Positions 1 to 43,798 of a stretch of DNA of 43,798 nucleotides are shown here, piece by piece. How positions within the stretch are numbered: position 1 is the first letter of the stretch; each line of letters begins with the position of its first letter. This DNA is from a virus: positions 1 through 43,798 of the IMG/VR virus record IMGVR_UViG_3300025030_000195; one strand, given 5' to 3'. Below the pieces are notes generated by a model. That model had not been told where the DNA came from, did not search any database, and saw nothing but the letters and a program-made list of their open reading frames with translations. The position numbers and the translations under genes are program-made.

Positions 1-66
1 GTCACTTTTTCAGGTGCGGGCTTCAAATAAACTGAGTTGAAAACGACACACTAGCGGGGGTGAATC
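1..66. other. left-end non-coding leader
   Basis: This is a short stretch before the terminase small subunit gene. It ends in a purine-rich ribosome site (GCGGGGGTGA) a few bases before the ATG at 67. I see no convincing sigma70 promoter or terminator. Because an HNH gene ends just before the right end of the window, this stretch plus the last 66 bases is the likely location of a packaging (cos or pac) site. No terminal repeat is visible between the two ends. Confidence 0.4.
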
Positions 67-480
67 ATGGCGTTTCCGAAAAAACCGAATCACTTAAAAG
101 TGTTAACTGGCAGTAGACAGCCGAAGAATGAGAACACAGTTGATCTTCCATTGGTGGATGAAGTGCCTAAAGCTCCGTTCTGGTTGCCGAATCAGCACGC
201 AGTAGACGAGTTTAATAAACTGGCGACCATGCTCCATGCCAATAAACTTTTGACAGAGGGTGGAGTTTCGGCGCTCGGTCATCTTTGCGCTTTGCATGGC
301 AAGCTTGTGGAAATTTGGGAGTCTGGTGAATGTCCTACCGGTCATATGCTGGCTCAGTACCGCAATTTGGTGAATGACTTCGCCCTTCCTCCGGTGGCAC
401 AAGGCAAGATAAAATCAGGTAAGTCAGACGACAAACCTGGCAACAAGTTTGCCAACAACGGACAGCGGAAAACGGGCTGA
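67..480 (+). CDS. terS: terminase small subunit, P27 family
   Basis: This is the DNA-recognition subunit of the packaging motor. The 137-residue protein has the P27-family layout: a basic proline/lysine-rich N-terminus (KPNHLKVLTGSRQPKNEN), a middle with the pattern PxWL...AVDEF, and a helical body ending in a basic, low-complexity tail. Family members recognise phage DNA and load it onto the large subunit. It lies directly upstream of the large terminase, separated only by a small YopX-like gene. A gene encoding an HNH protein of the type usually found beside P27 terminases lies at the other end of the window, which supports a circular map. Confidence 0.9.
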   Translation: MAFPKKPNHLKVLTGSRQPKNENTVDLPLVDEVPKAPFWLPNQHAVDEFNKLATMLHANKLLTEGGVSALGHLCALHGKLVEIWESGECPTGHMLAQYRNLVNDFALPPVAQGKIKSGKSDDKPGNKFANNGQRKTG

Positions 481-586
481 AAATCTGAAAACAGCCGAAA
501 TTGTAAATCACTGAAATGACAACCGGAAAATGACCACTGCTCAGTACTCCGGTATAACTCAAATGGGCAGAGAAAGGCGGGGCGAT

Positions 587-1009
587 ATGAGGGAAATAAA
601 GTTCAGGGTGTGGGACGTAATATCAAAAGCCATGATTGGCGGCGAAACAATAGAATCCGCGACCAATCCTGATGAATCATCTGTTTATCATACAGGTTTA
701 TCTTACGGTGATCTTTTTGTAGGCAGGTATGACCATAAAGGCGATTGGTACGAGTTGCCGATTATGCAGTTCACAGGACTGTCTGATAAGAACGGCAGGG
801 ATATTTATGAAGGAGACATTCTTAAATATTCGCTTTACGTGGACCATGGTCAGTGGGGTGAAACCGTACCGGGTGGAACAGTACAGGTGACATGGTTGCA
901 AGAACGAGCGGGATTCTATCCTTTTTATGTTTGGAGTTCTTATGATGACCAATTCAAAACCTGTGAAGTAATTGGTAACATCTACGAAAACCCAGAACTG
1001 ATTAAGTGA
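587..1009 (+). CDS. YopX-family protein
   Basis: This is a 140-residue protein of the YopX family, common in phages and of unknown function. The N-terminus MREIKFRVWD and the central MQFTGLSDKNGRDIYEGDILK are the family signatures. The C-terminus EVIGNIYENPEL is also typical. I chose the ATG at 587 because it follows a strong AAGGCGGGG ribosome site and gives the family N-terminus. An upstream in-frame ATG at 530 would add 19 residues that do not look like the family. The gene overlaps the large terminase start by 4 bases, so the two are probably translationally coupled. Its place between the two terminase genes is unusual. Confidence 0.85.
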   Translation: MREIKFRVWDVISKAMIGGETIESATNPDESSVYHTGLSYGDLFVGRYDHKGDWYELPIMQFTGLSDKNGRDIYEGDILKYSLYVDHGQWGETVPGGTVQVTWLQERAGFYPFYVWSSYDDQFKTCEVIGNIYENPELIK

Positions 1010-2700
1010 AAGACTACCTCAAAATAGCCACAGCCTATGCCAAGGAAGCGGAAGCCGACACGAAGCGCAAGAAGTTCGGCAAGTGGATACGTCTCGCGGC
1101 TTCACGATTCCTCAATGACCTGAAACGGGCGGAGGATGAACGATGTAATTTTCTCTTTGACGAGTGGCACGCTTGTGACGCTTGCGACTTCATCGAGAAA
1201 CTCCCTCATGTTGAAGGCAAGTGGGATAGTGACACAATCGTTTTGCATCCGGCTCAGGTGTTTTTCATTGTCCAGCTATTCGGATTTCGCAACCGGAAGA
1301 CAGGTTATAGGCGTTTTACATCGGCACTTTATGCCACGGGAAGGAAATCGGGGAAGTCAACAGTTGCGGCGGCAATCCTCCTTTACTGCCAGTGTTGCGA
1401 GAATGAACCAGGCGCACAGATCGTATCCGCGGCTACCACGTTTCCCCAAGCGGCTATCATCTTTGGTGTCGCAAAGCGAATGGTGGAGCTTACACCAGAT
1501 TTGCGGGAAGCTTTCGGCCTTGAATGTTGGGCAAAAGCAATCAGCCGAATGGAAACAGGTTCCAGCTTCAAACCGATTCACGCGAAAGCATCCACACAAG
1601 ACGGCTTGAATCCCTCCCATGTTGGCCTTGACGAAATCCATGCCCATAAAACAGCCGACCTGTTGAACGTTTTGACCTCCGCTGCCGGTGCGCGTTCTAA
1701 TCCTCTCTGGCTTTACACTACTACCGAGGGGTACACGAATCCGGGGCCGTGGGGTGAGATTCGGCTTTTCGCTCAGAAGCTTCTTGAAGGCGTTTTTAAA
1801 GATACCGCTGATCACTTCTTGGCGCTCTTTTGGGCTGTTGACGACGATGACAGCGAGTTCAAAGAATCATCGTGGGTCAAAGCTAATCCTCTCATTGATG
1901 TTAATCCTCATTTGCTTGACGCTATCCGGAAAGAGGCCGTCGAAGCAAAGCAAATGCCGTCAAAGCTGGCAGAGTTCAAGATTAAGCGGCTCAATCGGCA
2001 ATCATCCACAGCCGAAGGGTGGACTGACCTTATCAAATGGCAGGCTTGCGGCGGCGCGGTTGATTTGTCGTTTCTTGCTCCATATCCCTGCTTTGGTGGC
2101 CTTGACCTAGCGTCTACCCGCGATATGACCTCATTCCGGCTTGTATGGAACATCCAGGGGCGCTTATACACCTATGGGCGGAGGTGGGTTCCAGAAGCGG
2201 CGGTATCGTATCGAACAGAGCGGGGGACCGTACCCTATGCCGCCTGGGTTAACGCTGGCTTAATCACTCAAACAGAAGGCAACACGACCGATTACGCAGT
2301 CATTGAAAATGAAATACTTGACATATGCGAGAAATTCAGAGTACAAAACATTGCATTTGATTCATGGAACGCATCAGATTTAACAAACAGGTTGATTGCT
2401 GCTGACATTCCGATGGTTGAATTTGTGCAGGGGCCGAAGAGCTATCACCCTGCAATGCAGCAATTGGAGCGACATTACATATCTGGACTGTTGAATCATG
2501 GCGGTGATCCTGTTTTAAATTGGTGTGCCTCGAATCTGGTTGCAAGACGGGACCAGAACATGAACATGGCACCGGATAAAAAGAAATGTGCTGACAAAAT
2601 AGATGACATGGCCGCTTTGCTGATGGCAATCGGAATTAGCATGACTCCGGTTGAGGATGATGATTTCGGAGATTTCTTAAGGAGTCCCATTATCGTATGA
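1006..2700 (+). CDS. terL: terminase large subunit
   Basis: This is the packaging ATPase and nuclease, 564 residues, Terminase_1 type as usually paired with P27 small subunits. The Walker A motif is GRKSGKS at residues 112-118, and a Walker B-like HVGLDEIHAHK follows near 205. The C-terminal RNase H-like nuclease shows three acidic sites: GGLDLASTRD, FDSWNAS and DKIDDMAAL. The start is a GTG inside GTGA that overlaps the upstream stop, so coupling is likely. The gene ends in ATGA, which starts the portal gene. Length is normal for the family. Confidence 0.95.
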   Translation: MKDYLKIATAYAKEAEADTKRKKFGKWIRLAASRFLNDLKRAEDERCNFLFDEWHACDACDFIEKLPHVEGKWDSDTIVLHPAQVFFIVQLFGFRNRKTGYRRFTSALYATGRKSGKSTVAAAILLYCQCCENEPGAQIVSAATTFPQAAIIFGVAKRMVELTPDLREAFGLECWAKAISRMETGSSFKPIHAKASTQDGLNPSHVGLDEIHAHKTADLLNVLTSAAGARSNPLWLYTTTEGYTNPGPWGEIRLFAQKLLEGVFKDTADHFLALFWAVDDDDSEFKESSWVKANPLIDVNPHLLDAIRKEAVEAKQMPSKLAEFKIKRLNRQSSTAEGWTDLIKWQACGGAVDLSFLAPYPCFGGLDLASTRDMTSFRLVWNIQGRLYTYGRRWVPEAAVSYRTERGTVPYAAWVNAGLITQTEGNTTDYAVIENEILDICEKFRVQNIAFDSWNASDLTNRLIAADIPMVEFVQGPKSYHPAMQQLERHYISGLLNHGGDPVLNWCASNLVARRDQNMNMAPDKKKCADKIDDMAALLMAIGISMTPVEDDDFGDFLRSPIIV

Positions 2701-3935
2701 AAAAACCATCAAAGATAAAAGCGGCTTTACTAGATTGGCTCGGCATACCTATCAGCCTCACTGATACCGCTTTCTGGTCACAGATCGGGACTACAGCCGC
2801 AGGGCAGACGGTAAATGACACAACCGTTTTGAAACTTGCCGCTGTTTGGAGTTGTACCCGCCTTATTGCAGAAACCATATCCACATTACCCCTTTCACTT
2901 TACGAGAAAACTTCCAAGGGCCGTCAATCAGCAAGCGGTCAACCGTTGCATACGATCATTCATAGCCGCCCTAATAGTGATAGTGTATCAAGTGTTTTCT
3001 GGGAGTCAATGATCTCCGCAATGTTATTACGCGGAAATGGATTTGCAGAGAAACTAATGATGGGAAATAGGGTGGTAGGGCTTGTGTTCCTTAATCCTTG
3101 TTTGCTGTCATTGCAGACCGATAGTGCTTACAACCTGCGATATTTCTACAACGAGAAAGGGAAGCAACGAGAGATACCAGAAGAAAGGATCTTTCGCATT
3201 CCAGGCTTCACGACTAACGGAAAATGGGGCTTGTCTGTTGTTCAGTACGGCTCAGAAGTTTTCGGTTCAGCTATTGCCGCTTCGACTGCCGCTAACAGCA
3301 CATTCGAAAAAGGGCTTTCGCCTACAGTCGCTTTCAGTGTTGACAAAATTTTGACACCTGAACAGAGAACCGCTTTCAGGGAGAATACAGCCGCCACTCT
3401 ATCAGGTGCTATCAATGCCGGTAGATCACCCATACTTGAGGGTGGAATGACGGCGCAGATATTGACCATCAATCCGAAAGACGCTCAACTGTTGGAGTCA
3501 CGGGCTTTCAGTGTAGAAGAAATTTGCCGATGGTTCCGCGTACCTCCTCACATGGTAGGTCATTCCGAGAAGTCAACCTCATGGGGTACTGGAATAGAAC
3601 AACAGATGATAGGCTTTCTTCAATTCACCTTGCGCCCTTGGCTCACTCGGATTGAACAGCACATCAACAAAGACCTGCTAACACCGGCTGAACAGACGCG
3701 ATACTATGCAGAGTTCAACATAGAGGGGCTGTTGCGCGGTGACTCTTCCGCAAGGAAAGAGTTTTACAGTTCGGCTCTTCAAAACGGTTGGATGAATAGA
3801 AACCAAGTTGCCGCAATGGAGAATCAGCCGTCAATGGAAGGTGGCGACATTTACACGGTTCAATCAAACCTGATACCGATTGACCAGCTGGGAAAAGAGG
3901 TGACAAATGAAACGACAAATGCCAACAGCTTTTAA
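2697..3935 (+). CDS. portal protein, HK97 family
   Basis: This is the dodecameric portal at the capsid vertex through which DNA enters and leaves, 412 residues. Family signatures are visible: VWSCTRLIAETISTLPLSLY near the N-terminus, the LLRGNGFAEK segment, the FSVEEICRWFRVPPHMVGH motif near residue 275, and the C-terminal FNIEGLLRGDSSARKEFY. It starts in an ATGA overlap with the terminase and overlaps the protease start by 29 bases, the usual tight coupling of portal and protease in HK97-like phages. Confidence 0.95.
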   Translation: MKKPSKIKAALLDWLGIPISLTDTAFWSQIGTTAAGQTVNDTTVLKLAAVWSCTRLIAETISTLPLSLYEKTSKGRQSASGQPLHTIIHSRPNSDSVSSVFWESMISAMLLRGNGFAEKLMMGNRVVGLVFLNPCLLSLQTDSAYNLRYFYNEKGKQREIPEERIFRIPGFTTNGKWGLSVVQYGSEVFGSAIAASTAANSTFEKGLSPTVAFSVDKILTPEQRTAFRENTAATLSGAINAGRSPILEGGMTAQILTINPKDAQLLESRAFSVEEICRWFRVPPHMVGHSEKSTSWGTGIEQQMIGFLQFTLRPWLTRIEQHINKDLLTPAEQTRYYAEFNIEGLLRGDSSARKEFYSSALQNGWMNRNQVAAMENQPSMEGGDIYTVQSNLIPIDQLGKEVTNETTNANSF

Positions 3936-4722
3936 TAATGCCCGTCCCGCTGGGATAAAGTTTGACCTTTCCGAAAAGGCACTTAATCAATGGAATCCTG
4001 GTATTAAAGCCGCTGCCGATGAAAACACTATCAGCATATTTGATGTGATCGGTCAGGACTATTGGACCGGCGAGGGAGTCACGGCAAAGCGTATTGCAGG
4101 GGCTTTGCGTGCCATTGGTGATAAGGACGTGTCAGTCCTGATTAACTCTCCCGGTGGCGACATGTTCGAAGGGCTGGCGATTTACAGCCTGCTACGTGAG
4201 CATCCCGGCCAAGTGACTGTCAAAGTGTTAGGTCTTGCCGCTTCTGCCGCCTCCGTTATTGCCATGGCTGGTGATACGGTCCAGATTGCAAGGGCCGGTT
4301 TCCTGATGATTCATAATTGCTGGATACTTGCAGCTGGCAACCGTCACGACATGAGAGACTATGCCGACTACATGGAACCGTTTGACCGTAGCATGGCAGA
4401 CCTTTACGCAGCGAAGACCGGTATTGATTTCAAAGAGATTCAGACCATCATGGATTCTGAAAGCTGGATCGGCGGAAGCGACGCGATAGAAAACGGATGG
4501 GCTGATTCTCTTCTGGCTTCCGATGAAATAATGATTGATGAAAATCCAGAAGCAAGGGCCGCTGTAAAACTGGACATTGCCCTTGCGAAAGCCGGTATGC
4601 CGAGAACAGAAAGAAAGAAACTACTTGCACAATATAAGGCCGTCACGCCTTGCGCTGATGGTAACGATACGCCTTGCGCTATCTCGCTTGAACCTATCAC
4701 GTTTAAATTTCCGACCATTTAA
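3907..4722 (+). CDS. ClpP-like prohead maturation protease
   Basis: This is a serine protease of the S14/ClpP type that cleaves scaffold and capsid precursors during head maturation, 271 residues. INSPGGDMFEGLAIYSLL, then GLAASAASVIAMAGD carrying the probable nucleophile Ser113, and FLMIHNCW carrying His136 are clear. The start overlaps the portal gene and follows an AAGAGGTGA ribosome site. The C-terminus is basic with an odd TPCADGNDTPCAISLEP segment. It lies just before the capsid gene, so its target is most likely the N-terminal coiled-coil arm of the capsid protein. Confidence 0.95.
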   Translation: MKRQMPTAFNNARPAGIKFDLSEKALNQWNPGIKAAADENTISIFDVIGQDYWTGEGVTAKRIAGALRAIGDKDVSVLINSPGGDMFEGLAIYSLLREHPGQVTVKVLGLAASAASVIAMAGDTVQIARAGFLMIHNCWILAAGNRHDMRDYADYMEPFDRSMADLYAAKTGIDFKEIQTIMDSESWIGGSDAIENGWADSLLASDEIMIDENPEARAAVKLDIALAKAGMPRTERKKLLAQYKAVTPCADGNDTPCAISLEPITFKFPTI

Positions 4723-4734
4723 AAGGAGAACAAC

Positions 4735-5922
4735 ATGAGCATCGAACTTGAAATCAAAGAAGTACAGACCAGCCTTAAGGCGGTCAATGACGACCTGAAA
4801 CGATTTGCTGAAGAAGGTCAGAAGCAGATCAAAGCCCATTCGCAGATGTCCGAAGAAACCAAGGCCAGTGTTGACAAACTCCTGATTGCCCAAGGTGAAT
4901 TGCAGGCTCGTCTGCTTGCCGCTGAACAGCTTGTAGCCAAAATGGAAGCCAAGGGTAGCGGTATCCAGGTTGTCAAGTCCATGGGGCAGTTTGTGGCCGA
5001 ATCCGAAGCCTTTGCAAACTTCTCCGGACATGGCAAATTCAGCGTAAAGATTAATTCCGCTGTTACCTCACTGACTGGTTCTGCTGGAACTCTCATTGAG
5101 CCTCAGAAAATAGGACTTGTGTCAACTCCGCAGATGAGGCTTACCATCCGCGACTTGCTCACATGGGGCCGTACCGGATCAAACAGCCTTGAGTATGTCC
5201 GTGAATCCGGATTCACCAACTCCGCTGATGTGGTGTCTGAAAATCCCGCATCCAAAAAACCTGAGTCCGATATCACTTTCGAACTTGATTCGGCTCCGGT
5301 GGCGACCATTGCACACATCCTCTACGCATCCAAACAGGTGCTTGACGATGCCGCCATGCTTGCCAGCTACATTGACGGGCGTCTCCGTTACGGTCTGAAA
5401 CTTAAAGAAGAAGCACAGCTTCTGAAAGGCTCCGGCGTTGGACTGAATATCACCGGCCTGATTACCGCTGCAACCGCCTATGTCAATCCCGGCGTGACGG
5501 TCCAGGTGGAAACCATGATTGACCGGCTCCGTTTGGCAATGTTGCAGGTTACTCTTGCCGAGTATGAGGCTGACGGTCTTGTCCTTTCTCCGATTGATTG
5601 GTGTGCAATTGAGCTTACCAAAACAACCGATAACGGGTATCTGTTCGCATCTCCTACCGGCATGGTAACACCTAGCTTGTGGGGCCGTCCTGTTGTTTCT
5701 ACTCAGTCCATGACCGCTGGTGACTTCCTCACTGGTGCATTTGCACAGGCCGCTCAAGGTTGGGATCGTGAAGACGTCAACGTGGTTGTTTCCACAGAGA
5801 ACGTGGATAACTTCGAAAAGAACATGGTCACAATGCGCTGCGAAGAGCGTATAGGCTTGACCATCTTCCGCCCTGAAGCACTTGTAACGGGTGACTTTGA
5901 CGGACTGCCAGCGTCGGCTTAA
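4735..5922 (+). CDS. major capsid protein, HK97 fold
   Basis: This 395-residue protein is the main head subunit. The first about 75 residues form a charged coiled coil (LEIKEVQTSLKAVNDDLKRF...), the scaffold-like delta domain normally removed by the protease. The mature domain has the classic end: LWGRPVVSTQSM, GDF, FAQAAQGWDRED, then MRCEERIGLTIFRPEALV. A strong AAAAGGAGAA site precedes the ATG. The gene is followed by a rho-independent terminator, which can set capsid dosage relative to downstream connector genes. The last codons and stop are partly duplicated immediately downstream. Confidence 0.95.
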   Translation: MSIELEIKEVQTSLKAVNDDLKRFAEEGQKQIKAHSQMSEETKASVDKLLIAQGELQARLLAAEQLVAKMEAKGSGIQVVKSMGQFVAESEAFANFSGHGKFSVKINSAVTSLTGSAGTLIEPQKIGLVSTPQMRLTIRDLLTWGRTGSNSLEYVRESGFTNSADVVSENPASKKPESDITFELDSAPVATIAHILYASKQVLDDAAMLASYIDGRLRYGLKLKEEAQLLKGSGVGLNITGLITAATAYVNPGVTVQVETMIDRLRLAMLQVTLAEYEADGLVLSPIDWCAIELTKTTDNGYLFASPTGMVTPSLWGRPVVSTQSMTAGDFLTGAFAQAAQGWDREDVNVVVSTENVDNFEKNMVTMRCEERIGLTIFRPEALVTGDFDGLPASA

Positions 5923-5945
5923 TTTCTCATAGCGTCGGCTTAATT
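5910..5945. repeat. direct repeat spanning the capsid stop codon
   Basis: The 15-base sequence AGCGTCGGCTTAATT occurs at 5910-5924, where it encodes the last capsid residues and the stop, and again at 5931-5945 in the gap before the terminator. It looks like a small duplication of the end of the capsid gene. No function is evident. Confidence 0.8.
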
Positions 5946-5950
5946 AATTA

Positions 5951-5982
5951 GGGCGGGGGTTAATCGCCTCCGCCCTTTTTTT
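5951..5982 (+). terminator. rho-independent terminator after the capsid gene
   Basis: GGGCGGGGG pairs with CCTCCGCCC (9 base pairs including one G-T pair) around a 7-base loop and is followed by seven T. It lies 29 bases after the capsid stop. It should reduce transcription into the connector and tail genes. Confidence 0.9.
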
Positions 5983-5993
5983 GGGGGGAACAA

Positions 5994-6263
5994 ATGCAAG
6001 TCACGGCAATAAAGAGTTTCGATCATAACGGCAGAGTCAGAAGGGGCGATGTGTTCGAGTGTTCCGATATCCAAGCCAAAGCCCTTAAACGGGCAAAGCT
6101 GGTGGAATATGAGGAAGCAGTGACTAGCCCTTTGGAATCTCCGCTGGTTTCGATTGCGTCTGTATTGCCAGCGGTCCCAGTCTCACCACAGACGATTGTG
6201 AAAAAGTCCGAAGGTGGCGCGAAAGTGAAGGGCAAGCCGGGCCGGAAAAAGAGAAGCTTGTAA
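5994..6263 (+). CDS. small head-module protein (zero-frame product)
   Basis: This 89-residue product follows the capsid gene. The first about 40 residues (MQVTAIKSFDHNGRVRRGDVFECSD..., then AKALKRAKLVEYEE) resemble small phage proteins often found right after the major capsid gene. The function is unknown; a decoration or connector role is inference from position. The last 42 residues are serine/proline-rich and end very basic (KGKPGRKKRSL). These codons overlap, in another frame, the start of a conserved domain. A slippery heptamer at codons 46-47 makes this the unshifted product of a frameshift pair. Confidence 0.75.
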   Translation: MQVTAIKSFDHNGRVRRGDVFECSDIQAKALKRAKLVEYEEAVTSPLESPLVSIASVLPAVPVSPQTIVKKSEGGAKVKGKPGRKKRSL

Positions 6264-6703
6264 TCGTCGTCAACAGCACGTTCCAAGTCGCTCCATGGGC
6301 TGACATCCTTTACGCAATGGATAGGGAATGGTGGAAACGGTATCTGGAAAAGGCAAAGGCAGAATTTCAGGGCTTAAGGTTCAGTCCCTTGACCGGATTA
6401 GCAGGGGTAAAACATGTTAAATTCGTTCATGGTCAAAATTCGGGTGTGGGTGCAATCTCTCTTGCTAATCACTGGGGAGCGAAACGGATCATATTACTCG
6501 GCTACGATTGCCAGAAAACAGGCGGGAAAAGCCACTGGCATGGCGATCATCCAAGAGGGCTAGGGAATGCCGGTTCGATTGGCACATGGCCGTTACAGTT
6601 CTACACATTGTCAAAACGTATCAACACGGAAATCATCAACTGTAGCAGGGAAACGGCGCTTACAATGTTCGAACGGAAGCCACTTGAAGAGGTATTAAAA
6701 TGA
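5994..6703 (+). CDS. predicted -1 frameshift fusion: head protein + glycosyltransferase-like domain
   Basis: The fusion reads 5994-6134, steps back one base, and continues 6134-6703, giving 236 residues. After the shift the frame gives VCIASGPSL (a MptE/DUF115-type Rossmann nucleotide-binding start), VIVVNSTFQVAPWADILYAMD, HGQNSGVGAISLANHWGA, RIILLGYDCQKTGGK and HWHGDHPRGLGN. This is a recognisable phage protein family that resembles sialyltransferase-like folds. The shifted frame opens three bases after a TAG at 6125 and has no ATG, GTG or TTG until 6317, inside the conserved domain. It therefore seems to be made only as a fusion. Its substrate is unknown. An alternative is a real or sequencing frameshift in what was once a separate gene. 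Confidence 0.75.
6128..6194 (+). promoter_or_regulatory. -1 programmed ribosomal frameshift signal with pseudoknot
   Basis: The slippery heptamer C CCT TTG (6128-6134) is in the right phase with the upstream frame. After a 6-base spacer, stem 1 CCGCTGG (6141-6147) pairs perfectly with CCAGCGG (6168-6174). Within its loop CGTCTGT (6157-6163) pairs perfectly with ACAGACG (6188-6194), forming an H-type pseudoknot with two 7-bp stems. Slipping back one base enters the open frame that encodes the glycosyltransferase-like domain. Confidence 0.85.
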
Positions 6704-7008
6704 GCGTCATAAATCTGTCAGATGCAAAAGCTTTCCTTGATGTGATCCACTCGGCAGACGACATTAAATTGCAAATAATACTAGACGGCGCAGAAGACGA
6801 GGCCGCTCAGTTTATGAACCGTTCCAATTTGTCGGAATGGGATAGTAACATTGAAATCAACTCGGAATACGCCATGCCGGTAAGCGTTATGTACGGAGTT
6901 TTGCTGCTCATGCAGGGAATGTATCAGGCTTCACCAGATGAAATGGAGAAGATACGCAAGGCCGCAGAGGGTAAATTACAACCATATCGTATCAACATGG
7001 GTATCTAA
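6700..7008 (+). CDS. head-tail connector, gp6-like
   Basis: This 102-residue protein resembles HK97 gp6-type adaptors that form a ring below the portal. It starts with LSDAKAFLDVIHSADDIKLQIILDGAEDEAAQFMNR cut in the usual way: an LxxAKxxL start, an acidic helix, then a hydrophobic MYGVLLLMQGMYQ helix and a short C-terminus ending PYRINMGI. It overlaps the frameshifted gene by an ATGA and is followed directly by the head-closure gene, the conserved connector order. Confidence 0.85.
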   Translation: MSVINLSDAKAFLDVIHSADDIKLQIILDGAEDEAAQFMNRSNLSEWDSNIEINSEYAMPVSVMYGVLLLMQGMYQASPDEMEKIRKAAEGKLQPYRINMGI

Positions 7009-7364
7009 TGCTATCACACAGGCTCAGACATAGAATTGAGTTTCAAGCTCTCACGGAAGATCAGAACAGCGAAACCGGCGAAACGGTCTTGACGTGGGTG
7101 GCTGCTTCCCTTGATTCTGATACCTTGCTTGACTCCGTTCCAGCGGAAGTTTTGACCGGACCTGGCAGAGAGTTCCGAGAATCCGGCACAACTCAGGCAG
7201 AGACAACGGCGCGTATTAATCTTCGATGGTTTCCCGGTCTTCTGGCAACATGGCGTGTCCTTTGGGACGGCAGAGTTTACAACATAACGAGCATCGAAAC
7301 GGACGCAACGGGGCGGCGGGAATGGCGCTTGCGGTGTGTTGATGGCATTTCAGACGGAAGGTAA
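7008..7364 (+). CDS. head closure / head-tail adaptor
   Basis: This 118-residue protein belongs to the phage head-tail joining family (SPP1 gp16 type). Typical marks are the start SHRLRHRIEFQ, a middle PAEVLTGPGREF, an ARINLRWFPG strand and the end LWDGRVYNITSIETDATGRREWRLRC. It stabilises packaged DNA and provides the surface for tail docking. The ATG overlaps the last base of the connector stop codon, so translation is coupled. Confidence 0.9.
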   Translation: MLSHRLRHRIEFQALTEDQNSETGETVLTWVAASLDSDTLLDSVPAEVLTGPGREFRESGTTQAETTARINLRWFPGLLATWRVLWDGRVYNITSIETDATGRREWRLRCVDGISDGR

Positions 7365-7375
7365 AGGAGAATCCA

Positions 7376-7783
7376 ATGGCAAACAATCTCAAACTCTCAA
7401 ATGCGACAGTAGATGTCCAGGGGGATGCAACGGCCTCCATGTTCGATAACGGGTATCTGAGGCTTTACGATGGGGCGCAACCGACAAATGCGGATACCGC
7501 TATCGGCGCTCAGGTATTGCTTGCAGAGCTACGTTTCGCGGCAACCGGGATTGCGACGAGCGTTAACGGGGTTTTGACCGCAAACGCGATCACAGCAGAC
7601 AGTTCGGCAAACGCATCCGGTACTTGCACATGGTACAGAGCGTTAAAATCTGACGGCACGACTGTTATTTGCGACGGTTCGGCTGGCACTGCTGGTGCTG
7701 ATTTAGTTTTAAACTCAGTTGCAATCAGCTCCGGTGCGGCTGTTTCTGTGTCCTCATTCACTCACACGATACCCAAGGCATAA
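7376..7783 (+). CDS. probable minor virion protein
   Basis: This 135-residue protein is rich in alanine, threonine and valine, with an all-beta look. NGYLRLYDGAQPTNADTAIGAQ followed by LLAELRF is a pattern seen in phage structural clusters near the head-tail junction. I infer a decoration or fibre-base role from position; no enzymatic motif is present. A good AAAGGAGAA ribosome site precedes the ATG. Confidence 0.7.
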   Translation: MANNLKLSNATVDVQGDATASMFDNGYLRLYDGAQPTNADTAIGAQVLLAELRFAATGIATSVNGVLTANAITADSSANASGTCTWYRALKSDGTTVICDGSAGTAGADLVLNSVAISSGAAVSVSSFTHTIPKA

Positions 7784-7786
7784 ACC

Positions 7787-8098
7787 ATGATACCCAAAAT
7801 AGAGAACAGAACTTACAGCTATCAAGGCGAGAACGTCTGTAACGTATCCGCCACGCTCAATATCTATGCCGGTGACACGGTGATAGCATCAACCGGAGTG
7901 AGTGCGTCGTATAACCTCACGGAATCGGATTTCGCCGCAGAAATCAGCCGTCAGATCATGGTGCAGGTACAGTCGTATCTCGGCAAACTGGCAGAACTCG
8001 ACGCGCTACGGGCCGCACGTTTCCCGACATCGACGGATTTCACCAGTGCAATGAACCATATATTTGACCCGATTCAGGCAGCAATAGGGGGTTCCTGA
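7787..8098 (+). CDS. hypothetical virion-module protein
   Basis: This 103-residue protein is not recognised. The first half is beta-rich (TYSYQGENVCNVSATLNIYAG), and the second half is helical (ISRQIMVQVQSYLGKLAELDALRAA) and ends in FDPIQAAIGGS. It sits in a run of small genes with overlapping or near-touching ends between the head closure and LamG genes, which suggests a small structural protein. Confidence 0.65.
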   Translation: MIPKIENRTYSYQGENVCNVSATLNIYAGDTVIASTGVSASYNLTESDFAAEISRQIMVQVQSYLGKLAELDALRAARFPTSTDFTSAMNHIFDPIQAAIGGS

Positions 8099-8493
8099 TG
8101 GCATGGGGTGATAAAGCAACGCTGACGGGGCTGAATGTAAGTCTTAGTGAAGTCACGAATGTTGACGCAAACTACACCGATGCGGACCATTACACCGAAT
8201 GGGTGACGCTGAATCCAGGCGAAACGGCGGATATTCAGATAGAGGTACTATTCGGGTCAACCGGAAATGACATTATTTACAGGGTGATCAAAACACTAGA
8301 TGCGGCAACCGAGAATGCAGACACTGTGGTTTACACAGGGGGGACTGTACCGTTTGTGGCATCCATTACTCAGCGCAGGCCTCACGCGGTTTCCAATTGT
8401 TACAAATTCCGAATCGAGCTTCGTAAAAATGGCACAACCGCAGGTGCTTACACGCCTAATGTATATATCCGCAAGAACGGGATCAGCGTCTAA
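8098..8493 (+). CDS. hypothetical structural protein
   Basis: This 131-residue protein is predominantly beta by eye (TEWVTLNPGETADIQIEVLFG, FRIELRKNGTTAGAYTPNVYIRKNG). It overlaps the previous stop by one base and the next ATG by one base. Its composition resembles small beta-sandwich phage fibre-associated proteins, but I recognise no named family. The functional assignment rests on position. Confidence 0.65.
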   Translation: MAWGDKATLTGLNVSLSEVTNVDANYTDADHYTEWVTLNPGETADIQIEVLFGSTGNDIIYRVIKTLDAATENADTVVYTGGTVPFVASITQRRPHAVSNCYKFRIELRKNGTTAGAYTPNVYIRKNGISV

Positions 8494-9941
8494 TGGCGCT
8501 CGTCCCTCTCCGCATAGACCGCACCAGTAAACCGCCGCTTGGCACTCCCTTGCGCTCTGATGGGCATTGGGGTGTGCAGGGGTTGGTGGGTGGTTGGGCG
8601 CTGAATGAGGGGACTGGCAAAACCGCATTTGATGGTGTTGGTCATAACAACGGAGTTGTATCAGGTACTGCTGCAAACATCGGACCTCTCGGATATTACA
8701 ACGATGGCACAAATGCTGGAGGCATGTGCCAAACCAAGTCAGGCGCACTACTCGGTGGATTAGCGACATCGACCGTCCTTGCCATAATTAACACCACTGC
8801 CGCAACAGCTGCTGTTGAAACACCGGAGACAGCTATAGGTTCAGGCGGTAATGCAATTTATTCTGAACGAGCGGCTATCGGTAACGATATTTACAAATTA
8901 TCGTTGGCCTACCCATCCGCAGGGGAAAACGCAAGCAACCTGACAGTTGAGTTTACATATAGGAATGATGGGGGCACGTTACTCCAACGTAGAATGCTCG
9001 CCCCAAACGCCAATAATGGCGCAGATCATATAGTCGCGCTGACTAAAAATGGCACCGCACATCGGGTGTATTTCAATGGCGTAGCGGGACCCAATACAAC
9101 AGCATTCGGTTCATCCTCTACAGCATTCAGTAACGCTGGCTTGGGTTGTGTGATCGGTAACGACTTAGGTGGCGGCGCAAAGGCAGCATGGAACGGGTTT
9201 ATCAGGCTGGTGCTGCTATACAGCCGCGCTCTGTCCCCTGTCGAGATAGCATCCCTCTCCGCCAACCCTTGGCAGGCATACGAACCGGAAATCGTGTGGG
9301 TGGAGGTGGGGGGAACAGAATCATTCACCGGCACATACGCAGCAATCCAGGCAATCCAGCAACAGTCGATAATATCCGCTCTTTCATTCTCTGGCATTTC
9401 ATCACAGATTCAACCGGCAAACACAGAAGCACTAGCGGCAATACTGGGTTTTTCGGGTGAAATAGGGCAAATACAGGCGATTCAAGCGCAAGCAATATTT
9501 CAAGCGCTTCTTATCACAGGCGTAATAGGTCAATCACAGGCCGCTCAGATTGCCAGTTTAACAGCCGCTCTTTCGTTCTCCGGAACGCTGGATCAGTCAC
9601 AAAACGGTCAAATTGAGGCGCTTGCATCCGTTTTATCATTTGCGGGGGCCACACAACAGGCTCAGGAAGCGCAAACGGAAGTGCTTGAAGGGTTACTATC
9701 CTTTGGTGGTAACGTTACACAGGCACAGAGAATACAGATCGAAACATTGACGGCTATTCTTGCTTTCAGCGGTGGAATTGAACAGACACAGGAACAGCAA
9801 AGGCAACTCATTTTAGAGTTCATCGCGGCTATCGTTTTTGGATTCGGTTTCAAACTTCAGCCAGAAGTAAAAGGTTATATTCTCCCGCGTGAAACGAGGG
9901 GATTTAAACTGCCGGTAGAAAACAGGGGGTACAAGGTATGA
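8493..9941 (+). CDS. LamG-like virion protein with eight 21-residue repeats
   Basis: This 482-residue protein has three parts. Residues about 20-260 look like a concanavalin/LamG jelly-roll (GGWALNEGTGKTAFDG near the start, LVLLYSRALSPVEIASLSANPWQAY at the end), a fold often used for sugar binding in virions. Residues 280-447 are eight head-to-tail 21-residue units of pattern Gx3QxQx2Qx(E/A)xLxAxLxFS. The C-terminus holds two EXRG(F/Y)-type motifs (LPRETRGFKLPVENRGYKV). I infer a surface appendage or decoration, possibly adhesive. Confidence 0.75.
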   Translation: MALVPLRIDRTSKPPLGTPLRSDGHWGVQGLVGGWALNEGTGKTAFDGVGHNNGVVSGTAANIGPLGYYNDGTNAGGMCQTKSGALLGGLATSTVLAIINTTAATAAVETPETAIGSGGNAIYSERAAIGNDIYKLSLAYPSAGENASNLTVEFTYRNDGGTLLQRRMLAPNANNGADHIVALTKNGTAHRVYFNGVAGPNTTAFGSSSTAFSNAGLGCVIGNDLGGGAKAAWNGFIRLVLLYSRALSPVEIASLSANPWQAYEPEIVWVEVGGTESFTGTYAAIQAIQQQSIISALSFSGISSQIQPANTEALAAILGFSGEIGQIQAIQAQAIFQALLITGVIGQSQAAQIASLTAALSFSGTLDQSQNGQIEALASVLSFAGATQQAQEAQTEVLEGLLSFGGNVTQAQRIQIETLTAILAFSGGIEQTQEQQRQLILEFIAAIVFGFGFKLQPEVKGYILPRETRGFKLPVENRGYKV

Positions 9942-10204
9942 TTTACAGGCTACCGGATAAAAAGCCGAGCGAGACAATGAAAGGGTTATGGTTCGATTTT
10001 GCGAATCACCTCTTGACCGGCGAAACGATATCAGAAGCGACCGTGGACGGCGACCTTGCCGAGAATGTTACCATATCCGGCACCCGTGTTGTATGGGACG
10101 CTACGGGCGGCACAGACGGGCAAACGGCGCGATTTGTCGTCACGGCTACGGGCAGCATGGGTTCCATCAGAGTTGAGATTGCAGAGATGGTGATAAACGG
10201 ATGA
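9938..10204 (+). CDS. small beta-rich virion-module protein
   Basis: This 88-residue protein starts in an ATGA overlap with the LamG gene. It opens with YRLPDKKPSETMKGLWFDFA, then DLAENVTISGTRVVWDATGG, and ends with MGSIRVEIAEMVING. The strand-rich sequence suggests a single small beta-sandwich domain. Proteins of this type occur beside phage surface proteins. No specific function is supported. Confidence 0.65.
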   Translation: MIYRLPDKKPSETMKGLWFDFANHLLTGETISEATVDGDLAENVTISGTRVVWDATGGTDGQTARFVVTATGSMGSIRVEIAEMVING

Positions 10205-11037
10205 TAATCTCCGGAATGCATGGGCTAGGCGATAATATCTATCAAAGGTCTTTCGTAAAAGAATTGCCTAAGCCGATATGGTTGAATACCTCATGGCCGG
10301 AAATTTACCACGGGATTGAAGGAATCAATTTTGTAAAGCCGGTTACTCGGTTAAGAACTCAACTTAAAAACGTGAACCGGCAGAAAATCAAATGGGTATC
10401 GCAACCACGGGGGCCGATAACGCAAGTTAGCTATGGCGACATCGGCATAATGGCGGGGATGCAAAGGGCTTTTAAAGTACGGCCGAAAACGTTTGACCTA
10501 CCTGATTACGGACCTTCACCAGTTTCCGGAAAATATGTAGTAGTCAGGCCAGCTACGATCAGGTCAGAATGGTTGGCAGAATCAAGAAACCCTTTACCTG
10601 AATATCTCTGTGAAGCGGTGGAAGTAATAAGGGTGAAGGGTTACAAAATCGTATCTGTTTCAGACTTCGAGCATCGCAAGGAATGGCCTGTTGAGCCGCT
10701 ACCCTATGCGGATATCAAGTTTCATTACGGGGAATTGTCCGTTACGCAGCTGATGTCATTGGTTCAGGGTGCGACCGCAGTAATCGGCGGTGTCGGGTGG
10801 CTCGTGCCGGCAGCGATAGCTTACAAAACACCGGCATGGATAGTATGTGGAGGATGGGGGCATTTCAACGCACCTGAGAAGCTTGTAAGCCCGATAATGG
10901 ATTTAAGCCATATAACATTTGTCAAGCCGGATAACTTCTGTTTATGCCGTTCAAATAACCACAAATGTGATAAGAGGATTGAAAATCATGGTTCCAAGTT
11001 TACCGAATGGGCTGAGAAATTCCCTACTCTGGTGTGA
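10201..11037 (+). CDS. glycosyltransferase, GT9/heptosyltransferase-like
   Basis: This 278-residue protein resembles family 9 (ADP-heptose type) glycosyltransferases. The N-terminal GLGDNIYQRSFV loop matches the GDxL region, VVVRPATIRSEW begins the second Rossmann half, and LMSLVQGATAVIGGVGWLVPAAIAYKTP matches the conserved sugar-nucleotide pocket. A Cys-rich tail (FCLCRSNNHKCDK) follows. It overlaps neighbouring genes in the virion module, so it may glycosylate a virion protein or modify the host surface. That target is inference. Confidence 0.75.
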   Translation: MIISGMHGLGDNIYQRSFVKELPKPIWLNTSWPEIYHGIEGINFVKPVTRLRTQLKNVNRQKIKWVSQPRGPITQVSYGDIGIMAGMQRAFKVRPKTFDLPDYGPSPVSGKYVVVRPATIRSEWLAESRNPLPEYLCEAVEVIRVKGYKIVSVSDFEHRKEWPVEPLPYADIKFHYGELSVTQLMSLVQGATAVIGGVGWLVPAAIAYKTPAWIVCGGWGHFNAPEKLVSPIMDLSHITFVKPDNFCLCRSNNHKCDKRIENHGSKFTEWAEKFPTLV

Positions 11038-11599
11038 AGCATCGGGGCGCGGATGGTGCGGGGCTGAACTGGTACCATACGATAAAGCTTATTTTGATAA
11101 GTATTTGGTGATGGATGAGTCAGAGTGTGGCGTGAACCTCACACGTGCAAGGCTGGATATGGTTCGTCGGCATTATGGCGGCAAAGGAGTTGATATCGGT
11201 ATCGGTGGCGGAAAGTTTGTCGAAGAATCGGGTTGGATGGGATTCGACGTAAACAACGATGCTGTTTCATGGTTGTGGTCAAACGGTCTTTACTGTAATC
11301 CTTATGCAAACAGGGTCAAGTCGGTCACGTGTTGGGATAGCCTAGAACATATACCTGAACCTGAAAAGCTCTTGGCGCAGATTGATGAATGGCTGTTTGT
11401 TTCTATGCCGATTTACAAAGACTACCGTGATTGCCTGTTTTCGAAACATTATCGTCCTGGTGAGCACATCCATTATTTCACATTTAACGGGTTAGTGCGG
11501 TTCTGTGAATCGCAAGGATTTGCGCTGGTGGAAGACAATACCATCGAGAGCGACTTAGGCCGGGAGAATATCCATTCATTCGCATTCAGGAGGGTGTAA
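10988..11599 (+). CDS. SAM-dependent methyltransferase
   Basis: This is a class I methyltransferase of about 203 residues. The SAM-binding loop is VDIGIGGGKFVE, followed by an acidic MGFDVNND strand end and the post-motif VTCWDSLEHIPEPEKLL, as in small-molecule or sugar methyltransferases. I chose the ATG at 10988, which follows AGAGGA; an in-frame ATG at 10919 would overlap the previous gene by 119 bases. It may act with the adjacent glycosyltransferase on a glycan, but this is inference. Confidence 0.8.
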   Translation: MVPSLPNGLRNSLLWCEASGRGWCGAELVPYDKAYFDKYLVMDESECGVNLTRARLDMVRRHYGGKGVDIGIGGGKFVEESGWMGFDVNNDAVSWLWSNGLYCNPYANRVKSVTCWDSLEHIPEPEKLLAQIDEWLFVSMPIYKDYRDCLFSKHYRPGEHIHYFTFNGLVRFCESQGFALVEDNTIESDLGRENIHSFAFRRV

Positions 11600-11787
11600 T
11601 GCTGGATAAATATAAAATAATAATGACAGGTCATGGCAAAGGAGAAGTTTTCCGTAATGGTGAAAGGGTTGAAAATGTCAGAGCGGTTCAATTCAATGGT
11701 GGAATTGATTTAATAAATACAGTCACACTTACTTTGAATGTAGGTGAGGTCGAAATAGAAGCAGAAGCGGATGGAATAAATGTCTGA
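11599..11787 (+). CDS. hypothetical small protein
   Basis: This 62-residue protein of unknown function starts in a TAATG overlap with the methyltransferase and ends inside the next gene start. It opens MLDKYKIIMTGHGKGEVFRNG and ends in an acidic strand (LNVGEVEIEAEADG). It has the look of a single small beta domain. The tight coupling places it with the virion genes. Confidence 0.6.
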   Translation: MLDKYKIIMTGHGKGEVFRNGERVENVRAVQFNGGIDLINTVTLTLNVGEVEIEAEADGINV

Positions 11788-12259
11788 CACAATCCAGTTC
11801 AAAATAGAAGGTATGGATTCTCTAATTGCCAAACTTGAGGGGATAACGTATGATCTCAAGCGCAAAGGCGGGAGGGCAGCTTTACGCAAGGCGGCAATGT
11901 TGGTAGTTAAAGCGGCCAAAGAAAACGCTTCCCGTGTAGACGATCCCGCTACAGGTAGATCAATCGAAGCGAATATAGCTTTACGGTGGAATGGTAGGCT
12001 TTTCAAGCGTACTGGTGATTTGGGGTTCAGAGTTGGCGTGTTGCATGGTGCGGTACTTTCAAAGGGTGGGGATAAGTCGGAAAACGCACCTACACCTCAC
12101 TGGCGCCTAATAGAAACAGGCTGGGAGAAAGCCGCAGCAAGGCCATTTATGAGACCCGCCCTGAGTAACAATATTGGACCGGCTACTGACACATTTGTAA
12201 AAGAGTACGGGGCCGCAATCGACCGAGCGATAAAACGAGCAGCAAAAGGTAAGAAATAA
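11780..12259 (+). CDS. neck/tail-completion protein, HK97 gp10-like
   Basis: This 159-residue protein matches the HK97 gp10 family. The N-terminal IEGMDSLIAKLEGI, the ALRKAAMLVVKAAKENA helix, the HWRLIETGW segment with the ARPFMRPAL motif, and a basic C-terminal helix are all characteristic. Family members sit between head and tail. The next gene (DUF3168) is its usual partner. Confidence 0.9.
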   Translation: MSDTIQFKIEGMDSLIAKLEGITYDLKRKGGRAALRKAAMLVVKAAKENASRVDDPATGRSIEANIALRWNGRLFKRTGDLGFRVGVLHGAVLSKGGDKSENAPTPHWRLIETGWEKAAARPFMRPALSNNIGPATDTFVKEYGAAIDRAIKRAAKGKK

Positions 12260-12624
12260 TGTACGCTCCACTTTTTTCTACCATATCTGCCTCCGCAGAA
12301 GTAAAAGCCCTTATCGGTAGCAATCCGGTGCGCTGTTATATGTTCGGTTCTGCCCCCCAAGGCGTAACCCTTCCTTATGCCGTCTGGCAGACTATTAGCG
12401 GCAATCCAGAGAATTACCTAGGGCAAGTACCAGACCTTGACCGGTTCACGACCCAGATCGACGTATATGCGGCCACTGAAACCTCAGCGCGTAATACAGC
12501 CAAGGCACTCAGGGACGCAATCGAACCTGTTGCACATATAACAGCATGGCGGGGAGAATCAACAGACCCCGAAACATTCCACAAGCGGTATTCATTTGAT
12601 GTTGAGTGGCACGTAAAACGATAA
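12259..12624 (+). CDS. tail terminator-like protein, DUF3168
   Basis: This 121-residue protein belongs to DUF3168. It starts YAPLFSTISASAEVKALIG and carries PYAVWQTISG and the RFTTQIDVYA strand, then a TAKALRDAI helix and a terminal strand. Family members cap the tail tube and join it to the head. It lies directly before the tail tube gene and abuts the gp10-like gene, which is standard order. Confidence 0.9.
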   Translation: MYAPLFSTISASAEVKALIGSNPVRCYMFGSAPQGVTLPYAVWQTISGNPENYLGQVPDLDRFTTQIDVYAATETSARNTAKALRDAIEPVAHITAWRGESTDPETFHKRYSFDVEWHVKR

Positions 12625-12639
12625 GAAAAGGAGATTAAA

Positions 12640-13110
12640 ATGAGCGTACTTACCCAAGGCACACAGATTTACTTTATTGACCCGGATGACCTCTCAATCG
12701 TAACGGTGGAGTCATGCACAGCGTTTAACCCCGGTGGGCAACCGGCAGACCAGATTGAGGACACCAGCCTGGCTGACATGGCGAGGACGTACAAGAAAGG
12801 CCTCCGCACTCCCGGGCAGGCTTCATTGTCCATCAATGCCGATCCGCAGAAAGACAGCCACATCCGTCTCCATGAACTGTCCGAAGAGAACACCGACCGG
12901 CAGATTAAATGGGCCGTTGGTTGGTCCGATGGTACCGCACCTCCTACCGCTAACAGCAGCGGGGCTTTTGTCCTCCCCACGACTCGCACATGGTTTACTT
13001 TTGACGGGTACGTCTCGGACTTCCCGCTTGACTTCGCCCAGAATACCGTTGTAGTCACAGCGGCAACTATCCAGCGTTCCGGCGGCTCGGTCTGGACTCC
13101 CAAAGCTTAA
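12640..13110 (+). CDS. major tail tube protein
   Basis: This 156-residue protein is the likely tail tube subunit (lambda gpV N-domain type). It contains [19 protein letters not shown] and a middle [20 protein letters not shown] followed by LSINADPQ. It ends with [28 protein letters not shown] cut as in tail tubes. An AAAAGGAG site precedes the ATG. A terminator follows and the chaperone pair comes next. Confidence 0.9.
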
Positions 13111-13117
13111 TTTAATG

Positions 13118-13146
13118 GGCCGGTTCATGTGACCGGCCTTCTTTTT
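13118..13146 (+). terminator. terminator after the tail tube gene
   Basis: GGCCGGT pairs with ACCGGCC (7 perfect base pairs) around a 7-base loop, followed by TTCTTTTT. It lies eight bases after the tail tube stop. It should keep tube protein far more abundant than the chaperones and tape measure. Confidence 0.9.
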
Positions 13147-13162
13147 GAAATGGAGGAAGCAA

Positions 13163-13513
13163 ATGTTTCTCAATGTCGAAAGCCTCAAGTCCATCGGCGG
13201 TTTTACTGGTGCGCCTGTTGAAAAGGAAATCAAGTGGAAGCAGGGGGAAACGGAATATACCGCCACTGTTTTCATTCGGCCTCTTTCATACAAGTCCACC
13301 GTTGCTGATTTGATGGCCGTGAACGAGAAGAAAGACCAGCTTGCAGCGCGTATTGCCGCATCTGTTTGTGATGCAGACGGACAGCCAGTGTTTACCGGAG
13401 ACGATGTTACCGGCGACGCAGATCCAGAACGGGGCGCTATGGATGGGAACCTTGTCATGTCCTTACTCTCCGTTATTGCCGAGGTAAACGGCATGGGAAA
13501 GACTCAGAACTGA
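13163..13513 (+). CDS. tail assembly chaperone (lambda gpG-like)
   Basis: This is the 116-residue short form of the tail chaperone. KWKQGETEYTATVFIRPLSYKSTVADLM and the end VNGMGKTQN are typical of gpG-like proteins that hold the tape measure during tail assembly. I chose the ATG at 13163, eight bases after GGAGG; an ATG at 13145 lacks a site. A lambda-type slippery heptamer lies four codons before the stop. Confidence 0.85.
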   Translation: MFLNVESLKSIGGFTGAPVEKEIKWKQGETEYTATVFIRPLSYKSTVADLMAVNEKKDQLAARIAASVCDADGQPVFTGDDVTGDADPERGAMDGNLVMSLLSVIAEVNGMGKTQN

Positions 13514-13803
13514 CCGATCAAGATGAAATCTGGCATGAGTTGGTGCTGTCTGGAATTGGAGGCAGTACCATTGCCGAGGCTCAAGAGCGGCTCAGTTATA
13601 GAGAGTTTACCAGCTGGATGAAATATCGCAACAAGCGGGGCAGTTTAAATATTGGCATGAGGGTGGAAAGGGGTGCGGCATTATTGGCAACTCTCTTTGC
13701 AAACAGCAAGAGAACATCGAACTTCCTGAAACTGTTTGATTTTATGCCGCACGAAGAAGAACCGGCGATTGACTTAGAAAAGGCAATAGAAGAGTGGAGA
13801 TAG
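13163..13803 (+). CDS. tail assembly chaperone long form (gpGT-like, -1 frameshift)
   Basis: The long form reads 13163-13501, slips back one base, and continues 13501-13803. The shifted part reads DSELTDQDEIWHELVLSGIG, then EAQERLSYREFTSWMKYRNKRG, and ends LEKAIEEWR. This is a typical T domain, which contacts the tail tube while the G part binds the tape measure. It directly precedes the tape measure gene. Confidence 0.9.
13495..13501 (+). promoter_or_regulatory. slippery heptamer GGGAAAG for gpG/gpGT
   Basis: G GGA AAG is in phase with the G frame and is the same heptamer used by phage lambda. Backing up one base joins the G frame to the T frame, which has no suitable start of its own before 13540. 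Confidence 0.9.
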
Positions 13804-13806
13804 CAA

Positions 13807-16164
13807 ATGGCGAACCTTGGCACGCTCACGCTCGATTTAATTTGTAAAACAGGTTCATTTACAGCTCCTCTTGACAAAGCAGGTCGTCAAGCCAAGCGGC
13901 ATATGTCCACTATCGAAAAATCCGCACAATCGGCTTCTATTGCTATCGGGAGCATGGTGTCAGTAGGGGCTATTACTGCCTTCACTTCTTCATTAATATC
14001 TTCATCCCTTGAAATACAAAAAATGGAACGGCTATTCAATGCCGCTGCCGGTTCTGCCAATCTGGGGGGGCGTGAACTTGAATATGTGCGCCAAGTGTCT
14101 GAAAAACTAGGTTTAAACCTTGCTACTACCGGCCAGAGTTACGGAAAATTCATGGCCGCTATACGTGATACGAGTCTTGAAGGTGAAGCAGGCCGTAAGG
14201 TTTTTGAATCAGTGGCTTCAGCATCTACGGCTCTCGGATTATCCGCTGACGAAACACATGGGATATTTAACGCACTTCAACAGATGATGAGTAAGGGTAA
14301 GGTGCAGGCCGAAGAATTGAGGGGGCAATTAGGTGAAAGGCTTCCTGCGGCTATGCAACTATCAGCTAAGGCTATGGGAGTAACAACAGCAGAACTTAAC
14401 AAAATGATGGAAGATGGAAAATTGTTTGCTAACGATTTGCTTCCAAAACTAGCATTAGAATTGGATAAAACTTACGGCGGCGCGGCTATGGAGGGCTCAA
14501 AATCGGCAACAGCCGAAATAAACCGATTCAATAACGCCATGCTTGAGACAAAGGCAGCAGCTGGTAAAGCACTTTTGCCTGCATTTACTGATATATTGAA
14601 TGCTGCTAACCCAGTCATTCTATCTCTGCAAAAAGTAACACAGGCTGTTCAAATACTGGGAGTTCGCCTTGGTGCGAACAGCCTGAAAAGGGCTACTTTT
14701 TGGGAAAATATAAAATCAGGGATAGGTGCTTTCAGTACCGAAGGACTCGCAAAACAGGAAGCAGTAGCTAAAGAAGCTGATAGGCTTGCAGAAGAACAAA
14801 TAGCCCTAATTTTAAAGGGAGATAAAGTAGAATCCTCTGCATATACTGAAAAGGAAAAAAGGCAACAAAAAGCACTATCCACTATTAAATCACTTTCATC
14901 AGAGACAAAAAAAATAGATAAAGATACAAAATCAGCTACAGATTCAATAAACGAACAAATAAAAGCATTACAGTTCCAAGCTGAAATGGTGGGCAAGTCC
15001 GACGATGTAATAAAGCTTTACGAGTTGACCAACAAGGGCGCGACTGATTCGCAACTTGCACTTGCTGATTCAGCTTTGACGACTATCAAAGCTTTCAATT
15101 ACCAGAAAGAAGCCGCTGAGAAGCTTGCAGAGTCGCAGAAAAAAGCCGATGAAGATGCAAAAGCCCTGAAAGATCAAATACTGTCAGACCAGAAATCACT
15201 TATTTCCAGCTTACGAACAGAAGAAGAGAAGTTAACTGACCAGACAAAAGAGCGTCTTGCCGTATTGGAGACGATGAAGAATTTGACAGATTCAGAAAGG
15301 TCCGATGTTGCCAAGCGGATAATAGCTTCTGGTGTCGCTCCTATGCCTAAATTCGGCGGGGCTGATTCAGCTATTGCCGGACCACAATCGGAATTGAACA
15401 AACTGGAAGATGCCACTACCGCATTGAATGATTGGTACACAGTTCAGCTTGAAATGTTGACTAAGTTCCGAGAAGAAAAAGCCGAGTTATCGGCGGTATG
15501 GGATCAACAGGAAATAGATTTAAAGAAACAGCATGAGGATGAACTGGCAAGGATTGAATCAGCTCGACAACTAGTCCAGATGGCGCAGAATGAAGCCTTT
15601 TTCGGTAGTATGTCGGACCTTTCAAAAACCTTCTTTGGTGAGCAATCAGGCATGTATAAAGCCATGTTCGCAATCGAAAAGGCTTTCGCAATCGCAAAGG
15701 TGCTTTTAAACGCTCCATCGAGTTATTCCAAGGCGTATGACGCCATGATCGGTATTCCTTACGTTGGCCCAGTACTCGCCCCCATAGCAGGAACCGCAGC
15801 GGTTGCCGCTCAGATGGCTCAAGCCGCGAACCTGAAAAGCATAAATTTCACAGGTCAAGCTCATGACGGAATCATGTCAGTTCCCGAATCAGGGACATGG
15901 AACCTGAAAAAAGGGGAGCGCGTAACAACAGAAAACACCTCAGCAAAACTTGACCGGACGCTTGACAATGTGCAAAGGTCACAGCAGTCAAACGGGGGAA
16001 CGGTGATAAATCTGATCGAGGATAAATCAAAAGCCGGTCAATCGGAAAAGCGCGACGATAACGGGAAAGAAACTATCGATATATGGGTAGCTAATCTGAT
16101 GGGTGACGGCAAAGTCCAGAAAGCTATGACTCGCAAATTTGGACTTCAGCCGGTGGGGGCATAA
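13807..16164 (+). CDS. tape measure protein
   Basis: This 785-residue protein sets tail length. The N-terminal 230 residues match the lambda gpH-type tape measure domain (LGLNLATTGQSYGKFMAAIRDT, ALGLSADETHGIFNALQQMMSKG, VQAEELRGQLGERLPAAMQL). A long charged coiled coil follows (residues about 300-600). Hydrophobic helices (FAIEKAFAIAKVLLNAPSS, PVLAPIAGTAAVAAQMAQA) lie near 620-680, and a glycine-rich C-terminus ends RKFGLQPVGA. It starts three bases after the chaperone. Confidence 0.95.
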   Translation: MANLGTLTLDLICKTGSFTAPLDKAGRQAKRHMSTIEKSAQSASIAIGSMVSVGAITAFTSSLISSSLEIQKMERLFNAAAGSANLGGRELEYVRQVSEKLGLNLATTGQSYGKFMAAIRDTSLEGEAGRKVFESVASASTALGLSADETHGIFNALQQMMSKGKVQAEELRGQLGERLPAAMQLSAKAMGVTTAELNKMMEDGKLFANDLLPKLALELDKTYGGAAMEGSKSATAEINRFNNAMLETKAAAGKALLPAFTDILNAANPVILSLQKVTQAVQILGVRLGANSLKRATFWENIKSGIGAFSTEGLAKQEAVAKEADRLAEEQIALILKGDKVESSAYTEKEKRQQKALSTIKSLSSETKKIDKDTKSATDSINEQIKALQFQAEMVGKSDDVIKLYELTNKGATDSQLALADSALTTIKAFNYQKEAAEKLAESQKKADEDAKALKDQILSDQKSLISSLRTEEEKLTDQTKERLAVLETMKNLTDSERSDVAKRIIASGVAPMPKFGGADSAIAGPQSELNKLEDATTALNDWYTVQLEMLTKFREEKAELSAVWDQQEIDLKKQHEDELARIESARQLVQMAQNEAFFGSMSDLSKTFFGEQSGMYKAMFAIEKAFAIAKVLLNAPSSYSKAYDAMIGIPYVGPVLAPIAGTAAVAAQMAQAANLKSINFTGQAHDGIMSVPESGTWNLKKGERVTTENTSAKLDRTLDNVQRSQQSNGGTVINLIEDKSKAGQSEKRDDNGKETIDIWVANLMGDGKVQKAMTRKFGLQPVGA

Positions 16165-16601
16165 TGGATTATCCATCAATATTACCGTTACCGCTTAGAT
16201 CAGGTTATGGTCTGACTCCTGAGAACAATATAATCCGCACAGAGATGGTATCAGGCCGCGCTCGGCAAAGGGTGCAATATACATCTATTCCCTCCTACGC
16301 TAATTTGTCATGGCTTTTGACCCAAACACAGGCTCAACTTTTCGAATCATGGTCCTCTCTGGTTGGCGCTGATTGGTTTAGTCTCACTCTGAAAACACCT
16401 CTCGGATTGTCTCCGTATGAATGCCGATTTATGGAGACTCCCAAAGGTCCGACGCTGGAAGGTATTTCTCTTTGGCGTTACACGGCAGAAGTGGAACTTC
16501 GAGACAGACCGCTACTTGACGGCAGCTACACGCTATATCCAAGCATCGTACTCATGCAGGATATTTTTGATATCGCGATCAACAGGGAATGGCCGGAATG
16601 A
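16164..16601 (+). CDS. minor tail protein
   Basis: This 145-residue protein follows the tape measure with a one-base overlap. It contains PSILPLPLRSGYGLTPENNIIRTEM, an AQLFESWSSL helix and a final strand region (YECRFMETP, WRYTAEVELRDRPL). This pattern recurs in phages upstream of a DUF1833 gene and occupies the place of distal tail or gpM-like proteins. Its exact role is inference. Confidence 0.75.
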   Translation: MDYPSILPLPLRSGYGLTPENNIIRTEMVSGRARQRVQYTSIPSYANLSWLLTQTQAQLFESWSSLVGADWFSLTLKTPLGLSPYECRFMETPKGPTLEGISLWRYTAEVELRDRPLLDGSYTLYPSIVLMQDIFDIAINREWPE

Positions 16602-17080
16602 CAATACTCGAAACGGTATATGCAAGCGGTGGAGATATCATCATTGATACGCTTGAGTTGACTTGTCCGGCATGGGAAGAGTCGATTCTTATTTGCAACG
16701 GGTTTGAGAATCAGGATTGCATTGACGAGAATGACAGGGCTTTGACATTCATTGCCGCTGGTATTCAGGTGGCTTTACCCAAGAAAGACAACTCCGGCGC
16801 GCAGAATTTAACTTTTGCGATTGATAACGTGGGCGGTGAGGCTCAATCACTGATTGAAGAAGCCATAGAGTCGGGGGAGCGAGTAACTTTGATCTATAGG
16901 GCATTTTTGGCGTCTGATAAAACGACTCCCGCTGAACCTCCATATCGTATGACGGTATTGTCTGGAAGTATCAAAGGGACTGTCATTCAGATTCAGGCCG
17001 GATTCTTTGACCTACTCAATACCGCATGGCCGAGGGATAAATACACGGCTACTTTCGCGCCAGGATTACGGTATCTGTAA
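16598..17080 (+). CDS. DUF1833-family tail protein
   Basis: This 160-residue protein matches DUF1833, a phage tail-tip-proximal family. It has LETVYASGGDIIIDTLELTCPAW, an FIAAGIQVALPKKDNSGAQNL strand pair and FAIDNVG...IEEAIESGERVTLIYRAFL. I prefer the ATG at 16598, nine bases after AGGGA; the ATG at 16589 directly abuts that site. Its 3' end overlaps the oppositely oriented zinc-protein gene by 32 bases. Confidence 0.8.
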   Translation: MTILETVYASGGDIIIDTLELTCPAWEESILICNGFENQDCIDENDRALTFIAAGIQVALPKKDNSGAQNLTFAIDNVGGEAQSLIEEAIESGERVTLIYRAFLASDKTTPAEPPYRMTVLSGSIKGTVIQIQAGFFDLLNTAWPRDKYTATFAPGLRYL

Positions 17081-17201
17081 CCTTTTTAGGTCGTCCGCCT
17101 TTTTTGCCGTTTGCAGCACTGCTCTTTGATTTTTTATCTGACTTGATGGAACCGAGAAGGGCGGCGGGGGATATTTCGCACCCGCAATGTGGGCAGTTCA
17201 T
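17049..17201 (-). CDS. small zinc-ribbon protein with basic tail
   Basis: This 50-residue minus-strand gene starts MNCPHCGCEISPAALLGS and has a lysine/serine-rich linker and an NGKKGGRPKK segment resembling a minor-groove AT hook. C3, C6 and C8 can bind zinc. A GGAGGG ribosome site lies eight bases upstream of its ATG. Similar short proteins occur in phages and plasmids; the function is unknown. It is last in the minus-strand cassette and converges with the DUF1833 gene. Confidence 0.75.
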   Translation of the reverse strand: MNCPHCGCEISPAALLGSIKSDKKSKSSAANGKKGGRPKKVTDTVILARK

Positions 17202-17202
17202 A

Positions 17203-17460
17203 TTAATGTCCCTCCGAATCTTCTTCTAATCGTTTCAGTTCTTTCTTAAGTCTGTTTATGATGGCTTCCAGTGCCGTCTGTTGGGCAGCTGGGCGGCGAC
17301 ATGAACCATGTTCCCGGAAAAAGCACTCTTCGGTGCCGTCAATCGGCATCTCTGAGCACATAGCAAACTTACATATCGTAGTACCAACACAGTCAAAAGT
17401 TATGTCGAAATTGCCATCATAGAGAGTGGTTACAACGTTTGGTGTTTTAGTGGCTTTCAT
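17203..17460 (-). CDS. unrecognised cysteine-containing small protein
   Basis: This 85-residue minus-strand product starts in a four-base overlap with the upstream cassette gene. It has five Cys (DCVGTTICKFAMCSEMP, ECFFREHGSCRRP) and a C-terminal charged helix (INRLKKELKRLEEDSEGH). I recognise no family. The Cys pattern suggests metal binding or disulphides. It belongs to the three-gene insert in the tail module. Confidence 0.65.
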   Translation of the reverse strand: MKATKTPNVVTTLYDGNFDITFDCVGTTICKFAMCSEMPIDGTEECFFREHGSCRRPAAQQTALEAIINRLKKELKRLEEDSEGH

Positions 17461-17705
17461 ATCTCGCCGCCTTTGTTTTTCAAATATTCAGAAGTTAAAA
17501 ACAGGGTTACCCCCTTGCTTGTCAAGTCTGGGAGTTTAACCGATTCAGGCCAGTTCTTTTCTGCCAGAGCGTATTGAGCGTTATAAACTTCTCTAAGACA
17601 AGTTTCTTCGGCCGCGCCCGCAGACAAGGCTAAAACAAAATAAATGCTCTTCATGCCGTCAAGCTTAGTGATGTCCACTGTGTATTTAGTCGGTTGCTGT
17701 TTCAT
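17457..17705 (-). CDS. unrecognised small protein, first gene of the minus-strand cassette
   Basis: This 82-residue product starts MKQQPTKYTVDITKLDGMKS, followed by a helical middle (EETCLREVYNAQYALAEKNW) and an end SEYLKNKGGEI. An upstream in-frame ATG at 17846 would add a hydrophobic AT-rich-encoded stretch. I reject it because the ATG at 17705 has a perfect AGGAGG site and lies downstream of a good promoter. No family is recognised. Early or constitutive expression is expected. Confidence 0.7.
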   Translation of the reverse strand: MKQQPTKYTVDITKLDGMKSIYFVLALSAGAAEETCLREVYNAQYALAEKNWPESVKLPDLTSKGVTLFLTSEYLKNKGGEI

Positions 17706-17743
17706 ACGGCCTCCTGTTTCGTTTTGTTCTTCACTATGGTTAT

Positions 17744-17771
17744 AGTATAAACCTATCGTTAGGATAGTCAA
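17744..17771 (-). promoter_or_regulatory. sigma70-type promoter for the minus-strand cassette
   Basis: On the minus strand TTGACT (17771-17766) and TATACT (17749-17744) are separated by 16 bases. The spacer contains the inverted repeat CCTA-ACGA-TAGG, a possible operator. Transcription would start near 17737, about 30 bases before the first cassette ATG. Confidence 0.75.
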
Positions 17772-17823
17772 GAGAAATAATGCAATAAAAATAAAATAAA
17801 TAAAAATAATTTGCAGGCCATAA

Positions 17824-18213
17824 ATGAAAACCTTAAACGAGTACATCGGACTCCAATACGAAGACGGCGCACGAGGGCCGGATAAACACGATTGCTGGTC
17901 TTTGGTCAGGACAATCCGCCATGAACTACTAGGGCTTCCGCTTTTGCCTTCATTCGGCCATGTACGTCATACTATGCCAAAGGAGTTTACAAAGGCTTAC
18001 GAGACAGTAGCAAAGGGTATGCAGGAATGTGAGCCAGAACAAGGAGCGATTGCCGCAGTATTCAGGGGTAGGATATGCGTACACGTTGCAATAGTAGTCG
18101 AGATTGACGGCAAATTGGCAGTAGTTGAAATCAATCCTAAAACTAATTGCAGATGGCTATCATTGGCGGATTTCGAAAAAAGGTACATGAGGATAAAATA
18201 CTACCGTGATTAA
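17824..18213 (+). CDS. NlpC/P60-family tail peptidase
   Basis: This 129-residue protein has the NlpC/P60 cysteine peptidase pattern. The nucleophile Cys is in KHDCWSLVRTI, and a His-containing VHVAIVVEIDGKLAVVEINP strand pair and the downstream CRWLSLADF follow. In lambda-type tails this corresponds to part of gpK, which sits at the tail tip and may cut peptidoglycan. It lies directly before the tip protein and overlaps it by 8 bases. Its upstream spacer is the divergent AT-rich region of the minus-strand cassette. Confidence 0.85.
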   Translation: MKTLNEYIGLQYEDGARGPDKHDCWSLVRTIRHELLGLPLLPSFGHVRHTMPKEFTKAYETVAKGMQECEPEQGAIAAVFRGRICVHVAIVVEIDGKLAVVEINPKTNCRWLSLADFEKRYMRIKYYRD

Positions 18214-20896
18214 TATCTATCCCTCAAATATCGAAGGTCAGCCGATAGAGACGTATCGGATTGAACAGCCGGAAACTATCGAAGGTTGGCTAATTCGCAA
18301 CGTTCCATCTTACGAAGTCAGGGAACAGCCGCCTATTTCTATCACTCTGAATGGAACTTTGATACCTCCGTCTGAATGGGCTTTGACAGTTTTCAGGCCG
18401 AAAGACACGCTTGATATTTGCCCTGATCCGCATGGTGTAGTTGAGTGGGTTATTATTATTGCCGTTGTCATTTCGATAGCGTTGTCTATTACATCGTTAT
18501 TGATGGCGGGGAATGTTCCCAAGCCTTCACAGACAAAGAAGGGAAACAAGCTTGACGAGTCCACAGCCAAGGGCAACAAGGTAAAGCTTAACGATATCAT
18601 CCGCGAAGTTTCCGGAACCTTCAAGGTCTATCCTGATTACCTCCTTCCACCTCATCGGTACTTTGTTGACGGTGTAGAATCATGGTCCGAAATGCTTCTA
18701 TGTGTCGGCAAAGGTCAGTTCAATATCCCTCCGGAAACAATCCTTATTGGCGATACCCGCATGGATTCGCTGGAACTTAACGCGGATTACACAATCTATC
18801 AGCCAGGAGCAGACCTTTCAGCCGTATCCGCTGCCAGATGGTTTCATTCAGCGCCGGAAGTGGGCGGGACTTCCACGGGGAAATCAGGGCTGGAACTTAA
18901 TGCCACGTATGTTCTTGGGGAAATATCTTCTGCCAGTGCGTACACCTTTGACGGGACTGTTATAACGATACCGGAAGGGGCGGGGGAGTTCCCTGATTGG
19001 CCGGTAAATTCCATTATCACCATCGAGCATTTTTTGGATTACACAGTTATCGAGGGGTGGAGCGATAGAGATATCATATCAGGCGACTTATCCGGCCTTG
19101 CTCCCTTTGTCGGGATGGTTATAGAGATTACCGGCGCAAATGAAGGGAGCTATGTCGTAAACAGCGTGGAAACCGATTCCGAAGGGATATGGTACATAAC
19201 CCTGAATTACCCTAGCGGAACGCAAGTGAACGGGCTTTTGACCGGAACCCGGCGCATGAGCATCGGGTACAAGGACCAGAAGTACAAAATCACTTACATT
19301 AAATCCGAGTATGGGATTCCAATGGATGAAATACACGTTGACAGGTTCACAGACGAAGGAGTTATAGACGCAGGGTGGGCTGGATTCGCCTTTGCAATAA
19401 CCAATGACGCGATAATCGCCATTGACGCATCAGACCAAGAAGGGGAATGGGCTGGACCTTTCGCGGCGTGTCCTAGTGGTGAAGTGACCGACACTATCGA
19501 ATATGACGTGATGTTTCCGGGTGGGATTACGAGAATATCAACAAAGGGGAATTTGCTCCCGATCACCGTTAAAACTGAACTGCAATGGCGTCCTATCTCC
19601 GGTGGAGAATGGGTGTCAGTCGTCAAGGAATTTACCGGCGCCACACTTGACCAGCTTGGATACACAGAGACGGTCAATCTAGGCGGAATGTACAGACCGG
19701 AAGTCAGAATGCGCAGGATTGGCACTAAATCTACCCTTACCAGTGTTCAGGATACAGTTGAATGGTATGGGCTTAAATCAAAGTTATTGCCTCCTACATC
19801 TTATGCTGGTGTTACCACAATGGCTGTCAAGGTAAGGGGCGGGGATAAACTCTCTGCTCAGACTGATAGCCAAGTCAGTGCGATAGTCACACGGCTTTTG
19901 CCGACACGCTCGGCGGGAGAATGGACAGAGCCTGCGGCGACACGTAGCATTATTCCGTGGGTGGCTTATGTGGCTAAATCGATGGGCTATACCGACGAAG
20001 ACCTCGACCTTGTTTCCATGGACGAACTTGACGCGCTTTGGAATAACCGTGGTGATTATTACGACTTCTCTGTTGAAGATTCGGAAACGGTGAAAGGGGA
20101 AATACTTTCTGCTTTACGCGCCGGTTTCGCTGATATGACCTTGAACCGAGGCGCAATAAAGCCGGTGCGCGATCAGGTCAGGACTGTTTACGAGCATATG
20201 TATACCCCTCAGAACATGACGGAGCAACTCTCAAGAAGCTTCACAACTCGGCAACCGGACGATGTTGACGGTGTTGACGTTGAGTACATCAATTCCACGA
20301 CATGGGCGAAAGAGACAGTCGAGTGCAGGCTACCAGGTGATGCAGGCGTAAAGGTCGAAAAGATCACGCTTGAAGGTGTCACAGACCGCACACGGGCATG
20401 GCGCATAGGCATGAGACAGCGGCGTATGCACAGATACCGCAGATGGTCATATGAGTGGTCAACAGAGCTTGACGCGCTCAACAGCCACTATCTCTCATTT
20501 TGTGCCGTTGGTGACGATGTTCCGGGATACAGTCAGTCTGCTATTCTCTTGGATTTAACCGATACCGGCACAGAGATATTGTTGAAATCCTCCGAGCCTT
20601 TCACGTGGGTAGATGGTCAGACTCATGTCGTCGGCATACGTCGGCAGGACGGTACGCTTTCAGGGCCGTACACAGCCACTAGAGTAAGTGATTACATTCT
20701 ATCGGTTGAGTCAATCGACTTCGAACCAGACACGACATGGACTGTTGAACCTCCACACTTGATATTTGGAACAGTGAACCGATGGAGTTATCCGGTTCTC
20801 GTAACTTCAATATCACATGGCGGGGATAATAAGGTTTCTGTTGAAGCTAGTAACTATGATGTTCGATGCTATGAAGATGACGACAATACGCCATAA
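18206..20896 (+). CDS. tail tip / host-specificity protein (gpI-like domain fused to gpJ-like)
   Basis: This 896-residue protein starts with GTG. Residues 1-75 look like a beta-grasp domain as in lambda gpI. Residues about 78-98 are a hydrophobic segment (VVEWVIIIAVVISIALSITS cut). The rest matches TipJ/gpJ: VKLNDIIREVSGTFKVYPDYL, MLLCVGKGQF, DMTLNRGAIKPVRDQ, MYTPQNMTEQLSRSF, and repeated beta domains to the C-terminus. It forms the tail tip that contacts the host receptor. In lambda the I and J functions are separate genes. Confidence 0.9.
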   Translation: MINIYPSNIEGQPIETYRIEQPETIEGWLIRNVPSYEVREQPPISITLNGTLIPPSEWALTVFRPKDTLDICPDPHGVVEWVIIIAVVISIALSITSLLMAGNVPKPSQTKKGNKLDESTAKGNKVKLNDIIREVSGTFKVYPDYLLPPHRYFVDGVESWSEMLLCVGKGQFNIPPETILIGDTRMDSLELNADYTIYQPGADLSAVSAARWFHSAPEVGGTSTGKSGLELNATYVLGEISSASAYTFDGTVITIPEGAGEFPDWPVNSIITIEHFLDYTVIEGWSDRDIISGDLSGLAPFVGMVIEITGANEGSYVVNSVETDSEGIWYITLNYPSGTQVNGLLTGTRRMSIGYKDQKYKITYIKSEYGIPMDEIHVDRFTDEGVIDAGWAGFAFAITNDAIIAIDASDQEGEWAGPFAACPSGEVTDTIEYDVMFPGGITRISTKGNLLPITVKTELQWRPISGGEWVSVVKEFTGATLDQLGYTETVNLGGMYRPEVRMRRIGTKSTLTSVQDTVEWYGLKSKLLPPTSYAGVTTMAVKVRGGDKLSAQTDSQVSAIVTRLLPTRSAGEWTEPAATRSIIPWVAYVAKSMGYTDEDLDLVSMDELDALWNNRGDYYDFSVEDSETVKGEILSALRAGFADMTLNRGAIKPVRDQVRTVYEHMYTPQNMTEQLSRSFTTRQPDDVDGVDVEYINSTTWAKETVECRLPGDAGVKVEKITLEGVTDRTRAWRIGMRQRRMHRYRRWSYEWSTELDALNSHYLSFCAVGDDVPGYSQSAILLDLTDTGTEILLKSSEPFTWVDGQTHVVGIRRQDGTLSGPYTATRVSDYILSVESIDFEPDTTWTVEPPHLIFGTVNRWSYPVLVTSISHGGDNKVSVEASNYDVRCYEDDDNTP

Positions 20897-20905
20897 GGGG
20901 GTGCT

Positions 20906-21280
20906 ATGGAGAGCCAATTTGAAGCCGAGCGAGACGGAACGGGCCGCAGGGTTTACGACCAAGAATGTCAAAAACACAGAGAGTTGACCGACAATTTACA
21001 GACTACCGTGGATAAAAGTTCTGGCCGATGGGTGGCTATGCTTTGGTTTCTAGGGGTTATAGGGATTGTTCTTATGTCAGGGCTTACTGTCTTAATCACA
21101 AAAACCACAGATATTCAGTCGAGTCTGAATAAAAACGATATCATAAACATGCAACATGCAGAACGGATAGAAACCCTCAGAAAAGATGTTGAAGAAATTA
21201 AATCACGCAATCGATATATAGATCAGCAAGGCAGCATTAAAACATTAATGGACAAAACATCTAATCAAGTGGGGGGATAA
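20906..21280 (+). CDS. single-pass membrane protein
   Basis: This 124-residue protein has a charged N-terminus, one membrane helix (WVAMLWFLGVIGIVLMSG) near residues 42-64, then a coiled coil (AERIETLRKDVEEIKSRN). I recognise no family. Its position between tail tip and fibre could suit a membrane-associated infection or lysis accessory. A GGGGGTG site precedes the ATG. Confidence 0.7.
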   Translation: MESQFEAERDGTGRRVYDQECQKHRELTDNLQTTVDKSSGRWVAMLWFLGVIGIVLMSGLTVLITKTTDIQSSLNKNDIINMQHAERIETLRKDVEEIKSRNRYIDQQGSIKTLMDKTSNQVGG

Positions 21281-21281
21281 A

Positions 21282-23243
21282 ATGGCATACGACACAGGCA
21301 ATCCGGTAGGAAGCACAGACGCGCGGGATTTATCAGATAACGCTCAAAATCTCGACATAGCTGTAAACGGCAACCAGTCGAGATGGACAGACAGACTAGG
21401 CGTGTCTCGGCCTACATGGGCTGGTATTGCGGCTTATGTTGACAGGGGCGCGTATGCTGCAGGTATTGAAATCATTGGATACAACGAGATATTCATTTAC
21501 GGTGGAGAATATTACAGAGCTAAAGCGTCAACCGTTTTGCCATACACCACAAACGGAACATGGTCAACAGATGATGATTTTTTTGTACCGATAGGCGATG
21601 CGGCACTTCGTCAGGACATAACAAACGATGCTGACACCACAATAGGACATTATCGGAACGCGGTAAACTGCAACCAGTACGGCGGATTAAATGCGGCTTT
21701 TGCGAGTTCTGACACGCTCGGCAAAATCATTGTAGTAACCGATGCACAGGCCATGACTGCGGACATTGACACGGTTGGCAGGGGAATTGCGATTGAGTAT
21801 GGCGGGATGATAACGACCACAGGTTTTACACTCGCCAACAATGCACCGTTTGAGGCTGGTGATTATCAAGTGTTTTCTGGCAGCGGGACTGTTACGGGGT
21901 TGAAAGAATCCCGGCCAGAATGGTTTTCCCCTAACACGACCCCTGGTACAACGGACATGACAGCCGCTATTCAGAAAGCAATAAATGCCGCGTCCGCGAG
22001 TTGGGATCCGGCCACGTATGGTTCAACCTCCCCGTATGGATCACCAACAGTCAAATTTAAGGCCGAATTATATAAATCCGGTGCATTGACTATCGATAAA
22101 AGTGTTCTTTTGGCTGGAGATGGGCCGACAGAGTTTTCAGCCGGAACGCGGTTAATTTCTTCGGTTACAACAAACGCGGCCCTATTAACGGTAGACCCTA
22201 TTGCCCAAGGATGTTCATTTCAAATCCGCGACATTACCTTGCGCGGTGCCGGAACTGGTACAGGAAGCCTGTTGGTTATAAAAAATACTATTAGTGCCGT
22301 GAATTCCATACGTATTCATAACACTATTTTTGGGACTCCTGATAGTTTGGCACTGAGTATTACAGGAAGTGACGATGTAATAGTCAGTAATTCGCTGTTT
22401 GATGTTGCAGCAGCGAATGCCATTTATCTCGACACAGTTTCTAATGTCCGGTTTATCGCTCCTACGTTTTTCGCAATCGGGCTAAAAGCTTTTGTCCTGA
22501 AAGACGTACAAAACTTAACTATAGACTCACCTCACGCATATAGTGCTAGCAGTATCACCTTTTCTAATCAATTTATTGACGGTGTAGATGCTGCGCCAAC
22601 GTATCTACGGAATATCAAAGTAATCGGTGGGAATTTCAGCAACTATAATATTTTGTCTAATATGAGTAATTCCGAAAACATTTCGTTTATAGGAAACAGT
22701 TTGACGAGATCCGTGGCTAACGCATCCGACACAATGAGTATTGTAAGATTTATAGGGACAACAGCAGGGATTCAATTTATCGGTAACACAATTAAAAGCG
22801 GCTTGGCTACGCACAAGTTTTTAGATACATCATCTGCGACCAATACGATTCCGTATGTAATCTCTGGTAACTCATTTGTTAACCTGTCATCAGCGGCAGG
22901 GAAAGCGATGGCTGTCACTTCGACAGCGAAAGTATCTGGTAATACGTTCGATGGATTTAACGAGTCTTACATCTCAGAGAGATATATTAGCTCTGGGAGT
23001 GCCATTACTCCAGGCACGATAGCGGCTCTCGGTACATACACTCAAAATCTGACACAATACGGGGTATCGCAGGCACAAAATGTGATTGTTTCACCTGTTG
23101 ATACTGTGTGGATGGTTCCGGCGGGAATTGTGGTGACGGCTTATATTTCTGCCCCTGACACGATCACTGTAAAATATACCAACCATACAGCCGCTCCGAT
23201 TGCAATACCTGCTCATGATATATCAATCCAAGTATTTACTTAG
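21282..23243 (+). CDS. tail fibre/tailspike with beta-helix
   Basis: This 653-residue protein starts with the fibre-type NPVGSTDARDLSDNAQNLDIAVNG cut, then an anchor domain (GIEIIGYNEIFIYGGEYY...DFFVPIG). From about residue 225 (TDMTAAIQKAINAA) a right-handed beta-helix begins, with repeated short strands such as NSIRIHNTIFG, DDVIVSNSLFD and ENISFIGNSL. The C-terminus is a small beta domain. Such proteins bind or cut host surface polysaccharide. No catalytic site can be assigned by eye. Confidence 0.85.
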   Translation: MAYDTGNPVGSTDARDLSDNAQNLDIAVNGNQSRWTDRLGVSRPTWAGIAAYVDRGAYAAGIEIIGYNEIFIYGGEYYRAKASTVLPYTTNGTWSTDDDFFVPIGDAALRQDITNDADTTIGHYRNAVNCNQYGGLNAAFASSDTLGKIIVVTDAQAMTADIDTVGRGIAIEYGGMITTTGFTLANNAPFEAGDYQVFSGSGTVTGLKESRPEWFSPNTTPGTTDMTAAIQKAINAASASWDPATYGSTSPYGSPTVKFKAELYKSGALTIDKSVLLAGDGPTEFSAGTRLISSVTTNAALLTVDPIAQGCSFQIRDITLRGAGTGTGSLLVIKNTISAVNSIRIHNTIFGTPDSLALSITGSDDVIVSNSLFDVAAANAIYLDTVSNVRFIAPTFFAIGLKAFVLKDVQNLTIDSPHAYSASSITFSNQFIDGVDAAPTYLRNIKVIGGNFSNYNILSNMSNSENISFIGNSLTRSVANASDTMSIVRFIGTTAGIQFIGNTIKSGLATHKFLDTSSATNTIPYVISGNSFVNLSSAAGKAMAVTSTAKVSGNTFDGFNESYISERYISSGSAITPGTIAALGTYTQNLTQYGVSQAQNVIVSPVDTVWMVPAGIVVTAYISAPDTITVKYTNHTAAPIAIPAHDISIQVFT

Positions 23244-23264
23244 TATGCCGGTGGAGTGTGAAAA

Positions 23265-23369
23265 ATGAAAGAATGTCCTATTCACGGGTGGGTATTGAAT
23301 AATTTTGACTGTAGCGATTGCAAATTAGATTGCAGTAAAAGGAGCGGAAATGCCGACAAAACTGACTGA
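23265..23369 (+). CDS. 34-residue Cys-rich microprotein
   Basis: This very short gene encodes MKECPIHGWVLNNFDC, then SDCKLDCSKRSGN. CPxH and CxxCx3C groups could bind one zinc. A GGAG lies nine bases upstream, and the stop overlaps the endolysin start by 20 bases, so it may couple lysis translation. Similar short zinc-ribbon products flank phage lysis genes. The function is unknown. Confidence 0.6.
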   Translation: MKECPIHGWVLNNFDCSDCKLDCSKRSGNADKTD

Positions 23370-23943
23370 CAATTTCGCTAAATTATTTCCAAATGTCAAA
23401 AACCCGAATGCATGGGTTGAGGCGCTTGATAAATACCTACCAGAGTACGGTATATCCCTTGTGCCGCAGTTTCTGGCGCAATGTGGACATGAGTCGCAGG
23501 GATTTACACGGACAGTTGAGAACCTGAATTATTCAGCCGCAGCACTGACAGCCACATGGCCCAAACGGTTTCCACCTGAAATAGCTGCACAATACGCTAG
23601 ACAGCCGGAGAGGATAGCAAACAGAGCATACGCTAACCGCATGGGTAACGGACCGGAGGAAAGCGGCGACGGCTGGAAATACCGTGGTAAGGGTCCGATA
23701 CAGATCACCGGCTACGATAACCAAGCGGCATTTGCCAAGCACGTTGGAATGAGCCTCGATGCGGTGGGTGGGTATCTGCTGACTATCCATGGTGGAGTAC
23801 ACTCTGCCTGCTGGTGGTGGAAGACCAACGGATGTGATAAATTGCCTGATATGTTGGCACTCACCAAGCGGATAAACGGCGGGACTAATGGGTTTGCTGA
23901 TCGGATGGCGCTGTATGAGAAGGCTAAGGGGCTATTGGTATGA
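23350..23943 (+). CDS. endolysin, GH19 chitinase-like lysozyme
   Basis: This 197-residue enzyme of glycoside hydrolase family 19 cuts the glycan of peptidoglycan. The catalytic Glu is in QCGHESQGF (about residue 48), and the second acidic site is in the NGPEESGDGWKYRGKGPIQITG region. A VHSACWWWKTNGC helix and RINGGTNGFADR end the domain. No signal peptide or cell-wall-binding domain is seen, so export relies on a holin. It opens the lysis module. Confidence 0.95.
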   Translation: MPTKLTDNFAKLFPNVKNPNAWVEALDKYLPEYGISLVPQFLAQCGHESQGFTRTVENLNYSAAALTATWPKRFPPEIAAQYARQPERIANRAYANRMGNGPEESGDGWKYRGKGPIQITGYDNQAAFAKHVGMSLDAVGGYLLTIHGGVHSACWWWKTNGCDKLPDMLALTKRINGGTNGFADRMALYEKAKGLLV

Positions 23944-24056
23944 CCTGCAAAGATTGCCGATTCTGGAACCAGACTAACAGGGGATGCGCCCTTACATGGG
24001 CTATCCGTGATTCATGGGAAACATGCGAAACGTGGAGCGCGAAAGTTGGCCGGTAA
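23940..24056 (+). CDS. 38-residue Cys/Trp-rich microprotein
   Basis: This gene starts in an ATGA overlap with the endolysin. It encodes MTCKDCRFWNQTNRGC, then ALTWAIRDSWETCETWSAKVGR. CxxC, C and C residues with many Trp suggest a small zinc-binding fold. The function is unknown. Tight coupling to the endolysin and the next gene supports that it is real. Confidence 0.6.
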   Translation: MTCKDCRFWNQTNRGCALTWAIRDSWETCETWSAKVGR

Positions 24057-24213
24057 CTCATTTATTCTGACATGCCGCATGTGTGGCAAGAAAGCCTTAC
24101 ATCATCGGTGCGAGAAAATAGGCGGATTAATCATCTGGTATGCGTGTTGTCGTGAACATCGTGAAGTACAACCAAAAGGAGGAAGTTATGTTAAAGGATC
24201 TGTTGACAAGTAA
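24046..24213 (+). CDS. small zinc-finger-like protein
   Basis: This protein has about 55 residues if the TTG at 24046 is used, nine bases after GGAG; an upstream ATG at 24007 lacks a clear site. It contains LTCRMCGKKALHHRCEK followed by WYACCREHREV, a CxxC...HHxC...CC pattern suited to zinc. No family name is available. It overlaps the holin-like gene start by 26 bases. Confidence 0.55.
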   Translation: MAGNSFILTCRMCGKKALHHRCEKIGGLIIWYACCREHREVQPKGGSYVKGSVDK

Positions 24214-24376
24214 AACAGTTTGGGGTGTTGTGGCTATGATCGGCGCAATGGTGGCTAAAAAGTACGGTTACGAACTGGATGCCGAAGGACTCACCACAGA
24301 GTTGATTTCCATTGCCGGTGGCGCACTGGCTATTTATGGCCGAGTTGTAGCCTCCGGTCCGATTGCGGCCAAGTGA
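24188..24376 (+). CDS. small holin-like membrane protein
   Basis: This 62-residue protein starts at the ATG after AAAGGAGGAAG. It has two hydrophobic stretches, TVWGVVAMIGAMVA and LISIAGGALAIYGRVVASG, separated by the hydrophilic KKYGYELDAEGLTTE. Size, topology and place between endolysin and spanin-like genes suit a class II holin. The sequence alone does not prove pore formation. Confidence 0.65.
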   Translation: MLKDLLTSKTVWGVVAMIGAMVAKKYGYELDAEGLTTELISIAGGALAIYGRVVASGPIAAK

Positions 24377-24627
24377 TGGAATGGGGCGCGGTTATGGCGG
24401 GGCTTGTCACCATTGCAGGGCTATTGGTCAAGGCATGGCTGGCAAGCTCCCCACAACGAGCTAAAGAGGCGTCAGATGATAAAGTCCAGCAGGGTAGGAA
24501 GGATATTGTTGACGGCAATGTTGATGCTGTCTCTCAGCGCATTGACGGGCTGTGTCAGGACTCCAGTAATAGTGATGCCGGAATCCCAAGTACAGAGGAT
24601 TTTGAAAGGCGACTCCGCAAGCTTTGA
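24376..24627 (+). CDS. inner-membrane spanin-like protein
   Basis: This 83-residue protein has an N-terminal membrane helix (WGAVMAGLVTIAGLLVKAWLA) and a charged periplasmic helix (QRAKEASDDKVQQGRKDIV...RIDGL). A second gene for a lipoprotein is nested in another frame, the Rz/Rz1 arrangement. I therefore infer an i-spanin that helps disrupt the outer membrane. It starts in the TGATG overlap with the holin-like gene. Confidence 0.6.
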   Translation: MEWGAVMAGLVTIAGLLVKAWLASSPQRAKEASDDKVQQGRKDIVDGNVDAVSQRIDGLCQDSSNSDAGIPSTEDFERRLRKL

Positions 24628-24694
24628 CGGGTATGTTTTCACTACCGGTGCGGCGATTAAACTACTCGAACGTGCTGAACGGTGCGCGGAATAA
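24476..24694 (+). CDS. outer-membrane spanin-like lipoprotein
   Basis: This 72-residue product lies largely within the upstream membrane-protein gene in another frame. It has a basic start, a hydrophobic core and a lipobox LSALTGC, so it should be lipidated at Cys26. The mature part (RTPVIVMPESQVQRILKGDS...) is short. Start 24476 follows AGAGG. The nested layout is typical of o-spanins and points to a Gram-negative host. Confidence 0.65.
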   Translation: MIKSSRVGRILLTAMLMLSLSALTGCVRTPVIVMPESQVQRILKGDSASFDGYVFTTGAAIKLLERAERCAE

Positions 24695-24744
24695 ATAACC
24701 AATTACAATAACGGTTCCCTGGCTGACTCCCAGGCATAGACCTG

Positions 24745-24783
24745 CCCGCTAGCGTGGACCTCCACACGCCAGCGGGTTTCTTT
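24745..24783. terminator. terminator ending the late operon
   Basis: CCCGCT pairs with AGCGGG, then GCGTG with CACGC after one mismatch, followed by TTTCTTT. The stem is 11-13 base pairs. It lies between the lysis genes and the convergent HNH gene and may work in both directions. Confidence 0.85.
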
Positions 24784-24790
24784 ACATTAA

Positions 24791-25297
24791 CTACAATGCT
24801 AGGTTAGATCTTTTATTGTTGGCTTGTTCTTTCATGGTTGCCCATCTAAAGTTTTCTGGTGAGTAATTACCATTGACATCGATGCGGTCTATTGTTAATC
24901 CTTCTGGCCTAGGTCCTATATCCTGCAAAAAATTATTAACCTTGTGCCATCTTTCACAAACCTTAATACCTCTTCCACCATAAAGATAATAATCTTTTCT
25001 TTTAGGGTTGTAGCATCGTTGGATTATGGCGTTCCAAACATATCTTAGCCTTTTGTCTTCTATGGTCATGGTCTTTCTAGGTTTTGTGTTTACAGGTTTT
25101 GAATAAAGGGCATGGGGTAAGCATCCACAGCTCTTTCGTCTTCCACGACACAATTTATTTGAATCCACTATAACCGTCTTACCGCATCGGCATAAACATT
25201 CCCATCGGTAGTTAGACGCCTTCCCTTTTCCGATTGTCTTGATAACTGTAAGCCATCCGAACTCCATATTGCTCAAATCCCTGACACGTCTTCCCAT
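24791..25297 (-). CDS. HNH homing endonuclease
   Basis: This 168-residue minus-strand protein has an N-terminal zinc-binding region ([23 protein letters not shown]). A C-terminal HNH-type domain follows: [57 protein letters not shown]. It is a typical free-standing phage homing nuclease that nicks DNA and spreads itself. It sits alone between lysis and early modules with its own promoter, oriented against both neighbours. Confidence 0.9.
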
Positions 25298-25327
25298 AAA
25301 AAGACCCCCTTAATTCATAGATGCCAC

Positions 25328-25356
25328 ACAATAACAAAGGGCTTTTTATTTGTCAA
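25328..25356 (-). promoter_or_regulatory. sigma70-type promoter for the HNH gene
   Basis: On the minus strand TTGACA (25356-25351) is 17 bases from TATTGT (25333-25328). It is about 30 bases upstream of the HNH ATG at 25297. Confidence 0.7.
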
Positions 25357-25384
25357 TAGCGACAGTCTATCAACTTTTTTAACA

Positions 25385-25425
25385 CAATGTAAAATTATTT
25401 GCTTGCAATGTAAAATTATTTGCTT
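25385..25425. repeat. 20-bp tandem direct repeat, 21-bp period
   Basis: CAATGTAAAATTATTTGCTT occurs at 25385-25404 and exactly again at 25406-25425. The period of 21 bases is two helical turns, so both copies face the same side of DNA. The second copy lies between the -35 and -10 boxes of the rightward early promoter, so repressor or activator binding is plausible. Confidence 0.8.
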
Positions 25426-25431
25426 TATAAC
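25403..25431 (+). promoter_or_regulatory. rightward early promoter
   Basis: TTGCAA (25403-25408) is 17 bases from TATAAC (25426-25431). The first downstream gene is a ribbon-helix-helix regulator at 25465. The spacer is the second copy of the tandem repeat, so the promoter is probably regulated. Confidence 0.7.
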
Positions 25432-25464
25432 CACATCAAGTTGAAACAAAGAGGGGGTGATTAA

Positions 25465-25623
25465 GTGGAAGAATTGGAGTTAATAGGCATATCGGTGAAG
25501 CTGCCAGCAGACAAACACGAGCAGTTCAAAAAGGTAGCCGACGAATCAGGTATCAGCATGGCATCGTTAATCCGCAACATGATTTACACCCGGATTGACG
25601 AGCATGAGGCGAAGAAGGATTAA
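25465..25623 (+). CDS. ribbon-helix-helix DNA-binding protein
   Basis: This 52-residue protein starts with GTG. A beta strand (LELIGISVKLP) is followed by two helices (DKHEQFKKVADES, SMASLIRNMIYTRIDEHE), the MetJ/Arc fold. It is first in the rightward early operon, directly downstream of a tandem 21-bp-period repeat, so it may bind that repeat and control its own promoter. A GAGGGGG site precedes the start. Confidence 0.75.
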   Translation: MEELELIGISVKLPADKHEQFKKVADESGISMASLIRNMIYTRIDEHEAKKD

Positions 25624-25652
25624 ACTGAATTGTAATGGCAAAGGGGGGGTGT

Positions 25653-25991
25653 ATGCGGGGGATACTGTCAACAGGAGAACCACAGGACATCATCACAGCA
25701 GAAAGGCGGCTGGCGTGTAGTGTTATTTGGTCCGGCATTCTTGACATGATTTCGAACCGGCCCGCGAAGAGAAAGAAGGAAACTCCGCATGTTCATAACA
25801 ACCGTTGCGGGAGATGGGAACACAGGAAAGAAGCGGCTTATGAGTTCCTGACAGGTCAGACAGCGATAGGCCGGTATTGGTTCGAACTGGCAGGGGTGGA
25901 ACCGATGGAGGGGAAGCCATTGGAGATTAGGGAATATCTGCGGGAGAACATTGCAAGGTGCGGCATTAAGACAATCGGAGAGCCGGTATAA
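25653..25991 (+). CDS. hypothetical early protein
   Basis: This protein has about 112 residues and no recognised family. The ATG at 25653 follows a G-rich site; an ATG at 25635 lacks one. It contains TAERRLACSVIWSGILDMI, a basic segment RPAKRKKETPHVHNNRCGRW, and TAIGRYWFELAGVEPMEG. It lies in the early operon behind the ribbon-helix-helix gene. Confidence 0.6.
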   Translation: MRGILSTGEPQDIITAERRLACSVIWSGILDMISNRPAKRKKETPHVHNNRCGRWEHRKEAAYEFLTGQTAIGRYWFELAGVEPMEGKPLEIREYLRENIARCGIKTIGEPV

Positions 25992-26226
25992 AAGGGGGGG
26001 AGCATGGGACGCATACACGCTGGAAGGTTCGAAACGGCTGCAAAGGGTAGCATACATGTTGTCAGATTATCGGGAGTACACAACTCGGCAGATCGTAAAG
26101 CAAGCCGATGTGTGCGCGGTGAATACCATTGTTCAGGAATTGCGCGAGAACGGGCTTAAAATCGCTTGTCGCTGCATAACGCGGGGCGTGTATGGGTACA
26201 CTATGCAAAAGAGGGGGGTATTGTGA
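25951..26226 (+). CDS. winged-helix/HTH phage protein with a start-codon problem
   Basis: The conserved part reads DAYTLEGSKRLQRVAYML, YREYTTRQIVKQADVCAVNT and IVQELRENGLKIACRC. This is a small helix-turn-helix family common in phages that normally begins near this DAYTLEGS. In this frame the only starts are TTG at 25951 or an ATG at 26056 inside the domain. A G-rich ribosome site and ATG at 26004 lie exactly where the gene should begin but one base out of frame. Removing one G from 26006-26008 would give ATG-GAC and a normal start. Confidence 0.6.
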   Translation: MQGAALRQSESRYKRGGAWDAYTLEGSKRLQRVAYMLSDYREYTTRQIVKQADVCAVNTIVQELRENGLKIACRCITRGVYGYTMQKRGVL

Positions 26227-26297
26227 GAGAGGCAATCAGAACAATAATAGCAGGCGCGGTGTGGATTACACTTATGTACCTTGTGGTGACGGTATGA
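26223..26297 (+). CDS. 24-residue membrane peptide
   Basis: A GTG start after AAAGAGGGGGG encodes MREAIRTIIAGAVWITLM followed by YLVVTV, a single hydrophobic helix. Its start overlaps the HTH stop and its stop overlaps the next ATG, so it is coupled on both sides. The function is unknown. Such short genes are easily spurious. Confidence 0.45.
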   Translation: MREAIRTIIAGAVWITLMYLVVTV

Positions 26298-26383
26298 AAA
26301 AGGCCGATTTTAAGGATGCTATGGCCGAGGGTGCCGCGTGGCTGATTGTTTTCATCCTTTTGCTAATATTGTTCGGAAGGTAG
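26294..26383 (+). CDS. 29-residue membrane peptide
   Basis: This encodes MKKADFKDAMAEGAAWLIVF then ILLLILFGR, an amphipathic start and one transmembrane helix. It overlaps the previous small membrane gene by four bases. The function is unknown. The pair may insert in the inner membrane early in infection. Confidence 0.5.
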   Translation: MKKADFKDAMAEGAAWLIVFILLLILFGR

Positions 26384-26392
26384 GGGGAAGCA

Positions 26393-26557
26393 ATGAAATA
26401 CGAAGTGACCATTCCGTACACCTCCGGCCCCTGGTACACGGGATATGCGGAAGCGGAGAACCCAGTACATGCTATGTCGCTTGTGCTGGTGGACGCGGTA
26501 AAAGCTGGTTTTTCGGGGAAGCATAAGAAAATCAAGGTTCGGGAGGTAAAGTCATGA
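26393..26557 (+). CDS. hypothetical 54-residue protein
   Basis: It opens MKYEVTIPYTSGPWYTGYAE and has a helical middle (NPVHAMSLVLVDAVKAG) and a basic end (KHKKIKVREVKS). A GGGGGAAG site precedes the ATG, and the stop overlaps the next ATG. The family is unknown; it looks like a compact alpha/beta domain. Confidence 0.6.
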   Translation: MKYEVTIPYTSGPWYTGYAEAENPVHAMSLVLVDAVKAGFSGKHKKIKVREVKS

Positions 26558-26859
26558 AAGTTATAGGGGTAGTACAGGATGAAGTTTATATATGCCAATT
26601 AACCCACAAGGAAATAGAGAAATTTCTTAATCTTTATTACAACAAGATGGGAAAGATTAAAGTAGGTGACGACATTGATCTTGGCAAAGGCTACGACTTT
26701 CACAATGACGCAATAAATGCTTTGAAGAAAACAGAAGAGTTTATTCGCGGCAATAAACACATAATTGAAGCGATTACAAACGGGATTACTGTTGCGGCAA
26801 ACATGGAAAGCGCCAGTTACACCAACAATCACAAGGGGAGTATGTCAGATGCCAAATGA
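26554..26859 (+). CDS. hypothetical early protein
   Basis: This 101-residue protein starts in an ATGA overlap. MKVIGVVQDEVYICQLTHKE leads into a charged segment (VGDDIDLGKGYDFHNDAINAL) and a C-terminal helix with EFIRGNKHIIEAITNGI. The end overlaps the ERF gene start. No family is recognised; its position suggests early recombination support. Confidence 0.6.
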   Translation: MKVIGVVQDEVYICQLTHKEIEKFLNLYYNKMGKIKVGDDIDLGKGYDFHNDAINALKKTEEFIRGNKHIIEAITNGITVAANMESASYTNNHKGSMSDAK

Positions 26860-27574
26860 AATCGCAACAATTGAGAACAAATCAATGACACCTATGGACC
26901 TGATTGCCAAGGCGCAAGCTGCTAATGCCAGCATAGAGCAGATGCAGCAACTGTTCTCACTCCAATTGAAGTGGGAAGAAAATGAGGCAAAGAAAGCTTA
27001 TCATCAAGCCGTAGCCAACTTTAAGGCCGAGAGCATTACCATTCTTAAAGATAAGAAAGTTGGGTATACCAACAAGGACGGCACCTTTACAGGATATTCA
27101 CACGCCACTCTCGGGAACATAATTCAGCAGATAATTCCCGTTATGTCCAAACATGGATTGTCTCATTCATGGGACATAAAACAGGAAACGGATATTTCTG
27201 TTACGTGCCACTTGACACACAGTCTCGGACATTACACGTCTGTCACAATGGCGGCAGGTAAAGATGATTCAGGGAAGAAAAATCTTATACAACAGGTGGC
27301 TAGTACTGTAAGTTATTTACAAAGATACACACTCCTTTCGATTACTGGCATGGCGGCACAAGATCAAGACGATGACGGGGCCGGTGCTGGCAAAAAAGAA
27401 GAGGTCGAGCTAATCACAGAGCGTCAATATCTGGACCTGTTAGCCTTGATTTCCGAAGTTAAGGCAGACGAAGCGAAGTTTTGCACCTACTACAAGGTCA
27501 ATAATGTTGCCGAGCTTCCGGCGGCTAAATATGCCAGTGCCGTGAAAGGTCTGGAAATGAAGAGGGGGGCATGA
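26849..27574 (+). CDS. erf: ERF-family single-strand annealing protein
   Basis: This 241-residue ERF-type recombinase anneals complementary single strands. The core contains the paired motifs FKAESITILKDKKVGYTNKD, YSHATLGNIIQQIIPVMSKHGL and SHSWDI, then KDDSGKKNLIQQVASTVSYLQ and RYTLLSITGMAAQDQDDDG, which are diagnostic. I chose the ATG at 26849; an in-frame ATG at 26765 is buried in the previous gene. Neighbouring exonuclease and NinB genes form a recombination module. Confidence 0.95.
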   Translation: MPNEIATIENKSMTPMDLIAKAQAANASIEQMQQLFSLQLKWEENEAKKAYHQAVANFKAESITILKDKKVGYTNKDGTFTGYSHATLGNIIQQIIPVMSKHGLSHSWDIKQETDISVTCHLTHSLGHYTSVTMAAGKDDSGKKNLIQQVASTVSYLQRYTLLSITGMAAQDQDDDGAGAGKKEEVELITERQYLDLLALISEVKADEAKFCTYYKVNNVAELPAAKYASAVKGLEMKRGA

Positions 27575-28584
27575 TGGAAATTTCAATAGTTCCGAATGAA
27601 TTGGTGGTAGTGGCAGGACTGAATGCCGTTGACGTGTTCACAGGGAAAGATGGAGTTGAAAAGATCATTTCCGACATTGAATCAAAGGTAGCGGCGTTTG
27701 TACCGGACACTTCTACAGTTAAAGGACGTAAAGACATAGCTTCACTCGCTTACAAAGTCAGTCAATCAAAGGTTGTGCTTGACGATCTGGGAAAGGGGCT
27801 TGTTTCAGATTGGAAGGCGAAATCCGCCCTTGTTGATGTCTCTCGTAAAATAGCCAGAGATAGGCTTGACGCGCTAAGAGATAAAGCAAGATTGCCACTC
27901 ACTGAATGGGAAACTGCCGAAGAAATCCGCATTGCTGCTGAAAAGTTAGCAAAAGAGATTGAAGAGGCACACGAATCAGCATTGGCGGAACATGCATTAT
28001 GGTTACGGGCAAAAGAGATTGAGGCAAAAGAGGCCGAACTTGCAAAAATCGAAGAAGAACGAATAGCGAAAGAACAGGCGGAACTTGATGCAAAACTGGC
28101 GAAGGAAGAAGCAGAAAAGGCGGAAGCCGCCCGTATTGCCAATGAAGAACGTATCCGCAAAGAGGCCGCAGAAAAAGCACAAAAAGAGGAAGCGGAACGA
28201 GCTGCAGCTTTGATAGCCGAAGCCGAGCGGAAGGAACGGGAAGCTAAAGAAGCTCTTGAAAAGGCAGAACGTGACCGGATTTATGCCGAAGAGAAAGCCA
28301 AGGCAGAAAAAGCCGCTGCCGTTGCAGCCGCAGAGGAACGGGCAAGAATTGAGGCGGCAAGAATTGAATCAGAACGTAAAGCCAAGGAAGCCTCCGAGGC
28401 CGCTAAAATACGGGCAGAGAAAGCCGAAGCTGAGCGGAAGGCGGCAGATGTTGAGCATCGAAGGTCCATCAACAAAGAAATAGTATCAGGGCTGATCGTC
28501 GCTGGCATATCTGAAAAACAAGCACAACTTGTGATTACTGCTATTGTCGGGGGGATGATTAAACATGTCAGAATCAACTACTAA
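27571..28584 (+). CDS. long coiled-coil recombination-module protein
   Basis: This 337-residue protein begins with a domain containing GRKDIASLAYKVSQSKVVLDD and RDRLDALRDKARLPLTEWE. A continuous Ala/Glu/Lys coiled coil spans residues about 110-290, and a small C-terminal helical domain follows (INKEIVSGLIVAGISEKQAQ). Similar coil-containing proteins lie next to phage ERF/exonuclease genes; the role is unknown and may be structural. It overlaps the exonuclease start by 20 bases. Confidence 0.8.
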   Translation: MMEISIVPNELVVVAGLNAVDVFTGKDGVEKIISDIESKVAAFVPDTSTVKGRKDIASLAYKVSQSKVVLDDLGKGLVSDWKAKSALVDVSRKIARDRLDALRDKARLPLTEWETAEEIRIAAEKLAKEIEEAHESALAEHALWLRAKEIEAKEAELAKIEEERIAKEQAELDAKLAKEEAEKAEAARIANEERIRKEAAEKAQKEEAERAAALIAEAERKEREAKEALEKAERDRIYAEEKAKAEKAAAVAAAEERARIEAARIESERKAKEASEAAKIRAEKAEAERKAADVEHRRSINKEIVSGLIVAGISEKQAQLVITAIVGGMIKHVRINY

Positions 28585-29215
28585 CTACCCATGCGGCAAA
28601 ATATACGATGATGTTGAACAGGGGACGGAGGCATGGCTTAAACTTCGGTGCGGATGTATCACCGGCTCCAAGATTACAGAAGTTATGCAAGAAAAAAAGG
28701 GGGCTGGTTACGCCAATTATTTAGCTCAATTATGTTGTGAACGGCTCACTGGTTGTGTGACAGAGACTTACAAAAACGCTTACATGGATAGGGGTAATGA
28801 AGACGAGCCAGCGGCAAGGGACTGTTATTCATTCATAACTGGAAATGATGTTCAGCAAGTATCTTTTATCAAGCATCCATCAATTGAATGTTTCGGCGTG
28901 TCTCCTGATGGGTTGATCGGCAATGACGGCATGGTAGAAATTAAGCGTAAAATACCGGCTATCCATATCGACTACATTTTCAAAAACAGAATACCCCCTG
29001 AATATGTAAAGCAAATGACCGCTCAACTTGCATGTTCCGGCAGAGAGTGGAATGAGTTTGTTTCATACTGTCCAGAATTGCCGGAGAATATGCAACTCTT
29101 TATCTGCCGTATGCACCGTGACAATGATGCAATAGCTGAAATGGAGAAGCGAGTGATTGAATTTGATTCCGCTGTTGAAAAGATGATTTCCGAGCTAAGG
29201 GCTATCCGGCCATGA
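28565..29215 (+). CDS. YqaJ/lambda-exo-type exonuclease
   Basis: This 216-residue enzyme probably degrades one DNA strand to load the annealing protein. Family motifs are EQGTEAWLKLRCGCITGSKI, MDRGNEDEPAARDCY, FGVSPDGLIGNDGMVEIKRK with the D...ExK catalytic set, and YVKQMTAQLACSGREW. Its partner is the ERF protein upstream. It overlaps NinB by four bases. Confidence 0.93.
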   Translation: MSESTTNYPCGKIYDDVEQGTEAWLKLRCGCITGSKITEVMQEKKGAGYANYLAQLCCERLTGCVTETYKNAYMDRGNEDEPAARDCYSFITGNDVQQVSFIKHPSIECFGVSPDGLIGNDGMVEIKRKIPAIHIDYIFKNRIPPEYVKQMTAQLACSGREWNEFVSYCPELPENMQLFICRMHRDNDAIAEMEKRVIEFDSAVEKMISELRAIRP

Positions 29216-29670
29216 GCCAGAAAATAATCCTAATTTCGCAGGAGCATAAAAACAGGGCCATTGCAATTATCGAAGGGTTGCCACTGACTCCGGTGTCTGA
29301 AATCATCATCCGTGAACACAAGAAGAACCGTTCAATTGATCAAAATTCATTGCTCTGGCAATGGCTTACGATCATCGCCAACGAGCTTGGAACCTCCAAG
29401 GAAGAGCAACATGAGTTTTTCAAGGATAAGTTTCTCGTCAATATTTACCAGCGTGACAATCCAGACTATGCCGAGATGGTGCAAACACTCCGCGAAGTTT
29501 GGAAACATGGGATGAGAGACGAAGCACTGTCACTCAGAAAAAGGATTGTAGCCTTGACTTCTACCACAACAGCCACAGTAAGCCAGATGCAGGAATATCT
29601 TGAGAACATAGAGAGAAATGCGGCTGAACTTGCCATAAAGCTCCCGTTTCCTGAAGAGTTTGAGAGATAA
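29212..29670 (+). CDS. ninB: NinB-family recombination mediator
   Basis: This 152-residue protein matches lambda NinB (Orf), which helps load recombinases on single-stranded DNA. The pattern REHKKNRSIDQNSLLWQWLT, then ELGTSKEEQHEFFKDKFL, and the C-terminal LTSTTTATVSQMQEYLENIE is characteristic. It ends the exonuclease-annealase operon. Its stop overlaps a box of an intergenic hairpin element. Confidence 0.93.
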   Translation: MSQKIILISQEHKNRAIAIIEGLPLTPVSEIIIREHKKNRSIDQNSLLWQWLTIIANELGTSKEEQHEFFKDKFLVNIYQRDNPDYAEMVQTLREVWKHGMRDEALSLRKRIVALTSTTTATVSQMQEYLENIERNAAELAIKLPFPEEFER

Positions 29671-29715
29671 CGGCTTGAAGGTCAGCGGGTTCTCTGCTGC
29701 ACCCGATGGTTATAT
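29665..29715. other. TAAC...GTTA hairpin element 1
   Basis: AGATAAC (29665-29671, overlapping the NinB stop) faces GTTATAT (29709-29715). Between them are short competing stems (CAGC/GCTG, GGGT/ACCC). The right-hand box is the exact reverse complement of ATATAAC at 30163, which follows the next two genes. Confidence 0.5.
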
Positions 29716-29731
29716 TTAGTAAGGAGGGTTT

Positions 29732-29920
29732 ATGAACGTAAAACAGTTAATAGTTCGATTATTGGAATACGAAAATGATGCTGAAGTTTGTGTTCAACTC
29801 GGATGCTTTCAACTTGGAAACGGTGAAGACCAAGAACCTGTTAGAGAAATAAATGTTGATAACTCAGGCCGCGTTTTGCTTGAGTGTGACTATACATTAG
29901 GAAGGAATATTTTCCCATGA
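29732..29920 (+). CDS. hypothetical 62-residue protein
   Basis: It opens MNVKQLIVRLLEYENDAEVC and has a predicted small alpha/beta fold, ending in ECDYTLGRNIFP. Proteins starting with this kind of LIxxLLEyxxDAEV pattern are frequent in phage and bacterial small genes. The function is unknown. An AAGGAGG site precedes it. It is first in a two-gene segment bracketed by matching boxes. Confidence 0.6.
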   Translation: MNVKQLIVRLLEYENDAEVCVQLGCFQLGNGEDQEPVREINVDNSGRVLLECDYTLGRNIFP

Positions 29921-30168
29921 CATTTGAACAATGGTGCGACAACAACAAGGAAATTTGTGGCGCAACGGTGAATTATCATTGGATTAAAGCGGCTTTTATT
30001 GCTGGCGTGGAATCTCAAAAACACAGAACAATTAGTATCGAATGCTACGTCACGGGATGCAAGCACTGTCACGAAGATTTGTACTGCAAAAATCCACATT
30101 GCATGAGTATTCAGATTTGTGATTTAGGTGTTCCTCAATGCGAAGGATACAAAAATTCAGAAATATAA
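29917..30168 (+). CDS. hypothetical Cys-rich protein
   Basis: This 83-residue protein starts in an ATGA overlap. The first half (MTFEQWCDNNKEICGATVNY, HWIKAAFIAGVES) is helical. The second half carries a Cys/His cluster (CYVTGCKHCHEDLYCKNPHC) that likely binds zinc. Its stop codon overlaps hairpin element 2. The family is unknown. Confidence 0.6.
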   Translation: MTFEQWCDNNKEICGATVNYHWIKAAFIAGVESQKHRTISIECYVTGCKHCHEDLYCKNPHCMSIQICDLGVPQCEGYKNSEI

Positions 30169-30209
30169 CAAAGAGGTCAAAGGCTCGTCCGTTGTACCGG
30201 GAGTTAAAC
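30163..30209. other. TAAC...GTTA hairpin element 2
   Basis: ATATAAC (30163-30169) and GTTAAAC (30203-30209) flank a bulged stem: CTC-[GT]-CCG pairs with CGG-GAG around TTGTAC. The left box matches perfectly, as reverse complement, the right box of element 1. Confidence 0.5.
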
Positions 30210-30228
30210 TGCAATCAAAGGAGCGGAT

Positions 30229-30738
30229 ATGTTTTACATCGGAGTGGACCCAGGCAACGACGGCGGGATATGCCTGATAGATGGCGACGGCAGGGCGCTG
30301 GAATACGAGCGGATGCCGGATGTGATACGAATAGCCCTGTTTTTCGGCAATGCGGTGCGGATGGCTGATGGTGGGTTGATCTGCATATTTGAGGAGCATA
30401 AGGGCGGCAAAGCGGGTGTATCAAACGCAAACGCTCACAAGTCGGCAGGGCGGTATTTAGGTATATTCCAGATGATCTGCGCTATCCACGGTATCAAGCT
30501 GGTTTGCGTAACTCCGCAAGAGTGGAAAGGGCATTTCGGGCTGATTAACCGCGTCAAGAAGGGCGGATATAAACCAACGGACAAACAAAAACGGGAGGCG
30601 GCGAAGGCGGCAAGTATCGACCTTTGCAAGATGCTCTTTCCCTGTGTCAATTTGTTGGCTACCCCACGATGTACGACCGAGCATGATGGAATTGCGGAAT
30701 GTCTACTGGTGGCAGAATTTGGCAGGCGTAACGTCTAA
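30229..30738 (+). CDS. RuvC-like Holliday junction resolvase
   Basis: This 169-residue RNase H-fold nuclease cuts recombination or replication junctions. Asp7 in FYIGVDPGNDGGI, Glu55/56 in ICIFEEHKGG and the C-terminal EHDGIAECLLVAEF supply the acidic residues. A conserved VTPQEWKGHFGL segment lies between. The start follows AAAGGAGCGG. It complements the ERF/YqaJ/NinB set. Confidence 0.9.
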   Translation: MFYIGVDPGNDGGICLIDGDGRALEYERMPDVIRIALFFGNAVRMADGGLICIFEEHKGGKAGVSNANAHKSAGRYLGIFQMICAIHGIKLVCVTPQEWKGHFGLINRVKKGGYKPTDKQKREAAKAASIDLCKMLFPCVNLLATPRCTTEHDGIAECLLVAEFGRRNV

Positions 30739-30743
30739 TATGA

Positions 30744-30792
30744 ATGGTACAATGGAGTAGGTTTTAAAAACAGTTTAAAAGAGGTGTACCAT
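30744..30792 (+). promoter_or_regulatory. inverted repeat covering a start codon
   Basis: ATGGTACA (30744-30751) is perfectly complementary to TGTACCAT (30785-30792). The second arm includes the first two bases of the ATG at 30791. Pairing in RNA would hide the start and bring the ribosome site into a loop. It could instead be a DNA operator. Confidence 0.5.
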
Positions 30793-31618
30793 GACGCAAG
30801 AACCTTTATTCGATAACATCTTAGATTATCCCTCCGGCCTTTACAGGTTGTATCTCACAGCTATTGAGAATGGCAAAGGGGTGCTTGATGTTGACACGGT
30901 GAAGGGTTGTACCCTTGGCATGGAGGCTTACCCTTGTGGCGGCTGTTACGGTGAATGCTACGCTTATAAAACAGCTAGAAGGTACGGGCTTGATTTTACT
31001 CAATCGGTGCCTAGAAAGCTTTTCCGATCAAACAAAACCGATGTTTTCATCACCGTTAAAAACCATAAAGCAAGCTGGTATCGTGTCGGTACGGCGGGTG
31101 ATCCTTGCCACGATTGGAACAACACCATAGAGGTACTTGAGTTCCTACAAAAGACGGGGAAAACTCCGGTTATTATTACCAAGCACTGGATACCGCTTAC
31201 TGACGATCAGCTTATACGTTTATCCGACCTCCGAGCGGTCATTAACACTTCTGTAAGCGCATTGGATACCGAAGACGAACTAAACCACAGGATAGAGCAA
31301 ATTGGCCGGATTAAGTACGCTGGAATGAAAAGCGTTACTAGGGTTGTTACCTGCGATTTTGGTAACTCTCAATGGGCAAAGGAGCGCAAAGAAGTACAAG
31401 ATTATCTGCTATCTTTTGCACACGTTATATACAATCCATTGAGGGCGTCAAAATCTAATATTTATGTACAAAGGGGGGATATCTTATTAACTAGAAAAGA
31501 TGAATCTATTGGCGGGGGGAAGTACGTTTCTTTACATTGTGATAGTGTCTATTTAGGCACTTGCGGCGATTGCCCAGATCAATGCGGCGTCGATCATGCA
31601 AAAAAGGGAGGCTGTTAA
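30791..31618 (+). CDS. radical-SAM-like protein with two Cys clusters
   Basis: This 275-residue protein has an N-terminal cluster GCTLGMEAYPCGGCYGECYA and a C-terminal cluster GTCGDCPDQCG. The middle reads like a TIM barrel (PVIITKHWIPLTDDQLIRL, INTSVSALDTEDELNHRI, SVTRVVTCDF). It resembles the Gp37/Gp68 (DUF5131) radical-SAM-related phage proteins. The Cys spacing (Cx2Cx3C) differs from the canonical Cx3Cx2C, so iron-sulphur radical chemistry is inference. It ends two bases before the GNAT-methyltransferase gene, which suggests they act together. Confidence 0.7.
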   Translation: MTQEPLFDNILDYPSGLYRLYLTAIENGKGVLDVDTVKGCTLGMEAYPCGGCYGECYAYKTARRYGLDFTQSVPRKLFRSNKTDVFITVKNHKASWYRVGTAGDPCHDWNNTIEVLEFLQKTGKTPVIITKHWIPLTDDQLIRLSDLRAVINTSVSALDTEDELNHRIEQIGRIKYAGMKSVTRVVTCDFGNSQWAKERKEVQDYLLSFAHVIYNPLRASKSNIYVQRGDILLTRKDESIGGGKYVSLHCDSVYLGTCGDCPDQCGVDHAKKGGC

Positions 31619-31619
31619 A

Positions 31620-33008
31620 ATGATGCAAGAAGCTCTATTCAAACAGAAGATTGAGTATGTTTATGTGCCTACAGTTATCGGTTCGGGTTACGAGCAAATT
31701 GTAGCAGAACTGGCTATCAATGATGGGATAGCATACAGGGCCGCAAGAAAAAACATGCAGATACATTCTGCGATAGTCCTGAAAATTGATGATGAAGTGT
31801 GTGGTTTTTTCACCTTCCAGAACAATGAGATTTGTAAAGAGTTCTGTTTGCTCCAATCGACAATCAGACCAGACAAATTCGACTTCACTATTTACGGAAA
31901 CATGGTTCAAGCGATTATCGACCAGAACGTTAATTCATATCCGATGATTATTACAACCGATCCCAAAAGCAAATTTGAAACACCAAAGTTTTTCAAAAGC
32001 CTAGGATTCAAAACATACCTTACCATGTCCGGTTATGAGTACATGGTTTATGGTGATGAAAAGGATGTGCATTTCAAGCTTCTTGCTCACATAACAATGA
32101 CAAACGTTTGGAACTCGCTTAAAGGGGATTGGCTACGGCTCAAGAAAGAATGGAATGCCAAGATTGAAGCCGCTGGTGAAAAGTATGGGATACCTAATCC
32201 TAAATTTGCCTCCCGTGAAGGTTGCTGGCAGGGTGAAAGCGGGTTTTCTAATGTGGTACTTTCGACTCGTACCATAGAAGGTGGGGAGATAAAGACAGAC
32301 AAAGCCAAGTCGCATAATGGTAACGCTTCAGTGCTCGATCCGGTAGCGTGTGAGTGCATCCTACGGTTTTTCATGCCGACCAACGGTAAGCGCGTTTATA
32401 ACCCTTTTGGTGGAGGTGTTCAGATGGGTTTTGTTGCTGGCTCATATGGTTATGAGTATATTTCCAGCGAGATACGGCAAAACCAGTGTGACACCAATAA
32501 CGCCATATGCCAGGATTTAAACAGTGCCACTTGGATAAAAAGTGATAGCTCAACATATTTACCTGACAACAAAGTTGATATGGTTTTTAGTTGTCCTCCG
32601 TATTACAGAGTTGAAAAATACATCGACTATGATGGCAAGTCACCGGATGGAGAAATCAACTCTATCGACACATACGAAGGTTTCAGGGATACGCTTTTTG
32701 CTGGTTATAAAAAAGCTATCGAGGCATTAAATGACAACTGTTTTTTTATTGTAATGACTGGCGACAGTCGAGACAAAAACGGCTCATACCATTGCCATGA
32801 ATCAGAAACAGAGATTTTCTTCAAAGAGCAGGGGTTATCTGTTTACAATAAAATAATATACCTTGAATGTGAGTTTACGCGACTTGCACAAGCAAAGAAA
32901 ACGCTTAATTATCGCAAATTTCCAAAGCGTGAGCAGAAAATCATAGTCGCTTACAAGGGTGATCCTACTGTTATCAAAGACCTGTTTCCACCGACAGGCA
33001 GACTGTAA
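31620..33008 (+). CDS. GNAT-like domain fused to DNA methyltransferase
   Basis: This 462-residue protein has two parts. Residues about 1-150 look like a GNAT acyltransferase core (AIVLKIDDEVCGFFTFQNN, a divergent cofactor loop YGNMVQAI, and FFKSLGFKTYLTMSGYEYMV). Residues about 230-455 are an amino-methyltransferase: VYNPFGGGVQMGFVAG for SAM and VDMVFSCPPYYRVEKYIDY as motif IV (SCPPYY in place of D/SPPY). The methyltransferase target would be an exocyclic amino group in DNA. Coupling with the upstream radical-SAM-like gene suggests a hypermodification system; phage Mu Mom is a GNAT-like precedent. Confidence 0.75.
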   Translation: MMQEALFKQKIEYVYVPTVIGSGYEQIVAELAINDGIAYRAARKNMQIHSAIVLKIDDEVCGFFTFQNNEICKEFCLLQSTIRPDKFDFTIYGNMVQAIIDQNVNSYPMIITTDPKSKFETPKFFKSLGFKTYLTMSGYEYMVYGDEKDVHFKLLAHITMTNVWNSLKGDWLRLKKEWNAKIEAAGEKYGIPNPKFASREGCWQGESGFSNVVLSTRTIEGGEIKTDKAKSHNGNASVLDPVACECILRFFMPTNGKRVYNPFGGGVQMGFVAGSYGYEYISSEIRQNQCDTNNAICQDLNSATWIKSDSSTYLPDNKVDMVFSCPPYYRVEKYIDYDGKSPDGEINSIDTYEGFRDTLFAGYKKAIEALNDNCFFIVMTGDSRDKNGSYHCHESETEIFFKEQGLSVYNKIIYLECEFTRLAQAKKTLNYRKFPKREQKIIVAYKGDPTVIKDLFPPTGRL

Positions 33009-33028
33009 TTTAATCAAATGGAGGCAGC

Positions 33029-33361
33029 ATGAACCAGCCAATCTACAGAAGAGTGCAGCGAGGTAAAACGGTACGCTATGAAGAGATAATAATTCCCGCT
33101 GGCAACGCAGAAGTGCCCATGAACGACGACCAGAAAACGATGCTGCTGCACATGGCCCTCGCCGCGTTTGAGACTGTCAGATCTAGCGAGAAGCCTAAAA
33201 GCACACGGTATTGCAAGATGAACGCGACCATTGACAAACTGTTGCCGCTGATTGACGTGTACCGGATTAGTGCATGGCCGCCTGCGAAAGTTACCCAGGC
33301 TAGCAACCTTGTAGATGTTTTCAATGTGATGATTAAAGAAGAGTTCGGGGAGGGAATATGA
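33029..33361 (+). CDS. hypothetical early protein
   Basis: This 110-residue protein starts MNQPIYRRVQRGKTVRYEEI and continues with a helical region (DDQKTMLLHMALAAFETVRS) and KVTQASNLVDVFNVMIKEEFG. Its start looks like phage proteins that begin with a repeated basic strand. The function is unknown. It overlaps the next ATG by four bases. Confidence 0.65.
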   Translation: MNQPIYRRVQRGKTVRYEEIIIPAGNAEVPMNDDQKTMLLHMALAAFETVRSSEKPKSTRYCKMNATIDKLLPLIDVYRISAWPPAKVTQASNLVDVFNVMIKEEFGEGI

Positions 33362-33525
33362 ACGACAAGCCGAGTAAAGAGTTTATCGAGTGGAAAGCGC
33401 AATACTCGCCGGATGATCCATTTTACACGACCGGATACAATGTTCATGACCTGTACGCCGCGTTCTGCGCTGGTGAAGCGGTGGGTATCATAGCTCATTT
33501 GGAAAAGGGGGAAAAACATGACTAA
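33358..33525 (+). CDS. hypothetical 55-residue protein
   Basis: It encodes MNDKPSKEFIEWKAQYSPDD, then FYTTGYNVHDLYAAFCAGEA and VGIIAHLEKGEKHD. ATGA overlap at the start and an 8-base overlap at the end show coupling. The pattern of an acidic helix ending in AFxAG is common in small phage proteins. The function is unknown. Confidence 0.55.
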   Translation: MNDKPSKEFIEWKAQYSPDDPFYTTGYNVHDLYAAFCAGEAVGIIAHLEKGEKHD

Positions 33526-33700
33526 GAAAGAGTGTAGAGATAAGGCACAGGCCACACTAGCCGATGCAGATTGTTTTGTGGTAATAACTATCGGCAAAGA
33601 TGGATTCGATGTGACTTCATCGGGGGGTACATTGAAACTGTTAGGTATGGTTGATGTGGCACGAACTGGCCTAGTTAAAAATTTCTGTGATCCCTCATGA
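33518..33700 (+). CDS. hypothetical 60-residue protein
   Basis: It encodes MTKKECRDKAQATLADADCF followed by VVITIGKDGFDVTSSGGTLK and a helix with VDVARTGLVKNF. It is probably a small alpha/beta domain. Overlapping starts on both sides indicate an operon. The family is not recognised. Confidence 0.55.
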   Translation: MTKKECRDKAQATLADADCFVVITIGKDGFDVTSSGGTLKLLGMVDVARTGLVKNFCDPS

Positions 33701-33846
33701 AACAGCTAACGATCACCCTTGACGACGATGTGTTCAACCTGCTTGAGGTCCGGGCCGCGATTGACGACATGCGGATTAAAGAGGCCGTCGAAACCCTGCT
33801 GGCTGAATTGGTGGGCGCTTATAAAAAAAGGAAAAGTGGCGAGTAG
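33697..33846 (+). CDS. ribbon-helix-helix-like protein
   Basis: This 49-residue protein has a strand MKQLTITLDDDVFNLLEVRA, a helix DDMRIKEAVETLLAELVGA and a basic end. This strand-helix-helix order suits an Arc/MetJ-type DNA-binding dimer. It starts in an ATGA overlap and ends eight bases before the PP-loop enzyme. Confidence 0.6.
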   Translation: MKQLTITLDDDVFNLLEVRAAIDDMRIKEAVETLLAELVGAYKKRKSGE

Positions 33847-33854
33847 GAGTCATT

Positions 33855-34715
33855 ATGGAACAGATAACAGACTTATACGGCAACGATGATATAGAGGCGA
33901 TGTATCAAGCCGCCTTGCGCGTTCCCTTGGCTGAGAAGGTAGAGATGTCTATTGCGCTGATTCGGGAGTTTGAACGGCAGGCGCTGACACTGTCACCTGG
34001 TGGGTACTATGTCTGCTTTTCAGGGGGCAAAGACAGCATTGTCATGGCGAAACTGTTTGAAATGGCAGGCGTGAAATACGAGCTCCACTACAGCAATGTA
34101 ACCATTGACCCGCCTGAACTTGTCCAGTTTTTGAAACGAGAATACCCGCAGGCAGTTTGGAGTAACCCACCTAAAAACTTGCCTATGATGATGGCTGATA
34201 TTGGTATGCCACCAACCAGAATGGCTAGATGGTGCTGCAAGCAATTTAAAGAGTCAGGCGGAGCGGGTAAATTCTTAGCAACAGGCGTGAGAGCGGATGA
34301 ATCACCAAGGCGAAAAGGACTATGGAAAACATTACAAAAAGATAGGAACTCGGACGGGTTTATTATGTGCCCGATTGTCTACTGGACTGATGCAAATATT
34401 TGGCAATTTATCGGCGACAATGAAATGAAGTATTGCGGCCTTTATGATGAAGGTTTTAAGCGCCTCGGCTGTGTCGGGTGTCCGATGGCGGATAAGCAAC
34501 GAGTATCGCAGTTCAAGCGTTGGCCGAAATACGAAGCAATGTGGCGGCGGGGATTCAAGAAGCTATATCATAAATTTAAAGGCGTTCCAAAGAAAAATGG
34601 ACAGCCGCGAGCAATGGAAAAATTTAATTCGCCGGAGGAATGGTTCGATTGGTGGATGGAGAAAGAGAACGTCAACGACACAGACAATGCAGATTGTCAA
34701 ATGTTTCTCTGGTAA
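33855..34715 (+). CDS. APS/PAPS-reductase-like PP-loop enzyme
   Basis: This 286-residue protein has the PP-loop SGGKDS at residues 56-61, which binds and adenylates with ATP. Cys127-Cys128 (ARWCCKQF) and Cys206-x2-Cys209 (LGCVGCP) reproduce the CC-X80-CxxC pattern that holds a [4Fe-4S] cluster in APS reductases. The C-terminal catalytic ECGLH motif of true reductases is absent. Similar phage proteins are of unclear role; sulphur transfer or a DndC-like nucleic acid reaction is inference. Confidence 0.85.
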   Translation: MEQITDLYGNDDIEAMYQAALRVPLAEKVEMSIALIREFERQALTLSPGGYYVCFSGGKDSIVMAKLFEMAGVKYELHYSNVTIDPPELVQFLKREYPQAVWSNPPKNLPMMMADIGMPPTRMARWCCKQFKESGGAGKFLATGVRADESPRRKGLWKTLQKDRNSDGFIMCPIVYWTDANIWQFIGDNEMKYCGLYDEGFKRLGCVGCPMADKQRVSQFKRWPKYEAMWRRGFKKLYHKFKGVPKKNGQPRAMEKFNSPEEWFDWWMEKENVNDTDNADCQMFLW

Positions 34716-34729
34716 ACCACACATTTCTG

Positions 34730-34758
34730 TTGAGTTATACCAATAATACAGCTATAAT
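34730..34758 (+). promoter_or_regulatory. strong sigma70 promoter
   Basis: TTGAGT (34730-34735) is 17 bases from a perfect TATAAT (34753-34758). Transcription would begin near 34765 and run into a hairpin-rich leader and terminator before the replication genes. Confidence 0.8.
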
Positions 34759-34764
34759 GCCTGC

Positions 34765-34907
34765 GGTCAAATTAGAATTGAATAAAGATCAAACCATGTC
34801 ATGCAGGACATGTGTTATGATTAATAACTGGGTTTCGGGCGGATAATACCGCTTGAGCCTGAAAAGCCGTGTGTGGGAGCTGCATCTCCCCATGCGGCTT
34901 TTCTTTT
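34765..34907 (+). ncRNA. candidate small RNA or attenuator leader
   Basis: This is an about 143-base transcript from the promoter to the terminator. It holds the hairpins CATGTC-N6-GACATG (34795-34812) and GCGG-N6-CCGC (34839-34852), then the terminator stem. A 29-codon frame at 34757-34846 lacks a ribosome site and starts before the predicted transcript, so I favour RNA. Alternatively the terminator attenuates transcription of the downstream replication genes. Confidence 0.5.
34862..34907. terminator. terminator before the replication genes
   Basis: AAAAGCCG pairs with CGGCTTTT, extended inward by GGGAG/CTCCC with small imperfections, followed by CTTTT. The A-rich 5' flank makes it potentially bidirectional. 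Confidence 0.85.
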
Positions 34908-34954
34908 AGGTAAACATTAAATCGGACTGGGGCTAGCAGTCACCAGGAGATGCT

Positions 34955-35704
34955 ATGACGAAGTTGAATAAGGATTCGAAGAACTATTTTTTTAAGATTA
35001 ACCCTAATGAAGTTTTGGGGGAGGCAATCTACGCAGAAAATCAATTGCAATGGTTTTTGCAGTTCTTTAGGGACTTGAAAAACGATGATATTGATGGTGC
35101 AAAGATACCTCTTGCTAAAGAGATTTTACAAGAATCAAGAGATTTTAAAGCCAAAAAGTCAGAAAGTGGCAAAACTGCTATGGAAAAGAGGTGGGCAGAT
35201 CATAACAAACGCATAACAAAAGATAACAAATCTATAACAAACGATAGCAACGGCATAACAGACGTATATCAAACGATAACCAATAGCAGTAACAATAGCA
35301 GTACCAGTAACAACACACAAAAAGAACAAAAAACAGCACAGCTTCACTCTCTCGCCTCTTTATGGAATGACATAATCATCAAGCCGTCAGTGGCGGAATG
35401 TGGATCAGGTCGCTTGAACAAAATCCGATTAAGGATGAAAGAAAAGCCGGACTTATCTTTTTGGGAAGAACTGTTCAAGAGAATAAAGCAAAGTCCATTT
35501 TTAACCGGTAACAATGACAAATGCTGGACCGCTGATTTTGATTGGATCATCAGCAATGACACCAATTATGCAAAAGTGATGGAAGGGAAATACGATAGCA
35601 AACTATCATCAAAGCCGGTGAACATATTGGATGGACCCAGACCTAATAGCAGTGACCCGAATTATGCTGAGTACATGAGAGCGTACGCCTTGAGGTGCCA
35701 GTGA
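34955..35704 (+). CDS. replication initiator-like protein
   Basis: This 249-residue protein has a helical N-terminal part (KNYFFKINPNEVLGEAIYAE), a basic GKTAMEKRWADHNKR segment, an Asn/Ser/Thr-rich linker (residues about 85-128), and a C-terminal domain with FLTGNNDKCWTADFDWIISN then NYAKVMEGKY. The C-terminal pattern is typical of phage replisome organisers (lambda O/DnaD-like). The linker is encoded by repeated iteron-like DNA. The adjacent primase-helicase overlaps its stop. Confidence 0.75.
   Translation: MTKLNKDSKNYFFKINPNEVLGEAIYAENQLQWFLQFFRDLKNDDIDGAKIPLAKEILQESRDFKAKKSESGKTAMEKRWADHNKRITKDNKSITNDSNGITDVYQTITNSSNNSSTSNNTQKEQKTAQLHSLASLWNDIIIKPSVAECGSGRLNKIRLRMKEKPDLSFWEELFKRIKQSPFLTGNNDKCWTADFDWIISNDTNYAKVMEGKYDSKLSSKPVNILDGPRPNSSDPNYAEYMRAYALRCQ
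35202..35285. repeat. phased iterons, candidate replication origin
   Basis: There are eight imperfect 10-base units of consensus ATAACAAACG, starting at 35202, 35213, 35223, 35234, 35244, 35255, 35266 and 35276. Spacing alternates 10 and 11, mean 10.6 bases, one helical turn. They lie inside the initiator gene like the lambda origin and are followed by an AT-rich AGTAACAATAGC-type tract. Confidence 0.65.
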
Positions 35705-37464
35705 TGAAAGAATGGAGCGATTTCGGAATAGAAGTTCCAGCCGACCGAAGCGGGGAGGTAGCAACCACATGCCCCAAATGTTCGCGAGAGCGTAAAAATT
35801 CAAAGGCTAAATGTTTATCAGTTAACACCGATAAAGCTTGCTGGAAGTGTAACCATTGCGGATGGACTGGCACATTGCTACAAGGCGAGGACCGCAAGAG
35901 TAACCCTTTTGAGTTTGTACCAAAGCGATATTACAAGCCTACATACAACCCCGCTCCGGAGACAGACCAAAGCCGGATGATGAAGTGGTTTGCTGATAGA
36001 GGTATACCGGCAAACATAGTGGCATTAAACCAGATAGCAACCAATACAGTATGGATGCCGCAGGTTGAATCCGAAGTTAAGGCTATCCAGTTCCCCTATT
36101 TTCGAAATGGAGAGTGTATCAACATTAAGAGCCGTGACCATCAAAAACACTTTCGGATGGAGTCGGGAGCGGAGCGGATATTTTACGGGATGGATCAGGT
36201 TGTAGGCGAAACGCTGATTATTGTCGAGGGAGAGATTGACAAGCTCTCAATAGAAACCGCCGGATTTAATAATTGCGTGTCGGTCCCAGATGGAGCGCCA
36301 GCACCAAACACGAAAGATTACACAAGCAAGTTTGCTTTTCTGGAAAACTGCGAAGAATGGTTAAAGCAATTTACAAAGATCATTCTTGCCGTAGACAGCG
36401 ACGAACCTGGAAAAAAACTTGAAGAGGAATTATCTCGACGGTTAGGGCATGACAGGTGTTTTCAGGTGCAATGGCCGGAAGGTATCAAGGATGCCAACGA
36501 GTTATTATGCAAAGAAGGGGTGCCACGTCTTACACAGGTTATTAACGACGCGTTCCCCTACCCCGTACAAGGGTTATATGAAGTTAAGGCCTTTTTGCCT
36601 CAAATAAGGAACTTGTATGAAAAAGGGATGGTCCGTGGTGCGCGTACCGGGTGGGGATGTTTAAACGACCTGATTAATTTTTCAACCGGACAATGGACGG
36701 TAGTCACCGGCATACCTGGTCATGGCAAGTCAGAATGGCTTGATGCTCTGATGGTCAATCTTTCCCACACATACGGATGGACGTTTGGCCTTTTCTCTCC
36801 TGAAAACCAGCCGCTCGAATTACATTTTCAAAAGCTGGCTGAAAAGTATATCGGGAAACCTTTTTTCGGAAATGGGAGGATGGATAAAGCGGAACTTACA
36901 AAGGCGGCACAATGGATTGATGCACGTTTCTCGTTTGTACTTCCAGACCCAGAGGATATGTCAGTTGATAGTGTTTTAAGGTTGGCTAAAAACGCGGTCA
37001 ATCGCAAGGGTATAAAGGGGCTTATAATTGACCCGTGGAACGAGCTGGACCATTCACGAGCCAACACATTGACCGAAACGGAATACATCAGCCAATGTTT
37101 ATCAAAAATACGCCGATTTGCGAGGGATAACGACATTCATATATTTTTGGTAGCACATCCTACCAAGTTGAAGAAAGAAAAGAACGATCAAGGCAACATG
37201 GTTTATATGCCGCCAACTCCATACGATATCAGCGGTTCAAGTCATTGGAGAAACAAGGCCGACAATGCAATTACCGTTTTCCGGCATGATAGTACTGAAC
37301 GTAACAGCCGAGTGGAAATACACGTTCAAAAAGTACGGTTTAAAAACAACGGCAAGCCGGGAGTTGCGGAGTTGCATTACGAATACCACACGGGCCGATT
37401 CTTGGAAGCAGACGTTGTTGGTCCTGATTACAGTGATTACAGCAATCAATTACCAGACTTTTAG
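35704..37464 (+). CDS. T7 gp4-type primase-helicase
   Basis: This 586-residue replicative enzyme has an N-terminal zinc ribbon with CPKC at 23-26 and CWKCNHCGW at 46-53. A TOPRIM primase domain follows (LIIVEGEIDKLSIETAGF, ILAVDSDEPGKKL). The C-terminal RecA-like helicase shows VVTGIPGHGKSEWLDAL as Walker A, IDPWNELDHSR as Walker B and FLVAHPTKLKKEK then DISGSSHWRNKADNAI. The ATG at 35704 overlaps the upstream stop and follows GAGG. Confidence 0.95.
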   Translation: MKEWSDFGIEVPADRSGEVATTCPKCSRERKNSKAKCLSVNTDKACWKCNHCGWTGTLLQGEDRKSNPFEFVPKRYYKPTYNPAPETDQSRMMKWFADRGIPANIVALNQIATNTVWMPQVESEVKAIQFPYFRNGECINIKSRDHQKHFRMESGAERIFYGMDQVVGETLIIVEGEIDKLSIETAGFNNCVSVPDGAPAPNTKDYTSKFAFLENCEEWLKQFTKIILAVDSDEPGKKLEEELSRRLGHDRCFQVQWPEGIKDANELLCKEGVPRLTQVINDAFPYPVQGLYEVKAFLPQIRNLYEKGMVRGARTGWGCLNDLINFSTGQWTVVTGIPGHGKSEWLDALMVNLSHTYGWTFGLFSPENQPLELHFQKLAEKYIGKPFFGNGRMDKAELTKAAQWIDARFSFVLPDPEDMSVDSVLRLAKNAVNRKGIKGLIIDPWNELDHSRANTLTETEYISQCLSKIRRFARDNDIHIFLVAHPTKLKKEKNDQGNMVYMPPTPYDISGSSHWRNKADNAITVFRHDSTERNSRVEIHVQKVRFKNNGKPGVAELHYEYHTGRFLEADVVGPDYSDYSNQLPDF

Positions 37465-37472
37465 GAGGCGCA

Positions 37473-37607
37473 ATGAACGAAGCATTAAGGGTGGCATTAA
37501 TGGCTTATCTGGAATACCTGTTGCACCTTCCAGAAACGCGACTCAATAAGTCGCTGATTGATTGCACAATCAAGATATTGCAAGAAGCACCAGACACGGA
37601 GGGATAA
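37473..37607 (+). CDS. hypothetical 44-residue protein
   Basis: It encodes MNEALRVALMAYLEYLLHLP, then ETRLNKSLIDCTIKILQEAP, two amphipathic helices. A perfect AGGAGG site is eight bases upstream. It follows the helicase closely, so it could be a small replication partner, but this is only position. No family is recognised. Confidence 0.6.
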   Translation: MNEALRVALMAYLEYLLHLPETRLNKSLIDCTIKILQEAPDTEG

Positions 37608-37608
37608 C

Positions 37609-37884
37609 ATGACCAACTTAACCATCCAATGGCGACAAGACTACGAACAACCCGAAGCCTTTACCATCGACACCATGAAAAAGCCGTTGGCGAAACCAAT
37701 GTGGCGGGAGTTCGACACATCGGACATTGCCCACATGCCGAGACAGCACATGATAGACCTGTTTGGCGGGAGGGTGCCGGTAATCATCAAGGAAGATGGG
37801 AAGTATATCACTAACAATGTGCAGGTAGCGGAGCAGTACCGTCAGCGTGGTCAATCGGTAACTATGTTATCCGAGTACAAGTAA
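37609..37884 (+). CDS. hypothetical early protein
   Basis: This 91-residue protein starts after GGAGGGATAAC. It reads MTNLTIQWRQDYEQPEAFTI, then LAKPMWREFDTSDIAHMPRQ and HMIDLFGGRVPVIIKEDGKY. The middle could be a helix-turn-helix, but I cannot assign it. It abuts the helicase operon. Confidence 0.6.
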   Translation: MTNLTIQWRQDYEQPEAFTIDTMKKPLAKPMWREFDTSDIAHMPRQHMIDLFGGRVPVIIKEDGKYITNNVQVAEQYRQRGQSVTMLSEYK

Positions 37885-37895
37885 CCATCAAACAA

Positions 37896-37938
37896 CCCCC
37901 TACGGCTTCCATTTTTGACCGTGGAAGGGCAAACGGGG
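37896..37938 (+). other. intergenic hairpin without T tract
   Basis: CTTCCA (37906-37911) pairs with TGGAAG (37922-37927), inside an outer CCCC/GGGG pairing (37897-37900 with 37935-37938). It lies in the 125-base gap before the gene at 38010. No terminator T run follows; an RNA stability or regulatory role is possible. Confidence 0.45.
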
Positions 37939-38009
37939 TGGAATGTATAGCGGTATAGCGGGAATTTGAGAAAGGGCTTTAAATGTGGCAATAATCGGAG
38001 GGAGTGAAA

Positions 38010-38342
38010 ATGAACGCACTTGACGCACTGACACTGATGCACGACGAGGACAACCGGATAACGCAGATACGGAATGTGCCGCACAACATCACCCTGATTT
38101 ACGACGATATCATGGCAGGCAGACAGGATGTGAACATACCATTTCCGGCGCTGATTGACGAGGAATGGGAGATCGGCGTGGAGTGCGAGGCATGTAGGGG
38201 CGGCGGAGAGATAGACGTACCTTGCGCTTGCCTGGGGAGGTCGATGTATTCCCTGCTTGCGAATCCATGCTGCGGAGGTTGGGACGTGGCTACATGTCAA
38301 GAATGTGATGGGGAGGGGATACGGTGGAAGAGGGAAATTTAA
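38010..38342 (+). CDS. hypothetical protein with DnaJ-like zinc motif
   Basis: This 110-residue protein has an N-terminal half (MNALDALTLMHDEDNRITQI...) that is not recognised. The C-terminal half has CEACRGGGEIDVPCACLG and CQECDGEGIRW, resembling DnaJ-type zinc repeats (CxxCxGxG). Two zinc sites are plausible. GGAGGG precedes the ATG. The stop touches hairpin element 3. Confidence 0.65.
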   Translation: MNALDALTLMHDEDNRITQIRNVPHNITLIYDDIMAGRQDVNIPFPALIDEEWEIGVECEACRGGGEIDVPCACLGRSMYSLLANPCCGGWDVATCQECDGEGIRWKREI

Positions 38343-38388
38343 CGGTTCTGCGGTGTGCGGTCAATCCGCACCAGTAAGTTGGTTAGAT
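38337..38388. other. TAAC...GTTA hairpin element 3
   Basis: ATTTAAC (38337-38343, overlapping a stop codon) and GTTAGAT (38382-38388) flank a perfect stem GTGCGG-TCAAT-CCGCAC. Both boxes fit the integron RYYYAAC/GTTRRRY consensus. The right box is the exact reverse complement of ATCTAAC at 38804, after the next gene. Confidence 0.55.
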
Positions 38389-38417
38389 TACGAAAGACAA
38401 TAACAAAGGAGGTTGGG

Positions 38418-38804
38418 ATGAAGATCATTGACGAGGCAAGAGAGTTTTTAAACGAAGAAATAGCAGAGGAAATGGATTCGTTTGAAGCACATGATTTCTT
38501 CCTAGGTAGGGATGATATGGCCCAAGGTTTGATAGGCGAGCTCCTAAAACAACTGGAAGAGTCACAACTCTTTGTGAAAGACCTTAAAGACGTAATTTCT
38601 GATCATCAACGGCTTGTGAGAGAACTTGATGTGATCTGGAATGGGGAAGACGGGGCGGCGCCACAAGCAAGCCTTTGTGACATGGTGGCGCAAATCAAGA
38701 AGGAGAAACCTGAGTATATCTATTGCCATGCGTGCTCTAAGGCTGGTGGCGCCGAGATGCCCATTTATCATTCTGCACCTGCATGTCCCGATAGTGCAGA
38801 GTAA
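38418..38804 (+). CDS. hypothetical protein with C-terminal Cys pair
   Basis: This 128-residue protein starts after AAAGGAGG. The first half is acidic and helical (KIIDEAREFLNEEIAEEMDS); a middle coiled segment follows (LLKQLEESQLFVKDLKDVIS). The end carries YCHACSKAGGAEMPIYHSAP with CxxC. It is the single gene of a segment bracketed by matching 7-bp boxes. The function is unknown. Confidence 0.65.
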   Translation: MKIIDEAREFLNEEIAEEMDSFEAHDFFLGRDDMAQGLIGELLKQLEESQLFVKDLKDVISDHQRLVRELDVIWNGEDGAAPQASLCDMVAQIKKEKPEYIYCHACSKAGGAEMPIYHSAPACPDSAE

Positions 38805-38810
38805 TCTAAC
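38804..38810. other. ATCTAAC box, half of a TAAC/GTTA element
   Basis: ATCTAAC starts at the last base of the upstream stop codon and is the exact reverse complement of GTTAGAT at 38382. No matching right-hand GTTA box or hairpin is evident before the next gene at 38836. Confidence 0.45.
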
Positions 38811-38835
38811 GGGGCTTCAGATCAGGGGAGGAAAT

Positions 38836-39183
38836 ATGTGTAAAACTGAACAGCGCAGTAATTTTGGAACATTCTTAGATACATATGAGGCGGGGAAATC
38901 TTCCCCTGCATCTGATGGTTATCTGCGGCATTCATGCGAGTGTATGGGATGGTGCAGGGCTGAACCACAACCGATCACGGACAAGCACCACAAGAACTGC
39001 CCGAAATATGATGAAAAAATCAGGGTGGTCAGGATTACCCATGAAGGCAGTAGCTACTATGCCGCTGACATGATTGAAGGTCTGCAATCGCTAATTGATG
39101 GCGATGATTACGAATATGAAATTGAATTTATGCAGATGTTAAAGCGAGATTATGAAGCACTGCCGGAGTTCCAGGGATTTTAG
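38836..39183 (+). CDS. hypothetical Cys-rich protein
   Basis: This 115-residue protein starts after GGGGAGG. A Cys/His-rich middle (HSCECMGWCRAEPQPITDKH, HKNCPKYDEK) suggests zinc binding. The second half has a helix ADMIEGLQSLIDGDDYEYEI and the end DYEALPEFQGF. Similar proteins are seen in phage early regions, function unknown. It is followed by hairpin element 4. Confidence 0.6.
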   Translation: MCKTEQRSNFGTFLDTYEAGKSSPASDGYLRHSCECMGWCRAEPQPITDKHHKNCPKYDEKIRVVRITHEGSSYYAADMIEGLQSLIDGDDYEYEIEFMQMLKRDYEALPEFQGF

Positions 39184-39184
39184 C

Positions 39185-39241
39185 AGATAACGATTGAGGT
39201 GACCAGCGGCGTAGCCGTCTGGTCGAGCGACTTGGTTAGTT
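39185..39241. other. TAAC...GTTA hairpin element 4
   Basis: AGATAAC (39185-39191) and GTTAGTT (39235-39241) flank a stem GACCAG/CTGGTC with inner GGC-GTA-GCC and small bulges. The right box is the exact reverse complement of AACTAAC at 40038, after the next gene. Confidence 0.55.
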
Positions 39242-39287
39242 TGTGCCAAGCCCACTCTTTCGCGCTCTTACAAACAGGAGTTTAACC

Positions 39288-40004
39288 ATGTTGACCGTAA
39301 GTTATTTCAGTGCCGGGGTATCCTCGGCGGTAGCGACAAAGCTGGCGATAGACCAAATTGACCGGATCATGTACACGCACATTGACGACCACCACGAAGA
39401 TTCTTTGCGGTTTGTCCGCGACTGTGAATCGTGGTTTGGCAAACCTGTAGAGGTGATGCAGTCGCCGTACAAGGATGTTGACACCGCCTGCCGTGCAAAC
39501 TCGTTTATTCGATCACCGCAAGCCGGTGCGGTATGCACAAGGGTTTTGAAGCGCACGGTACGGAAACATTTTGAGTACGAGAATGCAGGAAACATGCGGA
39601 TAGTTTGGGGTTTGGACTGTAACGAAACGGAAAGAATAGAGCGCATCCGCGAGAACATGCCGAACCATGAACATCTTTTCCCATTGGCGGACCACGGGAT
39701 CACAAAGGAACATGCTCACCAGATTTTGAAGGCCAGCGGCATCAACCGGCCTGCAATGTATGACCTCGGCTACAACAATAATAATTGCCGAGGGTGCGTG
39801 AAGGGCGGCATGGGGTATTGGAACCATGTGCGCGTTGACTTCCCCGACATATTCGCGTCGAGGATGAAACTGGAACGTGACTTAGGCTTTCCGATTTTGA
39901 GCCAGAAATACGGATATCTGGATGAGTTGGACCCGGAGCGCGGACGCCATACGCCTCCGGTAGTCGATGACTGCGGGATCATGTGCGAGTTGATGGCAAT
40001 CTGA
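39288..40004 (+). CDS. second PP-loop (PAPS-reductase-family) protein
   Basis: This 238-residue protein starts after ACAGGAG. The PP-loop is altered: YFSAGVSSAVATKLA in place of SGGKDS, keeping S-x-G-x2-S. Cys residues include AVCTRVLKR, CRGCVKGGMGYW and a terminal DDCGIMCEL. It matches phage proteins annotated as phosphoadenosine phosphosulphate reductase family. The substrate is unknown. It is unlike the first PP-loop gene in detail, so it is not a recent duplicate. Matching boxes bracket it. Confidence 0.8.
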   Translation: MLTVSYFSAGVSSAVATKLAIDQIDRIMYTHIDDHHEDSLRFVRDCESWFGKPVEVMQSPYKDVDTACRANSFIRSPQAGAVCTRVLKRTVRKHFEYENAGNMRIVWGLDCNETERIERIRENMPNHEHLFPLADHGITKEHAHQILKASGINRPAMYDLGYNNNNCRGCVKGGMGYWNHVRVDFPDIFASRMKLERDLGFPILSQKYGYLDELDPERGRHTPPVVDDCGIMCELMAI

Positions 40005-40037
40005 TTTTTAGCGCGGCCCTCGGGTGGGCTTGGCGCA

Positions 40038-40084
40038 AACTAACACCATCATGGGCGGCATGTCCGCCCCATGGGAAGTTAAAT
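40038..40084. other. TAAC...GTTA hairpin element 5
   Basis: AACTAAC (40038-40044) and GTTAAAT (40078-40084) flank a strong stem: CATGGG/CCCATG then CGG/CCG with one bulged C (40050-40073). The left box pairs exactly with GTTAGTT of element 4. Confidence 0.55.
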
Positions 40085-40096
40085 AAAGGGGGGAGT

Positions 40097-40246
40097 ATGA
40101 ACTGTGAATGTGGAGGGGAATTTATTCTTGATGGCTCTTGGTACGTCTGCCAAGAGTGCCACAAAGTAGCCGGTGATTTCTCTGAATGCGGAGAGAGTGG
40201 CGATAAGTGCATACATTGCGGAGAATGCGAACAGGAGGGGGAATAA
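40097..40246 (+). CDS. small multi-Cys zinc protein
   Basis: This 49-residue protein starts after GGGGGGAG. It has eight Cys and two His in MNCECGGEFILDGSWYVCQE, CHKVAGDFSECGE and KCIHCGECEQEGE, enough for two zinc sites. The function is unknown. TAATG overlap links it to the next gene. Confidence 0.65.
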   Translation: MNCECGGEFILDGSWYVCQECHKVAGDFSECGESGDKCIHCGECEQEGE

Positions 40247-40527
40247 TGAGTACTCAAATAGGCGAGACAACGTATCCGGTAGCCAAAAAGGTTCATAACT
40301 GTATGGCCTCTGACTGGATAGTAAACTGCTTATCTGATGTTGTGGAGTGGTGTGATTATGAAGAAAAAAGGCAACTAGTAAAAGCCCGCCGCAACAACTG
40401 GAAAATACAACCAGGTCAGAAGTATTTGAGGCAGGCTATGGTGTGGGAAGGTCGGCTAGGTACATTCAAGGCCATACCGGAGATGCACGATATTTGCGTC
40501 AAATATGATATTTATGAAGATTGTTAA
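40246..40527 (+). CDS. hypothetical phage protein
   Basis: This 93-residue protein begins MSTQIGETTYPVAKKVHNCM, then WIVNCLSDVVEWCDYEEKRQ, IQPGQKYLRQAMVWEG and IPEMHDICVKYDIY. The KxHxC...IQPGQKYxR pattern resembles small phage proteins with a zinc site beside a short beta sheet. It overlaps the previous stop by one base. The function is unknown. Confidence 0.65.
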   Translation: MSTQIGETTYPVAKKVHNCMASDWIVNCLSDVVEWCDYEEKRQLVKARRNNWKIQPGQKYLRQAMVWEGRLGTFKAIPEMHDICVKYDIYEDC

Positions 40528-40548
40528 CTGTGATTAAGGGGGGATTCA

Positions 40549-40977
40549 ATGACTCAATACGTTGTAGGCTTCGCATTCACCGAGAACCGGCAAGAGGTGG
40601 CGTTAATTCAAAAAGCGCGGTCACGGTCGGGCTTTGAATGGATGATCGGCAAGATGAACGGTATCGGCGGGAAGGTGCAAGGGAAAGAGAATCCCTTTAT
40701 CGCCATGTCCAGGGAGTTCCACGAAGAGTCGGGAGTGGTCATTTGCCCGTTAGATTGGCGCTGGTGCGGCAAGTTCTCAGGAGAGGATTATGAGGTGATC
40801 GTGTTCAGCGTGTTTAGCGACAAGTTGAGGGGTGTGCATACCTGTTCGGAAGAGGGCGAAATCCACCTTGTGAGAGTGGCCGATATTTCAGAGTTGCCGA
40901 CAGTGGCTAATCTGGACTGGCTTATCCCGCTGGTGATGAAGCGGGATTTGACGGCTTTTGAGGTGATGGAGAAATAA
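40549..40977 (+). CDS. Nudix hydrolase
   Basis: This 142-residue protein has a perfect Nudix box, Gx5Ex7REUxEExGU: G41, E47, then REFHEESGV at 55-63. Nudix enzymes hydrolyse nucleoside diphosphates linked to another group. Here it could clean up the nucleotide pool or process a modified nucleotide or cofactor. GGGGGG lies ahead of the ATG. Confidence 0.92.
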   Translation: MTQYVVGFAFTENRQEVALIQKARSRSGFEWMIGKMNGIGGKVQGKENPFIAMSREFHEESGVVICPLDWRWCGKFSGEDYEVIVFSVFSDKLRGVHTCSEEGEIHLVRVADISELPTVANLDWLIPLVMKRDLTAFEVMEK

Positions 40978-40991
40978 TAGGATATTACATA

Positions 40992-41020
40992 TTGCTTAAT
41001 TTGAAGGTTCAGAGTATAAC
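40992..41020 (+). promoter_or_regulatory. promoter with palindromic operator over the -10 box
   Basis: TTGCTT (40992-40997) is 17 bases from TATAAC (41015-41020). The palindrome AGAGT-ATA-ACTCT (41011-41023) covers the -10 box. The next gene encodes a ribbon-helix-helix protein, a natural candidate to bind it. Confidence 0.65.
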
Positions 41021-41060
41021 TCTAGTACGTTAAATTCACAGTTTGACACAGGGGGAATAC

Positions 41061-41198
41061 ATGAACATAACACTATCAATGCCCACTCAGTACACGGACA
41101 GATTGAAGCAAGAAAGCAAGCAAACAGGGCTGAACTATTCCGAGATTGTACGCAGGGCACTTGACCTGTATTACAGAGACAAAGAGGCCACAAAATGA
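41061..41198 (+). CDS. ribbon-helix-helix regulator
   Basis: This 45-residue protein has a strand MNITLSMPTQYTDRLKQESK followed by a second helix NYSEIVRRALDLYYRDKEA, a CopG/Arc-type fold. A promoter with a palindrome over its -10 box lies just upstream, so it may repress itself. The ATG follows GGGGGAATAC. It overlaps the next gene by four bases. Confidence 0.75.
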   Translation: MNITLSMPTQYTDRLKQESKQTGLNYSEIVRRALDLYYRDKEATK

Positions 41199-41356
41199 CC
41201 GATATGGAGAGATTAATACAAGCAATCACGGCGCAGACAGCGGCTATTACCGCGCTTGTGGAGTCTAACGCTCGGCTGATGATGATATTGGCGGATGGCG
41301 CGACGGATGAGGATGTACAAGTGCAGACGTATATGGACGGGAGTCCGGTTAGCTAA
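41195..41356 (+). CDS. hypothetical 53-residue helical protein
   Basis: It encodes MTDMERLIQAITAQTAAITA, then LVESNARLMMILADGATDED, one long amphipathic helix with an acidic end. Similar short helical proteins follow ribbon-helix-helix genes in phage early regions. The function is unknown. Its stop lies inside a GTTAGCTAAC palindrome. Confidence 0.6.
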   Translation: MTDMERLIQAITAQTAAITALVESNARLMMILADGATDEDVQVQTYMDGSPVS

Positions 41357-41401
41357 CGGGTGCGAGTTGTGCCGCTCGACGGCACGAAAGAGGGGTTATG
41401 A
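41351..41401. other. TAAC...GTTA-like hairpin element 6
   Basis: AGCTAAC (41351-41357, over a stop codon) and GTTATGA (41395-41401, over the next ATG) flank a perfect stem GTGCCG-CTCGA-CGGCAC (41369-41385). No matching partner box is seen elsewhere, so this is the weakest member. Confidence 0.4.
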
Positions 41402-41631
41402 CTGATAAAGAGATACAAAAGAAATTGGATCAGATTGCGCTGCCGATTGACCAACTCGTGGATAAGTTCCTTGCATGGCCGTTGCCGGAGAGCGTATGTG
41501 CCGATCTTTGCGCGACCCGTTATGATGGACATCACCGTTGCGGGACCAACCTACTCACGGCAACAGAGGCAAAACAGATGCTGGAGTACCTGCTCGGCGC
41601 GCCGGATCGTCCGGTCGAGCGTAAGTTATAA
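41398..41631 (+). CDS. hypothetical early protein
   Basis: This 77-residue protein has a helical start (MTDKEIQKKLDQIALPIDQL) followed by AWPLPESVCADLCATRYDGH and RCGTNLLTATEAKQMLEYLL. The WPLPxSVxAD...LLTxxEAkxMLEYLL pattern recurs in phage small proteins of unknown function. AGAGGGGTT precedes the ATG. Confidence 0.65.
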   Translation: MTDKEIQKKLDQIALPIDQLVDKFLAWPLPESVCADLCATRYDGHHRCGTNLLTATEAKQMLEYLLGAPDRPVERKL

Positions 41632-41640
41632 GGAGGGAGT

Positions 41641-41871
41641 ATGAGCGAAGCGTTTGAGAATTGGTTTACTGGTAAGTTCATAAGGGAAGACTTTGGCTCT
41701 AGAAATAGAAACCTTATAGGCGACCTTACGTTAGCCCGAATGCAAACCGCTTTTGCTGCCGGTCAAGCCGCCGAGCGGGAAGAATGTGCAAAGATTGTGG
41801 CTGGCTATATTAACTACACAACCTATGCAGAGATTACAAAAGCTATCCGCAAGCGTGGGGAGGAACCATGA
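41641..41871 (+). CDS. hypothetical early protein
   Basis: This 76-residue protein starts after AAGGAGGGAGT. It has FENWFTGKFIREDFGSRNRN and LARMQTAFAAGQAAEREECA, then AEITKAIRKRGEEP. The FEnW...AFxAGqaaEReEC pattern is shared by many small phage proteins of unknown role. It overlaps the next ATG. Confidence 0.65.
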   Translation: MSEAFENWFTGKFIREDFGSRNRNLIGDLTLARMQTAFAAGQAAEREECAKIVAGYINYTTYAEITKAIRKRGEEP

Positions 41872-42182
41872 CAGTAGAAGAAGCACTAGATTGGTCCAAA
41901 GATGTCGGCGGCGGCTGTATCTCAAGGATGGATGAAGAGTGCATCAAGGCGCTAGCGGAAGAGGTCAAGCGGCTGCGTGATATACGCGATACCGCATTTA
42001 CTGTTGACGAAGATCAGGCAAAACAGTTAATCCGAATGGCAACCGTAGCCGCTGCCAGCCGGTGTGTTGAGATAGTGCAGTTAACATATCCAGAATTGAT
42101 AGATGGGGAAATGGAGCATGTGTATTGCTTTGATTCCGTTGTAGATGTTGCTAACGCTATCCGCCAAGAGTTCAAACTGTGA
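41868..42182 (+). CDS. hypothetical early protein
   Basis: This 104-residue protein starts MTVEEALDWSKDVGGGC, then ECIKALAEEVKRLRDIRD and an Ala-rich helix MATVAAASRCVEIV. The charged helices suggest a coiled dimer. The family is not recognised. It overlaps the nuclease gene by four bases. Confidence 0.6.
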   Translation: MTVEEALDWSKDVGGGCISRMDEECIKALAEEVKRLRDIRDTAFTVDEDQAKQLIRMATVAAASRCVEIVQLTYPELIDGEMEHVYCFDSVVDVANAIRQEFKL

Positions 42183-42448
42183 ACTGGAAAACCAAAACAC
42201 CACGAGACGAGAAATACCTAAACTACATCCGATCAATGGACTGTTGCGAATGTGGCTACCCTGGACCGGTAGACGCGCATCACATTGAAACGGGCGGCAT
42301 GGGTATAAAGTGCAGCGACTATCTGACAGTTTCGTTATGTCGGCCATATCAGAGAGGATGTCACTCGAAAGCGGATAAGAATCCAGCGAGTGCGGAGAAA
42401 TACCGGCCATTAGCAGAGAGACTACATCAGGAATGGGAGAGCCGATGA
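42179..42448 (+). CDS. HNH-like nuclease, DUF968/NinG type
   Basis: This 89-residue protein starts with GTG. CCECGYPGPVDAHHIETGGM, then KCSDYLTVSLCRPYQRGCHS, is the pattern of DUF968-type HNH nucleases (CxxC, DAHH, GGMGxKxSD, LCxxxHxGCH). Here the usual His of LCxxxH is a Gln (RPYQRGCH). It may be a recombination-junction nuclease like NinG or Rap. It starts in an overlap and ends in ATGA. Confidence 0.8.
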   Translation: MNWKTKTPRDEKYLNYIRSMDCCECGYPGPVDAHHIETGGMGIKCSDYLTVSLCRPYQRGCHSKADKNPASAEKYRPLAERLHQEWESR

Positions 42449-42597
42449 TATACCACGTCCACCCTTGCTACCCTTGGCATTGCGGGGCTACCGATGGGAT
42501 GATAACGACAGATGAGAGGAATGTTAACTGTCCGGCATGTGCTGAAAAGAAAGCGCAAATATTCGCGGCTCTTGCCAAACTAGGGGGCAATCTATGA
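42445..42597 (+). CDS. small zinc-binding-like protein
   Basis: This 50-residue protein reads MIYHVHPCYPWHCGATDGMI, then TTDERNVNCPACAEKKAQIF. A Cys/His set (HVHPCYPWHCG, CPAC) suits one zinc ion. ATGA overlaps on both sides show coupling. The function is unknown. Confidence 0.6.
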   Translation: MIYHVHPCYPWHCGATDGMITTDERNVNCPACAEKKAQIFAALAKLGGNL

Positions 42598-42860
42598 ACG
42601 ATGTTATCCATGAGGGCAAACAGTTAATAGAGCGTTGGCGAAACTCTCAAAAACAATTGGAATCAGCCAAACAATCAGTTATTAGGGCAGAATGTGAGGT
42701 ATCAAATTCCCGTAATGAGTTAGGAAGGTGGCTTACCCCAGAAGATGCTAGAAACGGAGAACAGTTTTGCGTCTGGTATGGTGACTCTCTTATATCTGCG
42801 ACAAAAGACCAAACAAACTACAAAGTGGAAATCAGGAAGCGCGGGAAAAGTTTGATGTGA
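42594..42860 (+). CDS. hypothetical coiled-coil protein
   Basis: This 88-residue protein has an N-terminal coiled coil (GKQLIERWRNSQKQLESAKQ, RAECEVSNSRNELGRW) and a C-terminal small sheet (FCVWYGDSLISA, YKVEIRKRGKSL). Its start region shares 19 bases with that of the gene at 42882. The family is unknown. Confidence 0.6.
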   Translation: MNDVIHEGKQLIERWRNSQKQLESAKQSVIRAECEVSNSRNELGRWLTPEDARNGEQFCVWYGDSLISATKDQTNYKVEIRKRGKSLM

Positions 42861-42881
42861 TGCATCGAAAGGGGGCAATCT

Positions 42882-43043
42882 ATGAACGAATCAGCGGTGC
42901 TAGAGAACATCAGAAGGTGGCTATCATCAGGTGCGACAATCAAAGCGAGTGACACGGGTAAGCCTGTTCTGGTTGTAAGTGGTGGTCTATGCGATGGCAA
43001 CCTTACTGTGACATTCCCGAAAGAGGCAGGCAATCATGCTTGA
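42882..43043 (+). CDS. hypothetical 53-residue protein
   Basis: It encodes MNESAVLENIRRWLSSGATI, then KASDTGKPVLVVSGGLCDGN and LTVTFPKEAGNHA. It is a compact helix-strand-strand pattern. The ribosome site and first codons repeat those at 42583. The function is unknown. Confidence 0.55.
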   Translation: MNESAVLENIRRWLSSGATIKASDTGKPVLVVSGGLCDGNLTVTFPKEAGNHA

Positions 43044-43191
43044 GCTGACAACATCAATCATTCACTTTGTCGCTGTTGTCTTGTGTATATCAGTATCATA
43101 TAGGTACTTGTCTAAAGGCCAATATCAAGAGGCATGGTGGTTCATGGCGCTACTTGCTCTTAGTGTTATGAACGATGTGCTAGGTCAGTAA
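43036..43191 (+). CDS. two-helix membrane protein
   Basis: This 51-residue protein has two hydrophobic segments (SIIHFVAVVLCISVSY, WWFMALLALSVMNDVL) joined by the short basic loop RYLSKGQYQEA. It could be an early membrane protein such as an exclusion or holin-like factor; no family supports a choice. It overlaps the previous gene by 8 bases. Confidence 0.55.
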   Translation: MLELTTSIIHFVAVVLCISVSYRYLSKGQYQEAWWFMALLALSVMNDVLGQ

Positions 43192-43205
43192 ATAAGGGGG
43201 ATATA

Positions 43206-43424
43206 ATGGAATGGATTAGCATTGAAGATAGATTGCCGCTTAATCAAGAAGATGTTGTGAATTATAACAGTGTTGATGTCATAGTTTGCACTATGTACGA
43301 TGAAGTTTATTGTATGGAGTTCGCTATGGGAAACACCAATGGCAACTACTGGCATGTGTTTGGTGAGCGGATAGAAGGTTATGTTACCCACTGGATGCCA
43401 CTACCCAAACCGCCATGCCGGTAA
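43206..43424 (+). CDS. DUF551-family protein
   Basis: This 72-residue protein opens MEWISIEDRLPLNQEDV and ends GYVTHWMPLPKPP, the two hallmarks of DUF551, a widespread small phage family of unknown function. It is preceded by AAGGGGGA and overlaps the HNH gene start by ten bases. Confidence 0.9.
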   Translation: MEWISIEDRLPLNQEDVVNYNSVDVIVCTMYDEVYCMEFAMGNTNGNYWHVFGERIEGYVTHWMPLPKPPCR

Positions 43425-43732
43425 AGCCTCCCACTCATAAGCCAGCAAAGACCAAAGCTCCACGGCATACTGTAGCAGAGGCAGACAGCAAGACTCGACG
43501 GGACTTCACCAATGCATCTGGCTATGGCTACAAGTGGCGCAAGGAAAGCAAGAGATATCTGGCAGAGAATCCAATGTGTATTGACTGCGAAGCAAAGGGA
43601 AGAGTACGGTTAGCTACACAGGTGGATCACGTTGTACCTCATAGGGGTGACATGGACCTGTTCTGGAGTAGAAGTAATTGGGCTTCACGGTGCCATTCAT
43701 GCCATTCCAGTAAAACAGCAAAGGGATTATGA
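43415..43732 (+). CDS. HNH endonuclease next to terminase
   Basis: This 105-residue protein has a basic N-terminal tail and an HNH core: CIDCEAKGRV, TQVDHVVPHRGDMDLFWSRS and NWASRCHSCHSSKTAKG. HNH proteins of this kind lie directly upstream of terminase genes in HK97-like phages and assist cos cleavage or packaging. Here it ends 66 bases before the right edge, and the terminase starts 67 bases from the left edge, which supports circular continuity. Confidence 0.93.
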   Translation: MPVKPPTHKPAKTKAPRHTVAEADSKTRRDFTNASGYGYKWRKESKRYLAENPMCIDCEAKGRVRLATQVDHVVPHRGDMDLFWSRSNWASRCHSCHSSKTAKGL

Positions 43733-43798
43733 AAACATCAACTATTTCAATGGCATGGGGTAGTCCATCAGAAGTCTAGGACTGCATCATTAAGACAG
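43733..43798. other. right-end non-coding stretch
   Basis: This region lies after the HNH stop. A 16-codon frame (MKTSTISMAWGSPSEV) starts within the HNH stop overlap, but I do not call it a gene. With the left 66 bases it likely forms the HNH-terminase spacer, where cos sites usually occur. Confidence 0.4.

Follow-up and report, generated by a model that had tools for sequence, protein, structure and literature searches.

A programmed -1 ribosomal frameshift very probably (probability roughly 0.93) fuses a small DUF7210-like protein to a transferase domain in the stretch of viral DNA analysed here (43,798 nucleotides, hereafter the window). Judging from their sequences, many tailed phages, including D3, appear to make this transferase only by means of a -1 slip and always fused to the small protein. 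Comparison among relatives shows the frame layout, the slippery site, the pseudoknot, a depletion of start codons, conservation throughout the family and natural one-frame fusions. The result points to a widespread and apparently undescribed recoded gene pair in tailed phages, to be set beside the tail chaperones and the capsid extensions, and suggests a route by which a putative protein glycosyltransferase could be coupled to head assembly.

Slip site, reading frames and encoded proteins

Direct reading of the window places the heptamer C_CCT_TTG, an X_XXY_YYZ motif within the overlap of two ORFs, in the correct phase, with CCT (6129-6131) and TTG (6132-6134) as 0-frame codons of the small ORF (Table 1). 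A spacer of 6 nt (6135-6140) separates it from the first stem of a predicted pseudoknot. The -1 frame is open from 6128, directly after a TAG, up to 6703, and its earliest ATG, GTG or TTG is the ATG at 6317. Thus, the heptamer, the spacer and the open frame are all as the original prediction had described them. A slip on CCT-TTG would join 47 codons to 189 codons (6134-6700) in a fusion of 236 residues, and the natural reading put forward at the outset, that of such a fusion beside an 89-residue product, is supported by the frames and by the family comparison. Since no start codon is available to the domain itself, it would be made only as a fusion.

Table 1. Coordinates of the features discussed, numbered from the first letter of the window
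Feature	Position	Strand	Basis or remark
Major capsid protein gene (HK97-type)	4735..5922	+	directly upstream; PF05065, E=2e-54
0-frame ORF, 89 aa	5994..6263	+	first gene 3' of the major capsid gene; DUF7210-like N-domain and disordered basic tail (predicted)
SD-like GAGGAAG, possible stimulator	6111..6117	+	10 nt 5' of the heptamer; distance and family enrichment
TAG in -1 frame, upstream bound of shift region	6125..6127	+	sequence
Slippery heptamer C_CCT_TTG	6128..6134	+	sequence; same heptamer in relatives
-1 frame transferase domain	6128..6703	+	C-terminal 189 residues of the 236-residue fusion; phrog_4603, Maf/GT42-sialyltransferase/MptE-like fold (predicted)
Stem 1, 5' arm CCGCTGG	6141..6147	+	pairs with 6168-6174
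Stem 2, 5' arm CGTCTGT	6157..6163	+	within the stem 1 loop
Stem 1, 3' arm CCAGCGG	6168..6174	+	in relatives with a slip site, stem 1 is above the synonymous null
Stem 2, 3' arm ACAGACG	6188..6194	+	closes the H-type pseudoknot
ORF from first standard start in domain frame	6317..6703	+	product would be without beta1-alpha1-beta2 and the CIASGPSL motif
Head-tail connector gene (gp6-like, Ad1)	6700..7008	+	directly downstream

The two perfect 7-bp stems that were proposed to form an H-type pseudoknot are found exactly where they had been placed. Among 161 heptamer-shaped sites on the plus strand and 162 on the minus strand, in any phase, only the site at 6128 is followed by a pseudoknot of 7+7 bp, and 20 trials with shuffled windows gave none. 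The MFE z-score of the site is a modest -1.6, obtained with simple MFE and a folding model that does not include pseudoknots, and a search of Rfam returned no relevant match. Most of the weight of the case rests on the family statistics rather than on these window figures. The GAGGAAG upstream of the heptamer, which the original prediction did not list, sits at the position from which SD-like elements stimulate -1 frameshifting in bacteria.

In the proposed mechanism, most ribosomes translating the small gene would stop at 6261-6263 and release the 89-residue protein. At the heptamer, a fraction would slip back by one base, with the tRNAs on CCU and UUG moving in tandem to CCC and UUU. The pseudoknot would pause the ribosome and help the slip, probably with the assistance of the SD-like element. 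The shifted ribosomes would then continue in the -1 frame and yield a minor fusion of 236 residues, whose tail is replaced by a Maf/GT42-sialyltransferase-like domain. We infer both the occurrence and the rate of slipping in the window gene.

According to its structural model, the 89-residue protein is a confidently predicted small N-terminal fold (about residues 1-40, pLDDT ~94) with a disordered basic tail (pLDDT ~60). Its N-domain scores 15.9 bits against Pfam PF23843 DUF7210 (residues 1-35, E=0.0098), under the cut-off of 27, and is therefore called DUF7210-like. The small ORF matches phrog_2616 (E=5e-4), and a search with the N-domain gave weak matches only, to GINS, the N-domain of ribosomal L9 and YqbF. 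In the -1 frame, the match to phrog_4603, named alpha-2,3-sialyltransferase, covers profile positions 1-173 of 178 (E=5.9e-56). For Pfam PF01973 MptE-like, the score is 21 bits against a cut-off of 34.6; nonetheless, the predicted fold is similar to that of MptE. In structure comparison (VIA), the model of the domain (pLDDT 90.8, pTM 0.89) resembles the Maf flagellin glycosyltransferase 5mu5 (Z 15.5 over 169 residues), Cst-I 2p2v (Z 11.5 over 175 residues), the Cst-I/Cst-II sialyltransferases (Z about 11) and MptE (Z 11.3), and a Foldseek search of the domain against the PDB returned no significant match. By these models, the domain shares the Maf/GT42 sialyltransferase fold over most of its length and is a putative enzyme. 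Translation from ATG 6317 would yield a protein without the core of the fold, since both beta1 and the CIASGPSL loop are encoded 5' of this codon. With less certainty, the enzyme may glycosylate a head protein or another phage protein, the N-domain bringing it to its target.

Conservation of the signal among relatives

A total of 223 distinct homologous sites came from scans of viral contigs, genome contigs and annotated phages. At 149 of these, a DUF7210-like ORF overlaps the transferase domain, which is encoded in its -1 frame, and in most of the 149 the small ORF is recognisably of the same family. The closest relatives, which come from separate contigs (L002, 90% amino acid identity; L003, 88%), keep the frames, the layout and CCCTTTG, while L004 (68%) keeps the layout with the heptamer AAACCCT. 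An identical CCCTTTG is present in L002, L010, L133, L139, L147, L155, L158 and others.

Statistics were computed on 90 non-redundant representatives (<80% nucleotide identity), from which two artefactual sites had been removed. Start codons are strongly depleted from the domain frame within the overlap: 15 are seen, against 119 expected from composition and 110 in the third frame, and 77 of the 90 loci are free of them, where 30.5 such loci would be expected. An X_XXY_YYZ heptamer is in phase at 56 loci; the two other phases give 13 and 6, and shuffling of the domain-frame codons gives 26.5±3.8, with a maximum of 37 in 1000 shuffles. When motifs are tallied, 59 loci carry a heptamer, 18 a C_CC.Y tetramer and 77 either of them. 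The signal is therefore conserved across divergent relatives, with 13 of the 90 representatives having no recognised motif in the overlap. Heptamers of several kinds (CCCTTTG, CCCTTTA, CCCAAAG, AAACCCT, GGGAAAA, GGGAAAC, AAAAAAG and AAATTTC) occupy much the same place. Because the codon pairs at this orthologous place differ (PF, PK, GK, KK, KP and KF), it is the nucleotide pattern that is kept and not the amino acids. In a GC-rich group (L028, L023, L020, L173, L266, L278, L279 and others), G_GGA_AAA or A_AAA_AAA is located 60-135 nt 5' of the GPS codon, and the conserved linker, RYGGPAGRW, is longer.

The stems were compared with a null in which the amino acids of the domain frame are fixed and codons are drawn at random from each locus's own usage, the 0-frame peptide being free to vary. 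Both stems exceed this null at loci with a heptamer nearby (stem 1, z 1.44, p 1.5e-5; stem 2, z 0.73, p 2e-3) and at those with a C_CC.Y site (stem 1, z 1.32, p 4e-4; stem 2, z 0.76, p 1e-3). By the same null, there is no excess in 62 relatives with a start of their own or in loci where the slip site is elsewhere or unknown, and these stems are not shared by the group whose slip site is located further upstream. The excess of stems, a predicted stimulatory structure, is thus confined to relatives with a slip site. MFE z-scores fail to separate the classes of loci; only the specific stems do so. Compensatory changes are few because the stem bases overlap conserved codons: 83% of cells are paired and 5 cells are changed on both sides, a level reached by 1 of 500 shuffles, so that covariation by itself is suggestive but not strong. 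CGCTGG is kept in the window despite coding S-A-G there, in place of the G-R-W of most relatives. Upstream, 31 of 77 loci have an SD-like 4-mer 6-18 nt 5' of the slip site, a distance known to be stimulatory, whereas windows taken from 18 nt further upstream give 5-17.

There are also natural fusions in a single frame. L160 encodes the N-domain and the transferase in one frame, and L308, L319 and L293 appear to do likewise, the N-domain matches in these fusions being weak (E 0.0017-0.3). L184 is homologous to the L160 fusion at both ends (51% and 44% identity), and its halves are in two frames separated by -1, with C_CCT_TCG between them. Evidence of this kind, from split and fused homologues, has been used in support of other recoded pairs. 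For the L160 fusion, the N-domains were misplaced in a joint alignment, which was therefore kept out of the prediction.

It had been stated beforehand that relatives with an independent start for the domain, and without the heptamer, would count against frameshifting. Such relatives do exist (for example L018, L150, L162 and phage P1 pmgO); nevertheless, they make up a separate class, with neither an overlapping ORF nor excess stems, and the frameshift reading stands.

Phage D3 carries C_CCA_AAG. Its annotated orf7, which starts 24 codons past the motif, misses the start of the domain. Psp6 is annotated in the same way, and in phi1 no gene is annotated at this place. The frameshift reading would recover the N-terminus that is missing from these annotations, truncated in the former two and omitted in the latter. 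A GTG/TTG situated 22 codons before the motif in D3 was considered as a start and rejected, as it derives from 0-frame Leu-Cys codons and reads CTG in L106 and L125. Both D3 and its host are available in culture and the phage has its own heptamer, which makes the claim directly testable. Besides, the many natural signals, which include heptamer types, tetramers, SD-like sequences and pseudoknots, constitute a comparative set for the rules of bacterial frameshifting.

Two further observations concern individual contigs. In L013 (2968-3016), about 10 nt are missing between the slip site and the motif with respect to the close relatives L012 and L014, a loss that changes the required frame; by its sequence, this would be either an error of assembly or a copy that has decayed. 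L004 (about 4806), L159 (about 2749) and L245 each contain, within the same contig, another homologue of the transferase domain (FCLASGPS / VIFGSGPS), possibly a paralogue.

Alternative readings of the overlap

Non-AUG starts are known in bacteria, and the domain could in theory have a non-canonical start of its own (CTG, ATT, ATC or ATA) and be translated independently of the small ORF. The window does contain an ATC (6137-6139) with GAGGAAG about 20 nt upstream, and other phages have the domain as a functional gene by itself. Nevertheless, this reading is very improbable: from the upstream stop (at most 60 nt back) to 15 nt before the GPS codon, 71 of the 90 representatives have no ATG, GTG, TTG, CTG, ATT, ATC or ATA in the domain frame, the ATC of the window is CGC in L002, and the slippery heptamers and stems would be left unexplained. 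Still less likely is termination-reinitiation, in which the stop at 6261 would be coupled to ATG 6317 to give a product of 128 residues. This product would miss beta1, alpha1, beta2 and the conserved GPSL motif, and the conserved reading frame reaches upstream to the slip site, even though no standard start precedes that ATG in the domain frame, it lies 53 nt past the stop codon and annotators of D3 and Psp6 chose similar internal starts.

The least probable explanation is a sequencing or assembly error, or a gene decayed by a frameshift mutation. As the window is an IMG/VR virus record, an uncorrected indel is possible in principle, and an indel at the slip site would have undone the original prediction. 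Instead, L002, L003 and L004, all separate contigs, have the same frames, as do the isolate phages D3 and Psp6 and dozens of others; both frames are open and conserved, and L013 illustrates what a real deletion looks like. Because the layout is kept in close relatives, it is not a sequencing error, and this alternative is counted as already refuted.

Known recoding systems and gene neighbourhood

The signal itself is ordinary. C_CC.A_AA.G, the heptamer of D3, is the strongest -1 motif in E. coli, where it shifts at up to 54% with a pseudoknot, and the tetramers C_CC.U and C_CC.C also shift in E. coli with a pseudoknot (PMC4066793). The text of that paper does not list C_CC.U_UU.G with the strongest motifs of E. 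coli, and its efficiency is given in a figure only. What appears new in the open literature searched is the gene pair and its use, in which an enzyme would be produced solely in fusion with a protein encoded next to the capsid gene. The main-text passages found in GeneTack 2013, PRFect 2024 and Sharma 2014 do not name the pair, and the initial statement that no frameshift has been described for it agrees with the open-access papers covered by an incomplete search.

Like the lambda G/GT (HK97-type) tail chaperone, the window would have a -1 slip on X_XXY_YYZ in a tailed-phage morphogenesis operon, with a major short product and a minor fusion. It differs in that the pair is just 3' of the major capsid gene and the shifted part has an enzyme fold instead of a chaperone domain. 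Whereas tail chaperone sites have chaperone domains and come before the tape measure gene, the neighbours of the 6128 site are capsid and connector genes. Capsid extensions (T7 10A/10B, T3 and Lactobacillus phage A2, and Listeria phage PSA with a +1 shift) similarly append a C-terminal domain by recoding in the head region (PMC5009743), but there the capsid protein itself is lengthened, often by an Ig-like domain, while in the window a small neighbour would gain a glycosyltransferase-like domain. The -1 signals of IS3/IS911 and dnaX are of the same three-part kind, with an upstream SD-like sequence, a heptamer and a downstream structure (pseudoknot or hairpin). Heptamers of their type, A_AAA_AAG and C_CCA_AAG, also occur in this phage family; the genes and products are unrelated. 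Phage P1 pmgO (37% identity) and other stand-alone phrog_4603 genes have a homologous transferase domain, but with their own ATG, no overlapping DUF7210-like ORF and no excess stems.

In retroviral Gag-Pol, an enzyme is likewise joined by frameshift to a protein of the particle-building set and is made only as a minor fusion. By contrast, the window belongs to a bacterial virus with no relation of descent, and the place of the small protein in the particle is putative. Tentatively, and with somewhat less than even odds, a similar strategy might operate here: the frameshift would tether the enzyme to a head-associated small protein, in a fixed ratio to the free form, so that it decorates the capsid or rides in the particle, with starts in the enzyme frame being selected against.

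Between the capsid gene and the small ORF, a terminator-like element (5950-5985) consists of GGGCGG...CCGCCC followed by a T run, and it may lower the expression of the frameshift gene relative to that of the capsid. Across the end of the capsid gene (5911-5945), AGCGTCGGCTTAATT is present twice. A second in-phase site, G_GGA_AAG (13495-13501), closes the ORF of the tail assembly chaperone (13145-13513) and lies between the Phage_TAC_13 and Phage_tail_T genes, the chaperone frameshift region spanning 13145-13803. Given this canonical lambda-type site and the Phage_tail_T ORF that follows, -1 frameshifting probably takes place twice in this phage. Further along, a phrog_6804 gene (10201-11037; GLGDNIYQR, ADP-heptose-transferase-like by eye) overlaps a methyltransferase gene (10919-11599), and gene pairs of a similar kind are neighbours in D3, PAJU2 and Psp6. 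An in-frame fusion of a phrog_6804-like domain to the transferase is present in L005 and L010. These neighbours suggest a sugar-modification cassette.
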